Part shown: piece by piece, positions 1-52,941 of the stretch
Numbering within the stretch: the first letter of the stretch is position 1
Layout: each line of letters starts with the position of its first letter
Origin: Actinomycetes bacterium
Lineage (GTDB): Bacteria; Actinomycetota; Actinomycetes; JAHEKZ01
NCBI GenBank assembly: GCA_024644435.1
Contig: JAHEKZ010000012.1
Span: 1 to 52,941 of the forward strand
Length of the DNA stretch: 52,941 nt
Direction of reading: 5' to 3'
The notes under the pieces: generated by a model
Told to the model about the DNA's origin: nothing
The model's database searches: none
The model's input: only the letters and a program-made list of their open reading frames with translations
Position numbers and translations under genes: made by a program

Positions 1-77
1 CCGTGACGGGGAGACCGTGCGGATCGATCGGTCGACCCACTAGTCGGCTGGTGCTACGGGGGTCTGGCGGCGATGCA

Positions 78-151
78 TGGAGCGGGTGACCGGGATCGAA
101 CCGGCATGGCCAGCTTGGAAGGCTGGGGCTCTACCATTGAGCTACACCCGC
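78..151 (-). tRNA. tRNA-Gly (anticodon TCC)
   Basis: The reverse complement folds as a tRNA. The acceptor stem GCGGGTG pairs with CACCCGC, the anticodon loop is CTTCCAA with anticodon TCC, and the T-loop is TTCGATC. The discriminator is T and the CCA end is encoded at 78-80. It is divergent from the tRNA-Pro gene. Confidence 0.95.
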
Positions 152-172
152 GGGGCCACCGATCGACCGACG

Positions 173-201
173 TGAGGTACTCGGAGGCTGGCGTCTAGAC
201 T
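173..201 (+). promoter_or_regulatory. Candidate promoter for tRNA-Pro
   Basis: TGAGGT at 173-178 and TAGACT at 196-201 are separated by 17 bp and end 12 bp before the tRNA-Pro gene, as expected of a housekeeping sigma factor promoter. The -10 box is convincing; the -35 box is weak. Confidence 0.5.
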
Positions 202-213
202 AGCCGTTCGCGA

Positions 214-289
214 CGGGGCGTAGCGTAGTGGCTAGCGCGCCTGCTTTGGGAGCAGGAGATCGGGAGTTCGAGTCTCCCCGCCCCGACCA
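214..289 (+). tRNA. tRNA-Pro (anticodon TGG)
   Basis: The acceptor stem CGGGGCG pairs with CGCCCCG. The anticodon stem-loop CCTGC-TTTGGGA-GCAGG gives anticodon TGG, and the T-loop is TTCGAGT. The discriminator is A286 and CCA is encoded at 287-289. It lies about 70 bp upstream of tig. Confidence 0.95.
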
Positions 290-357
290 CCACAGGGCCG
301 ACCGGTTCTTGTGACATCACCCGGCAACGGCCCGGGCGACCAAGGAGTACCAGGCAC

Positions 358-1704
358 GTGAAGAGCGACGTCGAGACCCTGAGCCCGACCCGAGTGCGGC
401 TGTCAGTCGAGATTCCTTTCGACGAGCTACAGCCGAGCGTTGACTCCGCCTACAAGAAGATCGCCGCCCAGGTCACGATCCCAGGCTTTCGCAAGGGCAA
501 GGTGCCGGCTCGCATCATCGACCAACGTGTCGGACGCGGTGCGGTACTTGACGAGGCGGTCAACGAGGCACTCCCCAAGGCGTACGGAGATGCAGTCACG
601 GAGAACGAGCTCAAGGTGCTCGGCCAGCCCGACGTCGAGATTGGCGAGTTCGCTGATGGCGTTTCGTTGACGTTCACGGCCGAGGTTGACATCCGACCCG
701 CCATTGAGCTCCCCGACTTTGAGTCGCTCGAGGTCGAGGTTGACGTCGCTGAGGTCAGCGACGCCGACATCGACGCCGAGCTCGACCAGCTGCGCGAGCG
801 CTTCGCGACACTCAAGCCGGTCGACCGCGGAACGGCCACCGGCGACATGCTGTCGCTCACGCTGGCTTCCACCAAGGACGGCGAGCCGGTCGAAGACCTC
901 TCGGCCGCCGGGCTGACGTACGAGGCCGGCAGCGAGGGTCTGCTCCCCGGCCTCGACGAGGCCGTCATCGGCCTCAAGGAGGGCGAGGAGGGCACCTTCC
1001 TCGTGACGCCGGATGCCGGCGAGCACGAGGGCCAGGAGGTCGAGGTCACGGTCACCGTTGTCTCGGTCCGCGAGCGCGAGCTTCCCGAGCTGGACGACGA
1101 CTTTGCTCAGACGGTCAGCGAGTTCGACACGCTCGACGAGCTCCGCGACACGGTGCGCAGCGAGATCGAGCCTCGCAAGAAGGTTGAGCAGCTGATGGCC
1201 GCCCGAGACGCCGTGCTCGAGGCCTTGATCGCGGCTGTCGAGGTGCCACTTCCGGAAGGCGTCGTCGCCAGTGCCCTGGGCGACCACTTCGGCGATGGCC
1301 ACGGCGACGAGGCCCACAAGGAGGAGTTCGAGGCCCAGGTGCGCGACTCGTTGACCCGCGACATCGTCCTCGACACCCTTGCCGACCGCGACGACGTCGA
1401 GGTAAGCCAGGCCGAGATCACCGAGTACCTGATCCGCCAGGCTCCGCAGTACGGCATGACCCCTGACCAGTTCGCCCAGGCAGTTGCCCAGGCCGGTCAG
1501 GTCGGGGCCATCGTCGGTGATGTCCGCCGGTCCAAGGCCCTGTCCGTCGTCCTGGAACAGGCGACGGTCCGTGACTCCGCTGGAGAGCTCGTCGAGCTGT
1601 CGGCCACCTCTGATGACACCGAGACCGCAGAGGCGGCGATCGAGGCAGAGGCGACGGCCGAAGGAGAGACCGGCGAAGAGTCAGAGGCCGAGTCGCAGTC
1701 CTAG
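358..1704 (+). CDS. tig: Trigger factor, ribosome-associated chaperone and prolyl isomerase
   Basis: Trigger factor binds the ribosome exit tunnel, shields nascent chains and has peptidyl-prolyl isomerase activity. The 448-aa product has the N-terminal ribosome-binding domain with the signature GFRKGKVP near residue 45. An FKBP-type domain follows at about 150-240, then the helical C-terminal chaperone domain, and the protein ends in a highly acidic Glu/Ala/Ser tail typical of actinobacterial versions. The GTG start is supported by AAGGAG at 342-347. It leads directly into clpP1, clpP2 and clpX, the conserved folding and degradation neighbourhood. Confidence 0.97.
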
Positions 1705-1722
1705 GCGCTTTCTTCCGTCAGC

Positions 1723-1758
1723 GAACACCCCGGCACTTCGGATGGCGTCGGGGTGTTC
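1723..1758 (+). terminator. Stem-loop after tig
   Basis: GAACACCCCG (1723-1732) and CGGGGTGTTC (1749-1758) form a perfect 10-bp stem with a 16-nt loop just after the tig stop. There is no U-tract, so it is a hairpin terminator of the GC-rich actinobacterial type at best. Confidence 0.55.
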
Positions 1759-1764
1759 CGACGT

Positions 1765-1770
1765 TAGGGT
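1765..1770 (+). promoter_or_regulatory. Candidate -10 box for the clpP1-clpP2 operon
   Basis: TAGGGT lies just after the tig hairpin and 33 bp upstream of the clpP1 start, leaving a leader of about 25 nt that contains the ribosome binding site. I searched for the ClgR-type operator often seen at actinobacterial clpP genes and did not find a clear one. Confidence 0.45.
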
Positions 1771-1802
1771 CGACGTACGTCCTTGATGTGAAAGGTGGAC
1801 TC

Positions 1803-2462
1803 GTGACCGACAGCGCGACAACTGGCCTCCCACTGCCGTACCCGGGGTTGTCCCTGCCCGAGGCGCGGGCTCCCCAGTCTCAGGCCAACGGCTTCGACGA
1901 CTCCGTCTACCAGCGACTGCTGCGTGAGCGCATCATCTTCTTGGGCTCTCAGGTGGAAGACACCATCGCCAACGCCCTCTCGGCCCAGATGCTGCTGCTG
2001 GCAGCTGAGGACCCCGAGAAGGACATCTACCTCTACATCAACTCCCCAGGTGGCTCGGTCTCGGCCGGCATGGCGATCTACGACACGATGCAGTTCGTCC
2101 CGTGCGACGTCGCCACCGTGGCGATGGGGCTGGCGGCGTCCATGGGGCAGTTCCTGCTCTGCGCTGGGGCCGAGGGCAAGCGGTACGCGCTGCCACACGC
2201 GCGGATCATGATGCACCAGCCGTCCGGCGGCATCGGCGGAACGGCGTCCGACATCAAGATCCAGGCCGAGCAGATGCTCTACACCAAGAAAAAGATGGCC
2301 GAGCTGATCGCGACTCACACCGGCCAGCCCCTTGACGCCATCGAGTCCGACTCCGACCGCGACCGTTGGTTCACCGCCGACGAGGCCAAGGAGTACGGCT
2401 TCGTCGACCACGTCGTCAGCCAGGCGCGTGACGTCGCCGGCAGCGGTGGAACCAACGCCTGA
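1803..2462 (+). CDS. clpP1: ATP-dependent Clp protease proteolytic subunit 1
   Basis: This is a serine peptidase subunit of the ClpP1P2 chamber, which degrades proteins unfolded by ClpX or ClpC in the cytoplasm. The 219-aa product has the catalytic triad S113 (AASMGQ), H138 (MMHQPSGG) and D183 (ESDSDRDRW). An in-frame GTG at 1788 is possible, but GTG 1803 is preferred because AAAGGTGG (1791-1798) sits at the right distance before it. In actinobacteria the two ClpP types form a mixed tetradecamer, and the second subunit follows 46 bp downstream in the same operon. Confidence 0.95.
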
Positions 2463-2508
2463 CCCCCTGCGCTCTTCGACTCGACTTCGACGGAAGGACC
2501 CCACCACC

Positions 2509-3180
2509 GTGAGCAGCCCCAACAGACTGTGGAGCGCCAGCCCCACTGTCAGTGACGTCATTCGCTCTGCTCCGCAGGCGCGCTACATCCTTCCTGAGTT
2601 CCGCGAGCGCACTGCGCAGGGTGAGCGCCTGCACAACCCGTACACCAAGCTCTTCGAAGAGCGGATCATCTTCCTCGGTGTGCAGATCGACGACGCGTCA
2701 GCAGACGACGTGATGGCGCAGCTGCTCTGCCTCGAGTCGATGGACCCCGACCGCGACATCTCGATCTACATCAACTCGCCCGGTGGCTCCTACACGGCCA
2801 TGACGGCTATCTACGACACGATGCAGTTCATCAAGCCGCACGTGCACACTGTGTGCCTCGGCCAGGCTGCGTCTGCGGCCGCTGTTCTGCTGGCTGCGGG
2901 CAGTGCCGGCAAGAGGTCGGCGCTGCCGCACTCCCGGATCTTGATTCACCAGCCCTACACCGAGGGTGGTGGACAGGGGTCGGACATCGAGATCCAGGCG
3001 AACGAGATCTTGCGCATGCGCGAAGAGATGGAAGGCATCCTCGCGGCGCACACCGGTAAGACTCCTGAGGACGTCCGCAAGGACATCGAGCGCGACAAGA
3101 TCCTCACCGCCGACGACGCCAAGGAGTACGGCATCGTCGACCAGGTGATCAGCAGCCGCAAGAGCGCGGCGTCCGTGTGA
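2509..3180 (+). CDS. clpP2: ATP-dependent Clp protease proteolytic subunit 2
   Basis: This is the second ClpP paralogue and probable partner of ClpP1. The 223-aa product has catalytic S122 (GQAASAAAV), H147 ([11 protein letters not shown]) and D192 (VRKDIERD). The start is taken as GTG 2509, preceded by GGAAGGA at 2492-2498. The reading frame stays open further upstream, but that part only overlaps the end of clpP1 in another frame and is not homologous to ClpP. The gene is co-directional with clpP1 and clpX. Confidence 0.95.
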
Positions 3181-3339
3181 TTGTTCGGGGCTGATTGGGC
3201 GACTCGCCCGGCCTGACAGCGGGTAAAGCGCGCTCCGACGGGGTACCGTCGTCGGGTGCGACGCCCTCCGGGACGCCAGCACAGTTGTTCATGACCTTAG
3301 TTCTCCAAGTCGTCGGAGCCGGCCGAGCAAGGGAGTCAC

Positions 3340-4620
3340 GTGGCACGCATCGGTGAGAGCGGCGATCTGCTCAAGTGCTCCTTCTGCGGAAAGAGCCAGA
3401 AGCAGGTCAAGAAGCTCATTGCTGGGCCAGGCGTCTACATCTGTGACGAGTGCATCGACCTCTGCAACGAGATCATTGAAGAAGAGCTGTCAGAGTCGAC
3501 CGAGGTCACCTGGGACGAGCTGCCCAAGCCGCGCGAGATCTACGACTTCCTCGGTGAGTACGTCATCGGCCAGGACACCGCGAAGAAGGCGCTCGCCGTT
3601 GCCGTCTACAACCACTACAAGCGTCTGCGAGCCGGCGAGTCCGGACGCAAGACCGATGACTCCGTCGAGCTGGCGAAGTCGAACATCCTGCTGCTCGGCC
3701 CGACAGGTTGCGGCAAGACCCTGCTGGCGCAGACCCTGGCGCGGATGCTCAACGTCCCGTTCGCCATCGCCGATGCCACCGCGCTCACTGAGGCCGGGTA
3801 CGTGGGCGAGGACGTCGAGAACATTCTGCTCAAGCTCATCCAGGCCGCTGACTACGACGTCAAGAAGGCCGAGCAGGGGATCATCTACATCGACGAGATC
3901 GACAAGATCGCCCGCAAGAGCGAGAACCCGTCGATCACTCGCGATGTGTCGGGCGAGGGCGTGCAGCAGGCGCTGCTGAAGATCCTCGAAGGCACCACGG
4001 CGTCCGTACCGCCGCAGGGTGGACGCAAGCACCCCCACCAAGAGTTCATCCAGATCGATACCACCAATGTGCTCTTCATCGTCGGTGGTGCGTTCGACGG
4101 TCTCGAGCACATCATCAACCAGCGCGTTGGCAAGAAGGGCATCGGTTTCGGCGGCGAGATCGAAGGCAAGGCCGAGCGCGACGCCAAGGACATCTTCGGC
4201 CAGGTCAAGCCCGAAGACCTCGGCAAGTTCGGCATGATCCCCGAGTTCATCGGACGCCTGCCGGTGCTGACCGCTGTCCAGAGGCTGCGCCCGGAAGACA
4301 TCCAGCAGATCCTCACCGAACCGAAGAACGCCCTCGTCAAGCAGTACGTCAAGCTTTTCGAGCTCGATGACGTCGAGCTCGAGTTCACCGAGGATGCTCT
4401 GGAGGCCATCGCGGAGCAGGCCATCATGCGCGGCACTGGTGCGCGAGGTCTGCGGGCGATCCTCGAAGAGGTGCTCCTGGCCGTGATGTACGAGGTGCCG
4501 AGCCGCGCCGACGTGGCGCGCGTCGTCATCACGCGCGACGTCGTCCTCGAGCACGTGTACCCGACGTTGGTGCAGCGCGAGAAAGAGTCCAAGCGCGAGC
4601 GTCGCGAGAAGTCGGCCTAG
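3340..4620 (+). CDS. clpX: ClpX, AAA+ unfoldase of the Clp protease
   Basis: ClpX recognises tagged substrates, unfolds them with ATP and feeds them into ClpP. The 426-aa product has an N-terminal zinc-binding domain with four cysteines (C13, C16, C35, C38). Walker A is GPTGCGKT at 120-127 and Walker B is IIYIDEID at about 181-188. The ClpP-docking IGF-type loop is visible as GIGFGG. The start is GTG with AAGGGAG at 3329-3335. A 159-bp gap separates it from clpP2, so it may have its own promoter, although I found no convincing one. Confidence 0.97.
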
Positions 4621-4669
4621 TCCGCCCCGACTCCTGCCGCCTCCCGCCGGCGCCCGACCGCTCGAGAGT

Positions 4670-4713
4670 CACGAAAACGCCGTCTGAGGCGCCGCCGAAT
4701 CAGCAGTTTCGTG
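4670..4713. terminator. Weak inverted repeat between convergent clpX and valS
   Basis: CACGAAA (4670-4676) and TTTCGTG (4707-4713) form 7-bp arms around a 30-nt loop in the short gap between the two converging genes. Position suggests a shared terminator, but the stem is short and the loop long. Confidence 0.3.
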
Positions 4714-4722
4714 CCAGTCGCG

Positions 4723-7314
4723 CTAGTTGTCGGCGAGTTCGACGGTGACCGACAGCTCTGACGCGCCCTCGTCTGATGCGCCCTCGACCAGTTCGAGCAC
4801 GGCGATCCTCCCGACAGCTGACAGGTCTCCGTGGGCTTGCTGCAGCTGGGCCACCTGCTCGGCTGTCCCTCGAACCTCGGCCCGGGTGACCTCGGTCCGC
4901 ATCGACGCCTTGGCGTCAGACTTCGCCTTGCGGATGTCGCCCAGGACGGTAGAGACCGTGTCGAGCAGGGCGACGTCGCCGCCTTCCGCAACTGCCCGTA
5001 CCTCGTCGGCCGTTGGCCATGATGCCCGGTGCACCGAGCCGTCTTGCCACCATGACCACACCTCTTCGGTGACGAACGGCAGCACCGGTGCAAAGAGCCG
5101 ATGCAGCACCGACAGAGCCGTGGCAAGGGTTGCGCGCGCTGAACGGGCTCCAGCATCGGACGCGTCTCGGTAGGCCCGCTCCTTCACCAGTTCGACGTAA
5201 TCGTCGGTGAACGACCAGAAGAACGACTCGGCCAGCTCGAGGGCCCGCGCATAGTTGTAGTCGTCGAATGCCCGGGTGGCGTCGTCGACGACAGTGGCGA
5301 GCCTGGCCATGAGCGCGCGGTCGAGCGGCTCGGTGATCGCCGACACATCGAAGGCCAGTGACTGATCGGCGCCGACCCCCAGCACGAACTTGCTGGCGTT
5401 CAGCACCTTGATCGCCAGACGGCGGCCGACCTTCATCTGACCGACGTCGAAGGCCGTGTCGGTTCCTGGCCGGCCGCTGGCAGCCCAGTACCGGACGCCG
5501 TCAGACCCATACTCGTCGAGCAGATCCATAGGAGTCACCACATTGCCCTTGGACTTACTCATCTTCTTGCGGTCGGGGTCGAGGATCCAGCCTGAGATGG
5601 CGACGTCACTCCACGGGACGACGTCGTGTTCGGCATTGGCGCGCACGACCGACGAGAACAACCAGGTGCGGATGATCTCGTGTGCCTGTGGGCGCAGGTC
5701 CATCGGGAAGACCCGTGCGTACAGGTCGTCGTCGTACGACCATCCACCGGCGATCTGGGGTGTGAGGGAAGACGTCGCCCAGGTGTCCATGACGTCGGGG
5801 TCGCCGATGAAGCCACCGGCTGTTCCACGCTGGTCCTCGGTGAAGCCAGGGGGCGTCTGCGACTGCGGGTCGATCGGCAGCGAGTCATCGGTGGGAACGA
5901 TGGGGTGGTCGTAGTCGGGCTCGGCGTTGGCGTCGAGGTGGTACCAGAGCGGCAGGGGAACTCCGAAGAAGCGCTGGCGCGAGATCAGCCAGTCGCCGTT
6001 GAGACCGGAGACCCAGTTGTCGTAGCGCACCTTCATGTGCGCCGGGTGCCAGTGCAGCTCGGCGCCACGGGCCAGGAGACTCTCGCGCAGCAGCTCGTCG
6101 CGTCCGCCGTTACGGATGTACCACTGCCGGGTGCTGACGATCTCGAGAGGCTTGTCACCCTTCTCGAAGAACTTCACCGGGTGCTTGATCGGTCGTGGTT
6201 CGCCGATCAGGTCGCCGCTCTCGACCAGCATCTCGACGATTGTCTTCTTGGCGGTGAAGACGGTCGACCCGGCGAGGCGTGCATAGGCGGTGCGTCCGGC
6301 GGCGGATGCGATGGCGTCCGGGATGTCGGCAATCACGCGTCCGTCGCGCCCGATGATCGCCCTGGTGGGCAGGTTGAGCTCGCGCCACCAGATCACGTCG
6401 GTGAGGTCGCCGAAGGTGCAGATCATCGCGATGCCGGTGCCCTTCTCAGGGTCGGCCAGGGGGTGGGCAAGGACCGGGACCTCCACGCCGAAGAGCGGCG
6501 TGTGAACGGTGCTGCCGAACAGTGGTTGGTACCGCTCGTCGTCCGGGTGGGCGACGAGCGCCACACACGCGGGGATCAGCTCGGGACGCGTGGTGTCGAT
6601 CGTGATGACGTCGCCATCGGGTCGGTGGAAGGTGATGGCGTGGTAGGCGCTGTCGCGCTCGCGGTCCTCGAGCTCGGCCTGGGCGACCGCGGTGCGGAAC
6701 GAGACATCCCAGAGAGTGGGAGCCTCGGCCTGGTACGCCTCGCCGCGATCGAGGTTGCGCAGGAAGGCGCGCTGCGAGACGCCGCGGGCACGCTCGTCGA
6801 TCGTCTGGTAGGTCATCGTCCAGTCGACTGACAGCCCGAGCTGGCGCCACAACGCCTCGAAGACCTGCTCGTCCTCGACGGTCAGCCGTTCGCAGAGCTC
6901 GACGAAGTTGCGCCGTGAGATCGGGATCTGCTGCTTGCCCGGTTCGGCCGGCGGCTCGAAGTCGGGGTCGTACGGAAGTGTGGGCTCGCACCGGACGCCG
7001 TAGTAGTTCTGTACGCGCCGCTCAGTGGGCAGGCCGTTGTCGTCCCATCCCATCGGGTAGAAGACCTCACGGCCACACATCCGCTGGTACCGGGCGATCG
7101 CGTCGGTGTGGGTGTAGCTGAAGACGTGCCCGACGTGGAGCGAGCCGCTGACCGTTGGCGGGGGAGTGTCGATGGAGTAGATCTCGTCGCGGGTCTTGGT
7201 GCGGTCGAAGCGGTACGTGCCCTGCTCGTCCCAGACCTGTTGCCAGGCGCTCTCGATGCCGTCGATCGACGGTTTGTCGGGAACGCGGGCGCTGGTGGTG
7301 TTCGACGGCTCCAT
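4723..7314 (-). CDS. valS: Valyl-tRNA synthetase
   Basis: It charges tRNA-Val with valine and hydrolyses mischarged threonyl-tRNA. The 863-aa product is a class I synthetase with the HIGH-type motif HVGH (GSLHVGHVFSYTHTDA), a long CP1 editing insertion and the signature KMSKSKGN. Its length fits the family. The preferred start is ATG at 7312-7314. An in-frame GTG at 7351-7353 would add 13 poorly conserved residues and run almost onto the folC start. The ATG follows a TACGAT box by 8 nt with no Shine-Dalgarno sequence, so the mRNA is probably leaderless. It is divergent from folC and convergent with clpX. Confidence 0.95.
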   Translation of the reverse strand: MEPSNTTSARVPDKPSIDGIESAWQQVWDEQGTYRFDRTKTRDEIYSIDTPPPTVSGSLHVGHVFSYTHTDAIARYQRMCGREVFYPMGWDDNGLPTERRVQNYYGVRCEPTLPYDPDFEPPAEPGKQQIPISRRNFVELCERLTVEDEQVFEALWRQLGLSVDWTMTYQTIDERARGVSQRAFLRNLDRGEAYQAEAPTLWDVSFRTAVAQAELEDRERDSAYHAITFHRPDGDVITIDTTRPELIPACVALVAHPDDERYQPLFGSTVHTPLFGVEVPVLAHPLADPEKGTGIAMICTFGDLTDVIWWRELNLPTRAIIGRDGRVIADIPDAIASAAGRTAYARLAGSTVFTAKKTIVEMLVESGDLIGEPRPIKHPVKFFEKGDKPLEIVSTRQWYIRNGGRDELLRESLLARGAELHWHPAHMKVRYDNWVSGLNGDWLISRQRFFGVPLPLWYHLDANAEPDYDHPIVPTDDSLPIDPQSQTPPGFTEDQRGTAGGFIGDPDVMDTWATSSLTPQIAGGWSYDDDLYARVFPMDLRPQAHEIIRTWLFSSVVRANAEHDVVPWSDVAISGWILDPDRKKMSKSKGNVVTPMDLLDEYGSDGVRYWAASGRPGTDTAFDVGQMKVGRRLAIKVLNASKFVLGVGADQSLAFDVSAITEPLDRALMARLATVVDDATRAFDDYNYARALELAESFFWSFTDDYVELVKERAYRDASDAGARSARATLATALSVLHRLFAPVLPFVTEEVWSWWQDGSVHRASWPTADEVRAVAEGGDVALLDTVSTVLGDIRKAKSDAKASMRTEVTRAEVRGTAEQVAQLQQAHGDLSAVGRIAVLELVEGASDEGASELSVTVELADN

Positions 7315-7322
7315 GGGAGGCA

Positions 7323-7328
7323 ATCGTA
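7323..7328 (-). promoter_or_regulatory. -10 box of a leaderless valS promoter
   Basis: On the minus strand TACGAT is followed by 8 nt and then the valS ATG. A TAnnnT box 6-9 nt before a start codon without a ribosome binding site is the usual layout of leaderless actinobacterial transcripts. Confidence 0.5.
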
Positions 7329-7344
7329 GAGAGGGCCTTCTCCC

Positions 7345-7350
7345 TAGACT
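7345..7350 (+). promoter_or_regulatory. -10 box of a leaderless folC promoter
   Basis: TAGACT is followed by 7 nt and then GTG 7358, with no Shine-Dalgarno sequence, so transcription probably starts at the start codon. It lies only 17 bp from the oppositely directed valS -10 box. Confidence 0.55.
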
Positions 7351-7357
7351 CACCCCC

Positions 7358-8728
7358 GTGACCCCAGACGCGCAGACTCCCGACCAGCCCTCCGATGAAG
7401 AGGCTCAGGGGCTGCTCGCCCTCGAGGTCGAGTTGATCCGCCGGGCACCGGAATCCCAGATCGAACCGACCCTCGACCGAGTTCGTGCCGTCCTCGATCT
7501 GATGGGCAGTCCCGAACGTAGTTTTCCGGCGATACATGTGGCCGGGACGAACGGTAAGTCCTCCACCACGGCGATGATCGACTCGTTGCTGACCGCGTAC
7601 GGTCTCAGGACCGGGCGCTTCACCAGCCCCCACCTGGAGACCATCCGTGAGCGGATTCGGCTCGATGGCGAGCTGATCGACTCCGGGAGGCTGCTGGCAG
7701 CCTGGGAAGATCTCGCGCCGTACATCGCCATCGTTGAGGCTGATGGTGGGCGTGCGCTGACCTTCTTCGAGGTGCTGACTCTGCTGGCATTCGTGGCGTT
7801 CGCGGATGCTCCGGTGTCGGTGGGGGTCATCGAGGTGGGGTTGGGCGGGGTCTGGGACTCCACCAACGTGATCACGCCTCCCGTCGGCGTGGTGCTGCCG
7901 ATCGGCATGGACCACATGGACTGGCTCGGGGACGATCTCGCCACGATCGCCGGCCAGAAGGCCGGGATCATCAAACCGGGCATGGTGGCGGTGATCGCGG
8001 AGCAGGATCCCGTGGTGTCGGACGTGCTGCTGGAGCGGGCTGCGGAGGTTGGCGCAGTCGTCCTGCGCGAGGGCGTCGACTTCGGACTGGTCGACCGTCA
8101 GGTGGCGGTGGGCGGTCAGCTCCTCACCCTACGAGGCGTCGGCGGAACCTATGAGGACGTGTTCCTGCCGTTGCACGGTGAGCACCAGGCGCGCAACGCT
8201 GCCTGCGCCCTTGCCGCCGTCGAGGCGTTCCTTGGCGGGGCGTCGGGAGCCCTCGATGGCGATGCCGTGGGAGAGGGCTTCGCGGCGGTCGCCGTCCCCG
8301 GACGCCTCGAAGTGATCAGACGCACCCCAGCAGTGATCCTCGACGTCGCGCACAACCGCCAGGGGATGGAGGCACTCGTCGAGGCAGTCTTCGGAGCATT
8401 CACGTTCACCCGGCTGGTCGGGGTGGTCGGTGTGCTCAGCGACAAGGACGCCGAGGGCATCCTGTCGGCGCTCGAGCCGCTGCTGGCCGAAGTGGTGATC
8501 ACTCGCTCGAACTCGCCACGCGCCATCGACCCCGACGACCTGGGTGAGCTGGCCGCCGACATCTTCGGCGAAGACCGGGTGATCGTCGAGCACTCGCTTC
8601 CGGACGCTCTGGAGCGGGCCGTCACCGCCGCGGAGGACTCCGGCGACCTCGCCGGGGTCGGCGTCCTGGTGACCGGGTCGGTCACGGTGGTGGGCCAGGC
8701 CCGCGCCCTGCTGCGCTCGCGGCGCTGA
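7358..8728 (+). CDS. folC: Bifunctional folylpolyglutamate synthase / dihydrofolate synthase
   Basis: It adds glutamate to dihydropteroate and to folates in the cytoplasm. The 456-aa product has the Mur-ligase-type ATP loop HVAGTNGKSS, the conserved FTSPHL segment, and the central HMDWLG and GQKAGIIKPG motifs. The C-terminal Mur-ligase domain contains DVAHN. The reading frame continues upstream into valS territory, but GTG 7358 is chosen because of the leaderless promoter in front of it and because homology begins after it. A DUF4233 gene and ndk follow, a common actinobacterial order. Confidence 0.93.
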   Translation: MTPDAQTPDQPSDEEAQGLLALEVELIRRAPESQIEPTLDRVRAVLDLMGSPERSFPAIHVAGTNGKSSTTAMIDSLLTAYGLRTGRFTSPHLETIRERIRLDGELIDSGRLLAAWEDLAPYIAIVEADGGRALTFFEVLTLLAFVAFADAPVSVGVIEVGLGGVWDSTNVITPPVGVVLPIGMDHMDWLGDDLATIAGQKAGIIKPGMVAVIAEQDPVVSDVLLERAAEVGAVVLREGVDFGLVDRQVAVGGQLLTLRGVGGTYEDVFLPLHGEHQARNAACALAAVEAFLGGASGALDGDAVGEGFAAVAVPGRLEVIRRTPAVILDVAHNRQGMEALVEAVFGAFTFTRLVGVVGVLSDKDAEGILSALEPLLAEVVITRSNSPRAIDPDDLGELAADIFGEDRVIVEHSLPDALERAVTAAEDSGDLAGVGVLVTGSVTVVGQARALLRSRR

Positions 8729-8745
8729 GCGGGGAGACTGGTCAC

Positions 8746-9114
8746 ATGCGCGTTATTGCGGCGAGCGTCCTGACCTTTGAGGGACTGATTGTTCTTCTCG
8801 CGATCCCGGTCGCAATCACGCTCGGTGGAGTGGAGCCAGCCGTTGCCATCGCCGGTGGACTTGTGCTTGCCGTGTTCTGCCTCATCGTGGCCGGATCGCT
8901 CTCGAGGCCGTGGGGCTACCGTGCGGGCTGGGTCGTGCAGGGGTTGGTGTTGGCCAGTGGGTTCGTCGTCCACGCGATGTTTCTGGTGGGTGGGCTCTTC
9001 GTAGCCCTGTGGGTGGTGGGACTGCGGGTCGGGCGTCGCGGCGAAGAGCTGCACGCCGAGCGATGGGCCGGTATTGATGACCCAGAGGCGACGCCGCCAG
9101 AGCCCGCTGGCTAG
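8746..9114 (+). CDS. DUF4233 family membrane protein
   Basis: This 122-aa protein has four hydrophobic segments (about residues 4-25, 31-50, 60-75 and 76-93) and a hydrophilic C-terminal tail. It matches the small membrane family DUF4233, commonly found between folC and ndk in actinobacteria; its function is not known. The ATG follows GGGGAG at about 9 nt and lies 17 bp after folC, so the two are probably co-transcribed. The linkage to folate and nucleotide genes gives no clear clue to its role. Confidence 0.8.
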
Positions 9115-9117
9115 AGT
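9112..9117 (+). promoter_or_regulatory. Candidate -10 box for ndk
   Basis: TAGAGT overlaps the stop codon of the DUF4233 gene and lies 57 bp before the ndk start. It would give a leader of about 50 nt containing the ndk ribosome binding site. Confidence 0.35.
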
Positions 9118-9173
9118 TTCGCCCGTCCTGGTCGGCATCGCCGGCCCTACTCAGCCAGTCCCAGGAGTTCCTC

Positions 9174-9581
9174 GTGTCTGAGCGCACCCTTGTCCTCGTC
9201 AAGCCGGACGGCGTCCGCCGTGGTCTCGTCGGCGAGGTCATCTCGCGGATCGAACGCAAGGGCTACACCCTGGTCGCGGCAGAGCTGCGGACGCTCGACC
9301 GCACGACCGCCGAGTCGCACTACGGCGAGCACGCCGACAAGCCGTTCTTCGGTGACCTGGTCGACTTCATCACGGGCGGGCCGCTGTTGGCGGCCGTGAT
9401 TGAGGGCCCGGACGCCATCGAGGCGTGGCGCACCATGATGGGCGTCACGAACCCGATCAAGTCGGCCCCCGGCACGATTCGCGGCGACCTGGCGAACGTG
9501 ATGCAGGAGAACCTGGTGCACGGTTCCGACTCGCCCGAGTCGGCTGCCCGCGAGGTAGCCCTCTTTTTTCCATCCCTTTAG
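9174..9581 (+). CDS. ndk: Nucleoside diphosphate kinase
   Basis: It transfers the gamma phosphate from ATP to nucleoside diphosphates through a phosphohistidine. The 135-aa product is of standard length. It has the N-terminal [10 protein letters not shown] strand and the catalytic His116 in NLVHGSDS. The GTG start is preceded by CAGGAG. The gene ends in a T-rich stretch and is followed by mreB after about 120 bp. Confidence 0.97.
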
Positions 9582-9607
9582 GTCAGGTCGAGACTTTTTC
9601 GCACTTT

Positions 9608-9636
9608 TTGGGGGAGGGGCCCGACGCGGGTATCGT
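9608..9636 (+). promoter_or_regulatory. Candidate promoter for the mreB gene
   Basis: TTGGGG (9608-9613) and TATCGT (9631-9636) are separated by 17 bp. Transcription would start near 9643 and leave a leader of about 60 nt before mreB. Confidence 0.45.
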
Positions 9637-9703
9637 GGGCCGCTGACGCTCCGCCCGTTGCCGCGTCCCGTAAGGCGCGTTTCCCCGTTCTCGGAAGGCT
9701 CTC

Positions 9704-10732
9704 ATGAGCAACATGTCTTTCATCGGCCGCGATATGGCCGTCGACCTTGGCACCGCCAACACGCTGGTCTATGTCCGCGGCCGTGGGGTGGTGCTGAACG
9801 AACCCTCCGTCGTGGCGATCAACCAGACGTCAGGTGGCATCTTGGCCGTCGGTGCCGACGCTAAGAAGATGATTGGCCGCACGCCCGGCAACATCGTGGC
9901 CATTCGTCCGCTCAAGGACGGCGTCATCGCCGACTTCGACACCACTGAGCGCATGCTCCGCTACTTCATCCAGAAGGTGCACAAGCGGCGTCACCTCGCC
10001 AAGCCTCGCATCGTCGTGTGCGTGCCCAGCGGTATCACCGGCGTCGAGCAGCGGGCGGTCAAAGACGCTGGCTACGCCGCGGGCGCCCGCAAGGTCTACA
10101 TCATCGAAGAGCCGATGGCTGCGGCCATCGGTGCCGGTCTTCCGGTTCACGAGCCCATGGGCAACATGGTTGTCGACATCGGTGGCGGCACCACCGAGGT
10201 CGCCGTCATCTCGCTCGGCGGAATCGTGACGGCGCAGAGCATTCGCGTCGGCGGCGACGAGCTCGACAACGCGATCATTCACTATGTGAAGAAGGAGTAC
10301 TCGCTGCTCCTCGGTGAGCGCACCGCAGAAGAGATCAAGATGGCCATCGGTTCAGCCTTCCCGATCCCTGATGAGCCGCACGCTGAGATCCGCGGACGTG
10401 ACCTGGTCTCTGGGCTGCCGAAGACCATCGTCGTATCGGCCGAAGAGATCCGAAAGGCGCTCGAAGAGCCGGTCAACCAGATCGTGGACGCGGTCAAGAC
10501 CACCCTCGACAAGTGTCCGCCCGAGCTGTCCGGCGATATCATGGACCGCGGCATCGTCCTCACCGGTGGCGGCGCGTTGCTCAAGGGCCTCGACGAGCGA
10601 CTCAAGCACGAGACCGGCATGCCGATCTTGATCGCCGACGACCCCCTCGACTCCGTGGCCATGGGGTCGGGCAAGTGCGTCGAGGAGTTCGAGGCCTTGC
10701 AGCAGGTCCTGATCTCCGAACCGCGGCGCTGA
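9704..10732 (+). CDS. mreB: Rod-shape-determining protein MreB
   Basis: This actin-like ATPase forms filaments under the membrane and guides lateral wall synthesis. The 342-aa product has the actin-fold phosphate loops DLGTANTL near residue 15 and [12 protein letters not shown] near residue 160, and the C-terminal adenosine motif [14 protein letters not shown] precedes ATG 9704; an internal ATG three codons later is a possible alternative. It heads the cluster of mreC, mreD, PBP2 and rodA. A complete mre set fits non-mycolate actinobacteria, because Corynebacteriales usually lack MreB. Confidence 0.97.
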
Positions 10733-10772
10733 CCCGGCGTCTGCCCTCGGCGTCGCCCCGATCACGGTCGCC

Positions 10773-10778
10773 TAGGCT
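10773..10778 (+). promoter_or_regulatory. Candidate -10 box upstream of mreC
   Basis: TAGGCT ends 9 nt before the mreC ATG. With initiation 7 nt downstream the leader would be about 2 nt, and there is no Shine-Dalgarno sequence, so mreC may start from an almost leaderless transcript as well as by read-through from mreB. Confidence 0.45.
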
Positions 10779-10787
10779 GCGCTGACG

Positions 10788-11684
10788 ATGAGGGATACCC
10801 GCCGAACCAGGATCGTGCTCGCAGTTCTGCTGCTGACCGCGTTTACCTTCATCACCCTCGATGCCCGCGGCGGCGAGGGATCGATCCTTGATCGCCTGCG
10901 TGAGTCGGCCTCGTCAGTCTTCGGTCCGATCGAGCGCGCGGCGGCGTCCGTGGTGAACCCGGTTGCCGACTTCATCGACGGCATCACGTCGATCAACTCC
11001 ACTGCAGACAAGATCGACGCGCTCGAGGCAGAGAACGACGAGCTGCGCCGGCAGCTGCTCACCGCTCCGCTCGACCAGTCGCGTCTGGACGAGCTGGACA
11101 GGCTCCTGCGGGTGTCGTCACTCGGCGACTACGAGATCGTGCCTGCGCAGGTGATCGCAGTGGCAGCGGGGAACGGCTACGCGCGAACGGTCACGGTCGA
11201 CGCCGGCACGCGTGATGGCATCAAGCGCGACCAGACGGTGCTCAACGGCGACGGACTGGTGGGACGGGTGATCGCGGCCGGGCCCGGAACCGCGACCATC
11301 CTGCTGCTCACTGACCCCGAGTTCGGGGTCGGTGCGCGCCTGGCCGCGTCCACCGAGACCGGCTTCTTGCGAGGCAACGGGCGTGAGCAGATGGGCCTCG
11401 AGCTCTACAACCCCCAAGCGGTCGTGGAGGAGGGCAACGTTGTTGTCACTCTGGGCAGCCCCAACGGTCGCCCCTTCGTGCCGGGTGTCCCGATCGGTCA
11501 GGTGACCAGCGTCATCGCCACACCCGGGGGTCTGTCTCGCCTGGCCGAGGTCGAGCCCTTCGCCCAGGTGACCTCCCTCGACCTGGTGGGTGTGGTGATC
11601 GAGCCGCCGAGGCGCAACCCACGTGACGCCCTCGTCCCCACGACCGACGCGTCGTCCTCGCCGAGTCCCTCACCTTCACCATGA
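10788..11684 (+). CDS. mreC: Rod-shape-determining protein MreC
   Basis: MreC is a bitopic membrane protein linking MreB to the extracytoplasmic cell wall synthases. The 298-aa product has a short cytoplasmic N-terminus, one membrane segment (about residues 9-24) and a coiled-coil region near 65-90. The beta-rich MreC core follows, containing GLVGRV and LLLTDPEFGVGARL. The C-terminus ends in a Ser/Pro repeat. The gene lies between mreB and mreD, and mreD starts 10 bp after its stop. Confidence 0.93.
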   Translation: MRDTRRTRIVLAVLLLTAFTFITLDARGGEGSILDRLRESASSVFGPIERAAASVVNPVADFIDGITSINSTADKIDALEAENDELRRQLLTAPLDQSRLDELDRLLRVSSLGDYEIVPAQVIAVAAGNGYARTVTVDAGTRDGIKRDQTVLNGDGLVGRVIAAGPGTATILLLTDPEFGVGARLAASTETGFLRGNGREQMGLELYNPQAVVEEGNVVVTLGSPNGRPFVPGVPIGQVTSVIATPGGLSRLAEVEPFAQVTSLDLVGVVIEPPRRNPRDALVPTTDASSSPSPSPSP

Positions 11685-11694
11685 GGTCGAGACC

Positions 11695-12207
11695 ATGACG
11701 ACAGGGCGGGTGCTGCTCAGCACGCTCCTGGTGGTCACGTCGGCCGTGCTGCAGGTCACCGTGGTGAACCGACTTCCGCTGCCCGGAGCCGAGCCTGACC
11801 TGGTACTGCTCGTCGTCATCGCGCTGGGGATCGTGGTGGGCCCGACGGCGGGCGCGTCGATCGGGTTCGGTGCCGGGTTGCTCGTCGACCTGCTGCCGCC
11901 CACGGCCACCGAGTTCGGGCGGTGGGCGCTCGTCTTCTGCATCATCGGATATTTGGCGGGCCAGATCCAGATCGACGCCCGTCGTTCTGTGCTGATCATC
12001 CTTGGTGCGGTGGCCGGGTTGGCCGCCCTGTCGTCCCTGCTCTTCGCCGGGGTGGGCCTGTTGTTCGGGGATCCGCGGGTCTCCGGCGAGCTCGTCGTTT
12101 CGACCACGGTGTCCAGTGTTCTGTACGATCTGTTGTTGGCTCCCTTTGTGATTCCTGGCGTGATGGCATTGGCGCGTCGAACTGCTCTCAACCCAGCGGC
12201 CATCTAG
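11695..12207 (+). CDS. mreD: Rod-shape-determining membrane protein MreD
   Basis: This 170-aa integral membrane protein has five or six predicted membrane segments and the conserved P-G-AEPDLVLLVV stretch near residue 30. It belongs to the elongasome with MreB, MreC, PBP2 and RodA. The start is ATG 11695, preceded by a GAGGTCGAGA stretch. The frame is open further upstream inside the end of mreC, but that extension is Pro/Arg-rich and unlike MreD. Confidence 0.88.
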   Translation: MTTGRVLLSTLLVVTSAVLQVTVVNRLPLPGAEPDLVLLVVIALGIVVGPTAGASIGFGAGLLVDLLPPTATEFGRWALVFCIIGYLAGQIQIDARRSVLIILGAVAGLAALSSLLFAGVGLLFGDPRVSGELVVSTTVSSVLYDLLLAPFVIPGVMALARRTALNPAAI

Positions 12208-12229
12208 CGACCGCTGTGCATGAATGTGT

Positions 12230-12255
12230 GGTGTGACACCGATCACCGTCACACC
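12230..12255. repeat. Perfect inverted repeat between mreD and the PBP2 gene
   Basis: GGTGTGAC (12230-12237) and GTCACACC (12248-12255) are exact 8-bp arms around a 10-nt spacer. It sits in the longest gap of the cell-wall cluster. It could be an attenuator-like hairpin or a regulator site; the sequence alone does not decide. Confidence 0.5.
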
Positions 12256-12335
12256 GAGGAACGGCCCCGTGGCAACGAGCGTCAGAGCATGGGGACACCG
12301 CTCGCACCGCTGACCGATGCCGCTTGGAGACCACC

Positions 12336-14564
12336 GTGACAGACCGTTCCCGGACGCGTCTCGTGGTGCTGCAGGTGCTGGTCTTCTCACTGCTCGCGGC
12401 TCTCGGTGGCCGGCTCTGGTACATGCAGGTCGTGGCCGGTGCCGAGTACCAGGCGGCGGCGTCCGAGAACCGCATCCGCGAGGTCGTGACCCCGGCTGTC
12501 CGCGGAGCCATCCTGGACGCCCAGGGGCGTCCGCTCGTGCAGAACCGAACGTCGCTGGTGGTCTCGGTCGACCGCTCGACGCTGCTCGACCTGCCAGACG
12601 ACGGCGATCAAGTGGTTCGCAAGCTCTCCCGCGTCCTCGACATCCCCTACCGCAGGCTCGACCGACAGCTGACGCTCTGTGGGGCCCCGGGTGCCGCCGA
12701 ACCACCCGTGTGCTGGAACGGTTCGCCCTACCAGCCCATCCCGGTGGCCGAGGACGTTCCCGCCAACACCGCGCTGCAGGTCATGGAGCGCGGCGAAGAG
12801 TTCCCTGGCGTCGCCGCCGAGATGACAGCGATCCGCGACTACCCGGCCCCGTTCGGTGCCAGGGCCGCACAGCTGCTCGGCTACATCGGCCCGATCTCTG
12901 CCGACGAGCTCGCTGCGGCCGAAGCCAAGGAAGGGCGCCGCGGCAGCACCTACACCAACTTCGACCTGGTCGGACGCGGTGGTCTCGAGCAGGTGTACGA
13001 CGGATTCCTGCGCGGTAAGCCGGGGGTCAAGAAGCTCGCTGTCGACTCGGCAGGGAACGTCACCGGAACGGTGGCCGAGCGTGACGCGACGCCGGGCAAC
13101 TACCTGGTCACCAGCATTGATGCCCACGTACAGAAGGTCGTCGAAGATCAGCTGAAAGCGGCGATCAAGCGAGCGAACACCCCCGGTGAGAACGGGCAGG
13201 ATCGGGCCTTTCCCGCCAAGACCGGAGCGGCCATCGTCATGGAGGTCGACACCGGTCGTGTGGTGGCGATGGCCAGCTATCCCGACTACAACCCTGGGAT
13301 CTGGGTAGGGGGAGTCACCAACGACCAGTTCGCGAGGCTCTCTAGCGAGAAGGCAGGAAACCCGCTGATCAACCGGGCGATCCAAGGTGAGTACGCACCG
13401 GCCTCAACCTTCAAGATCGTCGGGGCGGCAGCTGCGGCCGCCGCCGGGTACAGCCTGAATGGCCCGTACCAGTGCTCGGACCAGTTCACGGTCCCCGGAT
13501 CGACGCAGACGTTCTCGAACTTCGAGGCCGGCATGACCGAGTCGATGACACTCGCCCGTGCCATCGAGGTGTCGTGCAACACCGTCTTCTACGGCCTCGC
13601 CTACCGGATGTACGTCGAAGAGGGCGGCCAGGACGCCGGACCCAACGCTCCCGAGTACCTCATGAACACCGCGCGCGGTCTGGGGTACGGCTCGACCACC
13701 GGAATCGACCTGCCGTCAGAGGCCGCCGGACGCCTCCCCGACCGTGAGTGGCGTCAGCAGTACTGGGAAGACAACAAGAACTACTACTGCAACTTCGACG
13801 AGGTGGCCTCCGCTGCGGACCGGGCCAACGACTACCTGCGGGCCATCGCCAAGGAGAACTGCGTCGACGGATACCTGCTGCGCCCGGGTGACGCGGTGCT
13901 GGCTGCCATCGGTCAGGGTGACGTACTCGCCACCCCGCTGCAGGTCGCGCATGCCTACGGCGCAATCGCGAACGGGGGCACGCTCTACCGCCCTCAGGTG
14001 GCCAGAGCGGTGCTCTCGCCGGAGGGTCAGGTCGTCAAGAACTTCAAGCCCAAGGCACAGGGCAAGGTTCCGGCGTCCAACACGACCGTGCAGTACATCC
14101 AGAACGCCTTGGCGAACGTCCCGGTCTCCGGTTCGGCCGCTTACCGCTACACCACGTTTCCGCTCGACAAGATCCCGGTGGCCGCCAAGACCGGTACCGG
14201 CCAGGTCGAGGGCAAGGCGACCACCTCGTGGTACGCCTCGTACGCGCCGGCGAACGACCCCAAGTACGTCGTCCTGATGATGGTTCCCGAAGGTGGCACG
14301 GGTTCAGGTACCTCTGCCCCGAGCGTGAACGAGATCTACAAGGCGTTGTTCGGGATCGAGGGATTGCAGGTCAACCCGAAGAAGGCCATCGTCCCCGACG
14401 GCAACCCCATCAAGACGCTGCCCACAGTCAACGCCGACGGCACCATCGACCTGCCCAAGGATGACGGGCTGCCCGGCTCGTCCGAGAGCGGCATCCCGGC
14501 CGCGAACACCGACGACAAGAAGTCGAAGAAGAACGGCCGACGGCGTAGGCGGGAGACCCCATGA
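12336..14564 (+). CDS. mrdA: Penicillin-binding protein 2 (class B transpeptidase of the elongasome)
   Basis: It cross-links peptidoglycan during side-wall growth together with the RodA glycosyltransferase. The 742-aa product has a single N-terminal membrane anchor (about residues 8-24), the PBP dimerisation domain, and the transpeptidase motifs S357-T-F-K, S413-C-N and K618-T-G. It ends in a Lys/Arg-rich tail (KKSKKNGRRRRRE). GTG 12336 is chosen over the in-frame TTG 12324 because TGGAGA precedes it. Its last four bases overlap the rodA start (ATGA), so the two are translationally coupled. Confidence 0.94.
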   Translation: MTDRSRTRLVVLQVLVFSLLAALGGRLWYMQVVAGAEYQAAASENRIREVVTPAVRGAILDAQGRPLVQNRTSLVVSVDRSTLLDLPDDGDQVVRKLSRVLDIPYRRLDRQLTLCGAPGAAEPPVCWNGSPYQPIPVAEDVPANTALQVMERGEEFPGVAAEMTAIRDYPAPFGARAAQLLGYIGPISADELAAAEAKEGRRGSTYTNFDLVGRGGLEQVYDGFLRGKPGVKKLAVDSAGNVTGTVAERDATPGNYLVTSIDAHVQKVVEDQLKAAIKRANTPGENGQDRAFPAKTGAAIVMEVDTGRVVAMASYPDYNPGIWVGGVTNDQFARLSSEKAGNPLINRAIQGEYAPASTFKIVGAAAAAAAGYSLNGPYQCSDQFTVPGSTQTFSNFEAGMTESMTLARAIEVSCNTVFYGLAYRMYVEEGGQDAGPNAPEYLMNTARGLGYGSTTGIDLPSEAAGRLPDREWRQQYWEDNKNYYCNFDEVASAADRANDYLRAIAKENCVDGYLLRPGDAVLAAIGQGDVLATPLQVAHAYGAIANGGTLYRPQVARAVLSPEGQVVKNFKPKAQGKVPASNTTVQYIQNALANVPVSGSAAYRYTTFPLDKIPVAAKTGTGQVEGKATTSWYASYAPANDPKYVVLMMVPEGGTGSGTSAPSVNEIYKALFGIEGLQVNPKKAIVPDGNPIKTLPTVNADGTIDLPKDDGLPGSSESGIPAANTDDKKSKKNGRRRRRETP

Positions 14565-15745
14565 CACTGGGCTACCCGCAGACCGTCCTCTCGCCCCGAC
14601 GTCGCCGCGGGTCTTTGCGTGCACGCGCGATGGGGCGAGACTCCATCCTGCGCCGGTTCGACTGGGTGCTGTTCATCGCCGCTCTCGGGCTGAGCGTGGC
14701 GGGTGCAGTCTTCGTCTACTCCGCGACTCGCGTGGTACCGGCGGGCGAGGACCCTCAGGCGTACTTCAAGCGCCATCTGCTCAACTTGATGATCGGGTTG
14801 CTGCTCGGCTTCGCCACCATGCTCTTCGACTACCGCACCCTGCGCGCGTACGCCCCGTTCGTCTACATCGCCTCGGTCATCGGGCTCGTCGCGGTCCTGG
14901 TCGTGGGAACGGAGATCAACGGAGCCCAGGCCTGGATCCAGCTGCCCGGCGGCTTCACCATCCAGCCGTCAGAGTTCATGAAGGTGGCGCTGGCGGTGGG
15001 TTTGGCCATGCTGCTGGCTGAGCGCCGCGATGGTGAGACCGAACCGCAGCTCCCCGACGTCGCCTTTGCCCTGCTGATCGCCGCCGTTCCCATCGGGCTG
15101 GTCATGCTGCAGCCCGACCTCGGCACAGCCGTGGTGATGGGCATGATCGTCCTCGGCATTCTCGCCGTGGCCGGCACGCGGATCTCGTGGCTGGTGGCGC
15201 TGCTGGTGTTGGGCGTTGTTGGCGCATTCATCGCGGTACAGGTGGGCGTGCTCGACCAGTACCAGATCGACCGCCTGCTGGCCTTCGCGAACCCGGACCT
15301 CGACCCTCAGGGTGTCGGCTACAACACGAACCAGGCCAGGATCACCGTCGGCGCTGGCTCGATATTCGGTGCCGGTCTCTTCCACGGAACCCAGACGGCG
15401 GGCGGGTTTGTCCCTGAGCAGCAGACCGACTTCATCTACACCGTCGTTGCCGAGGAGATGGGTTTCGTCGGCAGCATCGGCATCATTGCCCTGTTCGCGG
15501 TCGTCCTCTGGCGCGCACTGCGGATCGCGGTGCGGGCCGAAGACCTCTTCGGCACCCTCATGGCAACGGGCATTGTCTGTTGGTTCGCCTTTCAGATGTT
15601 CCAGAACATCGGCATGGTGATCGGGATCATGCCCGTCACGGGCGTCCCGCTGCCATTCGTCTCGTACGGCGGCACCAGTATGTTCGCGAACTGGATGGCC
15701 ATTGGGCTGCTCGAGAACGTCCACCTCAGACGCGCCTTGCGCTGA
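14561..15745 (+). CDS. rodA: RodA, SEDS peptidoglycan glycosyltransferase
   Basis: RodA is the SEDS polymerase that makes glycan strands in the elongasome. The 394-aa product has about ten membrane segments, the conserved LQPDLGTA loop, QIDRLLAF, and GVPLPFVSYGGTSM near the C-terminus, all typical of the RodA/FtsW family. Its start overlaps the PBP2 stop by 4 bp. Its pairing with PBP2 and mreBCD marks it as RodA rather than FtsW. The stop is followed by a repeat cluster that may also end transcription. Confidence 0.95.
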   Translation: MTLGYPQTVLSPRRRRGSLRARAMGRDSILRRFDWVLFIAALGLSVAGAVFVYSATRVVPAGEDPQAYFKRHLLNLMIGLLLGFATMLFDYRTLRAYAPFVYIASVIGLVAVLVVGTEINGAQAWIQLPGGFTIQPSEFMKVALAVGLAMLLAERRDGETEPQLPDVAFALLIAAVPIGLVMLQPDLGTAVVMGMIVLGILAVAGTRISWLVALLVLGVVGAFIAVQVGVLDQYQIDRLLAFANPDLDPQGVGYNTNQARITVGAGSIFGAGLFHGTQTAGGFVPEQQTDFIYTVVAEEMGFVGSIGIIALFAVVLWRALRIAVRAEDLFGTLMATGIVCWFAFQMFQNIGMVIGIMPVTGVPLPFVSYGGTSMFANWMAIGLLENVHLRRALR

Positions 15746-15755
15746 CCCCCCAGCT

Positions 15756-15892
15756 CGCCGAGTGCACACCTGGTGGACGCTCTGACGCGCCGAGTGCACA
15801 CCTGGTTGACACTTCCGACCAGCCTCGTTCGTCCTGTGTCACTCAGGTGTGCACTCGGCGCGGATTTGTGTCATCTGACTGTGCACTCGGCG
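15756..15892. repeat. Cluster of two direct and two inverted copies of a ~25-bp repeat
   Basis: Units containing GCCGAGTGCAC occur as plus copies at 15756-15778 and 15788-15812 and as minus copies at 15836-15862 and 15868-15892. Three share the longer core GCCGAGTGCACACCTG, and three end in GACAC or its equivalent. The arrangement (two head-to-tail, then two facing back) can fold into a long hairpin. It fills most of the rodA to radical-SAM gap and looks like a REP/BIME-type intergenic element rather than a simple terminator. Confidence 0.75.
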
Positions 15893-15910
15893 GGGTTGGG
15901 GTCGGCCGCG

Positions 15911-15916
15911 TACGCT
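15911..15916 (+). promoter_or_regulatory. Candidate -10 box for the radical SAM gene
   Basis: TACGCT lies 31 bp before the start codon and immediately after the repeat cluster, leaving a short leader that includes the GGAGG ribosome binding site. Confidence 0.4.
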
Positions 15917-15947
15917 GGTCGGGTCCCCACCCCCACGGAGGTCCTTC

Positions 15948-17942
15948 ATGTCGGCCGAGCCGATTGACGCGGTTGCACCGGCCGGGTCTGCCGACACCGT
16001 CGAGTCGGTCTTTCCCCAGCTGGAAGCGCTGCTGCCGTTGGTGCAGAAGCCGATCCAGTACGTGGGCGGAGAGCTCAACGCCGTCAGCAAGCCGTGGGAG
16101 TCCACGACCGTCCGATGGGCACTGATGTACCCGGACGCGTACGAGGTCGGCGTGCCCAACCAAGGCGTCCAGATCCTCTACGAGGTGCTCAACGAGCAGT
16201 CGGACGTGCTGGCCGAGCGCACCTACTCGGTGTGGGCCGACCTCGAGGCACTCATGCGTCAGCACGATGTTCCGCAGTTCACGGTGGACGCCCACCGCCC
16301 GGTGGGGGCCTTCGACGTGTTCGGTCTGTCGTTCGCCACCGAGCTCGGCTACACCAACATGCTGACCGCACTTGACCTCGCCGGTATCCCCCTGCACGCA
16401 CGTGACCGGCGAGACGAGCACCCGATCGTGCTCGCGGGTGGTCACGCGGCCTTCAACCCTGAGCCGATCGCACAGTTCATCGACGCTGCCGTCATCGGCG
16501 ACGGTGAGCAGGCAGCTCTGGAGATCACCGCACTGATCCGCGACTTCAAGGCCGAGGGGTCACCCGGTGGTCGCGAACAGCTGTTGATGCGCCTGGCCCA
16601 GACCGGCGGTGTCTACGTACCCGCCTTCTATGACGTCGAGTACCACGACGACGGCCGCATCAAGCGAGTGATGCCCAACCGGCCCGGAGTGCCGTGGCGG
16701 GTCAGCAAGCACACCGTGACTGATCTCGATGCCTGGCCGTACCCCAAGAAGCCGCTCGTTCCGTTGGCCGAGAGCGTGCACGAACGTGCCAGTGTCGAGA
16801 TCTTCCGCGGGTGCACCAGGGGATGCCGGTTCTGCCAGGCGGGCATGATCACCCGGCCGGTGCGCGAGCGCAGCATCACCGGCATCGGCGAGATGGTCGA
16901 GCAGTCTCTTCAGGCCACCGGCTTCGAGGAGGTGGGGCTGCTCTCGCTCTCCAGTGCTGACCACTCCGAGATCAAGGAGGTGGCGAAGGGGCTGGCCGAT
17001 CGCTACGAGGGGACCAACACCTCGCTCTCGCTACCGAGCACCAGGGTCGACGCCTTCAACATCGACCTCGCCAACGAGCTGAGCCGCAGTGGCCGTCGCT
17101 CGGGCCTGACCTTCGCCCCCGAGGGAGGCAGCGAGCGCATCCGCAAGGTGATCAACAAGATGGTCACCGAGGAAGACTTGATCAGGACCGTCACGACGGC
17201 TTACGGCAACGGCTGGCGTCAGGTGAAGCTCTACTTCATGTGTGGCCTGCCGACCGAGACTGACGATGACGTGCTGCAGATCGCTGAGCTGGCGCGCGAG
17301 GTGATCAAGACCGGACGCGAGGTCGCGGGACGCAAGGACATCCGCTGCACCGTGTCCATCGGTGGATTTGTGCCCAAGCCCCACACGCCCTTCCAGTGGG
17401 CAGCACAGCTCGATCATGAGACCACCGACGCGCGCTTGATGAAGCTGCGCAATGTGATCCGCGACGACCGGCAGTACGGCAAGGCGATCGGGTTCCGGTA
17501 CCACGACGGCAAGCCCGGCATTGTCGAAGGGCTGCTGTCGCGCGGCGACCGCCGTGTCGGACAGGTGATCGAGGCAGTCTGGCGCGACGGCGGAAGGTTC
17601 GACGGGTGGAGCGAGCACTTCAGCTTCGAGCGCTGGATGCGATGCGCCGACCTGGCGTTGGCCGACGGGCCGGTGGACGTCGACTGGTACACGACTCGGG
17701 AACGTGAGTTCTCCGAGGTCCTTCCCTGGGACCACCTCGACTCCGGTCTGGACAAGGACTGGCTCTGGGAGGACTGGCAGGACTCGTTGAACGAGGTCGA
17801 GGTCGAAGACTGCCGGTGGACGCCGTGCTTCGACTGCGGCGTCTGCCCCCAGATGGGCACCGACATCGAGATCGGCCCGACGGGCAAGCAGCTCCTTCCG
17901 CTGACCGCCATCGGGGCCGGCGTCGAGGCGCTTCGCGGATGA
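15948..17942 (+). CDS. TIGR03960-type radical SAM protein, function unknown
   Basis: The 664-aa protein has an N-terminal cobalamin-binding-like domain (about residues 50-230). A radical SAM domain follows with the iron-sulfur motif C289-TRG-C293-RF-C296, and there is a cysteine-bearing C-terminal segment CFDCGVC near residue 630. It matches the family paired with DUF2344 proteins in many bacteria. Reaction and substrate are unknown; its location beside the RNase E/G and ribosomal protein genes suggests tRNA or rRNA modification, which is only an inference. GGAGG at 15936-15940 supports the ATG. Confidence 0.87.
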   Translation: MSAEPIDAVAPAGSADTVESVFPQLEALLPLVQKPIQYVGGELNAVSKPWESTTVRWALMYPDAYEVGVPNQGVQILYEVLNEQSDVLAERTYSVWADLEALMRQHDVPQFTVDAHRPVGAFDVFGLSFATELGYTNMLTALDLAGIPLHARDRRDEHPIVLAGGHAAFNPEPIAQFIDAAVIGDGEQAALEITALIRDFKAEGSPGGREQLLMRLAQTGGVYVPAFYDVEYHDDGRIKRVMPNRPGVPWRVSKHTVTDLDAWPYPKKPLVPLAESVHERASVEIFRGCTRGCRFCQAGMITRPVRERSITGIGEMVEQSLQATGFEEVGLLSLSSADHSEIKEVAKGLADRYEGTNTSLSLPSTRVDAFNIDLANELSRSGRRSGLTFAPEGGSERIRKVINKMVTEEDLIRTVTTAYGNGWRQVKLYFMCGLPTETDDDVLQIAELAREVIKTGREVAGRKDIRCTVSIGGFVPKPHTPFQWAAQLDHETTDARLMKLRNVIRDDRQYGKAIGFRYHDGKPGIVEGLLSRGDRRVGQVIEAVWRDGGRFDGWSEHFSFERWMRCADLALADGPVDVDWYTTREREFSEVLPWDHLDSGLDKDWLWEDWQDSLNEVEVEDCRWTPCFDCGVCPQMGTDIEIGPTGKQLLPLTAIGAGVEALRG

Positions 17943-17952
17943 ACGACCGCTG

Positions 17953-18735
17953 ATGTCTCGTCAACCTCCGCAGCGCGACAACGCACCTGCGGTGCAGAAG
18001 CTGCGTCTGCGGTACGCCAAGCGCGGCCGGTTGCGCTTCACCAGCCACCGTGACATCCAGCGGGCCCTCGAGCGCGCCCTGCGTCGGTCCGGGGTACCGA
18101 TGGCCTACAGCGCTGGTTTCACCCCGCACCCGAAGATCTCATACGCCGGAGCGGCCGCCATGGGCGCTGCCAGCGAGGCGGAGTACCTCGAGATCTCGGT
18201 CACCGAGCGGCTCGACCCCGACCGGGTCCGAGCCTCCTTGGACGCTGCGCTGCCACCTGGTCTCGACGTCGTCGACGTCGTCGAGGCAGGTCCTGGGGCC
18301 CTGGCTGACGTCCTGCAGGCATCGGAGTGGCAGATTCAGCTGCCTGACGTTTCCGCAGGTCAGGCGGGTGAGGCGGTCACTGCGCTGATGGCCGAGGCCG
18401 AGGTGGAGGTCGAGCGAATGATGAAGTCGGGCCCCCGGCGCTTCGACGCCAGAGGGCCCATCGTTCGACTCGCCGCCGAAAGCGGCCACACCAGCTCTGG
18501 GGCCCCCTGTGCGATACTGCGCGTGGTGGTACGGCATGCCACACCCGCCGTACGACCCGACGACGTTCTCACCGCCCTGCGACAGGTGGCGGACCTGACG
18601 CCGCCGGTCCCACCCCTGGTGACCCGGCTGGCGCAAGGCCCCCTCGACCCGGAGAGCGGGACGGTTGCCGATCCATTAGCCGCCGACCGTGCCAGCGTGG
18701 ACGACGCCGTCGTGGCCAACCCGCACCCGCGGTAG
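17953..18735 (+). CDS. DUF2344 / TIGR03936 family protein
   Basis: The 260-aa product starts with the conserved block LRLRYAKRGRLRFTSHRDI and continues with GFTPHPKISY, which define the TIGR03936 (DUF2344) family. In many genomes this domain is fused to, or encoded beside, the TIGR03960 radical SAM protein, as here with a 10-bp gap. The two probably act together, but their reaction is unknown. The C-terminal 60 residues are low-complexity and less conserved. The RNase E/G gene follows. Confidence 0.85.
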   Translation: MSRQPPQRDNAPAVQKLRLRYAKRGRLRFTSHRDIQRALERALRRSGVPMAYSAGFTPHPKISYAGAAAMGAASEAEYLEISVTERLDPDRVRASLDAALPPGLDVVDVVEAGPGALADVLQASEWQIQLPDVSAGQAGEAVTALMAEAEVEVERMMKSGPRRFDARGPIVRLAAESGHTSSGAPCAILRVVVRHATPAVRPDDVLTALRQVADLTPPVPPLVTRLAQGPLDPESGTVADPLAADRASVDDAVVANPHPR

Positions 18736-18810
18736 GCCTCATCGCCCCTCGAGGGGCCGAAGACTTCACCCGTGGCGGTGCGCCGCTCGGGTCTGACAGG
18801 AGTTGCCCGG

Positions 18811-21243
18811 ATGCTCGACGACGAGCCCACAAACAGCACCACAGAATCATCTGCAGCGAGCGGCACATCCGCTCCGCGCTCCCGCCGCAGGGCCGCAGCC
18901 AGGCCAGCGGGCCCGCCGAGCGCCGAGTCGGCCGTCGAGGCGCCGGCCGCCAAGAAGACGGCAGCCAAGAAGGCCGCCAAGAAGACCACGGCCAAGAAGA
19001 CGGCAGCCAAGAAGTCAGTCGGCTCCACCACTGATGGTGATGCCGTCGCCGACGCACCCGCCAAGAAGACTGCGAAGAAGACGACCAAGAAGACCAGCAC
19101 CAAGAAGGCCACTGCGGCAGAGACAGAGACCGGCGCTCCGTCCGTCCTGTTCAAGGCACCTGACCCCACGGCTGCAGACAAGCCCAAGAAGAAGGCCACC
19201 AAGAAGACGGTAGCCAAGAAGTCAGCCGTCGACGCCTCCGGTGACGTCGACCAGCACGAAGATGGAGCTGTCGTCGACGGCGAGTCCGGCGGCGACGGAG
19301 ACGAAGAGGGCGGCACCCGCCGCCGCCGCCGCCGTGGTGGCCGCGGTCGCAAGGGCAAGTCATCGACCGACGACGGCGGTGCTGACGACGGTGCCGAAGA
19401 CCGCGAGGGCTCTGGCGAAGCAGACGAGCCCGACGAGGGTGGTTCGGGTACGACTCGACGCCGTCGTCGACGCAGGCGGAAGGGCTCTGGCGGCGACGGG
19501 GACGGATCTGACGCGGACCCGGCGCGCACGGTCGTCCACGTGCGCGAGGGACGCAAGGCGTCCGATGAGATCTCCGGCGTCAAGGGGTCGACCCGGCTCG
19601 AGGCCAAGAAGCAGCGCCGCCGCGAGGGACGAGAGCAAGGACGCCGTCGCCCCCCGATCCTGACCGAGTCAGAGTTTCTCGCCAGGCGCGAGGCCGTTGA
19701 CCGCGTGATGGTCGTGCGTCAGCAGGGCGACCGCACCCAGATCGCCGTCATGGAAGACGACGTCCTGGTCGAGCACTACGTCGCGCAGCGGTCGGCCTCC
19801 ACCATGGTCGGCAACGTGTACCTCGCGAAGGTGCAGAACGTCCTGCCCAGCATGGAAGCCGCCTTCGTCGACGTCGGTCGCGGCCGCAACGCGGTGCTAT
19901 ACGCCGGCGAAGTGAACTGGGACGCCGCTGGCCTCGATGGGCAGCCACGGCGTATCGAGCACGCCATGAAGTCGGGCGACTCCGTTCTTGTGCAGGTCAC
20001 CAAGGACCCGATCGGTCACAAGGGTGCGCGACTGACCGCTCAGGTGTCGTTGCCGGGGCGCTACCTCGTGTACGTGCCCGATGGCTCGATGACCGGTATC
20101 AGCCGCAAGCTCCCAGACACCGAGCGTTCCCGGCTCAAGGCGATCTTGAAGAAGATCGTCCCCGACGATGCCGGTGTCATCGTGCGTACGGCGGCCGAGG
20201 GCGCCAGCGAGGAAGAGCTGGTGCGCGACGTCACCCGCCTTCAGGCGCAGTGGGAGGCGATCTCGAAGAAGACCGCCGGGGCCACTGCTCCCGCTCTACT
20301 GCACGAGGAACCCGACCTCACCGTCCGCGTGATCCGCGACGTCTTCAATGAAGACTTCAGCAAGCTGGTCGTGTCCGGCGACGAGGCCTGGGACACCGTC
20401 GAGGAGTACGTCAAGCACGTTGCCCCCGACCTGGGTGAGCGGCTCTCCAAGTGGACCGACACCGACGACGTCTTCACGGCCAACCGCATCGACGAGCAGC
20501 TGCTCAAGGCGCTCGACCGCAAGGTCTGGCTGCCCAGTGGTGGCTACCTGATCATCGACAGCACCGAAGCGATGGTCGTGGTCGACGTCAACACCGGCAA
20601 GTTCACCGGGTCGGGCGGCAACCTCGAGCAGACGGTCACCAAGAACAACATCGAGGCCGCCGAAGAGATCGTTCGACAGCTGAGGCTGCGTGACGTCGGC
20701 GGCATCATCGTCATCGACTTCATCGACATGGTGCTCGAGAGCAACCGCGAGCTGGTCCTGCGGCGGCTGGTCGAGTGCCTCGGTCGCGACCGGACCAAGC
20801 ACCAGGTTGCCGAGGTGACCTCGCTCGGGCTGGTCCAGATGACGCGCAAACGGGTGGGCCAGGGGTTGCTCGAGGCCTTCTCCACGACGTGCGAAGAGTG
20901 TGGCGGTCGCGGACGCCACATCACCCTTGAGCCCGTCGCGGCCAAGAAGCCGGCCGAAGGCGGATCCAAGAAGGGTGACGAGAAGCCGTCACGCCGTCGT
21001 CGGGGCAAGGCTGCCGCCGCCGTCACTCCCGAGGTGGACCCGGAGGTGGCTGCCCGCGAGGCAGCCGTCAGGGCCGCTCTGGCGAAGGTGGCGGTCGCCA
21101 CGGTCGGCGTCCACGAGGCCGACCACGAGGCCGACCACGAGGCTGATCATGGGCCTGATCAGGGGGCCGAGTCGACGGCCGCGGAAGAGCCCGCGGCGGT
21201 GCCGGCTGAGTCAGAGCCCGAGTCGGACACGACCCTGGTTTGA
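18811..21243 (+). CDS. rne: Ribonuclease E/G with long basic and acidic low-complexity extensions
   Basis: This endoribonuclease processes rRNA precursors and decays mRNA. ATG 18811 follows AGGAG (18798-18802) at a good distance; an upstream in-frame GTG at 18772 would add 13 residues. The 810-aa product begins with about 270 residues of low complexity: Lys/Ala-rich KKT/AAKK repeats, then acidic stretches broken by RRRRR blocks. The S1-containing catalytic region follows, with metal-binding D592 (VDVNTG) and D636 (VIDFIDM) and the zinc-link C694-EE-C697. The tail has a 12-bp tandem repeat encoding HEAD units. It could be called Rne or Rng; the actinobacterial form is one merged family. Confidence 0.93.
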   Translation: MLDDEPTNSTTESSAASGTSAPRSRRRAAARPAGPPSAESAVEAPAAKKTAAKKAAKKTTAKKTAAKKSVGSTTDGDAVADAPAKKTAKKTTKKTSTKKATAAETETGAPSVLFKAPDPTAADKPKKKATKKTVAKKSAVDASGDVDQHEDGAVVDGESGGDGDEEGGTRRRRRRGGRGRKGKSSTDDGGADDGAEDREGSGEADEPDEGGSGTTRRRRRRRRKGSGGDGDGSDADPARTVVHVREGRKASDEISGVKGSTRLEAKKQRRREGREQGRRRPPILTESEFLARREAVDRVMVVRQQGDRTQIAVMEDDVLVEHYVAQRSASTMVGNVYLAKVQNVLPSMEAAFVDVGRGRNAVLYAGEVNWDAAGLDGQPRRIEHAMKSGDSVLVQVTKDPIGHKGARLTAQVSLPGRYLVYVPDGSMTGISRKLPDTERSRLKAILKKIVPDDAGVIVRTAAEGASEEELVRDVTRLQAQWEAISKKTAGATAPALLHEEPDLTVRVIRDVFNEDFSKLVVSGDEAWDTVEEYVKHVAPDLGERLSKWTDTDDVFTANRIDEQLLKALDRKVWLPSGGYLIIDSTEAMVVVDVNTGKFTGSGGNLEQTVTKNNIEAAEEIVRQLRLRDVGGIIVIDFIDMVLESNRELVLRRLVECLGRDRTKHQVAEVTSLGLVQMTRKRVGQGLLEAFSTTCEECGGRGRHITLEPVAAKKPAEGGSKKGDEKPSRRRRGKAAAAVTPEVDPEVAAREAAVRAALAKVAVATVGVHEADHEADHEADHGPDQGAESTAAEEPAAVPAESEPESDTTLV
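21112..21159 (+). repeat. 12-bp tandem repeat within the RNase E/G tail
   Basis: Four consecutive 12-bp units, the first two exactly CACGAGGCCGAC and the later two degenerate, encode HEAD-HEAD-HEAD-HGPD in the acidic C-terminal tail. It is a candidate for length variation between strains. Confidence 0.8.
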
Positions 21244-21269
21244 CCCACTGTGGGGGCACTCCGTACCCT
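21240..21269 (+). promoter_or_regulatory. Promoter of rplU-rpmA, overlapping the end of the RNase gene
   Basis: TTGACC (21240-21245), spanning the RNase stop codon, and TACCCT (21264-21269) are separated by 18 bp. This is the best -35/-10 pair seen in the window. It would give a long 5' leader of about 155 nt before rplU. Confidence 0.6.
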
Positions 21270-21275
21270 GGTGCC

Positions 21276-21430
21276 TCGGCGCTAGTGCGCCCGGTTCCGC
21301 GTGTGCGCCCCTCGGTGAAAGCCGGGTGGAGCCCTCGAAGACTGAATGTGTGAGCACAGACCAACAGTGAGGCCCCGTGGCCTCGCACGAGTGTGTCGCT
21401 GCCGACTGGCAGTGACGTGAGGAGTTCGCG
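21276..21430 (+). other. Long 5' leader region of rplU-rpmA
   Basis: About 155 nt separate the predicted transcription start from rplU, and no gene is seen in it. The stretch is GC-rich with several short complementary segments. A leader-based control of L21/L27 synthesis is possible, but I cannot recognise a known riboregulator. Confidence 0.3.
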
Positions 21431-21745
21431 GTGTACGCGATTGTCCGCGCTGGCGGCCGCCAGGAGAAGGTCGCTGTCGGCGACGTCCTCCAGATCGACA
21501 AGGTCGACGGCGAGCCCGGCAGCTCCATCACCCTTCCGGCACTGCTCGTGGTCGACGGCGAGACCGTCACCAGCGACCCGAAGGCACTTGCTGGCGTCAC
21601 CGTCACCGCTGAGGTCGTCGGAGCCCTCAAGGGACCCAAGATCACCATCATGAAGTTCAAGAACAAGACCGGCTACCGCAAGCGGCAGGGACATCGGCAG
21701 AAGTACACCGAGGTCAAGGTCACCGGCATCGCAGCGGGGAAGTGA
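21431..21745 (+). CDS. rplU: Ribosomal protein bL21
   Basis: This is a large-subunit protein that binds 23S rRNA. The 104-aa product begins [14 protein letters not shown] and ends with the basic [22 protein letters not shown] block typical of L21. The GTG start is preceded by TGAGGAG at 21418-21424. rpmA follows 9 bp later in the usual rplU-rpmA-obgE order. Confidence 0.97.
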
Positions 21746-21754
21746 GTAGGAGCC

Positions 21755-22009
21755 ATGGCACACAAAAAGGGCGCGTCATCCACCCGCAACGGTCGTGACT
21801 CAAACTCCCAACGCCTGGGCGTCAAGCGCTTCGGCGGCGAGGTCGTGAACGCTGGCGAGATCATCGTGCGTCAGCGCGGCACGCACTTCCACCCCGGACG
21901 CAATGTCGGACGTGGTGGCGACGACACCCTGTTCGCGCTGGCTGCTGGTGCCGTTGAGTTCGGCACCCGCCGCGGGCGCCGAGTCGTCAACATCGTTTCG
22001 GCTGAGTAG
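21755..22009 (+). CDS. rpmA: Ribosomal protein bL27
   Basis: This is a large-subunit protein reaching toward the peptidyl transferase centre. The 84-aa product has the classic N-terminus [20 protein letters not shown] and the [11 protein letters not shown] core motif. It starts at ATG with AGTAGGAG upstream, lies 9 bp after rplU and is followed by a terminator-like hairpin. Confidence 0.97.
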
Positions 22010-22032
22010 CCACCCGGCACGCCACGAAGTCT

Positions 22033-22058
22033 GGCCTCGCCCGATTTCGGGTGAGGCC
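22033..22058 (+). terminator. Hairpin between rpmA and obgE
   Basis: GGCCTCGCCCG (22033-22043) pairs with CGGGTGAGGCC (22048-22058) around an ATTT loop, with one G-T pair in an 11-bp stem. A loose T-containing tail (GTTCGTGTTT) follows. It probably reduces read-through from the ribosomal genes into obgE. Confidence 0.65.
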
Positions 22059-22095
22059 GTTCGTGTTTCGACGCGTGTGAAGGAGACAGGTCACC

Positions 22096-23463
22096 ATGGC
22101 CACGTTTGTTGACCGCGTCCTGATGCACGCGGCAGGCGGTCGTGGTGGCAACGGCTGCGCCTCGGTCCACCGCGAGAAGTTCAAGCCGTTCGGCGGACCA
22201 GACGGCGGCAACGGCGGTCGAGGCGGTGACGTCGTGCTGGTCGTCGACCGCAACGTCACCACGTTGCTCGACTACCACCACAGCCCCCACCGCAAGGCCG
22301 GCCACGGCAAACCCGGCATGGGTGGCCACCGCAGTGGGGCCGATGGCGAGGATCTGGTGCTCCCCGTTCCAGAAGGAACGGTCGTCGTCGGTATCGACGG
22401 CGAGGTGATCGCCGACCTCACCGGCGACGGCACCCGATGGGTCATCGCACCAGGCGGGCACGGCGGGCTGGGCAACGCGTCGTTGGCGTCACCTCGCCGG
22501 CGCGCACCCGGCTTCGCACTCCTCGGCGAGCCAGGTACCGACGCGGATGTGGTTCTCGAGCTCAAGACGGTCGCAGATGTCGGGCTGGTCGGCTTCCCGA
22601 GTGCCGGTAAGTCGAGCCTGGTCGCGGCAGTCTCAGCCGCTCGCCCCAAGATCGCCGACTACCCGTTCACCACGCTGATCCCGAACCTCGGCGTGGTCGA
22701 GGCCGGTTCCACCCGCTTCACCATGGCCGACGTGCCTGGCCTGATCCCTGGTGCCAGCGAGGGCAAGGGGCTCGGTCACGAGTTCTTGCGCCACATCGAG
22801 CGGTGCGCGGTTCTGGTGCACGTGCTCGACTGCGCCACCCTGGAGCCGCACCGCGACCCGCTCACCGACCTCCAGGTGCTGGAGGACGAGCTGGCGGCCT
22901 ATGGCGGTCTCGCCGACCGGCCGCGGGTCGTCGTGCTCAACAAGATCGACGTACCGGAGGCGCGTGAGCTGGCCGACCTGGTGACGCCGGAACTGCAGGA
23001 ACGAGGCTGGCCGGTCTACGCGGTGTCGGCGGTCAGCCACGAGGGGCTTCGCCCACTCACCTTCGCGCTGGCCGAGATCGTTCAGCGGTACCGGGCCTCG
23101 CTGCCCGAGCCCGAGGCCACGCGCATCGTGCTGCGGCCGACGCCGGTCGACGACAGCGGGTTCACCGTGACGGTCGAGGACGGCCGGTTCCGTGTTCGTG
23201 GTCACAAGCCTGAACGCTGGGTCCGCCAGACCGACTTCAGCAACGACGAGGCGGTGGGCTACCTGTCCGACCGGCTGGCGCGTCTCGGAGTCGAGGAGAC
23301 CCTGGTGGCCAAGGGCGCCGAGCCCGGCGCCGAGGTGGTTATCGGTGACGACGAGGAGGGTGTGGTCTTCGACTTCGCCCCGCAGCTGAAGGCCGGAGCC
23401 GAGCAGCTGCAGAGCCCGCGAGGTACCGACCGAAGGGTTGAGGCCTGGGAGCGCGAGCAGTGA
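22096..23463 (+). CDS. obgE: Obg-family GTPase ObgE/CgtA
   Basis: This is a GTPase for 50S subunit assembly and stress control. The 455-aa product has the glycine-rich Obg domain (residues 1-160). The G domain follows, with P-loop GFPSAGKSS at 166-174, switch [18 protein letters not shown] and NKID. A C-terminal OCT domain is followed by a charged tail. GAAGGAGA precedes the ATG. Its stop overlaps the proB GTG start, a coupled obgE-proB arrangement usual in actinobacteria. Confidence 0.97.
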
Positions 23464-24635
23464 CCCCTGCCGGATCGCCGCAGGTGCCGGCTCGTCACAA
23501 CGCGGTGGCCGCGGCGAGTCGGATCGTGGTCAAGGTGGGATCGTCGTCTCTGACGACGCCGAACGGTGCCATTGACGAGTCGCGGGTTGTCGAGCTCGTG
23601 AGAGCGCTGGCCGAGCGTCGCGCCTCGGGCACCGACATCGTGCTCGTCACCTCCGGGGCGATTGCGGCAGGGCTCGAGCCGCTGGGCCTGAAGACCCGTC
23701 CCCGCGATCTGGCGACGCAGCAGGCAGCGGCGAGCATCGGGCAGGGTTTGCTGATGCACCGCTACACCGCGGCCTTCGCCGAGCACGGTGTCACTGTGGG
23801 CCAGGTGCTCATGACGGCCGAGGACGTGGTGCGTCGGGCTCACTACCGCAACGCGCAGCGCACTCTGTACCGCCTGCTCGAGCTGGGGTCGCTGCCCATC
23901 GTCAACGAGAACGACACCGTGGCGACCGAAGAGATCCGATTCGGCGACAACGACCGGCTTGCGGCCCTTGTGGCACACCTGGTGCATGCCGACCTGTTCG
24001 TCATGCTCTCCGACGTCGACGCGCTCTACGACGCCCCTCCGACCCGCAAGGGTGCGTCCCGCGTGTCAGAGGTCAGTCACCCAGACGAGCTTGATGCGAT
24101 CGATGTCGGTAAACGAGGGTCGGGCGTGGGCACCGGGGGCATGATCACCAAGGTGGCGGCTGCCCGAATTGCATCCGGAGCGGGAATCCCGGTCGTGCTC
24201 GCCCACGCCGAGTCCGCTGGCGCGGCTCTGGCGGGGGAGCCGGTGGGCACCTGGTTCGCAGCCTCGGGGCGGCGCACGCCGACCAGGTTGCTCTGGCTGG
24301 CCCATGCCGCGTCACCCCGCGGCCGGCTGTCTCTGGACGAAGGGGCGGTGCGGGCGGTCGCCGGTCGACGGGCCTCACTGCTTCCCGCGGGCATCACAGC
24401 GGTCGACGGAGACTTCGTGGCGGGTGATCCGGTCGACCTGGTTGACGAAAACGGCCACGCTGTGGCCCGGGGACTGGTGAACTTTGACGCAGCAGAGCTT
24501 CCCCCGCTTCTGGGTCGTTCGACCCGCGAGCTGGCACAGGAGCTTGGCACGGCCTACGAACGCGAGGTTGTGCACCGCGACGACTTGGTGCTGCTGGGTC
24601 GCCGGCCCGACGACGATGGAGGCCCCACATCGTGA
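23460..24635 (+). CDS. proB: Glutamate 5-kinase
   Basis: It catalyses the first step of proline synthesis, ATP-dependent phosphorylation of glutamate. The 391-aa product has the amino-acid-kinase domain with VKVGSSSLT near the N-terminus, [16 protein letters not shown] and GTGGMITKV, followed by a C-terminal PUA domain (about 290-380). It starts with GTG overlapping the obgE stop by 4 bp (GTGA) and ends overlapping the next gene in the same way. The feedback-sensitive site has not been assessed. Confidence 0.96.
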
Positions 24636-25021
24636 CTGACCAGGACGCCGCACCTGGCCCCCGGCGGATGTGGCATGTAGTGATCACCACGGCCGGGCCA
24701 CCCCTCCCGACCGAAGAGGTCCGCGAGGCGTTGGAGCGGCTTTCGCAGCAGCACCAGTTCCTGCTGTCGGCCAGGTATGCCGCCGACCGCGCCGAGGTCA
24801 GGTACTGGGACGAGAGCGCGCACGTGCGCGACATCGCGGCCAGGGCGTTCTCGGTCTGGTCCGAGTACGGCGAGATCGCTGCGCTGCCACCGTGGGAGGT
24901 CGTCGGCCTCGAGGTGATCGAGCGCGATGCGTTCCACGCACGACTTGGGGGGCGCCCAGGCCGCCGTGCGAGCGATGCGGACGTCATCGGTCTGGCATCG
25001 GGCGACATCCACCCCTTCTAG
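24632..25021 (+). CDS. Uncharacterised protein encoded between proB and proA
   Basis: The 129-aa product has no signal peptide or membrane segment. It opens with [25 protein letters not shown], a beta-alpha start that could be a small ferredoxin-like fold, and includes [26 protein letters not shown] do not recognise an assigned function. Its GTG overlaps the proB stop by 4 bp, so it is made in step with glutamate kinase, and proA follows 22 bp later. A role linked to the two proline enzymes is an inference from position only. Confidence 0.8.
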
Positions 25022-25031
25022 ACCCCACGGC

Positions 25032-25037
25032 TACCCT
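25032..25037 (+). promoter_or_regulatory. -10 box of a leaderless proA promoter
   Basis: TACCCT is followed by 6 nt and then ATG 25044. A GGAG lies only 2 nt before the ATG, too close for normal ribosome binding, so leaderless initiation is favoured. Confidence 0.45.
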
Positions 25038-25043
25038 GGAGCG

Positions 25044-26339
25044 ATGAGCAACAGCCCTGACGCCGTCGTCTCCAGTGAGCGGGACGCCGTACTTGAGGTG
25101 GCCCGGCGCGCCCGAGCGGCGTCGACTGTGCTCGGACCGACGACCCGGTCCGCCAAGGATGTCGCCATCGTCGCCATGGCCGATGCGCTGGAGGCCAGGG
25201 CCGGCGACGTCCTCGCGGCGAACGCAGGTGACGTCGAACGCGCTGTCGCCGCCGGAACGGCCCCAGGAATCGTCGACCGGCTCACGCTGACGCGCGCGCG
25301 GCTCACCGATATCGCCGATGCGCTGCGTGACGTGGCGCAGCTGCCCGACCCGGTCGGCGAGGTCATTCGCGGCTACACGCTTCCGAACGGCCTCGAGGTG
25401 CGGCAGGTCCGCGTTCCCATGGGCGTCGTCGGCATCATCTACGAGGCTCGCCCCAACGTCACAGTGGATGCTGCCGGTCTGGGCCTGAAGTCGGGTAATG
25501 CGGTGCTGCTGCGGGGGTCGTCGTCCGCCTACGACTCCAACCTGGCCTTGGTGGCGATCATGCAAGACGCCCTCGAGGAGTCCGGGCTGCCGCGCGAGTG
25601 CATTCAGCTGGTTCCCGGCACCACACATGAGGCCGCCAAACACCTGATGACCGCCCGCGGACTGGTTGATGTGCTGATCCCGAGAGGCGGGGCGGGTCTG
25701 ATCCGCTCAGTCGTCGAGGAGTCGACCGTTCCGGTGATCGAAACCGGCGTCGGCAACTGTCACGTCTACATCGACGCGGCTGCCGACATCGCCAAGGCTG
25801 TCCCGTTGCTGGTCAACTCCAAGACACAACGGACCAGCGTCTGCAATGCCGCTGAGACGTTCTTGGTGCACGCAGATATCGCCGATGCGTTCCTTCCGGT
25901 AGCTCTGGAGGCGCTGAAGGCTGCCGGTGTCACCATCCACGGAGACGCCCGGATGCGTTCCTATGCAGAGGCGAGCGGAATCGGGTTCGCCGACGTCACC
26001 GACGATGACTGGGCCGACGAGTACTACTCGCTCGACATCGCCGCCGGCGTGGTCGACTCACTGGACGCGGCAATCGGGCACATTCGCCGCTGGTCGACCG
26101 GGCACACCGAGGCGATTGTCACCGAAGACCAGTCGGCAGCGCGGGCCTTTGTCGCCCAGGTTGACGCCGCAGCTGTCATGGTCAACGCCTCGACTCGCTT
26201 CACCGACGGCGCCGAGTTCGGCTTTGGCGCCGAGATCGGCATCAGCACCCAGAAGCTTCATGCACGGGGGCCGATGGGGCTGACGGAGCTGACCAGCACG
26301 AAGTATGTGGTCACCGGAGACGGCCACATCCGCCCCTGA
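25044..26339 (+). CDS. proA: Gamma-glutamyl phosphate reductase
   Basis: It reduces glutamyl 5-phosphate with NADPH to glutamate semialdehyde, the second step of proline synthesis. The 431-aa product is an aldehyde-dehydrogenase fold with [20 protein letters not shown], the nucleotide-binding PRGGAGLI, and the catalytic cysteine segment [17 protein letters not shown]. The frame is open 39 codons upstream inside the previous gene, but ATG 25044 fits both homology and the leaderless promoter. Confidence 0.96.
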
Positions 26340-26353
26340 CGCGGGGTCTTCGC

Positions 26354-26359
26354 TAGGCT
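26354..26359 (+). promoter_or_regulatory. Candidate -10 box for the 47-aa membrane protein
   Basis: TAGGCT lies 33 bp before the ATG, giving a leader of about 27 nt with the ribosome binding site GAGGTG inside it. Confidence 0.4.
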
Positions 26360-26392
26360 GACCCCGTCCCGTTCCAGCACCTGAGGTGACGC

Positions 26393-26536
26393 ATGCTCGC
26401 ATTGATCCAGCTCTCGGAGACCGTGGCCGAGGAAGAGGCCTCCGGTCTGCCCCTCGCCCTGACTCTCGGGATCGGTACCTTCCTCTTGTTCAGCATCCTT
26501 CTCTTTGCCGTATCGCGGCTCAACCCCGACCGCTGA
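26393..26536 (+). CDS. Small membrane protein of 47 residues
   Basis: Translation from ATG 26393 gives MLALIQLSETVAEEEASGL, then one membrane segment (about residues 19-40) and a short basic end RLNPDR before TGA. GAGGTG at 26383-26388 is well placed. The layout (acidic outside, helix, Arg-containing inner end) and its own promoter-like box argue for a real gene, although it is short. It sits between proA and nadD. Function is unknown; the topology resembles single-span regulators of larger membrane complexes, which is speculation. Confidence 0.65.
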   Translation: MLALIQLSETVAEEEASGLPLALTLGIGTFLLFSILLFAVSRLNPDR

Positions 26537-26592
26537 TCGCGACACCGAGCCGGCCGCCCGGGCAGTTCGGGTCAACGCGCGGCTCTCGACAG

Positions 26593-26598
26593 TAGGGT
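26593..26598 (+). promoter_or_regulatory. -10 box of a leaderless nadD promoter
   Basis: TAGGGT is followed by exactly 7 nt and then ATG 26606, and no ribosome binding site is present. Confidence 0.55.
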
Positions 26599-26605
26599 CG
26601 CCTCC

Positions 26606-27199
26606 ATGCAGCGGATCGGTGTCATGGGGGGCACCTTCGACCCCATTCACCACGGGCATCTTGTGGCCGCCAGCGAGGTCGCCTTCTCGTTCGATCTCGA
26701 CGAGGTGGTCTTCGTCCCAACGGGTGCACCGTGGCAGAAGTCAGACCGAGCTGTCTCATTGGCCGAGGACCGCTACCTGATGACCGTCATCGCCACGTCT
26801 TCTGATCCGCGATTCACCGTCAGTCGGGTCGACATCGACCGAGAGGGGCCCACGTTCACCCTCGACACGCTGCGCGACCTCAGGTCCTCCTACCCCGACA
26901 GCGACGAGTTCTACTTCATCACCGGTGCAGACGCGCTGGCCCAGCTGCTCACCTGGCGGGACGTCGATGCGCTGTACGCATTGGCCCACTTCGTGGGCGT
27001 GACGCGTCCTGGCCACCCCCTAGCCGACCCTGGGCTACCGGCAGGCGAGGTGAGCCTGATCGAGGTTCCCGCGCTGGCTATCTCGTCGACCGATATCCGA
27101 GAACGAGTTGCTGCAGGGCGACCGATCGACTACCTGGTGCCCGACGGGGTGGCGCGCTACGTGAGCAAGCGTGGGCTCTATCGGCAGGAGGTCGCATGA
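26606..27199 (+). CDS. nadD: Nicotinate-nucleotide adenylyltransferase
   Basis: It converts nicotinate mononucleotide and ATP into deamido-NAD in NAD synthesis. The 197-aa product has the nucleotidyltransferase motif [12 protein letters not shown] with H15 and H18, the [10 protein letters not shown] substrate loop and the C-terminal ISSTDIR motif. The mRNA looks leaderless. The stop overlaps the next gene by 4 bp (ATGA), opening an operon of nadD, a LytR_C protein, rsfS and a phosphatase, a common actinobacterial order. Confidence 0.96.
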
Positions 27200-28605
27200 G
27201 CGATCGCCACCGGCATCGCCCGGACAAGAAGACTGGTAGGTCGAAGGCCGCGAAGGGGGAGCCCGGCAGGGCGCCGACCTCGAGACGTCCCCAGGACGAC
27301 GTCTCGCTCTCCGAGCGGCTCGGGGGCGCATCTCGACCGGGGCCCGGTCCTGCGACCGTGTTGCCAGGCGGTTCGAAGTCGAAGGCCGTGGAGGCACAGT
27401 CCCGTCGACAGCTGCGTCAGCGGCGCGAGGCGCAGCAGCGGAAGGCGCGGCAGCGTTGGATCGTCACGGCACTGGCGGTGGTGGGTGTTGTCGTCGTGGG
27501 TGCCCTTCTCGTGCTGTGGCTCACCAACCGTGGTGACGAGACGGCGGCTCCTCTGCAAGACCAGCGGACCGAGCGCACGCTCACGATGACGCTGGCGACC
27601 GATAGCGACCCCGCAACGTCCGGCGCGCTGATGGTGTACGACGTCGACAACGCCACTGCTGGCTCGGTGCTCGTGCCGTCGCGGCTCTTCGTCGAAGGTC
27701 CCACACCGGGGGCCCTGCCCTTCGGCGACACCGTGCAACTAGGTGAGACGGGTGCGCCCGGTACCTCGCTGGCCGACACGCTCGACGTCGTGGTGGATGA
27801 CACGTGGCAGGTCTCGGACGCGATGCTCGGCCAGCTGGTCGAGGCGGCCGACGGGGTTCTCGTCGACGTCGACACCGACATCATCGCCAAGACCCCAAGT
27901 GGCCAGGAGTTTGTGGTTGTGGGTGCTGGCGACGGGCAGCTTCTGGGGCCGAAGGAAGCCGTGGCTTTCGCGACGTACCTGGCCCCGGAAGAGAACGAGG
28001 AGTCACGTCTGGCTCGCTTCGGCCAGGTGCTCGCTTCGACGACCCAGCGTCTTCCTGACCAACGCGAGGAGCTGCTCGCGACACTGGACGACGTGGGCGC
28101 GACCGAGAATGCGACGCTCGGCACCGAGAGCCTTGCGGACTTCCTGCTCGGCTACGGAGACATCGGTCGCGGTGGCGACACGAGCTACCAGTCGCTCCCC
28201 GTGAAACCGCTCGAGACTGGTGGCCGCAATCCGGCGCTCATCGTCGAGCCGGAGGGGCTGGGCCGGCTACGAGCCGGGCTGCTCGCCGACTCGCTTCCGC
28301 CGGATGCGGGGGGCGACGAGATCGTCGTGCTCGTCCAGAACGGGGTCGGCACACCGGGGCTCGAGCAGGACGCTGCCGAGCTGCTGCGCGATGAGGGCTA
28401 CAACTTCTTCAACGGGGGCAACGCGAACCAGTTCGGTCGAGACCAGACGTTGGTTCTCATCCCTGATACGACACCGGCATCGCAGGCTCTCGGCGAGGAC
28501 GTCGCGTCGACTCTGGGCGTCCCGACCTCGTCTGTGCAGGTGACCGAGCAAGGCAGCTCGATCGCCGACGTCATTGTGATTTTGGGAGCTGATTTCAAGC
28601 CGTGA
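27196..28605 (+). CDS. Membrane-anchored protein with LytR_C domain
   Basis: The 469-aa protein has a basic Arg/Lys-rich cytoplasmic head (1-88), one membrane span (about 89-110), an extracytoplasmic middle region and a C-terminal LytR_C domain (about 360-469, starting [23 protein letters not shown]). The middle ([22 protein letters not shown]) is faintly like an LCP phosphotransferase core but shows none of the usual catalytic arginine and aspartate motifs, so it is probably not an active LCP ligase. It may bind wall polymer or lipid. It is coupled to nadD by a 4-bp overlap. Confidence 0.75.
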
Positions 28606-28644
28606 GAAGGTAGAGGCACCACGCCAGTCTCATCAAGGAGTCGA

Positions 28645-29019
28645 GTGACCGCCATCTCATCGTCCGTCCGCCTGGTACAGGAAGCGGCGTCTGCTGCCGC
28701 TGACAAGCTCGCCGTCGACATCGTGGCCTTCGACGTGAGCGACCAGCTGGCCCTGGCAGACGCGTTCGTCCTCTGCTCGGCACCGAACGACCGGCAGGTC
28801 CGGGCAATCGTCGAAGCCATCGAGGAGCGACTCTCCGACCTCGGGCAGAAGCCGGCCCACCGCGAAGGTGAGCGTGAGAACCGCTGGGTTCTGCTCGACT
28901 ACCTCGATGTTGTAGTTCATGTTCAGCACGAGGAAGAGCGGGCCTACTACTCCCTCGAGCGGCTCTGGGCCGACTGCCCGCTGATCCCGCTCGACCAAGC
29001 CGTCGAGGTGACCAACTGA
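28645..29019 (+). CDS. rsfS: Ribosomal silencing factor RsfS
   Basis: It binds L14 on the 50S subunit and blocks subunit joining in starvation. The 124-aa product has the family core: DIVAFDVSDQLALADAFVLCSAPNDRQVRAI, HREGERENRWVLLDYLDVVVHVQHEEERAYYSLERLW. GTG 28645 is preceded by AAGGAG at 28635-28640. Its C-terminus overlaps the next reading frame by 4 bp. Confidence 0.95.
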   Translation: MTAISSSVRLVQEAASAAADKLAVDIVAFDVSDQLALADAFVLCSAPNDRQVRAIVEAIEERLSDLGQKPAHREGERENRWVLLDYLDVVVHVQHEEERAYYSLERLWADCPLIPLDQAVEVTN

Positions 29020-29669
29020 GCGTCGAGTTCACCCCCGGGGCTCGTCGCCGCCGCGTCGTCCTGTGGCGGCACGGCCGTACCGAGTGGAACGACTCGCGTC
29101 GGTTTCAGGGGCAGACGGATGTGGCCCTCGACGACGTCGGTCGGGCTCAGGCGGCCAGGGCGGCAGAGCAGCTCGCCACGTTGAAGCCCCAGCTCATCGT
29201 GTCGTCCGACCTGGTGCGTGCGGCCGATACCGCTGCCGAGCTCTCCGCCCGCACCGGACTCACCGTGCAGCGCAACGCCGCCCTGCGTGAGACACACGGC
29301 GGTGTGTGGGAAGGGCAGTTCGCAGACGATCTCAGGAGCGACCCGATGTACATCGCCTGGCTGGCTGGAGATGACGTTCCAGCTGGTGGGTCCGAGACTC
29401 GGAGTCAGGTGGGCGATCGCGCGCAGGTAGCGGTGCGTGCTGCCGCCGAGCAGCTCGACAAGGGTGGCCTCGCCGTGGTGGCGTCGCACGGTGGCACGAT
29501 CCGCGGCGCGATCGGGCGAATGCTCGGTCTACCGGTCGATCACTGGCGCGTTCTCGGGGGACTGGCCAACTGCTGCTGGTCGGTTCTCGAGGAGGGACGC
29601 ACGGGCTGGCGACTGGTCGAGCACAATGCCGGAAGCCTGCCGCAGGTCGTCCTCGGCGATGACCGCTGA
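29016..29669 (+). CDS. Histidine phosphatase family protein with probable CTG start
   Basis: This is a phosphoglycerate-mutase-like phosphatase of 217 aa. The phosphohistidine motif is VVLWRH19GRTEWN, the second histidine is H158 in ASHGGTIRG, and an R-H-G pocket is present; the substrate is unknown. The first ATG/GTG in frame is GTG 29121, which would delete the RHG motif. The only credible start before the first strand is CTG 29016, which overlaps the rsfS stop (CTGA) and follows GAGGTG (29005-29010) by 5 nt. In related operons this gene follows rsfS. Confidence 0.85.
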   Translation: MSVEFTPGARRRRVVLWRHGRTEWNDSRRFQGQTDVALDDVGRAQAARAAEQLATLKPQLIVSSDLVRAADTAAELSARTGLTVQRNAALRETHGGVWEGQFADDLRSDPMYIAWLAGDDVPAGGSETRSQVGDRAQVAVRAAAEQLDKGGLAVVASHGGTIRGAIGRMLGLPVDHWRVLGGLANCCWSVLEEGRTGWRLVEHNAGSLPQVVLGDDR

Positions 29670-29670
29670 C

Positions 29671-29704
29671 GCCGAAACCCGGTCGTGAACAACCGGATTT
29701 CGGC
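29671..29704 (+). terminator. Hairpin after the histidine phosphatase gene
   Basis: GCCGAAACCCGG (29671-29682) pairs with CCGGATTTCGGC (29693-29704) with one mismatch and a 10-nt loop. It closes the nadD operon before the tRNA gene. No strong U-tract follows. Confidence 0.6.
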
Positions 29705-29717
29705 GCCTTGGGCCAGT

Positions 29718-29746
29718 TTGGTGCGCTGATCGGCCCCCGGTAGAGT
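29718..29746 (+). promoter_or_regulatory. Promoter of tRNA-Ala
   Basis: TTGGTG (29718-29723) and TAGAGT (29741-29746) are 17 bp apart, and the tRNA begins 13 bp after the -10 box. Confidence 0.6.
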
Positions 29747-29758
29747 TAGTGCTTTCGC

Positions 29759-29834
29759 GGGGCTATGGCGCAGTTGGTAGCGCGTCTGCATGGCATGCAG
29801 AAGGTCCGGGGTTCGAATCCCCGTAGCTCCACCA
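29759..29834 (+). tRNA. tRNA-Ala (anticodon GGC)
   Basis: The acceptor stem GGGGCTA pairs with TAGCTCC with one G-T pair. The anticodon stem-loop TCTGC-ATGGCAT-GCAGA gives GGC, the T-loop is TTCGAAT, the discriminator is A29831 and CCA is encoded at 29832-29834. Confidence 0.95.
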
Positions 29835-29878
29835 CGTGAGAACGACGTTGTCAGCTGGCCGGCCCACGCGGCAACGGC

Positions 29879-30214
29879 TCACATGCCGGGGATCGGCTGC
29901 GCCTCGTGTACCTCGATCTCGCATCCACCCGGCATGTTCAGGTGCGGGTGCCCCTGGGCCAGCGCGAGTGCTGCGTCCATGTCGGACGCCTCGATGATCG
30001 AGTAACCCACGACGTCGTTGTTGCTGTCGGAGGTGCCAGAAGTCGTCACCTTCTTGCCGTAGCCGAGCGGGGTGCCGAAGTCGACCATGCCGTCGCCGAC
30101 GCGGCCTGCCCAGGCATGCCACTCGCCCATCATTGCTTCCATCTGATCGGGGGAGGGTGGCGTCGCATCGGCGGGTGGCATGGGTGCGTGGTAGATGAAG
30201 ACGTACTTGGTCAT
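29879..30214 (-). CDS. YCII-related domain protein
   Basis: The 111-aa protein starts MTKYVFIYHAP and has the ferredoxin-like YCII/DGPF layout: a short hydrophobic strand, a helix with GEWHAWAGRVGDGMVDFGTPL, and SIIEASDMDAALALAQGHPHL near the end. These proteins are small cytosolic folds of mostly unknown function, often linked to stress regulators. It is the last gene of the minus-strand ArsR operon; AGAGAGG precedes its ATG. The link to the SRPBCC fusion upstream suggests a shared response to a small molecule. Confidence 0.8.
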   Translation of the reverse strand: MTKYVFIYHAPMPPADATPPSPDQMEAMMGEWHAWAGRVGDGMVDFGTPLGYGKKVTTSGTSDSNNDVVGYSIIEASDMDAALALAQGHPHLNMPGGCEIEVHEAQPIPGM

Positions 30215-30248
30215 GGTGAACCTCTCTTGGTGTTGTGGAGCGAGTGGA

Positions 30249-31229
30249 CTAGATGATCAATGGGGCGCGACCGGTGTAGGCCGCGAGTCGATCGAGCGCG
30301 CTGGCGTTCTCAGCTGGCGTTGCTTCGTCCGCGAAGTTGCTTCCGCGGCCACCGGGTACGAGCGTCTCTGCGATGCCGCGGAGGTAGGCGACCAAGTCGT
30401 CGGGGAGGTTCAAGGGCTGACCGCTGCTCTGTGCGATGTCCCAGCCGTGGAGGGCGATCTCCATGGACAGGATTCCGGCCGCCATCGATGCGGGCATCTC
30501 TCCACCGCCCGGACCTGGGATGGTTCCGCTGAGATCGACTGCACGCCACCCCTCGATGGCCTCAGCAGCCATCACCGAGACGCGGTTCTCGAGCGATCCG
30601 CTCTCGGGGTTGGTCACCGTGACCCCGGCCATCGCCCCGAGCCGCTCCATTGACGTCATCAGGTGCTCGGCAACGTCATGGCAGGTGAAGTCGTCGCAGG
30701 GCGTGGGCTTGGACTGGTCGTCCGGCGTCAGGTTGCGCAGGATTGGCTGCAGCGCTGCGAGGGATGCCTCGGCTGCTGTCAGTGGGTCGAGCGACTCCGG
30801 CATGGCTGCCCATTCGTCTGGACCCGCGTCGCCGCTAGTGGCGATGCGGTCGAGTCGCTCGAGGTAGTGGTCCCAGCCAGTGGCGTGTGCCTGAGCCTGT
30901 TCGCCGTCGAGACCCTCATGGGTCAGCGTCACCTGCGACCCACCCCCCGCGCCCGGTTCGACGGTGATCGTGACCGTTGACGTGTCGGGCGGCAAGGAGT
31001 CGCTCCCCACCCACCCCCAGCCGAAGACGATGCGCTTGCCGGGTTCAACCACGCGGTATGTGCCGGATGCGGTGTGCCCGGGGGTGATCGTCCACCGGTA
31101 GTCGCCACCGGCACGAAGGTCGACGACCGCTGACACGGTCTGCCATCGACGCAGTCGCTCAGGTTCGGTGATGAGGGCGTACGCCTCGTCCGGGCTGATG
31201 GGAAGAACCACGGTCTTGGAATAGGTCAC
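30249..31229 (-). CDS. Fusion of SRPBCC (AHSA1-like) and DinB/TIGR03086-type domains
   Basis: The 326-aa product combines two domains usually found apart. Residues 1-130 form an AHSA1-like SRPBCC domain (MTYSKTVVLPISPDEAYALITEPERLRRWQ). Residues from about 145 to 326 resemble the TIGR03086 group of the DinB/mycothiol-dependent maleylpyruvate isomerase fold (TPCDDFTCHDVAEHLMTSMERLG, ALHGWDIAQSSGQ). Such domains bind hydrophobic ligands or use mycothiol with metal. The GTG overlaps the ArsR stop by 4 bp. A detoxification or ligand-binding role controlled by that ArsR is likely; the substrate is unknown. Confidence 0.8.
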   Translation of the reverse strand: MTYSKTVVLPISPDEAYALITEPERLRRWQTVSAVVDLRAGGDYRWTITPGHTASGTYRVVEPGKRIVFGWGWVGSDSLPPDTSTVTITVEPGAGGGSQVTLTHEGLDGEQAQAHATGWDHYLERLDRIATSGDAGPDEWAAMPESLDPLTAAEASLAALQPILRNLTPDDQSKPTPCDDFTCHDVAEHLMTSMERLGAMAGVTVTNPESGSLENRVSVMAAEAIEGWRAVDLSGTIPGPGGGEMPASMAAGILSMEIALHGWDIAQSSGQPLNLPDDLVAYLRGIAETLVPGGRGSNFADEATPAENASALDRLAAYTGRAPLII

Positions 31230-31531
31230 GAGTCTCTCCTGATGGTGTGGGCATCGTCGACGAGCTGGTCGAGCTCACGGGTCCAGAACCGGTCGATCTC
31301 GGCCTGGAGCCGCTGCAGTCCGCCGGGCAGCACCCGGTAGATCCGCTGGCGACCGACCTTCTCCGCCTCGACGAGACCGGCTTCGGCCAGCACCAGGAGG
31401 TGCTGGGAGATAGCCGAACGCGTCACCGTGAACTCGGCGGCGATCTCGGTCACGGTCATCGACCGAGCGGCCAGCAGCTGCAGGATGCGTCGCCTGGAGG
31501 GCTCGGCAGCGGCGGACAGCGGGTCGATCAC
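31226..31531 (-). CDS. ArsR-family transcriptional regulator
   Basis: The 101-aa winged-helix repressor has the DNA-recognition helix TVTRSAISQHLLVLAEAGLVEAEKVGRQRIY. The ArsR metal-binding ELCVCDL motif is absent, so it is probably of the type paired with SRPBCC proteins rather than a metal sensor. It starts with GTG 31531, which follows a TAACGT -10 box by only 6 nt, so it is apparently leaderless. The stop is coupled to the SRPBCC fusion. An exact dyad covers its promoter, suggesting autoregulation. Confidence 0.9.
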   Translation of the reverse strand: MIDPLSAAAEPSRRRILQLLAARSMTVTEIAAEFTVTRSAISQHLLVLAEAGLVEAEKVGRQRIYRVLPGGLQRLQAEIDRFWTRELDQLVDDAHTIRRDS

Positions 31532-31534
31532 GGC

Positions 31535-31560
31535 AATACGTTAGCGAGCACTAACGTATT
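31535..31560. promoter_or_regulatory. Operator-like inverted repeat over the ArsR promoter
   Basis: AATACGTTAG (31535-31544) and CTAACGTATT (31551-31560) are perfect 10-bp arms with a 6-nt spacer. On the minus strand the repeat contains the TAACGT -10 box of the leaderless ArsR gene, so a bound repressor would block it directly. Confidence 0.75.
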
Positions 31561-31612
31561 TGTCGAGGGGTTCATCCGGGTGATCTGGTGGGTGACCCCT
31601 TGCGGAAGGGCA

Positions 31613-31647
31613 TGTGAGTTTCTAGGATGAAATACTAGAAACTCACA
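31613..31647. promoter_or_regulatory. Operator-like inverted repeat upstream of agmatine deiminase
   Basis: A perfect 13-bp inverted repeat (left arm TGTGAGTTTCTAG at 31613-31625, right arm 31635-31647) has a 9-nt spacer. It contains TAGGAT at 31623-31628, a probable -10 box, so binding would overlap the promoter of the operon that encodes its own TetR regulator. Confidence 0.7.
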
Positions 31648-31669
31648 CCGTCCACCCGAGGAGTGCCTG

Positions 31670-32704
31670 ATGGTCCGCGTTCTCGACGGAACCCCGGCTG
31701 CAGCAGGGTTTGCCATGCCGGCTGAGTGGGATCAGCACGCCGGATGCCTGATGTCGTGGCCCGCACGGCGTGAGCTGTGGGGTGGTCGGCTGGACGACGC
31801 CAAGCGCGACTACGCGTCAGTGGCACGCGCGGTCACCGGGTTCGAGCCCGTGACGATGGTGTGTCCTCCGGGTTCTGCCGCGGAGGTGCGCGACCTCTGC
31901 GGAGCCGGCGTCACGGCGTTCGAGGCACCGCTGGACGACTCGTGGATGCGCGACAACGGGCCCACCTTCGTCCGCAATGACGACGGCGAGGTGGCCATCG
32001 TCGACTTTGCCTTCAACGCCTGGGGCGAGCGCTGGCAGCCCTACGACAGCGACGCGATGGTGCCCGAGCGTGTGGCCGACCACTTCGGCGTACCGCTGTT
32101 CCACTCTCCGATGGTGCTGGAGGGAGGGTCATTCTTCGTCGACGGAGAGGGGACGGTGCTCACCACTGAGCAGTGCCTCCTCAATCCGAACCGCAATCCC
32201 TCGATGACGCGCGACCAGATTGAGCAGGGCCTGCGCGACTACCTCGGGGTTTCCACCGTCATCTGGCTGCCCCTCGGCCAGAGCCTCGACGTCGGGCCCG
32301 AGGGAACCGATGGTCACATCGACGGTATAGCGCAGTACGTGGCGCCCGGGCGCATCGTGCTCGAGGCGCCCAGCAGTCCGGATGCCTCGGAGTACGAGAA
32401 CGGACGTCGCAACCTGGCTGCGCTCGAGGGCGCCACCGATGCTGCCGGCCGCAGGATCGAGGTCACGATCCTGGACGCCGGCCCGGGTGAGTCGAAGGCC
32501 TACTGCAACTACTACATCGCCAACGGGGGAGTGGTGGTCCCCATCAGCGGCGCAGGCCGTGATGCGGCGGCGCTGGAGTTCATCGCGGGTCTGCACCCTG
32601 ACCGCGAGGTCGTGGGAGTGCCCGGTGAGGTGATCGCCAAGGGCGGTGGCGGCCCGCATTGCATCACGCAGCAGATCCCGGTCGGCCCTCCCGCCCGGGC
32701 CTGA
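31670..32704 (+). CDS. aguA: Agmatine deiminase, cytoplasmic
   Basis: It hydrolyses agmatine to N-carbamoylputrescine and ammonia. The 344-aa product is of the peptidyl-arginine-deiminase fold. It has DDSWMRDNGPTF, EGGSFFVDGEGT, the histidine segment GTDGHIDG and the catalytic Cys331 in GGGGPHCITQQIP. There is no signal peptide. ATG 31670 is preceded by GAGGAG at 31658-31663. It heads an operon with a TetR regulator and a second, exported deiminase. No N-carbamoylputrescine amidase (aguB) lies nearby, so the next pathway step must be encoded elsewhere. Confidence 0.92.
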   Translation: MVRVLDGTPAAAGFAMPAEWDQHAGCLMSWPARRELWGGRLDDAKRDYASVARAVTGFEPVTMVCPPGSAAEVRDLCGAGVTAFEAPLDDSWMRDNGPTFVRNDDGEVAIVDFAFNAWGERWQPYDSDAMVPERVADHFGVPLFHSPMVLEGGSFFVDGEGTVLTTEQCLLNPNRNPSMTRDQIEQGLRDYLGVSTVIWLPLGQSLDVGPEGTDGHIDGIAQYVAPGRIVLEAPSSPDASEYENGRRNLAALEGATDAAGRRIEVTILDAGPGESKAYCNYYIANGGVVVPISGAGRDAAALEFIAGLHPDREVVGVPGEVIAKGGGGPHCITQQIPVGPPARA

Positions 32705-32716
32705 TCGGCGGGCACG

Positions 32717-33316
32717 GTGGCGCAGCGACGAAGCAAGGGCGCCGAACGCGAGCTAGCCGTCGTGACGGCGGCCGCCGAGCTGATCGGTGAGCAGGGGCTG
32801 GCGTCGCTCCGGATGGCGGATGTTGCTGAACGCGCAGGCATGTCAGTTGGTCACGTCACCTACTACTTCCCGTCCAAGACCGAGCTGCTGATCCGGGCGA
32901 TCAGACAGAGCGAGGAGCAGTTCCAGTCAGACGTGACGGCTGCGCTCGCTCGGCACATCGACCCTTGGAGCCGGTTGGTCACTCTCGTCGAGCTCGCCGC
33001 TGCCGAGGGCCCGCGTGACCCCGGTTGGCTGCTCTGGTTCGAGGTCTGGGCGAGTGCGGCGGTCGATGAGAGCGTGGCCGAGGTCCAAGCTCAGCTCGAG
33101 GGCTGGTGGCGTGGCCAGATGGCTGATGTCATTTCCTACGGCATCGAGCGGAGTGCCTTCCGCGCCGACCACCCGGAGCGGGTTGGGTCGGTGCTGTCGG
33201 CACTGACTGACGGGCTGTCAGTGCAGCTTGCACTCGGCGATGGCACCACCACTAGGGATGACCTGCTCGATCTCGTGCTGTCGACCGCTCGCGATCTGTT
33301 GAAGGTGGCTCGATGA
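32717..33316 (+). CDS. TetR-family transcriptional regulator
   Basis: The 199-aa product has an N-terminal helix-turn-helix (LRMADVAERAGMSVGHVTYYFPSKTELL, residues about 32-60) and a helical ligand-binding domain of the BetI-like C-terminal type. GTG 32717 follows the aguA stop by 12 bp. Its stop overlaps the next start by 4 bp. By position it is the probable regulator of the agmatine operon, binding the dyad at 31613-31647; agmatine or a polyamine as its ligand is an inference. Confidence 0.88.
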   Translation: MAQRRSKGAERELAVVTAAAELIGEQGLASLRMADVAERAGMSVGHVTYYFPSKTELLIRAIRQSEEQFQSDVTAALARHIDPWSRLVTLVELAAAEGPRDPGWLLWFEVWASAAVDESVAEVQAQLEGWWRGQMADVISYGIERSAFRADHPERVGSVLSALTDGLSVQLALGDGTTTRDDLLDLVLSTARDLLKVAR

Positions 33317-34479
33317 CTCGGCGAGAGGACGCTGACCGCATCTGGGACCGCAGTGCGCGACCGCTCTCCCGCAGAACGTTCCTCGCGGTGGCGGCCGGAT
33401 CGCTTGCGGCGTGCTCCGTGGGCGGTCCTCCCGTCACCGCCACGGCGACCGACAGCGCCCCGAGACGCGAGCTGCAGCGGAAATGGCGTGTCCCTGGGGA
33501 GGATGTCCGGCACCGCCGCACCTGGATGGCCTGGCCGTCGAGCTGGGCGATCTGGGGTAACTGGCTTCCCGGAGTGCAACATGATGTCGCGCTCATCGCT
33601 CGCACCATTGCACGGTACGAGCCGGTCGTGATGTTGGCGAGAGACGCTCACGCCGCTCGCCAGGCACGACGGCGTTGCGGTGACCGGGTCACGGTGATCG
33701 ACACCGTGCCGGTCGACGACTGCTGGATGCGCGACTCAGGCCCGGTGTTCCGTCTGGCCCGAAACGGGTCCCTCGGGGCGTTGAGTCTCGGATTCAACGG
33801 GTGGGGTGACCGACAGATCCACGCTGATGACGCCGAGGTGGCTCGTCGGGTTGCCCGGCGCACCTCGGCGCGGCTCGAGGTGGCCGGCATCGTCGGGGAG
33901 GGAGGGGGCGTCGAGTGCGACGGCGACGGCACCCTCATGGCGACCGAGAGCAGCTGGGTCAATGAGAACCGCAACCCGGGATTGACCAAGGGCCAGATCG
34001 AACGGGAGCTGCTCGCGGAGTACGGGGCCAAGAAGATCATCTGGGTCCCCGGCCTTCGAGGCAAAGACATCACCGATGACCACATCGACGCGACCAGCCG
34101 CTTCGTCAGCCCGGGCGTCGTCATGGTGCAGGTGCCCCCGGACTCGCGTCGTGACATCTGGGCCGACGACGCGCGGCAGCAGCGTCGGATCCTTTCCCGC
34201 GCCAAGGACGCGCGGGGGCGCCCACTGAAGATCATCGACATGGCAGGGCCACGGGAGGTGCGGTCATCGTCACGCTCGTTCCTCGACTCGTACGTGAACT
34301 TCGCCCTGACCAACGGGGCGGTGATCACGGCGCAGTTCGGCGATCGAGAGCGAGACCGCCAGTGCCGTCAGACGCTCCGAGATGCCTTCCCCGGTCGCGA
34401 GGTCGTGCAGCTCGACGTTGACCGCCTTCACCGAGGCGGCGGCGGGATCCACTGCGTCACTCAGCACCAGCCGGCGTGA
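33313..34479 (+). CDS. Tat-exported lipoprotein, agmatine deiminase family
   Basis: The 388-aa protein carries a Tat signal with S19-RRTFL and a lipobox LAAC34, so it should be folded in the cytoplasm, exported and lipid-anchored outside the membrane. The mature part is an agmatine-deiminase-type domain with DDCWMRDSGPVF, EGGGVECDGDGT, DDHIDATSRF and catalytic Cys381 in GGGGIHCVTQHQP, so it looks active. It is a divergent paralogue of the cytoplasmic enzyme two genes upstream. Its ATG overlaps the TetR stop (ATGA). The substrate could be agmatine or another guanidine compound. Confidence 0.87.
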   Translation: MTRREDADRIWDRSARPLSRRTFLAVAAGSLAACSVGGPPVTATATDSAPRRELQRKWRVPGEDVRHRRTWMAWPSSWAIWGNWLPGVQHDVALIARTIARYEPVVMLARDAHAARQARRRCGDRVTVIDTVPVDDCWMRDSGPVFRLARNGSLGALSLGFNGWGDRQIHADDAEVARRVARRTSARLEVAGIVGEGGGVECDGDGTLMATESSWVNENRNPGLTKGQIERELLAEYGAKKIIWVPGLRGKDITDDHIDATSRFVSPGVVMVQVPPDSRRDIWADDARQQRRILSRAKDARGRPLKIIDMAGPREVRSSSRSFLDSYVNFALTNGAVITAQFGDRERDRQCRQTLRDAFPGREVVQLDVDRLHRGGGGIHCVTQHQPA

Positions 34480-34565
34480 CCGATGGACGGCGAACTGCCT
34501 CCATCCGGGTGGACTTCAGGTCAATCGGATGCGCACCCTAGGCGGTGTGCGTCAAGGTGACATCG

Positions 34566-35672
34566 ATGTCTGACGACAAACCAACGGTGACCATCTCGGG
34601 TCCGGACGAGCCGGACGACGCCCTCTTCGAGGACGCCGTCCGAGCTGGCCTGCCCGGATTGGGCGCTTTGACCACCCTCACGCTGATCGGGCTGGCGGTG
34701 GCCGCGTCACTCTCGGGCCTCGCGCCCGCCGCGGTGGTCGGCCTCGCCGCCGCAGCGGTCCTGGTGGCGCTGCTCGCTCTCGCCAGCTGGATCTGGCGAG
34801 ATGAGCTGCCCCTGCCCGAAGTGGTCGCCGTCAGCATGGTGCTCGTTCCGGCTGGCGGGGGAGTCCTGGGGCTCGTGCTGTCCGACGACGTGACCTGGTC
34901 GTTGGGGGTCTTCGCCGCCATCGCCATCATCGGGCCGAGTCTGATGTCGACGCGCTGGGTGGTCGCCGCGGTCTACACCGTCTGGGTCGGCTGGCTGGCG
35001 GGCCTGGCTGCGGCCAACCTCCCCGAATGGCCGCTCGGCTGGCTGGGGGCAGGGTGTGTCCTCACCGTGGCTGCAGTGGCCGCGTCGGTGAGCCGCCGAC
35101 GGATGGCTGAGCAGCTGTCGGACATCTCGGCGACTGCCGCCCGAACCTCGGTCCGTGATCCGTTGACGGGGTTGGCGAACCGGCAGGGTCTGTCGATGAT
35201 GGGCCAGCAGATCGTCGAGAACGCCCGGCGCTCGGGAGATGCCGTTCACTGCGTGTACGTCGACATCGACCAGCTCCGACACGTCAATGAGGTGTCCGGC
35301 CACGAGGCTGGTGACGACGTCGTCGTGGCGATCGCCGATGCCCTCCGCTCCATCACGCGCGGCACCGACATCGTGGCCAGATGGGGAGGCGACGAGTTCT
35401 GCGTGATCGGCCCAGGGCCAGGGATGAGCCCCATGGAGCTCGAGCGCCGGCTGCGCGAGCGTGTCCTGCTGAGCCCCCCGGTACCACTGGACGTCTGGGA
35501 ACCGAAGGTCTGCGCCGGCGGTTCGATGCTCGCACCCTGGGACTCGGGGACGCTCGACACCTTGCTCGGCAAGGCCGACCAGGAGATGTACCTGCGCCGG
35601 GCCCTGCGACGAGGTGGTCCGCGATCACGAACTGCCGCAACGGCCGAGGAAGAGCAGCAGCCGAACTCCTGA
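34566..35672 (+). CDS. Membrane GGDEF diguanylate cyclase
   Basis: It probably makes cyclic di-GMP from two GTP. The 368-aa product has five or six membrane segments in residues 30-170 and a C-terminal GGDEF domain with intact G274-GDEF. The RxxD product-inhibition site R265-GTD lies five residues upstream, as in feedback-controlled cyclases. No EAL domain is present. ATG 34566 follows AAGGTGA by 6 nt; a GTG at 34545 is a less likely alternative. The membrane part may be a sensor; no ligand is evident. Confidence 0.9.
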
Positions 35673-35731
35673 TCTGCCGGCCGCAGCCCCTAGCTGGTGC
35701 GGGCGGTCAGCAAGAACGTGCGCGCGGGGAC

Positions 35732-35737
35732 TAACCT
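35732..35737 (+). promoter_or_regulatory. -10 box of a leaderless leuS promoter
   Basis: TAACCT is followed by 8 nt and then GTG 35746. No ribosome binding site or leader structure such as a T-box is present. Confidence 0.5.
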
Positions 35738-35745
35738 GTGCTGTC

Positions 35746-38259
35746 GTGACCGACACGCCCTCCACCGCAGCCCCAGACGTTCCCACTCGCGAGCCCGCAG
35801 AGGGCTACGACGTGCTGGCAACGCAGGAGAAATGGCTGCCCGTGTGGGACGAGCTGGCGCCCTTCCGCTCCGGAGACCCCAGCGACGCGAGGCCGAAGAA
35901 GTACGTGCTCGACATGTTCCCGTACCCGTCCGGTGATCTGCACATGGGTCACGCGGAGGCCTACGCGCTCGGTGACGTCGTCGCGCGGTACTGGGTGCAG
36001 CGCGGCTACAACGTCATGCACCCCATCGGCTGGGATGCCTTTGGGCTACCGGCCGAGAATGCGGCCATCAAACGGGGTGTCGACCCTGCGGCGTGGACCT
36101 ACGAGAACATCGCGACCCAGAAAGCGTCCATGCGACGCTATGCCTGCTCGTTCGACTGGGATCGGGTGCTCAACACCTGCGACCCCGAGTACTACCGCTG
36201 GAACCAGTGGCTCTTCCTGAGACTGTTCGAGAAGGGGCTGGCCTACCGCAAGCCCTCACTGGTCAACTGGTGCCCGAACGACCAGACGGTGCTCGCCAAC
36301 GAGCAGGTGGTCGGTGGCCTGTGCGAACGGTGCGACACCCCGGTCACCAAGAAGAAGCTGACGCAGTGGTACTTCCGCATCACTGACTACGCCGACCGAC
36401 TGCTCGACGACATGGACCAGCTCGAGGGCCAGTGGCCTGAGAAGGTGCTGCTGATGCAGCGCAACTGGGTCGGTCGATCCAGTGGGGCCGACGTGGTCTT
36501 TGAGATCGAGGGCCGCGATAAGCCGGTGACGGTCTACACCACGCGCCCTGACACCCTCTTCGGGGCCACCTTCTTCGTGGTGGCCGCCGACTCAGATCTC
36601 GCCGCTGAGCTGGCGTCAAGCGCTCCGGAGCCCGTCGGCCTCGCCTTCGCCGAGTACCTCGAGCAGGTGCGGCAGACGTCCGAGATCGACCGTCTGTCCA
36701 GTGACCGCCCGAAGACCGGGGTGTTTCTGCAGCGCTACGCCGTCAACCCGGTGAATGGTGAGCGACTGCCGATCTACGCGGCCGACTACGTGCTGGCCGA
36801 CTATGGACACGGCGCGATCATGGCCGTTCCCGCTCACGATCAGCGTGACCTCGACTTCGCTCGGGCGTTCGACCTCCCCGTGGTCACCGTGGTGGACACC
36901 GGTGAGGACGACCCGGCTGGCACCGGCGTGGCCACGACGGGCGACGGCGCGATGATCAACTCGGGTCCGCTCGACGGTCTCGACAAGGCCGTGGCCATCC
37001 GCACCATCATCGAGATGCTCCACGAGAAGCAGCGCGGGGAGCCGACCGTCAACTATCGCCTGCGCGACTGGTTGATCTCACGTCAGAGGTACTGGGGTAC
37101 TCCCATCCCGATCATCCACTGCCTCGACTGCGGCGAGGTTCCGGTGCCCGAGGACCAGCTGCCGATCACCTTGCCACCCTCCGAGGGCCTCGACATGAAG
37201 CCCAAGGGGACGTCGCCATTGGGGGCGGCGACCGACTGGGTCAATGTGCCCTGCCCGACCTGTGAAGGTCCCGCACTGCGTGACACCGACACCATGGACA
37301 CGTTCGTGGACTCGTCGTGGTACTTCCTACGGTTCCTCGACCCGAACCTCGAGACGGCACCGTTCGACGTCGAGCGGGCCAAGGAGTGGATGCCGGTCGA
37401 CCAATACGTCGGCGGCGTGACGCACGCGATCCTTCACCTGCTCTACAGCCGGTTCTTCACCAAGGTGCTGTTCGACCTTGGCTATGTCGACTTCACCGAA
37501 CCGTTCACTCGACTGCTGAACCAGGGCATGGTGGTGATGGGCGGGGCTGCCATGAGCAAGTCACGCGGCAACCTCGTGCGGCTCTCCGACGAGCTCGTCG
37601 ACAATGGTGTCGACGCCATCCGGCTGAGCATGGTGTTCGCCGGGCCGCCCGAGGACGACATCGACTGGTCAGATGTCTCACCAGCAGGGTCTCGGAAGTT
37701 TCTCGCCCGGGCGTGGCGGCTCTCTGGTGATGTGACGTCGCCGGTGGGGGCCGATCCGGCGAGCGGTGACGTGGCCCTGCGCAAAGCCACCCATCACGCT
37801 CTCCACGAAGGCGCTCACGCCGTCGAGACGTTCCGGTTCAACTCGATGGTCGCCCGCACGATGGAGCTGGTCAACAGCACGCGCAAGGCGATCGACTCCG
37901 GTCCGGGCCCCGACGACCCGGCGGTGCGCGAAGCAGCTGAGGCGGTGGCGATCATGCTCTCGCTGGTGGCGCCGTACACCGCGGAAGAGATGTGGGAGCG
38001 GCTGGGACATCAGCCAGCGGTTGCCCTGGCCGGCTGGCCGGCAGTCGACGAGTCGCTGTTGGTGGACGACGAGGTGACCTGCGTCGTCCAGGTAGCAGGC
38101 AAGGTGCGCGCGCGGCTCCAGGTGCCTCCGTCGATCGACGAGGACACGCTTCGCCAGCTGGCGCTCGCTGATCCCAACGTGCAGAGGTCGCTCGATGGAC
38201 GCGAGGTACGGACGACGATTGTCCGGGCCCCGAAGCTGGTCAACATCGTGCCGGCATGA
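35746..38259 (+). CDS. leuS: Leucyl-tRNA synthetase
   Basis: It charges tRNA-Leu and edits mischarged norvaline or isoleucine products. The 837-aa product is a bacterial-type class I enzyme. It has the HIGH-type motif HMGH ([18 protein letters not shown]), the CP1 editing domain, the zinc-domain cysteines [23 protein letters not shown] and the signature MSKSRGN. The frame is open 44 codons upstream, but that extension is Arg/Ser-rich and unlike LeuRS; GTG 35746 fits the leaderless promoter. The stop overlaps degV by 4 bp. Confidence 0.96.
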
Positions 38260-39098
38260 GCCACTCTGTCGCGGTGGTCACCGACTCCACTGCCTATCTG
38301 CCTTCGGCCCAAGCCGCGGCCGCGCGAGTCGCGGTGGTGCCCGTCCAGGTGGTCGTGGGCGGTGAGACGTCCGACGAGACGAATGTGTCCTCTGGCACCA
38401 TCGCGGCGGCGCTTCGGGAGTGGCGCCCGATCTCGACGTCGCGCCCCTCGCCGACTGCCTTCGTCGAGACATACGAGCGACTCGCACTCGAGGGTGCTGA
38501 CGAGATCGTGTCGGTGCATCTGTCCGGCGCCATGTCGGCCACGGTTGAGTCGGCAGAGCTAGCGGCCAAAGAGGTGTCGATCCCGGTACGCGTGGTCGAC
38601 AGTCGTTCGATCGGGATGGGTCTGGGCTTTCCGGTGTTAGCTGCTGCCCAGGCTGCGGCGTCCGGAGCCGATGGGGCGCGCGTCGAGCAGATCGCACGCG
38701 ACCGCTGTGCGTCTGCATCGGTGCTGTTCTACGTCGACACCCTTGAGTACCTGCGCCGAGGAGGCCGAATCGGCAAGGCGGCAGCCTTGGTCGGGTCAGC
38801 GCTGTCGGTGAAGCCGCTCCTGCATCTCGTTGATGGCAACGTCACCCCCCTCGAGAAGGTGCGAACGACCGCGAAGGCCATGGCCAGGCTTGAAGAGCTC
38901 GCACTGGTGCGCGTCGGAGAGGGCGCGGCCGATGTCGCCGTGCAGCACCTCGCCAACCCCGAGCGGGCTCACGCGCTGGCCGCTCGCATTCAAGAGAGCG
39001 CCGGCGGGGCCGTTGCCGTCACGGTCGGTGAGGTCGGAGCAGTGGTGGGAGCGCACGTCGGCCCGGGCATGATCGCCGTCGCCGTATGCCCGCGGTGA
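38256..39098 (+). CDS. DegV family fatty-acid-binding protein
   Basis: The 280-aa product shows the DegV hallmarks: VTDSTAYLP at the N-terminus, [63 protein letters not shown]. Family members hold a fatty acid in a central cleft and, in Firmicutes, present it to a fatty-acid kinase; no kinase gene is nearby here. The ATG overlaps the leuS stop (ATGA), so the two are coupled. Confidence 0.92.
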
Positions 39099-39126
39099 GT
39101 CGGGGTCTGATGGTGCAGCGGTTTCC

Positions 39127-39204
39127 GGCGCCCTGGCAGCAGTAACCCCTGCAAGATGTCTCATCGTGCCCCCGTGGGCCGCTGCTAAGTGTCCGTTGGG
39201 CGCC
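39127..39204. terminator. Two-part inverted repeat between convergent genes
   Basis: GGCGCCC (39127-39133) pairs with GGGCGCC (39198-39204), and inside them AGCAG (39138-39142) pairs with CTGCT (39182-39186). It lies where degV and the opposed metalloprotease gene meet, and could act as a bidirectional terminator. Confidence 0.35.
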
Positions 39205-39211
39205 GTCGTCT

Positions 39212-39841
39212 CTAAGGCCACTCGTCGTCGTTGGGTGAAGCGTCGAGCGCGCCCGTCTGCTTGCACTCGTCGTTGCGGTACGCGGTCGGCATCCGCGGGT
39301 AGACCTCGGCGTAGTAGCGCTCGGCGATCGCGCGCCCCTGCGTGGGCGTAGCGCCTAGCCCCGCTGCCACGTCGTCGATTCGTTGGATGGCAGCACACTC
39401 GGTCTTGGACTCGTCGCGGATTCCCGACAGATGGAACGCCTCGTGGGCCAGCACCTGGATGGCGATCACGTGCTGAATCGTGGGGTCCGAACGGTTGCCG
39501 TGCATATACGCGCGAAGGTCTCGGCAGGCGTCGCGCTCGAGTCGGCCCGTGTCCGCCGGGGTCCCGTCGGGGTTGAACTGCACGTACCCGGCTTCCGCCG
39601 TGGGGTCGAGCAGCGCTCCGGTGAACCGCTGGCACTCGACCCGGACGTCGCGCCCGGCGATCTCGCTGGCGATCACCGAAAAGACGTCCTGGTCGCTACG
39701 GAAGCTCCACTCCTGCCAGCCGAGAATGAGCGCAGGCACCAGGAGCAGCGGAATCAGAAGGGCGTGACGGTGCCCCATGGCGTGCCGCGTTGCCGCGGCT
39801 CCCGAACCGGCGAGCAGCACGAGAACGATCCACAGGCGCAT
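39212..39841 (-). CDS. Small membrane-anchored protein with HExxH metalloprotease-like motif
   Basis: The 209-aa product has one or two hydrophobic segments at the N-terminus (about residues 1-17 and 27-41) and an otherwise soluble domain. It carries a zinc-protease motif H133-EAF-H137, with a possible third ligand E148 in SKTEC and four cysteines (70, 106, 149, 193) that could form disulfides outside the cell. I do not recognise the family with certainty. It is opposed to degV and divergent from comEA, with 127 bp between the two starts. No clear ribosome binding site was found before its ATG. Confidence 0.72.
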   Translation of the reverse strand: MRLWIVLVLLAGSGAAATRHAMGHRHALLIPLLLVPALILGWQEWSFRSDQDVFSVIASEIAGRDVRVECQRFTGALLDPTAEAGYVQFNPDGTPADTGRLERDACRDLRAYMHGNRSDPTIQHVIAIQVLAHEAFHLSGIRDESKTECAAIQRIDDVAAGLGATPTQGRAIAERYYAEVYPRMPTAYRNDECKQTGALDASPNDDEWP

Positions 39842-39956
39842 CTATGGAGGATCGGCAGGAGCGTCCGGCGCCTGGAGGTTCCTCGTCCCCAGGCCCGACG
39901 TCCACCATGTGTCCACAGTGACAACCAGGGGGCAGGTGGCCCAGGCGCATCCCTCC

Positions 39957-39962
39957 TACGGT
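39957..39962 (+). promoter_or_regulatory. -10 box of a leaderless comEA promoter
   Basis: TACGGT is followed by 6 nt and then ATG 39969, again without a ribosome binding site. Confidence 0.5.
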
Positions 39963-39968
39963 CCCGCC

Positions 39969-40790
39969 ATGAAAGGACACAGGCGCCCCGACGGAGCGGC
40001 GGCCCGCGCCCGGCTGGAGGCGGCCATGCCCAGATGGATTCCGACGGACGCCGATCTGGTCGCGGCAGCTGGCGGTCGGCCGGTGGCCACGTCCCCGACA
40101 CCGCCTGAGACACGTGTCGCAGAGCCGTCGCGGCACACTCTCCCCGAGCCTCGCCGCCCGGCGTGGCGGTTGGACCCCGCCGCAGTCCGCGGGTTGGTCT
40201 CGCTCGCGCTGGCGGCCGTTGCCGGTGGCCTGGTGGTCGTCGTGGCCGGGTGGCCGCGCGGGACCCTGGTTCCGCAGGCGGATTCCCCGATCCCCGGGAC
40301 CTCTGCGACCGGCTCAGATCCGCAGAGTGTGTTGGTGCAACCGTCGCCGGCGATGTCGGGCAACGGTGAGGTCGTCGTCGTGGTCGACGTCGACGGAGCG
40401 GTGCGGCGTCCTGGAGTCGTGACGCTCCCTGACGGGTCGCGAGTGGTCGACGCCATCAAGGCGGCCGGCGGTCAGGCATCGAGGGCCGATACCGGGTCGC
40501 TCAACCTCGCTCAGGTACTGATGGACGGTGAACAGGTCATCGTTCCGAGGCGTGGGTCGCCTGGCCAGGCCGCGCCGCCCGGGGTCTCAGCCGCGCCGGG
40601 GTTGGTGAACCTCAACACGGCGACCGCGACCGAGCTCGAGACGCTTCCGGGCATCGGCCCGGTGCTGGCTGCCGCCATCGTTGACTGGCGCACGCAGAAC
40701 GGTGGCTTCACGTCGGTTGACCAGCTCGAGCAGGTATCGGGCATTGGGCCGACGACCTTCGCCGAACTGGCGTCGCTCGTGCGGGTCTAG
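39969..40790 (+). CDS. comEA: ComEA-like DNA-binding protein with SLBB and helix-hairpin-helix domains
   Basis: It is a membrane-anchored DNA receptor that hands DNA to ComEC in competent bacteria. The 273-aa product has a basic cytoplasmic N-terminus, one membrane span (about 78-98), an SLBB/ComE N-terminal-type domain (VVDVDGAVRRPGVVTLPDGSRVVDAI) and a C-terminal double helix-hairpin-helix (LNTATATELETLPGIGPVLAAAI, VSGIGPTTFAEL). The frame is open further upstream, but ATG 39969 fits the leaderless box. The comEC start overlaps its stop by one base. Confidence 0.9.
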   Translation: MKGHRRPDGAAARARLEAAMPRWIPTDADLVAAAGGRPVATSPTPPETRVAEPSRHTLPEPRRPAWRLDPAAVRGLVSLALAAVAGGLVVVVAGWPRGTLVPQADSPIPGTSATGSDPQSVLVQPSPAMSGNGEVVVVVDVDGAVRRPGVVTLPDGSRVVDAIKAAGGQASRADTGSLNLAQVLMDGEQVIVPRRGSPGQAAPPGVSAAPGLVNLNTATATELETLPGIGPVLAAAIVDWRTQNGGFTSVDQLEQVSGIGPTTFAELASLVRV

Positions 40791-43096
40791 TGCGCGAACG
40801 CGCCGAAGACCTGCGGCTCGCCATCCCCGCGGTGGCTCTGTGGGTGGGGTCCTGGTTCGGGCCTCTCGTGACGCCGCTGGCGACTCTCGTCACCGTTGCC
40901 GCCGGCGGTACCGCTTTGTTCACTGTTCGTCGACGGCTGACGCCTGAGGTGCTGGTGGGCTTGGCGCTGGTGCTCCTCGGGCTGGCATCGATGGGCCTGC
41001 GGGTTGCCCAGCGTGATGCTGGACCCGTCCACGCGTGGGCGCTGCAGCATCGAGACGTCGAGCTGTCTGGCGTGGTCACCGCCGATCCCGAGTTCAGCCA
41101 TCGGCAGTCGTTCGGTGGGTCCGGAGCCCTGCAGGTGCGGGTCACACTGCGCGCGGAAGAGGTGATTGTCGGCACCGAGTCGGTCGCAGCGCGGGTCTCG
41201 GTGCTGGTCGTGGGAGATGGCGACGGTTGGCGCGGCGTGAGCTGGGGCGACACCGTCTCGCTGTCGGGCTCGCTGCGTCCTGCACCCACGACGCGCCCTA
41301 TGGCGGCGTTCGTGTTCGCTCGTGGGTCGCCGCACCTCGAGTCATCGGCTCCACCGCCGGTCCAAGCGGCCGATGTCATGCGTCACGGTCTGCGCGACGC
41401 TGTCGAGGGCACCCGATCGGTCTCCCAACAGCTGCTGCCGGCGTTGGTCGTCGGCGACACCAGCGCGATGACTCCGCTGCTGACGTCCGACCTGAGAGAC
41501 AGCGGGCTGGCCCACTTGACGGCTGTCTCGGGAGCCAATGTGGCGATCGTGGTTGGCGCCGCCCTGCTGCTAGCGCGGTGGGCGGGTGCGCGGGGGTACG
41601 CCCTGGTCGGCATGGGGCTCGTGGTGGTCGTGTGGTTCGTCCTGCTGGCGCGACCGCAGGCGAGCGTGCTGCGAGCCGCCGTCATGGGTTCGATCGCACT
41701 GGTCGCGGTCGGGGTTGCCGGTCGACCGCAGGCGATTCGCACGCTGTTGGCCAGTGTTGTGGTCCTGCTGCTGGCGGACCCGTGGCTGTCCAGGTCATGG
41801 GGGTTCGCGCTCTCGGTGGCGGCAACCGCGGGACTCGTCCTGCTGGGCCGTCGCTGGAGCGACCGGCTACCAGGTCGGTGGCCGGCAGCCGTCCGCCAGG
41901 CCACGGCTGTCGCACTCGCAGCACAGGTGGCGACCTTGCCGCTGGTCGTGGCGTTGTCCGGCCAGGTGGCGCTGTTGTCGGTGGTGGCGAACCTTCTGGC
42001 TGCGCCGGCCGTCGCACCAGCGACCGTGCTCGGTGCCAGCGCCGCCGTGGTGTCTCCGGTTCTGCCCAAGCTGGCCGAGCTACTGGCCTGGTGCGGCCAG
42101 TGGCCAGCGGTGTGGATCGCCGCTGTGGCCCACCGGGCCGCCGTCGCGCCGGTGTCCACGATGCCGTGGCCTGGTGGCTGGGGTGGTGGTCTGCTGGGGA
42201 TCGGACTGCTCACTCTGGCTGTAGGTCTCGGGCACCTCGGCGTCCGATTCAGCTGGTGGCGGGCGCACCTGGTCATTCCTTTGGCTCTGGTCGGGGTGGC
42301 AGCCGTGGTCGCTTTCCTGTGGGGACCGGGGCGGTGGCCACCACCGGGGTGGGTACTGGTCGCCTGTGACATCGGTCAAGGAGATGCCGTGGTGGTGAAC
42401 CTGGGCGACGGCGCGGGGCTGGTCGTCGATGCCGGGCCTGACCCTGACCTGGTCGACCGGTGTCTGGACCGGCTCGGTGTCGACCGCGTTCCGCTGCTCG
42501 TCCTCACCCATTTCCATGCCGATCACGTCGGTGGCGTGTCCGGCGTCATCGACGGGCGATCGGTTGGTTCGGTGCTGGTCAGTCCTCTTCGTGAGCCCTC
42601 GGACCAAGTAGCTGAGGTGGCCGCGGCAACACGGGGTGTAGCGGTGACCGAAGCAGTGGTGGGCCAGACCGGGCACTGGGGTGAGGCTTCGTGGCGCGTC
42701 GTGTGGCCGGGCGAGGTGACGACGTCCGAGGGATCGGCACCGAACAACGCATCAGTGGTCCTGCTGGTCGAGGTGTCTGGAGTCAGCGTGCTGCTCAGCG
42801 GTGACGTCGAACCGGAGGCTCAAGCGGCACTCGTTGCTGAGGGGGTGCTGCCGCGCGTGGATGTTCTCAAGGTTCCGCACCACGGATCGAAGTATCAGGA
42901 CGAAACGTTTTGGCATGCGGTCGCTCCACGAGTCGCTGTCGTGAGTGTGGGCGCCGACAACACGTACGGGCATCCTGATCCCGACCTTCTGGCGTCGCTC
43001 TTGCGTGCGGGGATTCTCGTCGGTCGAACCGACCAAGACGGCTCGATCGCCGTCGTTGTCGAAGACGGCTGGTTGCGACTCGTCGATGATCCTTGA
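40790..43096 (+). CDS. comEC: ComEC/Rec2-like DNA uptake channel
   Basis: It is a predicted DNA-translocation channel. The 768-aa product has an N-terminal membrane region with a DUF4131-type domain, the ComEC competence domain (LTAVSGANVAIV and about ten membrane spans), and a C-terminal metallo-beta-lactamase-like domain with THFHADHVGG. GTG 40790 overlaps the comEA stop (TAGTG). The last 71 codons, from GGATCG at 42884, appear to come from an insertion: a second version of the same 3' end lies at 44237-44449 beyond an opposed EamA gene. The reading frame is intact. Confidence 0.93.
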   Translation: MRERAEDLRLAIPAVALWVGSWFGPLVTPLATLVTVAAGGTALFTVRRRLTPEVLVGLALVLLGLASMGLRVAQRDAGPVHAWALQHRDVELSGVVTADPEFSHRQSFGGSGALQVRVTLRAEEVIVGTESVAARVSVLVVGDGDGWRGVSWGDTVSLSGSLRPAPTTRPMAAFVFARGSPHLESSAPPPVQAADVMRHGLRDAVEGTRSVSQQLLPALVVGDTSAMTPLLTSDLRDSGLAHLTAVSGANVAIVVGAALLLARWAGARGYALVGMGLVVVVWFVLLARPQASVLRAAVMGSIALVAVGVAGRPQAIRTLLASVVVLLLADPWLSRSWGFALSVAATAGLVLLGRRWSDRLPGRWPAAVRQATAVALAAQVATLPLVVALSGQVALLSVVANLLAAPAVAPATVLGASAAVVSPVLPKLAELLAWCGQWPAVWIAAVAHRAAVAPVSTMPWPGGWGGGLLGIGLLTLAVGLGHLGVRFSWWRAHLVIPLALVGVAAVVAFLWGPGRWPPPGWVLVACDIGQGDAVVVNLGDGAGLVVDAGPDPDLVDRCLDRLGVDRVPLLVLTHFHADHVGGVSGVIDGRSVGSVLVSPLREPSDQVAEVAAATRGVAVTEAVVGQTGHWGEASWRVVWPGEVTTSEGSAPNNASVVLLVEVSGVSVLLSGDVEPEAQAALVAEGVLPRVDVLKVPHHGSKYQDETFWHAVAPRVAVVSVGADNTYGHPDPDLLASLLRAGILVGRTDQDGSIAVVVEDGWLRLVDDP

Positions 43097-43098
43097 GC

Positions 43099-43110
43099 AT
43101 GGCGCGCCAT
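43099..43110. repeat. 12-bp perfect palindrome after comEC
   Basis: ATGGCGCGCCAT lies directly after the comEC stop, in the gap between convergent comEC and EamA. It may be chance, or part of a short terminator or recombination site at the edge of the inserted segment. Confidence 0.35.
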
Positions 43111-43163
43111 AACCGGCATTCGAGGGCGGTCGGTTGTAGCCCGATACTCGCGGCAGGGACCCG

Positions 43164-44075
43164 TCAGCTGCGACGGAGCCTTGAACCGATCCGGACGAGG
43201 ACGACTCCTGCCAGGATCAGGGCAAGGGCCAGGAAGTCGGACACTACGACGGGGTCATTCGCGACGACGATGCCGATGACGAAGGCGACCACCGGCGGGA
43301 TGTAGGTGGCGCTCGATGCGGTTACCGCACCGAGTCGATTGATCAGCGAGTAGTACAAGAGGTAGGCGATGCCTGTGCCGAGGAGACCGAGGCCGAGGAC
43401 GAGGCCCCAGAAGGCGCGCGGCACGTCGACGATGTCGGTGAGCCCCGCCTTCGGTGTGACGATCAGGAGAATCAGGCACGCGATGACCATCTGATAAGTC
43501 GTCAGCGCCGTGGGCGGAATCGCCAGCCTGCTGAGGAAGCGCCGTGCGTAGACGAACGACAGACCTACGCTCGCCGAGCCCAGCACCATGAAAGCGACCC
43601 CGACACCGTCGATCCCGGAGGCCGCGTCCCACGGCCGCGCGATCAGTACGACGCCTCCGAGGCCGCACAGCACACCGACTAGCGCCAGACGGGTCACCGG
43701 CTCGGTGCGGAGGAAGATGCTCGTCGCGATGAACGCAACTAGCGGGATCATGCCGCTAAGCGCGCCAGCGATGGATGATGGCAGCCGCTGCGTCCCAGCC
43801 GCGAAGCAGAAAAAGTAGATCACCGTGGCGAGCAACGCCATGGCGAGGAAGTGCGGAGCGAAGCGGAGATGCTCACGCGAGAGGTCACGGCGGACTAGCG
43901 TCACGAGGAGGACCGGCAGGAATCCGAACAAGACGCGAAGGAGCACGATCTGGGCGGGTTCTATGACCTCCACAGCCCACTTCATGAACAGAAAGTTCGT
44001 GCCCCAGATCACGCCCAGCGCGACGAAGGCAACAGAGACCGCGACCGAGGGACGTGTCCGGTCTTTGATCACCAC
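43164..44075 (-). CDS. EamA-family (DMT superfamily) transporter
   Basis: The 303-aa membrane protein has ten predicted helices in two EamA repeats, beginning VAFVALGVIWGTNFLFMKWAV and, in the second half, MVLGSASVGLSFVYARRFL. These exporters or permeases move amino acids, metabolites or drugs; the substrate cannot be told. GTG 44075 fits the usual family length; GTG 44162 in the same frame would add 29 residues, and neither has a clear ribosome binding site. The gene points against its neighbours, interrupts the comEC-holA linkage and seems locally less GC-rich, consistent with transfer. Confidence 0.85.
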   Translation of the reverse strand: MVIKDRTRPSVAVSVAFVALGVIWGTNFLFMKWAVEVIEPAQIVLLRVLFGFLPVLLVTLVRRDLSREHLRFAPHFLAMALLATVIYFFCFAAGTQRLPSSIAGALSGMIPLVAFIATSIFLRTEPVTRLALVGVLCGLGGVVLIARPWDAASGIDGVGVAFMVLGSASVGLSFVYARRFLSRLAIPPTALTTYQMVIACLILLIVTPKAGLTDIVDVPRAFWGLVLGLGLLGTGIAYLLYYSLINRLGAVTASSATYIPPVVAFVIGIVVANDPVVVSDFLALALILAGVVLVRIGSRLRRS

Positions 44076-44236
44076 CAGATCATCTTCGTCGACGCGGCTT
44101 GCCGCTAGTGGCCACGCGGACAATGTCAGCCGCGCGGGCCGCTCCCTAGGCAAGAGCTCCACCGCCCTAGAAGTGCCGATAGGCGCGGGTCGTAACCTCG
44201 ACTGTCACTACCGGACACAGTCCCGCCGTGAGGTAC

Positions 44237-44449
44237 GGCTCGCGCTACCAGGACCAAGACTTCCTGCGCGCCGTGGGGGGTCAGGTGGCGGCGATCAGCG
44301 TCGGTGACGACAACCCCTACGGCCACCCCTCGTCAGAGCTGGTCGGTCTGCTTCAGGATTTCGGGGCGCTGGTTGCGAGGACAGACACCGACGGAACCGT
44401 GGCCGTGGTGCATGGTTCCGACGGCCTCCGGGTCGTGTCGCTTGGGTGA
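44237..44449 (+). pseudogene. Stranded 3' end of a second comEC
   Basis: These 70 codons (GSRYQDQDFLRAV to the stop) align without gaps to the last 70 residues of the intact ComEC, with 35 identities, and both end at the same point. The frame extends a few codons upstream to GTG 44228, but that part is not homologous and has no ribosome binding site. It lies 31 bp before holA, where the end of comEC would be expected. It is best read as the original comEC tail, displaced by an insertion, and probably not a functional gene. Confidence 0.82.
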
Positions 44450-44480
44450 CTCCGGCTGAGGCTGGTCGGAGGGGTCTGAG

Positions 44481-45482
44481 ATGCTGACCCCGATGGCCAT
44501 CACACCGCTCACCGTGATCACCGGCAACGAAGAGTTGCTCATCGACCGCGCGCTCAAGGGGTTGATCGCCAGCGCTGGAGACGACGACATCGAGATCGTC
44601 ACGCTTTCGGCCCGAACGCTCCAGACCGGCCAGCTCGGGGTCTCAACGTCACCGTCACTGTTCGGCGGCACCCCTCTCGTGGTGGTCGATGGGGTCGAGA
44701 ACCTCGTGCTGTCCAACCCCGACGTGGCAGCGTCCCTCGACGAGGTCATGGCATACCTTTCGGCGCCGAACCCGGATGCCATGGTGGTGCTGGTCCACGG
44801 GGGCGGCAATGGCGGCAAAGGAGTGTTGACGGCGGCCAAGAAGGCCGGCGCTGCCACGATCAAGACGCCCACCTCGCCGTCAGGTAACGCGCTACGGCAG
44901 AACCGGGCGGAGTTCGTGAAGACCGAGCTGGCGGCGTTCCCATGCCATGCCGACCCGCAGACGATCGAAGTCCTCATCAATGCTGTCGGTACCAAGCTGC
45001 GTGATCTGTCGGGTGCCTGTGCGCAGCTCGTGAGCGACCTCGGCGTGGGCGGACTCCTCGATGAAGAGACGGTACGGCGCTACTACGGCGGCCGAGTCGA
45101 GGTTCAAGGATTCGACATCGCCGACCAGGTGCTGGCGGGCCGCATAGCCGAGGCGCTCGGGCTGCTGCGGCACGCACGCGAGTCCGGTGTCCCGGCGGTC
45201 CTGGTCACCGCCGCGTGCGGGCGGTCCCTCCGGCAGCTGGCGCTGGTTGCCACCTCGCCGAGGGGAGCCCCGGCCGACTCCGTCGCCGCTCTGTCCGGAG
45301 CGCCGCCCTGGAAAGTGAAGGATCTACGGGCGCTGGCTCGCGACTGGTCCGAGCCGGGACTGGCCTCGGCGATCACCGCGGTCGCCGTTGCCGATACCGA
45401 CGTCAAGACCGGAGCCATCGACCCCGAGTTCGCCCTCGAACGGATGCTGATCGCCGTCGGGCGCGCCCGAGGTCAGCGTTGA
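44481..45482 (+). CDS. holA: DNA polymerase III subunit delta
   Basis: It is the clamp-loader wrench subunit that opens the sliding clamp. The 333-aa product has the HolA N-terminal start ITPLTVITGNEELLIDRALKGL, a degenerate AAA fold without Walker A, and the helical C-terminal domain with VLAGRIAEALGLLRHARESGVPAVLVTAACGRSLRQL. ATG 44481 is supported by GGAGGGG at 44468-44474; ATG 44493 is a possible shorter start. It faces rpsT across a strong hairpin. comEC-holA-rpsT-lepA is a common actinobacterial order. Confidence 0.92.
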   Translation: MLTPMAITPLTVITGNEELLIDRALKGLIASAGDDDIEIVTLSARTLQTGQLGVSTSPSLFGGTPLVVVDGVENLVLSNPDVAASLDEVMAYLSAPNPDAMVVLVHGGGNGGKGVLTAAKKAGAATIKTPTSPSGNALRQNRAEFVKTELAAFPCHADPQTIEVLINAVGTKLRDLSGACAQLVSDLGVGGLLDEETVRRYYGGRVEVQGFDIADQVLAGRIAEALGLLRHARESGVPAVLVTAACGRSLRQLALVATSPRGAPADSVAALSGAPPWKVKDLRALARDWSEPGLASAITAVAVADTDVKTGAIDPEFALERMLIAVGRARGQR

Positions 45483-45533
45483 GCGCCACCGCAGGGAGGG
45501 CATCGGCCGGGTCCGTCGTTTTCGGCGCAATTG

Positions 45534-45564
45534 ACTGAGAGCCGCGGAATCCGCGGCTCTCAGT
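45534..45564. terminator. Bidirectional hairpin between holA and rpsT
   Basis: ACTGAGAGCCGCGG (45534-45547) and its exact complement (45551-45564) form a 14-bp perfect stem with a 3-nt loop between two converging genes. No U-tract follows on either side, but the stem is very stable. Confidence 0.75.
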
Positions 45565-45591
45565 GATTCCGACCTTCGTCGGAGGAAAGTA

Positions 45592-45855
45592 CTAAGCGAC
45601 CTTGGCAAGCCGCGAGGCCATGCGGGCCTTCTTGTTGGCGGCCTGGTTGCTGTGGATGACGCCCTTGGACGCGGCCTTGTCGACCAGCTTCGATGCCTGG
45701 CGCATCAGTGTCTCTGCCTCGGCGCGGTCGCCTGACTCGGCGGCCTCGCGGAACTTGCGGATGGCCGTCTTGAACTCAGACTTGACGGCCTTGTTGCGGT
45801 CCTCGGCCTTCTGGTTCTGCCGGTTGCGCTTGATCTGGGACTTGATGTTCGCCAC
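45592..45855 (-). CDS. rpsT: Ribosomal protein bS20
   Basis: It is a small-subunit protein that binds 16S rRNA early in assembly. The 87-aa product begins [35 protein letters not shown] and has the basic three-helix layout of S20. It starts with GTG and is divergent from lepA, as in many actinobacteria. A TAGCCT -10 box on the minus strand at 45928-45933 would give a leader of about 65 nt. Confidence 0.96.
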
Positions 45856-46042
45856 GGTGAGCTCTGCCTCTATCTATCGGGGTCGTGCTGGTGGGTCGGT
45901 GCGGGCCGACGGCCACACAGGGTGCATAGGCTACCGGCCACTCGGCCCGGCCTCCAAACTGGCTCTTCGCGACGATCAGCGGCCGACGTGGGACCATGGG
46001 GTGTCCACCGCGACGCCCCCGAGTGATTCAGAAGGAATGTGC

Positions 46043-47896
46043 GTGCCCGCGACCCCTCCCGGCCGAGTGCCGCAAGCGGCGTCCACCGACCCCTCGGTGC
46101 TGCGCAACTTCGGCATCATCGCGCACATCGACCACGGCAAGTCGACCCTCGCTGACCGCATGCTGCAGGCCACGGGGGTCGTCGAGCAGAGGCTGATGCG
46201 CGCGCAGTACCTCGACCGGATGGACATCGAGCGTGAGCGCGGGATCACCATCAAGTCGCAGGCCGTGCGGCTGCCGTGGACCGGTCCCACCGGCACCGAC
46301 TTCATCCTGAACATGATCGACACCCCCGGCCATGTCGACTTCACCTACGAGGTGTCCCGGTCGCTGGCGGCCTGTGAGGGAGCGGTACTGCTGGTCGACT
46401 CTGCCCAGGGCATCGAGGCGCAGACGCTGGCCAACCTCTACCTGGCCCTGGAGAACGACCTTCGGGTCATCCCGGTGCTGAACAAGATCGACCTTCCTGC
46501 GGCCCAGCCTGACAAGTACGCCGACGAGCTGGCCCACCTGATCGGCTGTGAGCCGGAGGACTGCTTGCGGGTGTCGGGCAAGACGGGCGAAGGTGTCGAG
46601 CGGCTGCTCGACGAGATCGTCACGCTCGTGCCGCCGCCGGTCGGCGACCCGGACGCCGCGGCCCGCGCCATGATTTTCGACTCGGTCTACGACACCTACC
46701 GCGGTGTGGTCACCTACGTCCGGGTCATCGACGGGCGCCTCACACCGCGCGAACGGATCAAGATGATGTCGTCCGGCGCGACCCACGAGATGCTCGATAT
46801 CGGGGTGATCTCACCGGAGCCGGTCCCGACCCAAGGGCTGGGAGTCGGCGAGGTGGGGTACCTCATCACCGGCGTGAAGGACGTCCGACAGTCTCGCGTC
46901 GGTGACACGGTGACCGACGCCCCCAAGCCGGCCAAGCAGGCGCTTCCGGGCTTCCGTGATCCCAAGCCGATGGTCTTCTCGGGCCTGTTCCCCGTCGACG
47001 GGTCCGACTATCCCGAGCTGCGGGACGCCCTCGAGCGGCTTCAGCTGAACGACGCCGCCCTGGTCTGGGAGCCCGAGACATCGACGGCGCTCGGGTTCGG
47101 CTTCCGCTGCGGCTACCTCGGCCTGCTCCACCTCGAGATCGTGCGCGAGCGACTGGAGCGTGAGTTCAACCTCGAGCTGATCTCGACGGCGCCGAACGTC
47201 GTCTACCGCGTCGTGATGGAAGACGCCACCGAGATCGTGGTGACCAACCCCAGCGAGTTCCCGATCGGCAAGATCGCCGACGTGCACGAGCCCGTTGTCC
47301 GGGCCACGGTGCTGGCACCGTCTGAGTTCATCGGCACCATCATGGAGCTCTGCCAGGGCCGACGCGGTCAGCTGCTCGGCATGGACTACCTCTCCGAAGA
47401 GCGCGTCGAGCTGCGGTACTCGTTGCCGCTGGCCGAGATCGTGTTCGACTTCTTCGACCAGCTGAAGTCACGCACCCGCGGGTACGCGTCGCTGGACTAC
47501 GAGCAGAGCGGTGAGCAGGTGGCCGAGCTGGTCAAGGTCGACATCTTGCTGCACGGCGACACGGTCGATGCCTTCAGTGCAGTCGTGCATAAGGACAAGG
47601 CCTACACGTACGGCGTCGCGATGGCGCAGAAGCTCAAAGACCTGATCCCGCGTCAGCAGTTCGAGGTGCCGATCCAGGCGGCCATCGGGGCCCGGATCAT
47701 CGCGCGAGAGAACATCCGCGCCATCCGCAAGGACGTTCTGGCCAAGTGCTACGGCGGCGACATCAGCCGTAAGCGCAAGCTCCTGGAGAAGCAGAAGGAG
47801 GGGAAGAAGCGCATGAAGATGGTGGGCCGCGTCGAGGTTCCCCAGGAAGCCTTCATCGCTGCCCTCTCCAACGAGGACACCTCTCCGAAGAAGTAG
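46043..47896 (+). CDS. lepA: Elongation factor 4 (LepA) GTPase
   Basis: It is a translational GTPase implicated in back-translocation and in ribosome assembly. The 617-aa product has P-loop [28 protein letters not shown] and the LepA-specific C-terminus [22 protein letters not shown]. The frame is open far upstream across the rpsT region, but GTG 46043 is chosen because AAGGA at 46032-46036 precedes it by 6 nt; ATG 46037 touches that site and is less likely. A long perfect palindrome follows the stop. Confidence 0.95.
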
Positions 47897-47905
47897 CCCC
47901 AATTC

Positions 47906-47959
47906 CACCATTGCGGAAGTTTGCTGGGGCTATAGCCCCAGCAAACTTCCGCAATGGTG
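47906..47959. repeat. 54-bp perfect palindrome after lepA
   Basis: Two exactly complementary 27-nt arms meet without a spacer at the centre GGGGCTATAGCCCC. The symmetry continues outward with CCCCA (47897-47901) and TGGGG (47960-47964), broken by a 4-nt bulge on the left. It starts 9 bp after the lepA stop. It may terminate lepA transcription, but it is far longer and more perfect than needed and has no U-tract. Confidence 0.85.
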
Positions 47960-48026
47960 TGGGGTGTGAGGGCGGAAAGGGGAATGTCAGTGCGTGGGTC
48001 CGGTGGTGCGGACGCCCCTGGCTCCC

Positions 48027-48032
48027 TAGGCT
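48027..48032 (+). promoter_or_regulatory. Candidate -10 box for the acyl-CoA synthetase gene
   Basis: TAGGCT lies 28 bp before the start codon, giving a leader of about 22 nt with GGAGG at 48051-48055. Confidence 0.45.
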
Positions 48033-48060
48033 GGCCACACGTTGATCAACGGAGGACTGC

Positions 48061-49896
48061 ATGACGATGCCGATTACCGGCAACGCGGAGGCCACGTACC
48101 CCCGCCCCGCGCGTTCGGTCGCGGAAATGCTCGTCAACCGGGTTGCGGCCACGCCACGCCGCGAGGCTCTGCGGTTCCCCACCGGGCGGGGTTGGGAGGC
48201 CCTCTCCTGGGAGCAGGTGGGCCATCAGTCGTTCGACCTCGCAGCCGGGCTCCTCGCTCTGGGCCTGCAGCGTGAAGAGCGGGTCGGGCTCATCTGCTCG
48301 ACCCGGTACGAGTGGATCCTCGCCGACCTGGCAGTGATGTGCGCCGGAGGCGCCACGACGAGTGTGTATCCCTCCACCGAGCAGTCGGACGTGGCGTTCA
48401 TCATCTCCGACTCCGACAGCCGGTTCATCTTCGCCGAGAACGCCGACCAGGTGGCCAAGCTTGCCGCCGTACGCGATCAGCTTCCGAAGGTCGACAAGGT
48501 GATCGTCATCGATGGAGACGGCGACGGTGACTGGGTGATGTCGTGGCGCGACCTGGCGCGGCTCGGAGCCGAGCATCTGCGCGACCACCCTGGCTCGGTC
48601 GACGTCGTCATCGCCTCGATCGCCCCCGAGGCCCTGGCCACGCTGATCTACACCTCAGGCACCACCGGGCGCCCCAAGGGTGTCGAGCTGAGCCAGTCGT
48701 GCTGGACGTACGAGGGGGCCTGCATCGATGCCGTCGAGATCCTGACCGTTGACGACCTGCAGTTCCTCTGGCTGCCGCTGTCGCACTCGTTCGGCAAGGT
48801 TCTCCTCGCGGCCATGCTCCAGATCGGATTTGCGACGGCGGTCGATGGGCGGGTCGACAAGATTGCCGATGGCCTCGCTGAGGTCAAGCCCACGTTCATG
48901 GCTGGTGCTCCTCGTATCTTCGAGAAGGTGCGGGCCAGGGTGATCCAGACCGCCGTCGGCGAGGGTGGCGCCAAGGCCGCGATTGCGCAGTGGGCGTTCG
49001 CGGTGGGCCTGCAGGTCTCACGGCGCCGCCAGGCAGGGCTCGAGCCGGTGGGACTGCTGAAGGTGCAGTACGCCATCGCTGACGCCGTCGTCTTCAAGAA
49101 GGTCCGGACTCGGCTCGGGGGAAACATCCGCTACCTGGTCTCGGGTAGCGCGGCGCTCAGCAGCGAGGTCGCCGAGTGGTTCGAGGCGGCTGGCCTGCTT
49201 GTTCTGGAGGGGTACGGCCTCACTGAGACGAGTGCCGGCACGTGCATCAACCGTCCGCACAACTGGCGGTTTGGCACCGTCGGCGAGCCCTTCCCCGGAA
49301 GCGAGATCCGGATCGCATCCGACGGTGAGATCCAGGTGCGGGGCCCCGGTGTGATGCGTGGGTACCACCGAATGCCCGAGCAGACGTCGGAAGTTCTGGA
49401 CGCCGACGGCTGGTTCTCCACCGGCGACGTCGGTGAGATCGACGAGGGCGGGCGTGTTCGGATCACCGATCGGAAGAAGGATCTCGTCAAGACCTCCGGC
49501 GGCAAATACATCGCGCCTTCGGTCATCGAGTCGCGGCTGAAGGCCTCGAGCCCGATCGTGGGTCACGTCGTGGTGCATGCCGACAAGCGGAACTTCGCGA
49601 GCGCGCTGATCACCCTCGACCCCGACACCGCCCCCCAATGGGCCGAGTCTGAGGGACTCTCCGATGACTACTTCGATCTGACCAGCAGCCCCAAGGTGCG
49701 CGTACACCTGCAGGAGCGGATTGATGAGCTCAACGGTTCGTTGAACCGCTGGGAGACAATCAAGCAGTTCCGCGTGCTCGACCACGACTTCACGGTCGAG
49801 ACGGGGGAGCTGACCCCGAGCCAGAAGGTGAAACGCCGAGTGGTGGAACACATGTACTCAGACGTGCTCGACGACATGTACGCGGCGTCCTCATGA
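48061..49896 (+). CDS. Long-chain acyl-CoA synthetase (FadD15-like)
   Basis: It activates fatty acids with ATP and CoA. The 611-aa ANL-superfamily enzyme has the AMP-binding P-loop YTSGTTGRPKGVELS, EGYGLTETSAG and the hinge region STGDVGEIDEGGRVRITDRKKDLVKTSGGKYIAP. The length and the N-terminal TYPRPARSVAEMLVNRV region fit long-chain ligases. The ATG has GGAGG 5 nt upstream. Its stop overlaps the next gene by 4 bp, coupling it to a metallo-beta-lactamase-fold hydrolase. Confidence 0.92.
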   Translation: MTMPITGNAEATYPRPARSVAEMLVNRVAATPRREALRFPTGRGWEALSWEQVGHQSFDLAAGLLALGLQREERVGLICSTRYEWILADLAVMCAGGATTSVYPSTEQSDVAFIISDSDSRFIFAENADQVAKLAAVRDQLPKVDKVIVIDGDGDGDWVMSWRDLARLGAEHLRDHPGSVDVVIASIAPEALATLIYTSGTTGRPKGVELSQSCWTYEGACIDAVEILTVDDLQFLWLPLSHSFGKVLLAAMLQIGFATAVDGRVDKIADGLAEVKPTFMAGAPRIFEKVRARVIQTAVGEGGAKAAIAQWAFAVGLQVSRRRQAGLEPVGLLKVQYAIADAVVFKKVRTRLGGNIRYLVSGSAALSSEVAEWFEAAGLLVLEGYGLTETSAGTCINRPHNWRFGTVGEPFPGSEIRIASDGEIQVRGPGVMRGYHRMPEQTSEVLDADGWFSTGDVGEIDEGGRVRITDRKKDLVKTSGGKYIAPSVIESRLKASSPIVGHVVVHADKRNFASALITLDPDTAPQWAESEGLSDDYFDLTSSPKVRVHLQERIDELNGSLNRWETIKQFRVLDHDFTVETGELTPSQKVKRRVVEHMYSDVLDDMYAASS

Positions 49897-50456
49897 GCGC
49901 GCAGGTGGACGTCATCGTCGAGGGCTACGCCGATGACCGGGTGGCCGGCACCGTGACACTCATCCGCGACGGGGACGCGATCATCGTGGTCGACCCGGGG
50001 ATGGTGGCCGATCGAGGTCTCATCCTCGACCCGCTGGCAGCCTTAGGGGTGCAGCCTGAGGCGGTCACCGACGTGGTCTTCAGCCACCACCACCTCGACC
50101 ACACCCTGCATGCGGCGCTCTTCCCCAGCGCCCGGTTCCACGACTTCCAGGCGATCTATCACGGCGACGTCTGGGAGGACCGCGAGGCTGAGGGTTACGC
50201 CGTTGGCCCGAACACCACGCTGCTCGAGACGCGCGGCCACACCGACCAGGACATCTCGACAGTTGTGCAGACCGATGGCGGGTTGGTCGTACTGACTCAC
50301 CTCTGGTGGTCAGCGGAGGGCCCACTCGACGACCCGTTCGCGCCAGATGCCGATGTGCTCCGTGCCTCACGACAGCGCGTACTACAGCTCGAGCCTGTGC
50401 GCATCATTCCGGGCCACGGTCCGGCATTCGTCCCCGGTGACACGACGCCGATCTGA
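49893..50456 (+). CDS. Metallo-beta-lactamase-fold hydrolase (MBLAC1-like)
   Basis: The 187-aa protein is a short metallo-beta-lactamase-fold enzyme with the zinc motif SHHHLDHTLHAALF, TRGHTDQD for the next ligand and IIPGHGPAF near the end. It resembles the MBLAC1-type group of small hydrolases. The substrate is unknown; thioester hydrolysis is attractive because the start is coupled (ATGA) to the acyl-CoA synthetase, but this is inference. Confidence 0.88.
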   Translation: MSAQVDVIVEGYADDRVAGTVTLIRDGDAIIVVDPGMVADRGLILDPLAALGVQPEAVTDVVFSHHHLDHTLHAALFPSARFHDFQAIYHGDVWEDREAEGYAVGPNTTLLETRGHTDQDISTVVQTDGGLVVLTHLWWSAEGPLDDPFAPDADVLRASRQRVLQLEPVRIIPGHGPAFVPGDTTPI

Positions 50457-50489
50457 CGCGTCGGCGTATCTCGCTGACACACTGACGTC

Positions 50490-51737
50490 ATGCCCAGTGA
50501 GTCACCCGCGGGAGAGCCTGCGCCGTCCAACGGCCGGCTGCCCGATGATGCGGTTCGCGTGGTCGGGTCGGTGCCCTTCGCGGCCTACGTGCACGTTCCC
50601 TTCTGTGCCACCCGCTGCGGGTACTGCGACTTCAACACCTACACCGCAGGCGAGCTGAACGGGGCGACCGAGCAGCAGTACGTGGGTGCCATCCTGGCCG
50701 AGATCGAACTCGCGCGTCAGGTCGTGCCTCATGCCCCGCCACTGTCCAGCGTGTTCTTTGGTGGCGGAACGCCCACCCTGCTGAGGGCCGCTGACCAGGC
50801 GCTCATCCTGCGGGCCCTCCGCGAGTCCTTCGGACTGGGCCCCGAGGCAGAGATCACGACCGAGGCCAACCCGGAGTCGGTGTCGGAGGCGCAGTTGGTC
50901 GCCCTGCGGGAGGCCGGAGTCAATCGCATCTCCTTCGGCATGCAGAGTGCCGTGCCGCACGTCCTGGCCACTCTCGACCGGACCCATACCCCTGGTCGAG
51001 TGCGTGAGGCGGTCGCGGAAGCCCGTGCGGCCGGATTCGACAACATCAGCGTCGACCTCATCTACGGAACGCCGGGGGAGTCGCTGGCGGACTGGCGCGC
51101 GTCGCTGGACGCCGCCGTTTCGCTGGAACCGCAGCACATCAGCGCCTATGCCCTGATCGTCGAAGCGGGCACGGCACTCGCGCGCCGCATTGACCGAGGC
51201 GAGCTGGCGTCGACCGACGACGACGACCAGGCAACCAAGTACGAGCTGGCCGAGGAGCTGCTCAGCGCTGCGGGCTACGAGTGGTACGAGGTCTCGAACT
51301 GGGCACGTTCGCCCGATCTTGCCAGCCGGCACAACCTGGCCTACTGGAAGGGACATCACTGGTGGGGCTTCGGTCCTGGCGCGCACAGCCACGTCGGCGG
51401 AGTGCGCTGGTGGAACGTGCGGCATCCGCGTGCCTATGCCGAGCGGATGGCTGCGGCAGAGAGCCCGGCCCTGGCCCGCGAGGTGCTCGGCGAGCCGACG
51501 CGTCAGCTGGAGAGGCTGCTGCTGGAGGTGCGGCTGCGCGATGGCCTCGCGTGCCAGGCCTTGTCGCCGGGGGCACTTGTCGCTGCCGCGTCCATGGTGC
51601 GAGAGGGTTTGCTCGACCCCGCCGCGTGGGAGTCGGGCACGGTGCTCCTGACTCTGCGGGGGCGACTCCTGGCCGACCTGGTCGTGCGTCGCCTGGTGGT
51701 CGATGACGACGAAGGGATGGCTAATGCCGAGGTGTGA
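50490..51737 (+). CDS. hemW: Heme chaperone HemW (coproporphyrinogen-oxidase-like radical SAM protein)
   Basis: The 415-aa radical SAM protein has the iron-sulfur motif C39-ATR-C43-GY-C46 with the additional downstream HemW signs VFFGGGTPTLL, EANPES and FGMQS. It lacks the N-terminal features that mark true HemN coproporphyrinogen dehydrogenases, so heme insertion is the better assignment. Its stop overlaps the next gene by 14 bp. Confidence 0.9.
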   Translation: MPSESPAGEPAPSNGRLPDDAVRVVGSVPFAAYVHVPFCATRCGYCDFNTYTAGELNGATEQQYVGAILAEIELARQVVPHAPPLSSVFFGGGTPTLLRAADQALILRALRESFGLGPEAEITTEANPESVSEAQLVALREAGVNRISFGMQSAVPHVLATLDRTHTPGRVREAVAEARAAGFDNISVDLIYGTPGESLADWRASLDAAVSLEPQHISAYALIVEAGTALARRIDRGELASTDDDDQATKYELAEELLSAAGYEWYEVSNWARSPDLASRHNLAYWKGHHWWGFGPGAHSHVGGVRWWNVRHPRAYAERMAAAESPALAREVLGEPTRQLERLLLEVRLRDGLACQALSPGALVAAASMVREGLLDPAAWESGTVLLTLRGRLLADLVVRRLVVDDDEGMANAEV

Positions 51738-52542
51738 GGTTCCGGGTGCCGCAATCCACTACGAGCAGTTCGGAGAGGGGCACGACGTCGTCTGGGTAGC
51801 GGGCGGCGGAAGCCTCGGAAGCGACTGGCACAAGTACCAGATGCCGTTCTTCGAACCCCATTTCCGCAACACCACGTTCGACAACCGAGGAATCGGCCAG
51901 ACCACGTGTGCCGAACCCATGCCGTGGCCGCTCGAGAAGTTCAGCGCCGACACGATCGCGCTGATCGAAGAGGTCTGCGAGCCGCCGGTGTCGTTGGTCG
52001 GCATCTCGTTCGGCAGTGCCATCGCCCAGCAGGTGGCCATCGATCGTCCTGACCTGCTGCGGTCGGCGATAGTCATGGGCACCGGGTCGCGAAGCATCGG
52101 CTGGGGCTGGGACTTCCAGCAGGCCGAGATCGACCTTCGCAAGGCCGGCGGACGTCTCGACGGCATGTTCGCCGTGACGCACTACGCGGCGATGCTCTAC
52201 CCCGCCAAGGTGCTCGGCGACCGCGAGCTCTGGCCCAGGCTGCGCGCCGACCTCGAAGAGTGGCTCTCCGGCGAGGCGAACGAGGAGTCGCTGATCCCGC
52301 AATGGGAGTCGTGCCTGCTCTACGACCAGACCGAGCAGCTGCCCGGGTGCATGGTGCCGATGCACGTGGTGGCGTTCGCCGAAGACATCCAGGCGCCACC
52401 CCAGGATGGCCAGGAGCTGGCTGAGCAGGCGGGGAACGGCATCTACCACGAGTTCGCGGAGATGGGACACGGCTCGGTCTACGGGCACACCCACGACGTG
52501 CTGAACCCCTTTATCAAGGCCACCATCGACCGGTACCTCTGA
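51724..52542 (+). CDS. Alpha/beta-fold hydrolase
   Basis: The 272-aa protein has the alpha/beta-hydrolase layout with the nucleophile elbow GISFGS, the oxyanion segment VAGGGSLGSDWHKYQ, FDNRGIGQT, and a C-terminal histidine in MGHGS. The substrate is unknown. ATG 51724 follows GAAGGGATGG and lies inside the end of hemW; an ATG at 51703 would add 7 residues. Overlap suggests co-transcription with hemW. Confidence 0.87.
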   Translation: MPRCEVPGAAIHYEQFGEGHDVVWVAGGGSLGSDWHKYQMPFFEPHFRNTTFDNRGIGQTTCAEPMPWPLEKFSADTIALIEEVCEPPVSLVGISFGSAIAQQVAIDRPDLLRSAIVMGTGSRSIGWGWDFQQAEIDLRKAGGRLDGMFAVTHYAAMLYPAKVLGDRELWPRLRADLEEWLSGEANEESLIPQWESCLLYDQTEQLPGCMVPMHVVAFAEDIQAPPQDGQELAEQAGNGIYHEFAEMGHGSVYGHTHDVLNPFIKATIDRYL

Positions 52543-52613
52543 CGCAGGCCGCGGCCCTTGCGCCTCGGATCGGGCCGTAGGGCCTGGCCATAGACGTCCC
52601 GTGTTACTTCCGC

Positions 52614-52642
52614 TATGGTTAATTATCTAATCAGTTAACTAA
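52614..52642. promoter_or_regulatory. AT-rich promoter and operator-like dyad before the second ArsR gene
   Basis: TATGGT (52614-52619) is a possible -10 box. It is followed by TTAATTA (52619-52625) and TAACTAA (52636-52642), which match in 6 of 7 positions as an inverted repeat and run up to the ribosome binding site. The AT-richness stands out in this GC-rich window. A bound repressor would cover the transcription start. Confidence 0.55.
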
Positions 52643-52652
52643 GGAGAACGTG

Positions 52653-52941
52653 GTGGCGCTGGCGCTGCAGGAGGACCGGCTCGACGAGACCTTCGCGGCG
52701 CTGGCGAACCCGACTCGACGCGCGATCCTGGCGCGTCTGGCTACGGGGGAAGCCACTGTCAACGAGCTGGCCGAGCCGTTCGACATGACGCTGCCGGCCA
52801 TCTCCAAGCACATCAAGGTGCTCGAGCGTGCTGGGCTGGTCAGCAGAAGCCGTCGGGCCCAGCAGCGCCCATGCACGCTGGAGGTGGCTCGACTCGAAGA
52901 GGTGTCCAGCTGGACCGAGCGGTACCAGCACCTGTGGGACG
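52653..52941 (+). CDS. ArsR-family regulator, truncated by the window end
   Basis: Reading from GTG 52653 gives MALALQEDRLDETFAALANP, then a winged helix with recognition helix LPAISKHIKVLERAGLVSRSRRA. The frame stays open to the window edge after about 96 codons. AAGGAG (52641-52646) lies 6 nt upstream; GTG 52650 is an alternative. No ArsR metal-binding ELCVCD motif is seen. It resembles the ArsR regulators usually encoded next to an AHSA1/SRPBCC protein, which would lie beyond the window. Confidence 0.9.
   Translation, partial: MALALQEDRLDETFAALANPTRRAILARLATGEATVNELAEPFDMTLPAISKHIKVLERAGLVSRSRRAQQRPCTLEVARLEEVSSWTERYQHLWD

Follow-up and report, generated by a model that had tools for sequence, protein, structure and literature searches.

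A 1.35-kb cassette with a replacement 3' end in comEC of two congeneric actinomycetes

In an actinomycete draft genome, comEC is interrupted by a cassette of about 1.35 kb that supplies a foreign 3' end to the gene and leaves the native 3' end stranded behind a single cargo gene. The insertion is precise and loss-free, and the same cassette occupies the same codons in a second species of the genus, where it is much younger than the split between the two species. Its recent arrival at one and the same position in two related species suggests that the cassette is a very small mobile element that lacks any recognisable mover. The DNA analysed, referred to here as the window, is a whole contig of 52,941 nucleotides, one of 110 contigs in a genome of 2.53 Mb.

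The comEC locus and its two tails

The locus was compared within the genus, across four genomes: that of the window, G001, G002 (JAHELE01) and G003. In the window it reads comEC, a reversed EamA gene, a copy of the comEC tail and holA, with the following features:

40790-43096, plus strand: comEC, a chimeric frame that runs in frame into a foreign tail of 70 codons
40790-42883, plus strand: comEC body, native as far as the HH of HHGS, with Competence and Lactamase_B domains
42882-42902, plus strand: left junction, attL-like, ACGG followed by donor ATCGAAGTATCAGGACG (comparison with G002 and with the empty site of G003)
42884-43096, plus strand: foreign replacement tail of comEC, 70 codons and a stop (near-identity to G002, tail tree, GC content)
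43164-44162, minus strand: cargo gene for an EamA/DMT-family transporter, start codon uncertain (PF00892, E=1.5e-38)
44163-44236, no strand: right end of the cassette, non-coding, nearly identical to G002 as far as the junction
44235-44255, plus strand: right junction, attR-like, donor TAC followed by native GGCTCGCGCTACCAGGACC (comparison with G002 and G003)
44237-44449, plus strand: stranded native 3' end of comEC (tail tree; co-linear with the uninterrupted gene of G003)
44481-45482, plus strand: holA, the native right neighbour (TIGR01128; directly after comEC in G003)

An offset of 1,353 bp separates the attached tail (42884-43093) from its stranded counterpart (44237-44446). Each is 70 codons long; they align without gaps, share 35 of 70 residues (50%) and stop at the same point. 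A first-pass annotation of the window had described this alignment, and all its numbers were right. It had also placed a reversed EamA gene between the tails and the stranded copy 31 bp before holA, as is indeed the case (the stop of the stranded tail ends at 44449 and the holA ATG is at 44481). A whole-genome search matches the stranded copy to ComEC with E=1.9e-14, which excludes a chance match, and the copy alone matches the ComEC_Rec2 model (E=0.00035), falling below the full-length cut-off of that model. Judged by its sequence, it is a genuine ComEC C-terminus.

Which of the two tails is native? G003 offers an empty site, with an uninterrupted comEC, a single tail and holA 16 bp past the stop. 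When the flanks of the window are joined in silico they yield an uninterrupted ComEC of 768 codons, the last 169 residues of which align with the ComEC of G003 without an indel. In a tree of 51 tails, the stranded tails of the window and G002 cluster with the tails of G001 and G003 (support 97/88), whereas the attached tail falls outside this congener clade on a branch of 0.68, against 0.13-0.18. Therefore, the stranded tail is native, as the annotation had supposed, and the attached tail is foreign. The GC content of the attached tail is 0.61, compared with 0.70 for the comEC body. The checks that the annotation had proposed at the comEC-holA junctions of relatives and in a tail tree thus gave one tail in G003 and one, native, in G001, rather than both tails everywhere, and grouped the stranded tail, but not the attached one, with the congeners. 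As for the recent duplication that the annotation had ruled out, the tails are 50% identical and are not sisters in the best tree; forcing the two tails of the window together costs 9 log-likelihood units (AU p=0.23), so that sisterhood is not formally rejected.

The attached tail probably still has its position near the genus. Its best identities among 395 genomes of the class are 56-60%, with the genus on top and no donor among them; in phages and plasmids its matches are distant, of metallo-hydrolase or ComEC-like type, and do not exceed 60% identity. Several apparent tail matches were set aside. The phage records H5 and H11, considered as carriers of a lone tail, each contain a long gene; in G001 a second match proved spurious; and the matches in G133 and G246 are weak and lie inside other long frames.

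The same cassette in a second species

The annotation had suggested looking for the cassette in other genomes, and it was found in G002: its presence at these very codons in a second species is new. Two G002 contigs carry it. C29 reads through comEC and ends in the attached tail, and C44 starts within EamA and continues through the stranded tail into holA. Both carrier genomes are drafts, and approximately 369 bp in the middle of the cassette are unassembled in G002. On either contig, a flank specific to G002 meets the cassette at the codons used in the window. Together with the empty site of G003, this bears out the view of the annotation that 1,353 bp were inserted at the Gly-Ser codons of the HHGS motif, restoring the reading frame. 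Duplication of the comEC end in place, or an assembly artefact, would account for tails that are tandem and co-terminal, and the two G002 contigs do end inside the cassette. However, only half of the residues of the two tails agree, the native tail clusters with those of the congeners, and species-specific flanks are tied to the cassette at identical codons, making this explanation very improbable.

Cassette and flanks differ sharply in their divergence. Past the junction (from 42890), the attached tails of the window and G002 are identical at 106 of 106 nucleotides, and the EamA parts present in both at 848 of 872 (97% in protein over 266 residues), while the comEC bodies are 85% identical. 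The attached tail, which differs by the junction base alone, has a synonymous distance of 0.04 and EamA one of 0.069, versus 0.61 for the comEC body, 0.88 for the stranded tail and 0.52 for holA outside the cassette (Fisher p <1e-16 for cassette versus flank divergence). The shift in identity occurs within a few bp of both cassette ends, and outside them there is no shoulder of raised identity. The low synonymous distance inside, the high distance in the flanks and the sharp edges mean that the cassette is far more recent than the divergence of its two hosts. By this comparison it either arrived twice or went from one species to the other, its ends being kept to the same codons.

Alternatively, the cassette could have been inserted once, long ago, in an ancestor shared by both species and later homogenised between them through gene conversion. 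This would explain the same site and the same cassette in sister species, and donor-like bases at the right junction of G002 (described below) show that some sequence was copied there. The conversion tracts would, however, need to stop exactly at both ends, as the high similarity reaches the very edges and is lost immediately beyond them, and we consider such a history improbable.

Neither a third carrier nor an autonomous relative was found in phages, plasmids, IMG/VR or the 395 genomes of the class. The cassette DNA has no match in phages, and in plasmids only EamA-level similarity, on two Microvirga plasmids. The cargo protein is a transporter of the DMT family (PF00892) and, at a guess from its family, may export a small metabolite. 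Its nearest relatives outside the genus are approximately 51-55% identical and belong to an actinomycete (G358) and to plasmids of Alphaproteobacteria; IMG/VR holds one relative of 53% identity, with no comEC tail nearby.

Junctions and the mode of insertion

The window has the left junction cac/GGATCGAAGTATCAGGACGAAACG and the right junction tac/GGCTCGCGCTACCAGGACC, where the slash marks the joint; in G002 these are cac/GGCTCGAAGTATCAGGACGAAACG and tac/GGATCGAAGTATCAGGACGCGGAG, and the empty site of G003 is cac/GGCTCGCGGTTCCAGGAC. Comparison of the three genomes shows that no native base was lost at insertion. The core common to both junctions is short in the window (ACGG, one mismatch, TCG), and in G002 18 of 19 bases are common to the two junctions. 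These sequences fit one crossover within ACGG in the window and a crossover after the third base in G002. Furthermore, the A/C difference at the Gly codon is reciprocal between the window and G002, a pattern that agrees with crossovers to the left and to the right of that base.

At the right junction of G002 (L065, position 3190, minus strand; G002:C44), 13 further donor-like bases, AAGTATCAGGACG, extend past the crossover expected from the left junction. One simple crossover does not explain them; they could be native sequence that is donor-like, the scar of an earlier insertion and excision, or a product of gene conversion.

Other classes of element were rejected. For an IS or transposon, the best 20-nt match between the ends is 10/20 and the cassette has no transposase; for an integron gene cassette, there is no GTTRRRY core motif at either end and no integron integrase in the genome. 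A search of IMG/VR with the att-like pattern GGNTCGAAGTATCAGGACG gave four matches, all due to chance.

The probable explanation is that a circular cassette of about 1.35 kb, carrying a replacement comEC 3' end and moved in trans, inserted by a single crossover at the Gly-Ser codons of HHGS. The joint of the closed circle is predicted to be CGCCGTGAGGTACGGATCGAAGTATCAGGACGAAACG. One side of the joining site would be a diverged, 70-codon substitute for the comEC 3' end, and comEC would stay open after insertion because the joining site itself supplies this end, the native one being left beyond the reversed EamA transporter gene. Such a cassette would have entered the two congeneric species, or passed between them, at the same site and long after their divergence. 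It may be a CIME-like remnant or a minimal non-autonomous element, and it may be moved in trans by a site-specific recombinase of a helper element that is absent or missing from the assembly. That the attP side replaces a gene end is well established for integrases (PMC10111431, PMC6379469), and by analogy the loss-free, one-point insertion of a unit with a replacement gene end is the behaviour of integrases with internal gene targets. More tentatively, a minimal one-gene cassette with no recombinase may circulate between species in this way, inserting at the HHGS codons of comEC, sparing ComEC and being mobilised in trans; the right junction of G002 would then be the trace of an earlier insertion and excision.

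Against this explanation, the cassette contains no integrase, as the annotation had stated, nor any integration or transfer gene: EamA is the sole gene in 1.35 kb. The window genome assembly has only two tyrosine recombinases, which from their size and neighbours (DprA/sigma factor; ParA) are taken to be XerC- and XerD-like, and no large serine recombinase (PF07508). Among the other integrases of the genus that were inspected, none lies near a comEC tail.

It is also conceivable, though unlikely, that comEC-EamA DNA of a relative entered the cell, for example by transformation, and recombined by homology at HHGS and by microhomology at its other end, with the second species acquiring the DNA either from the first or from a shared donor. 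In favour of this, the attached tail is an authentic comEC 3' end, no stretch is more conserved than HHGS, a ComEC is encoded by the host, and no integrase is seen. However, a double exchange would replace the native tail, yet that tail is complete and lost no base; two events would need both ends to fall at the same codons; and transfer between species through flanking homology would raise identity outside the cassette, where none is seen. The annotation had named an element of the integrase type and held homologous capture to be equally possible. The balance now tips towards single-crossover insertion resembling that of site-specific elements: no native base is missing, and in either species identity falls off at these codons at both ends.

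comEC as a target and comparison with known systems

Other elements have reached comEC. In G041 (class family f19), comEC is split at the same histidine/glycine codons by a 44-kb element whose edge carries a large serine recombinase (G041:C4:91218-135461; L107 7001-8754); the comEC frame is broken and ends in a short foreign stretch, with no replacement tail. IMG/VR holds two contigs, L229 and L190, with a stranded comEC tail that starts at the same HHGS codons. The HHGS target is therefore recurrent, in support of the explanation proposed above. In the viral contig L229 (IMGVR_UViG_3300049568_000059, 2460-4092), the stranded tail has as its direct neighbour a large serine recombinase that shares 63% identity with the G041 enzyme, and the two appear to represent a family of recombinases that targets comEC. 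The tail of L190 (IMGVR_UViG_646564576_000002, 3990-4210) lies near the end of a 59.7-kb viral contig, with no recombinase in the stretch examined. In L207 (IMGVR_UViG_3300031449_000113, 1224-4216), the comEC motif next to a large serine recombinase is a different one, the conserved LTAVSGSN, and thus comEC may hold two targets for such elements. Among the inspected loci of relatives of the G041 recombinase in the 395 genomes, no other adjoins a comEC tail. Streptococcal phages have been reported in comEC (PMC4288039); in the literature searched, no paper joins comEC, "large serine recombinase" and integration.

The interval between comEC and holA often takes up genes. G001 has approximately 4 kb between its native comEC tail and holA (L063 732-4766; G001:C30), encoding an ISL3-family transposase and DUF1801 and DUF2510 proteins among others, and gaps above 0.9 kb are also present in G010, G019, G021, G028, G029 and G031.

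The closest parallel to the cassette lies in prophage e14 and the other icd islands of E. coli, which likewise insert in a conserved protein gene, provide a new 3' end in frame and displace the native end to the far side (PMC6379469, PMC10111431). The cassette shares both the in-frame replacement end and the displaced native end. However, those elements are large, carry an integrase and have nearly identical displaced and supplied ends, whereas the cassette has 1.35 kb, one cargo gene, no integrase and ends that are 50% identical in protein. It works like an icd/e14-type element but is not classed as a member because it has no integrase inside.

A cis-mobilizable element (CIME) keeps attL and attR and has lost its integration and transfer genes (PMC5704250). 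Here too, two joining sites at a gene end, putatively att sites, flank cargo with no recombinase or transfer genes. CIMEs are normally decayed from a larger element, whereas the same tiny unit is found here in two species; phages, plasmids, IMG/VR and the 395 class genomes yielded no ICE or IME that shares these joining sites. Integron gene cassettes are also single-gene mobile units that do not encode their own recombinase, but the present cassette has no integron core site, its genome has no integron integrase and its target is a gene body.

Differently to the cassette and its genome, the serine-recombinase elements in comEC carry a large serine recombinase, although they share the target gene and, in G041 and beside the tail of L229, the same histidine/glycine codons. 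The 44-kb element of G041 truncates ComEC, while the cassette keeps it open. As the target is the gene of a DNA-uptake channel, an element that keeps ComEC open and one that breaks it provide a contrast for the conflict between competence and mobile DNA. In annotation, the signature of such an event would be a gene end with a jump in between-species identity and a stranded homologous end nearby. Known elements that target 3' ends and repair the gene are kilobases long and carry an integrase; if the proposed mechanism is true, insertion with tail replacement is feasible even for a single-gene unit, with 1.35 kb and one cargo gene between flanks with a dS of 0.5-0.9.
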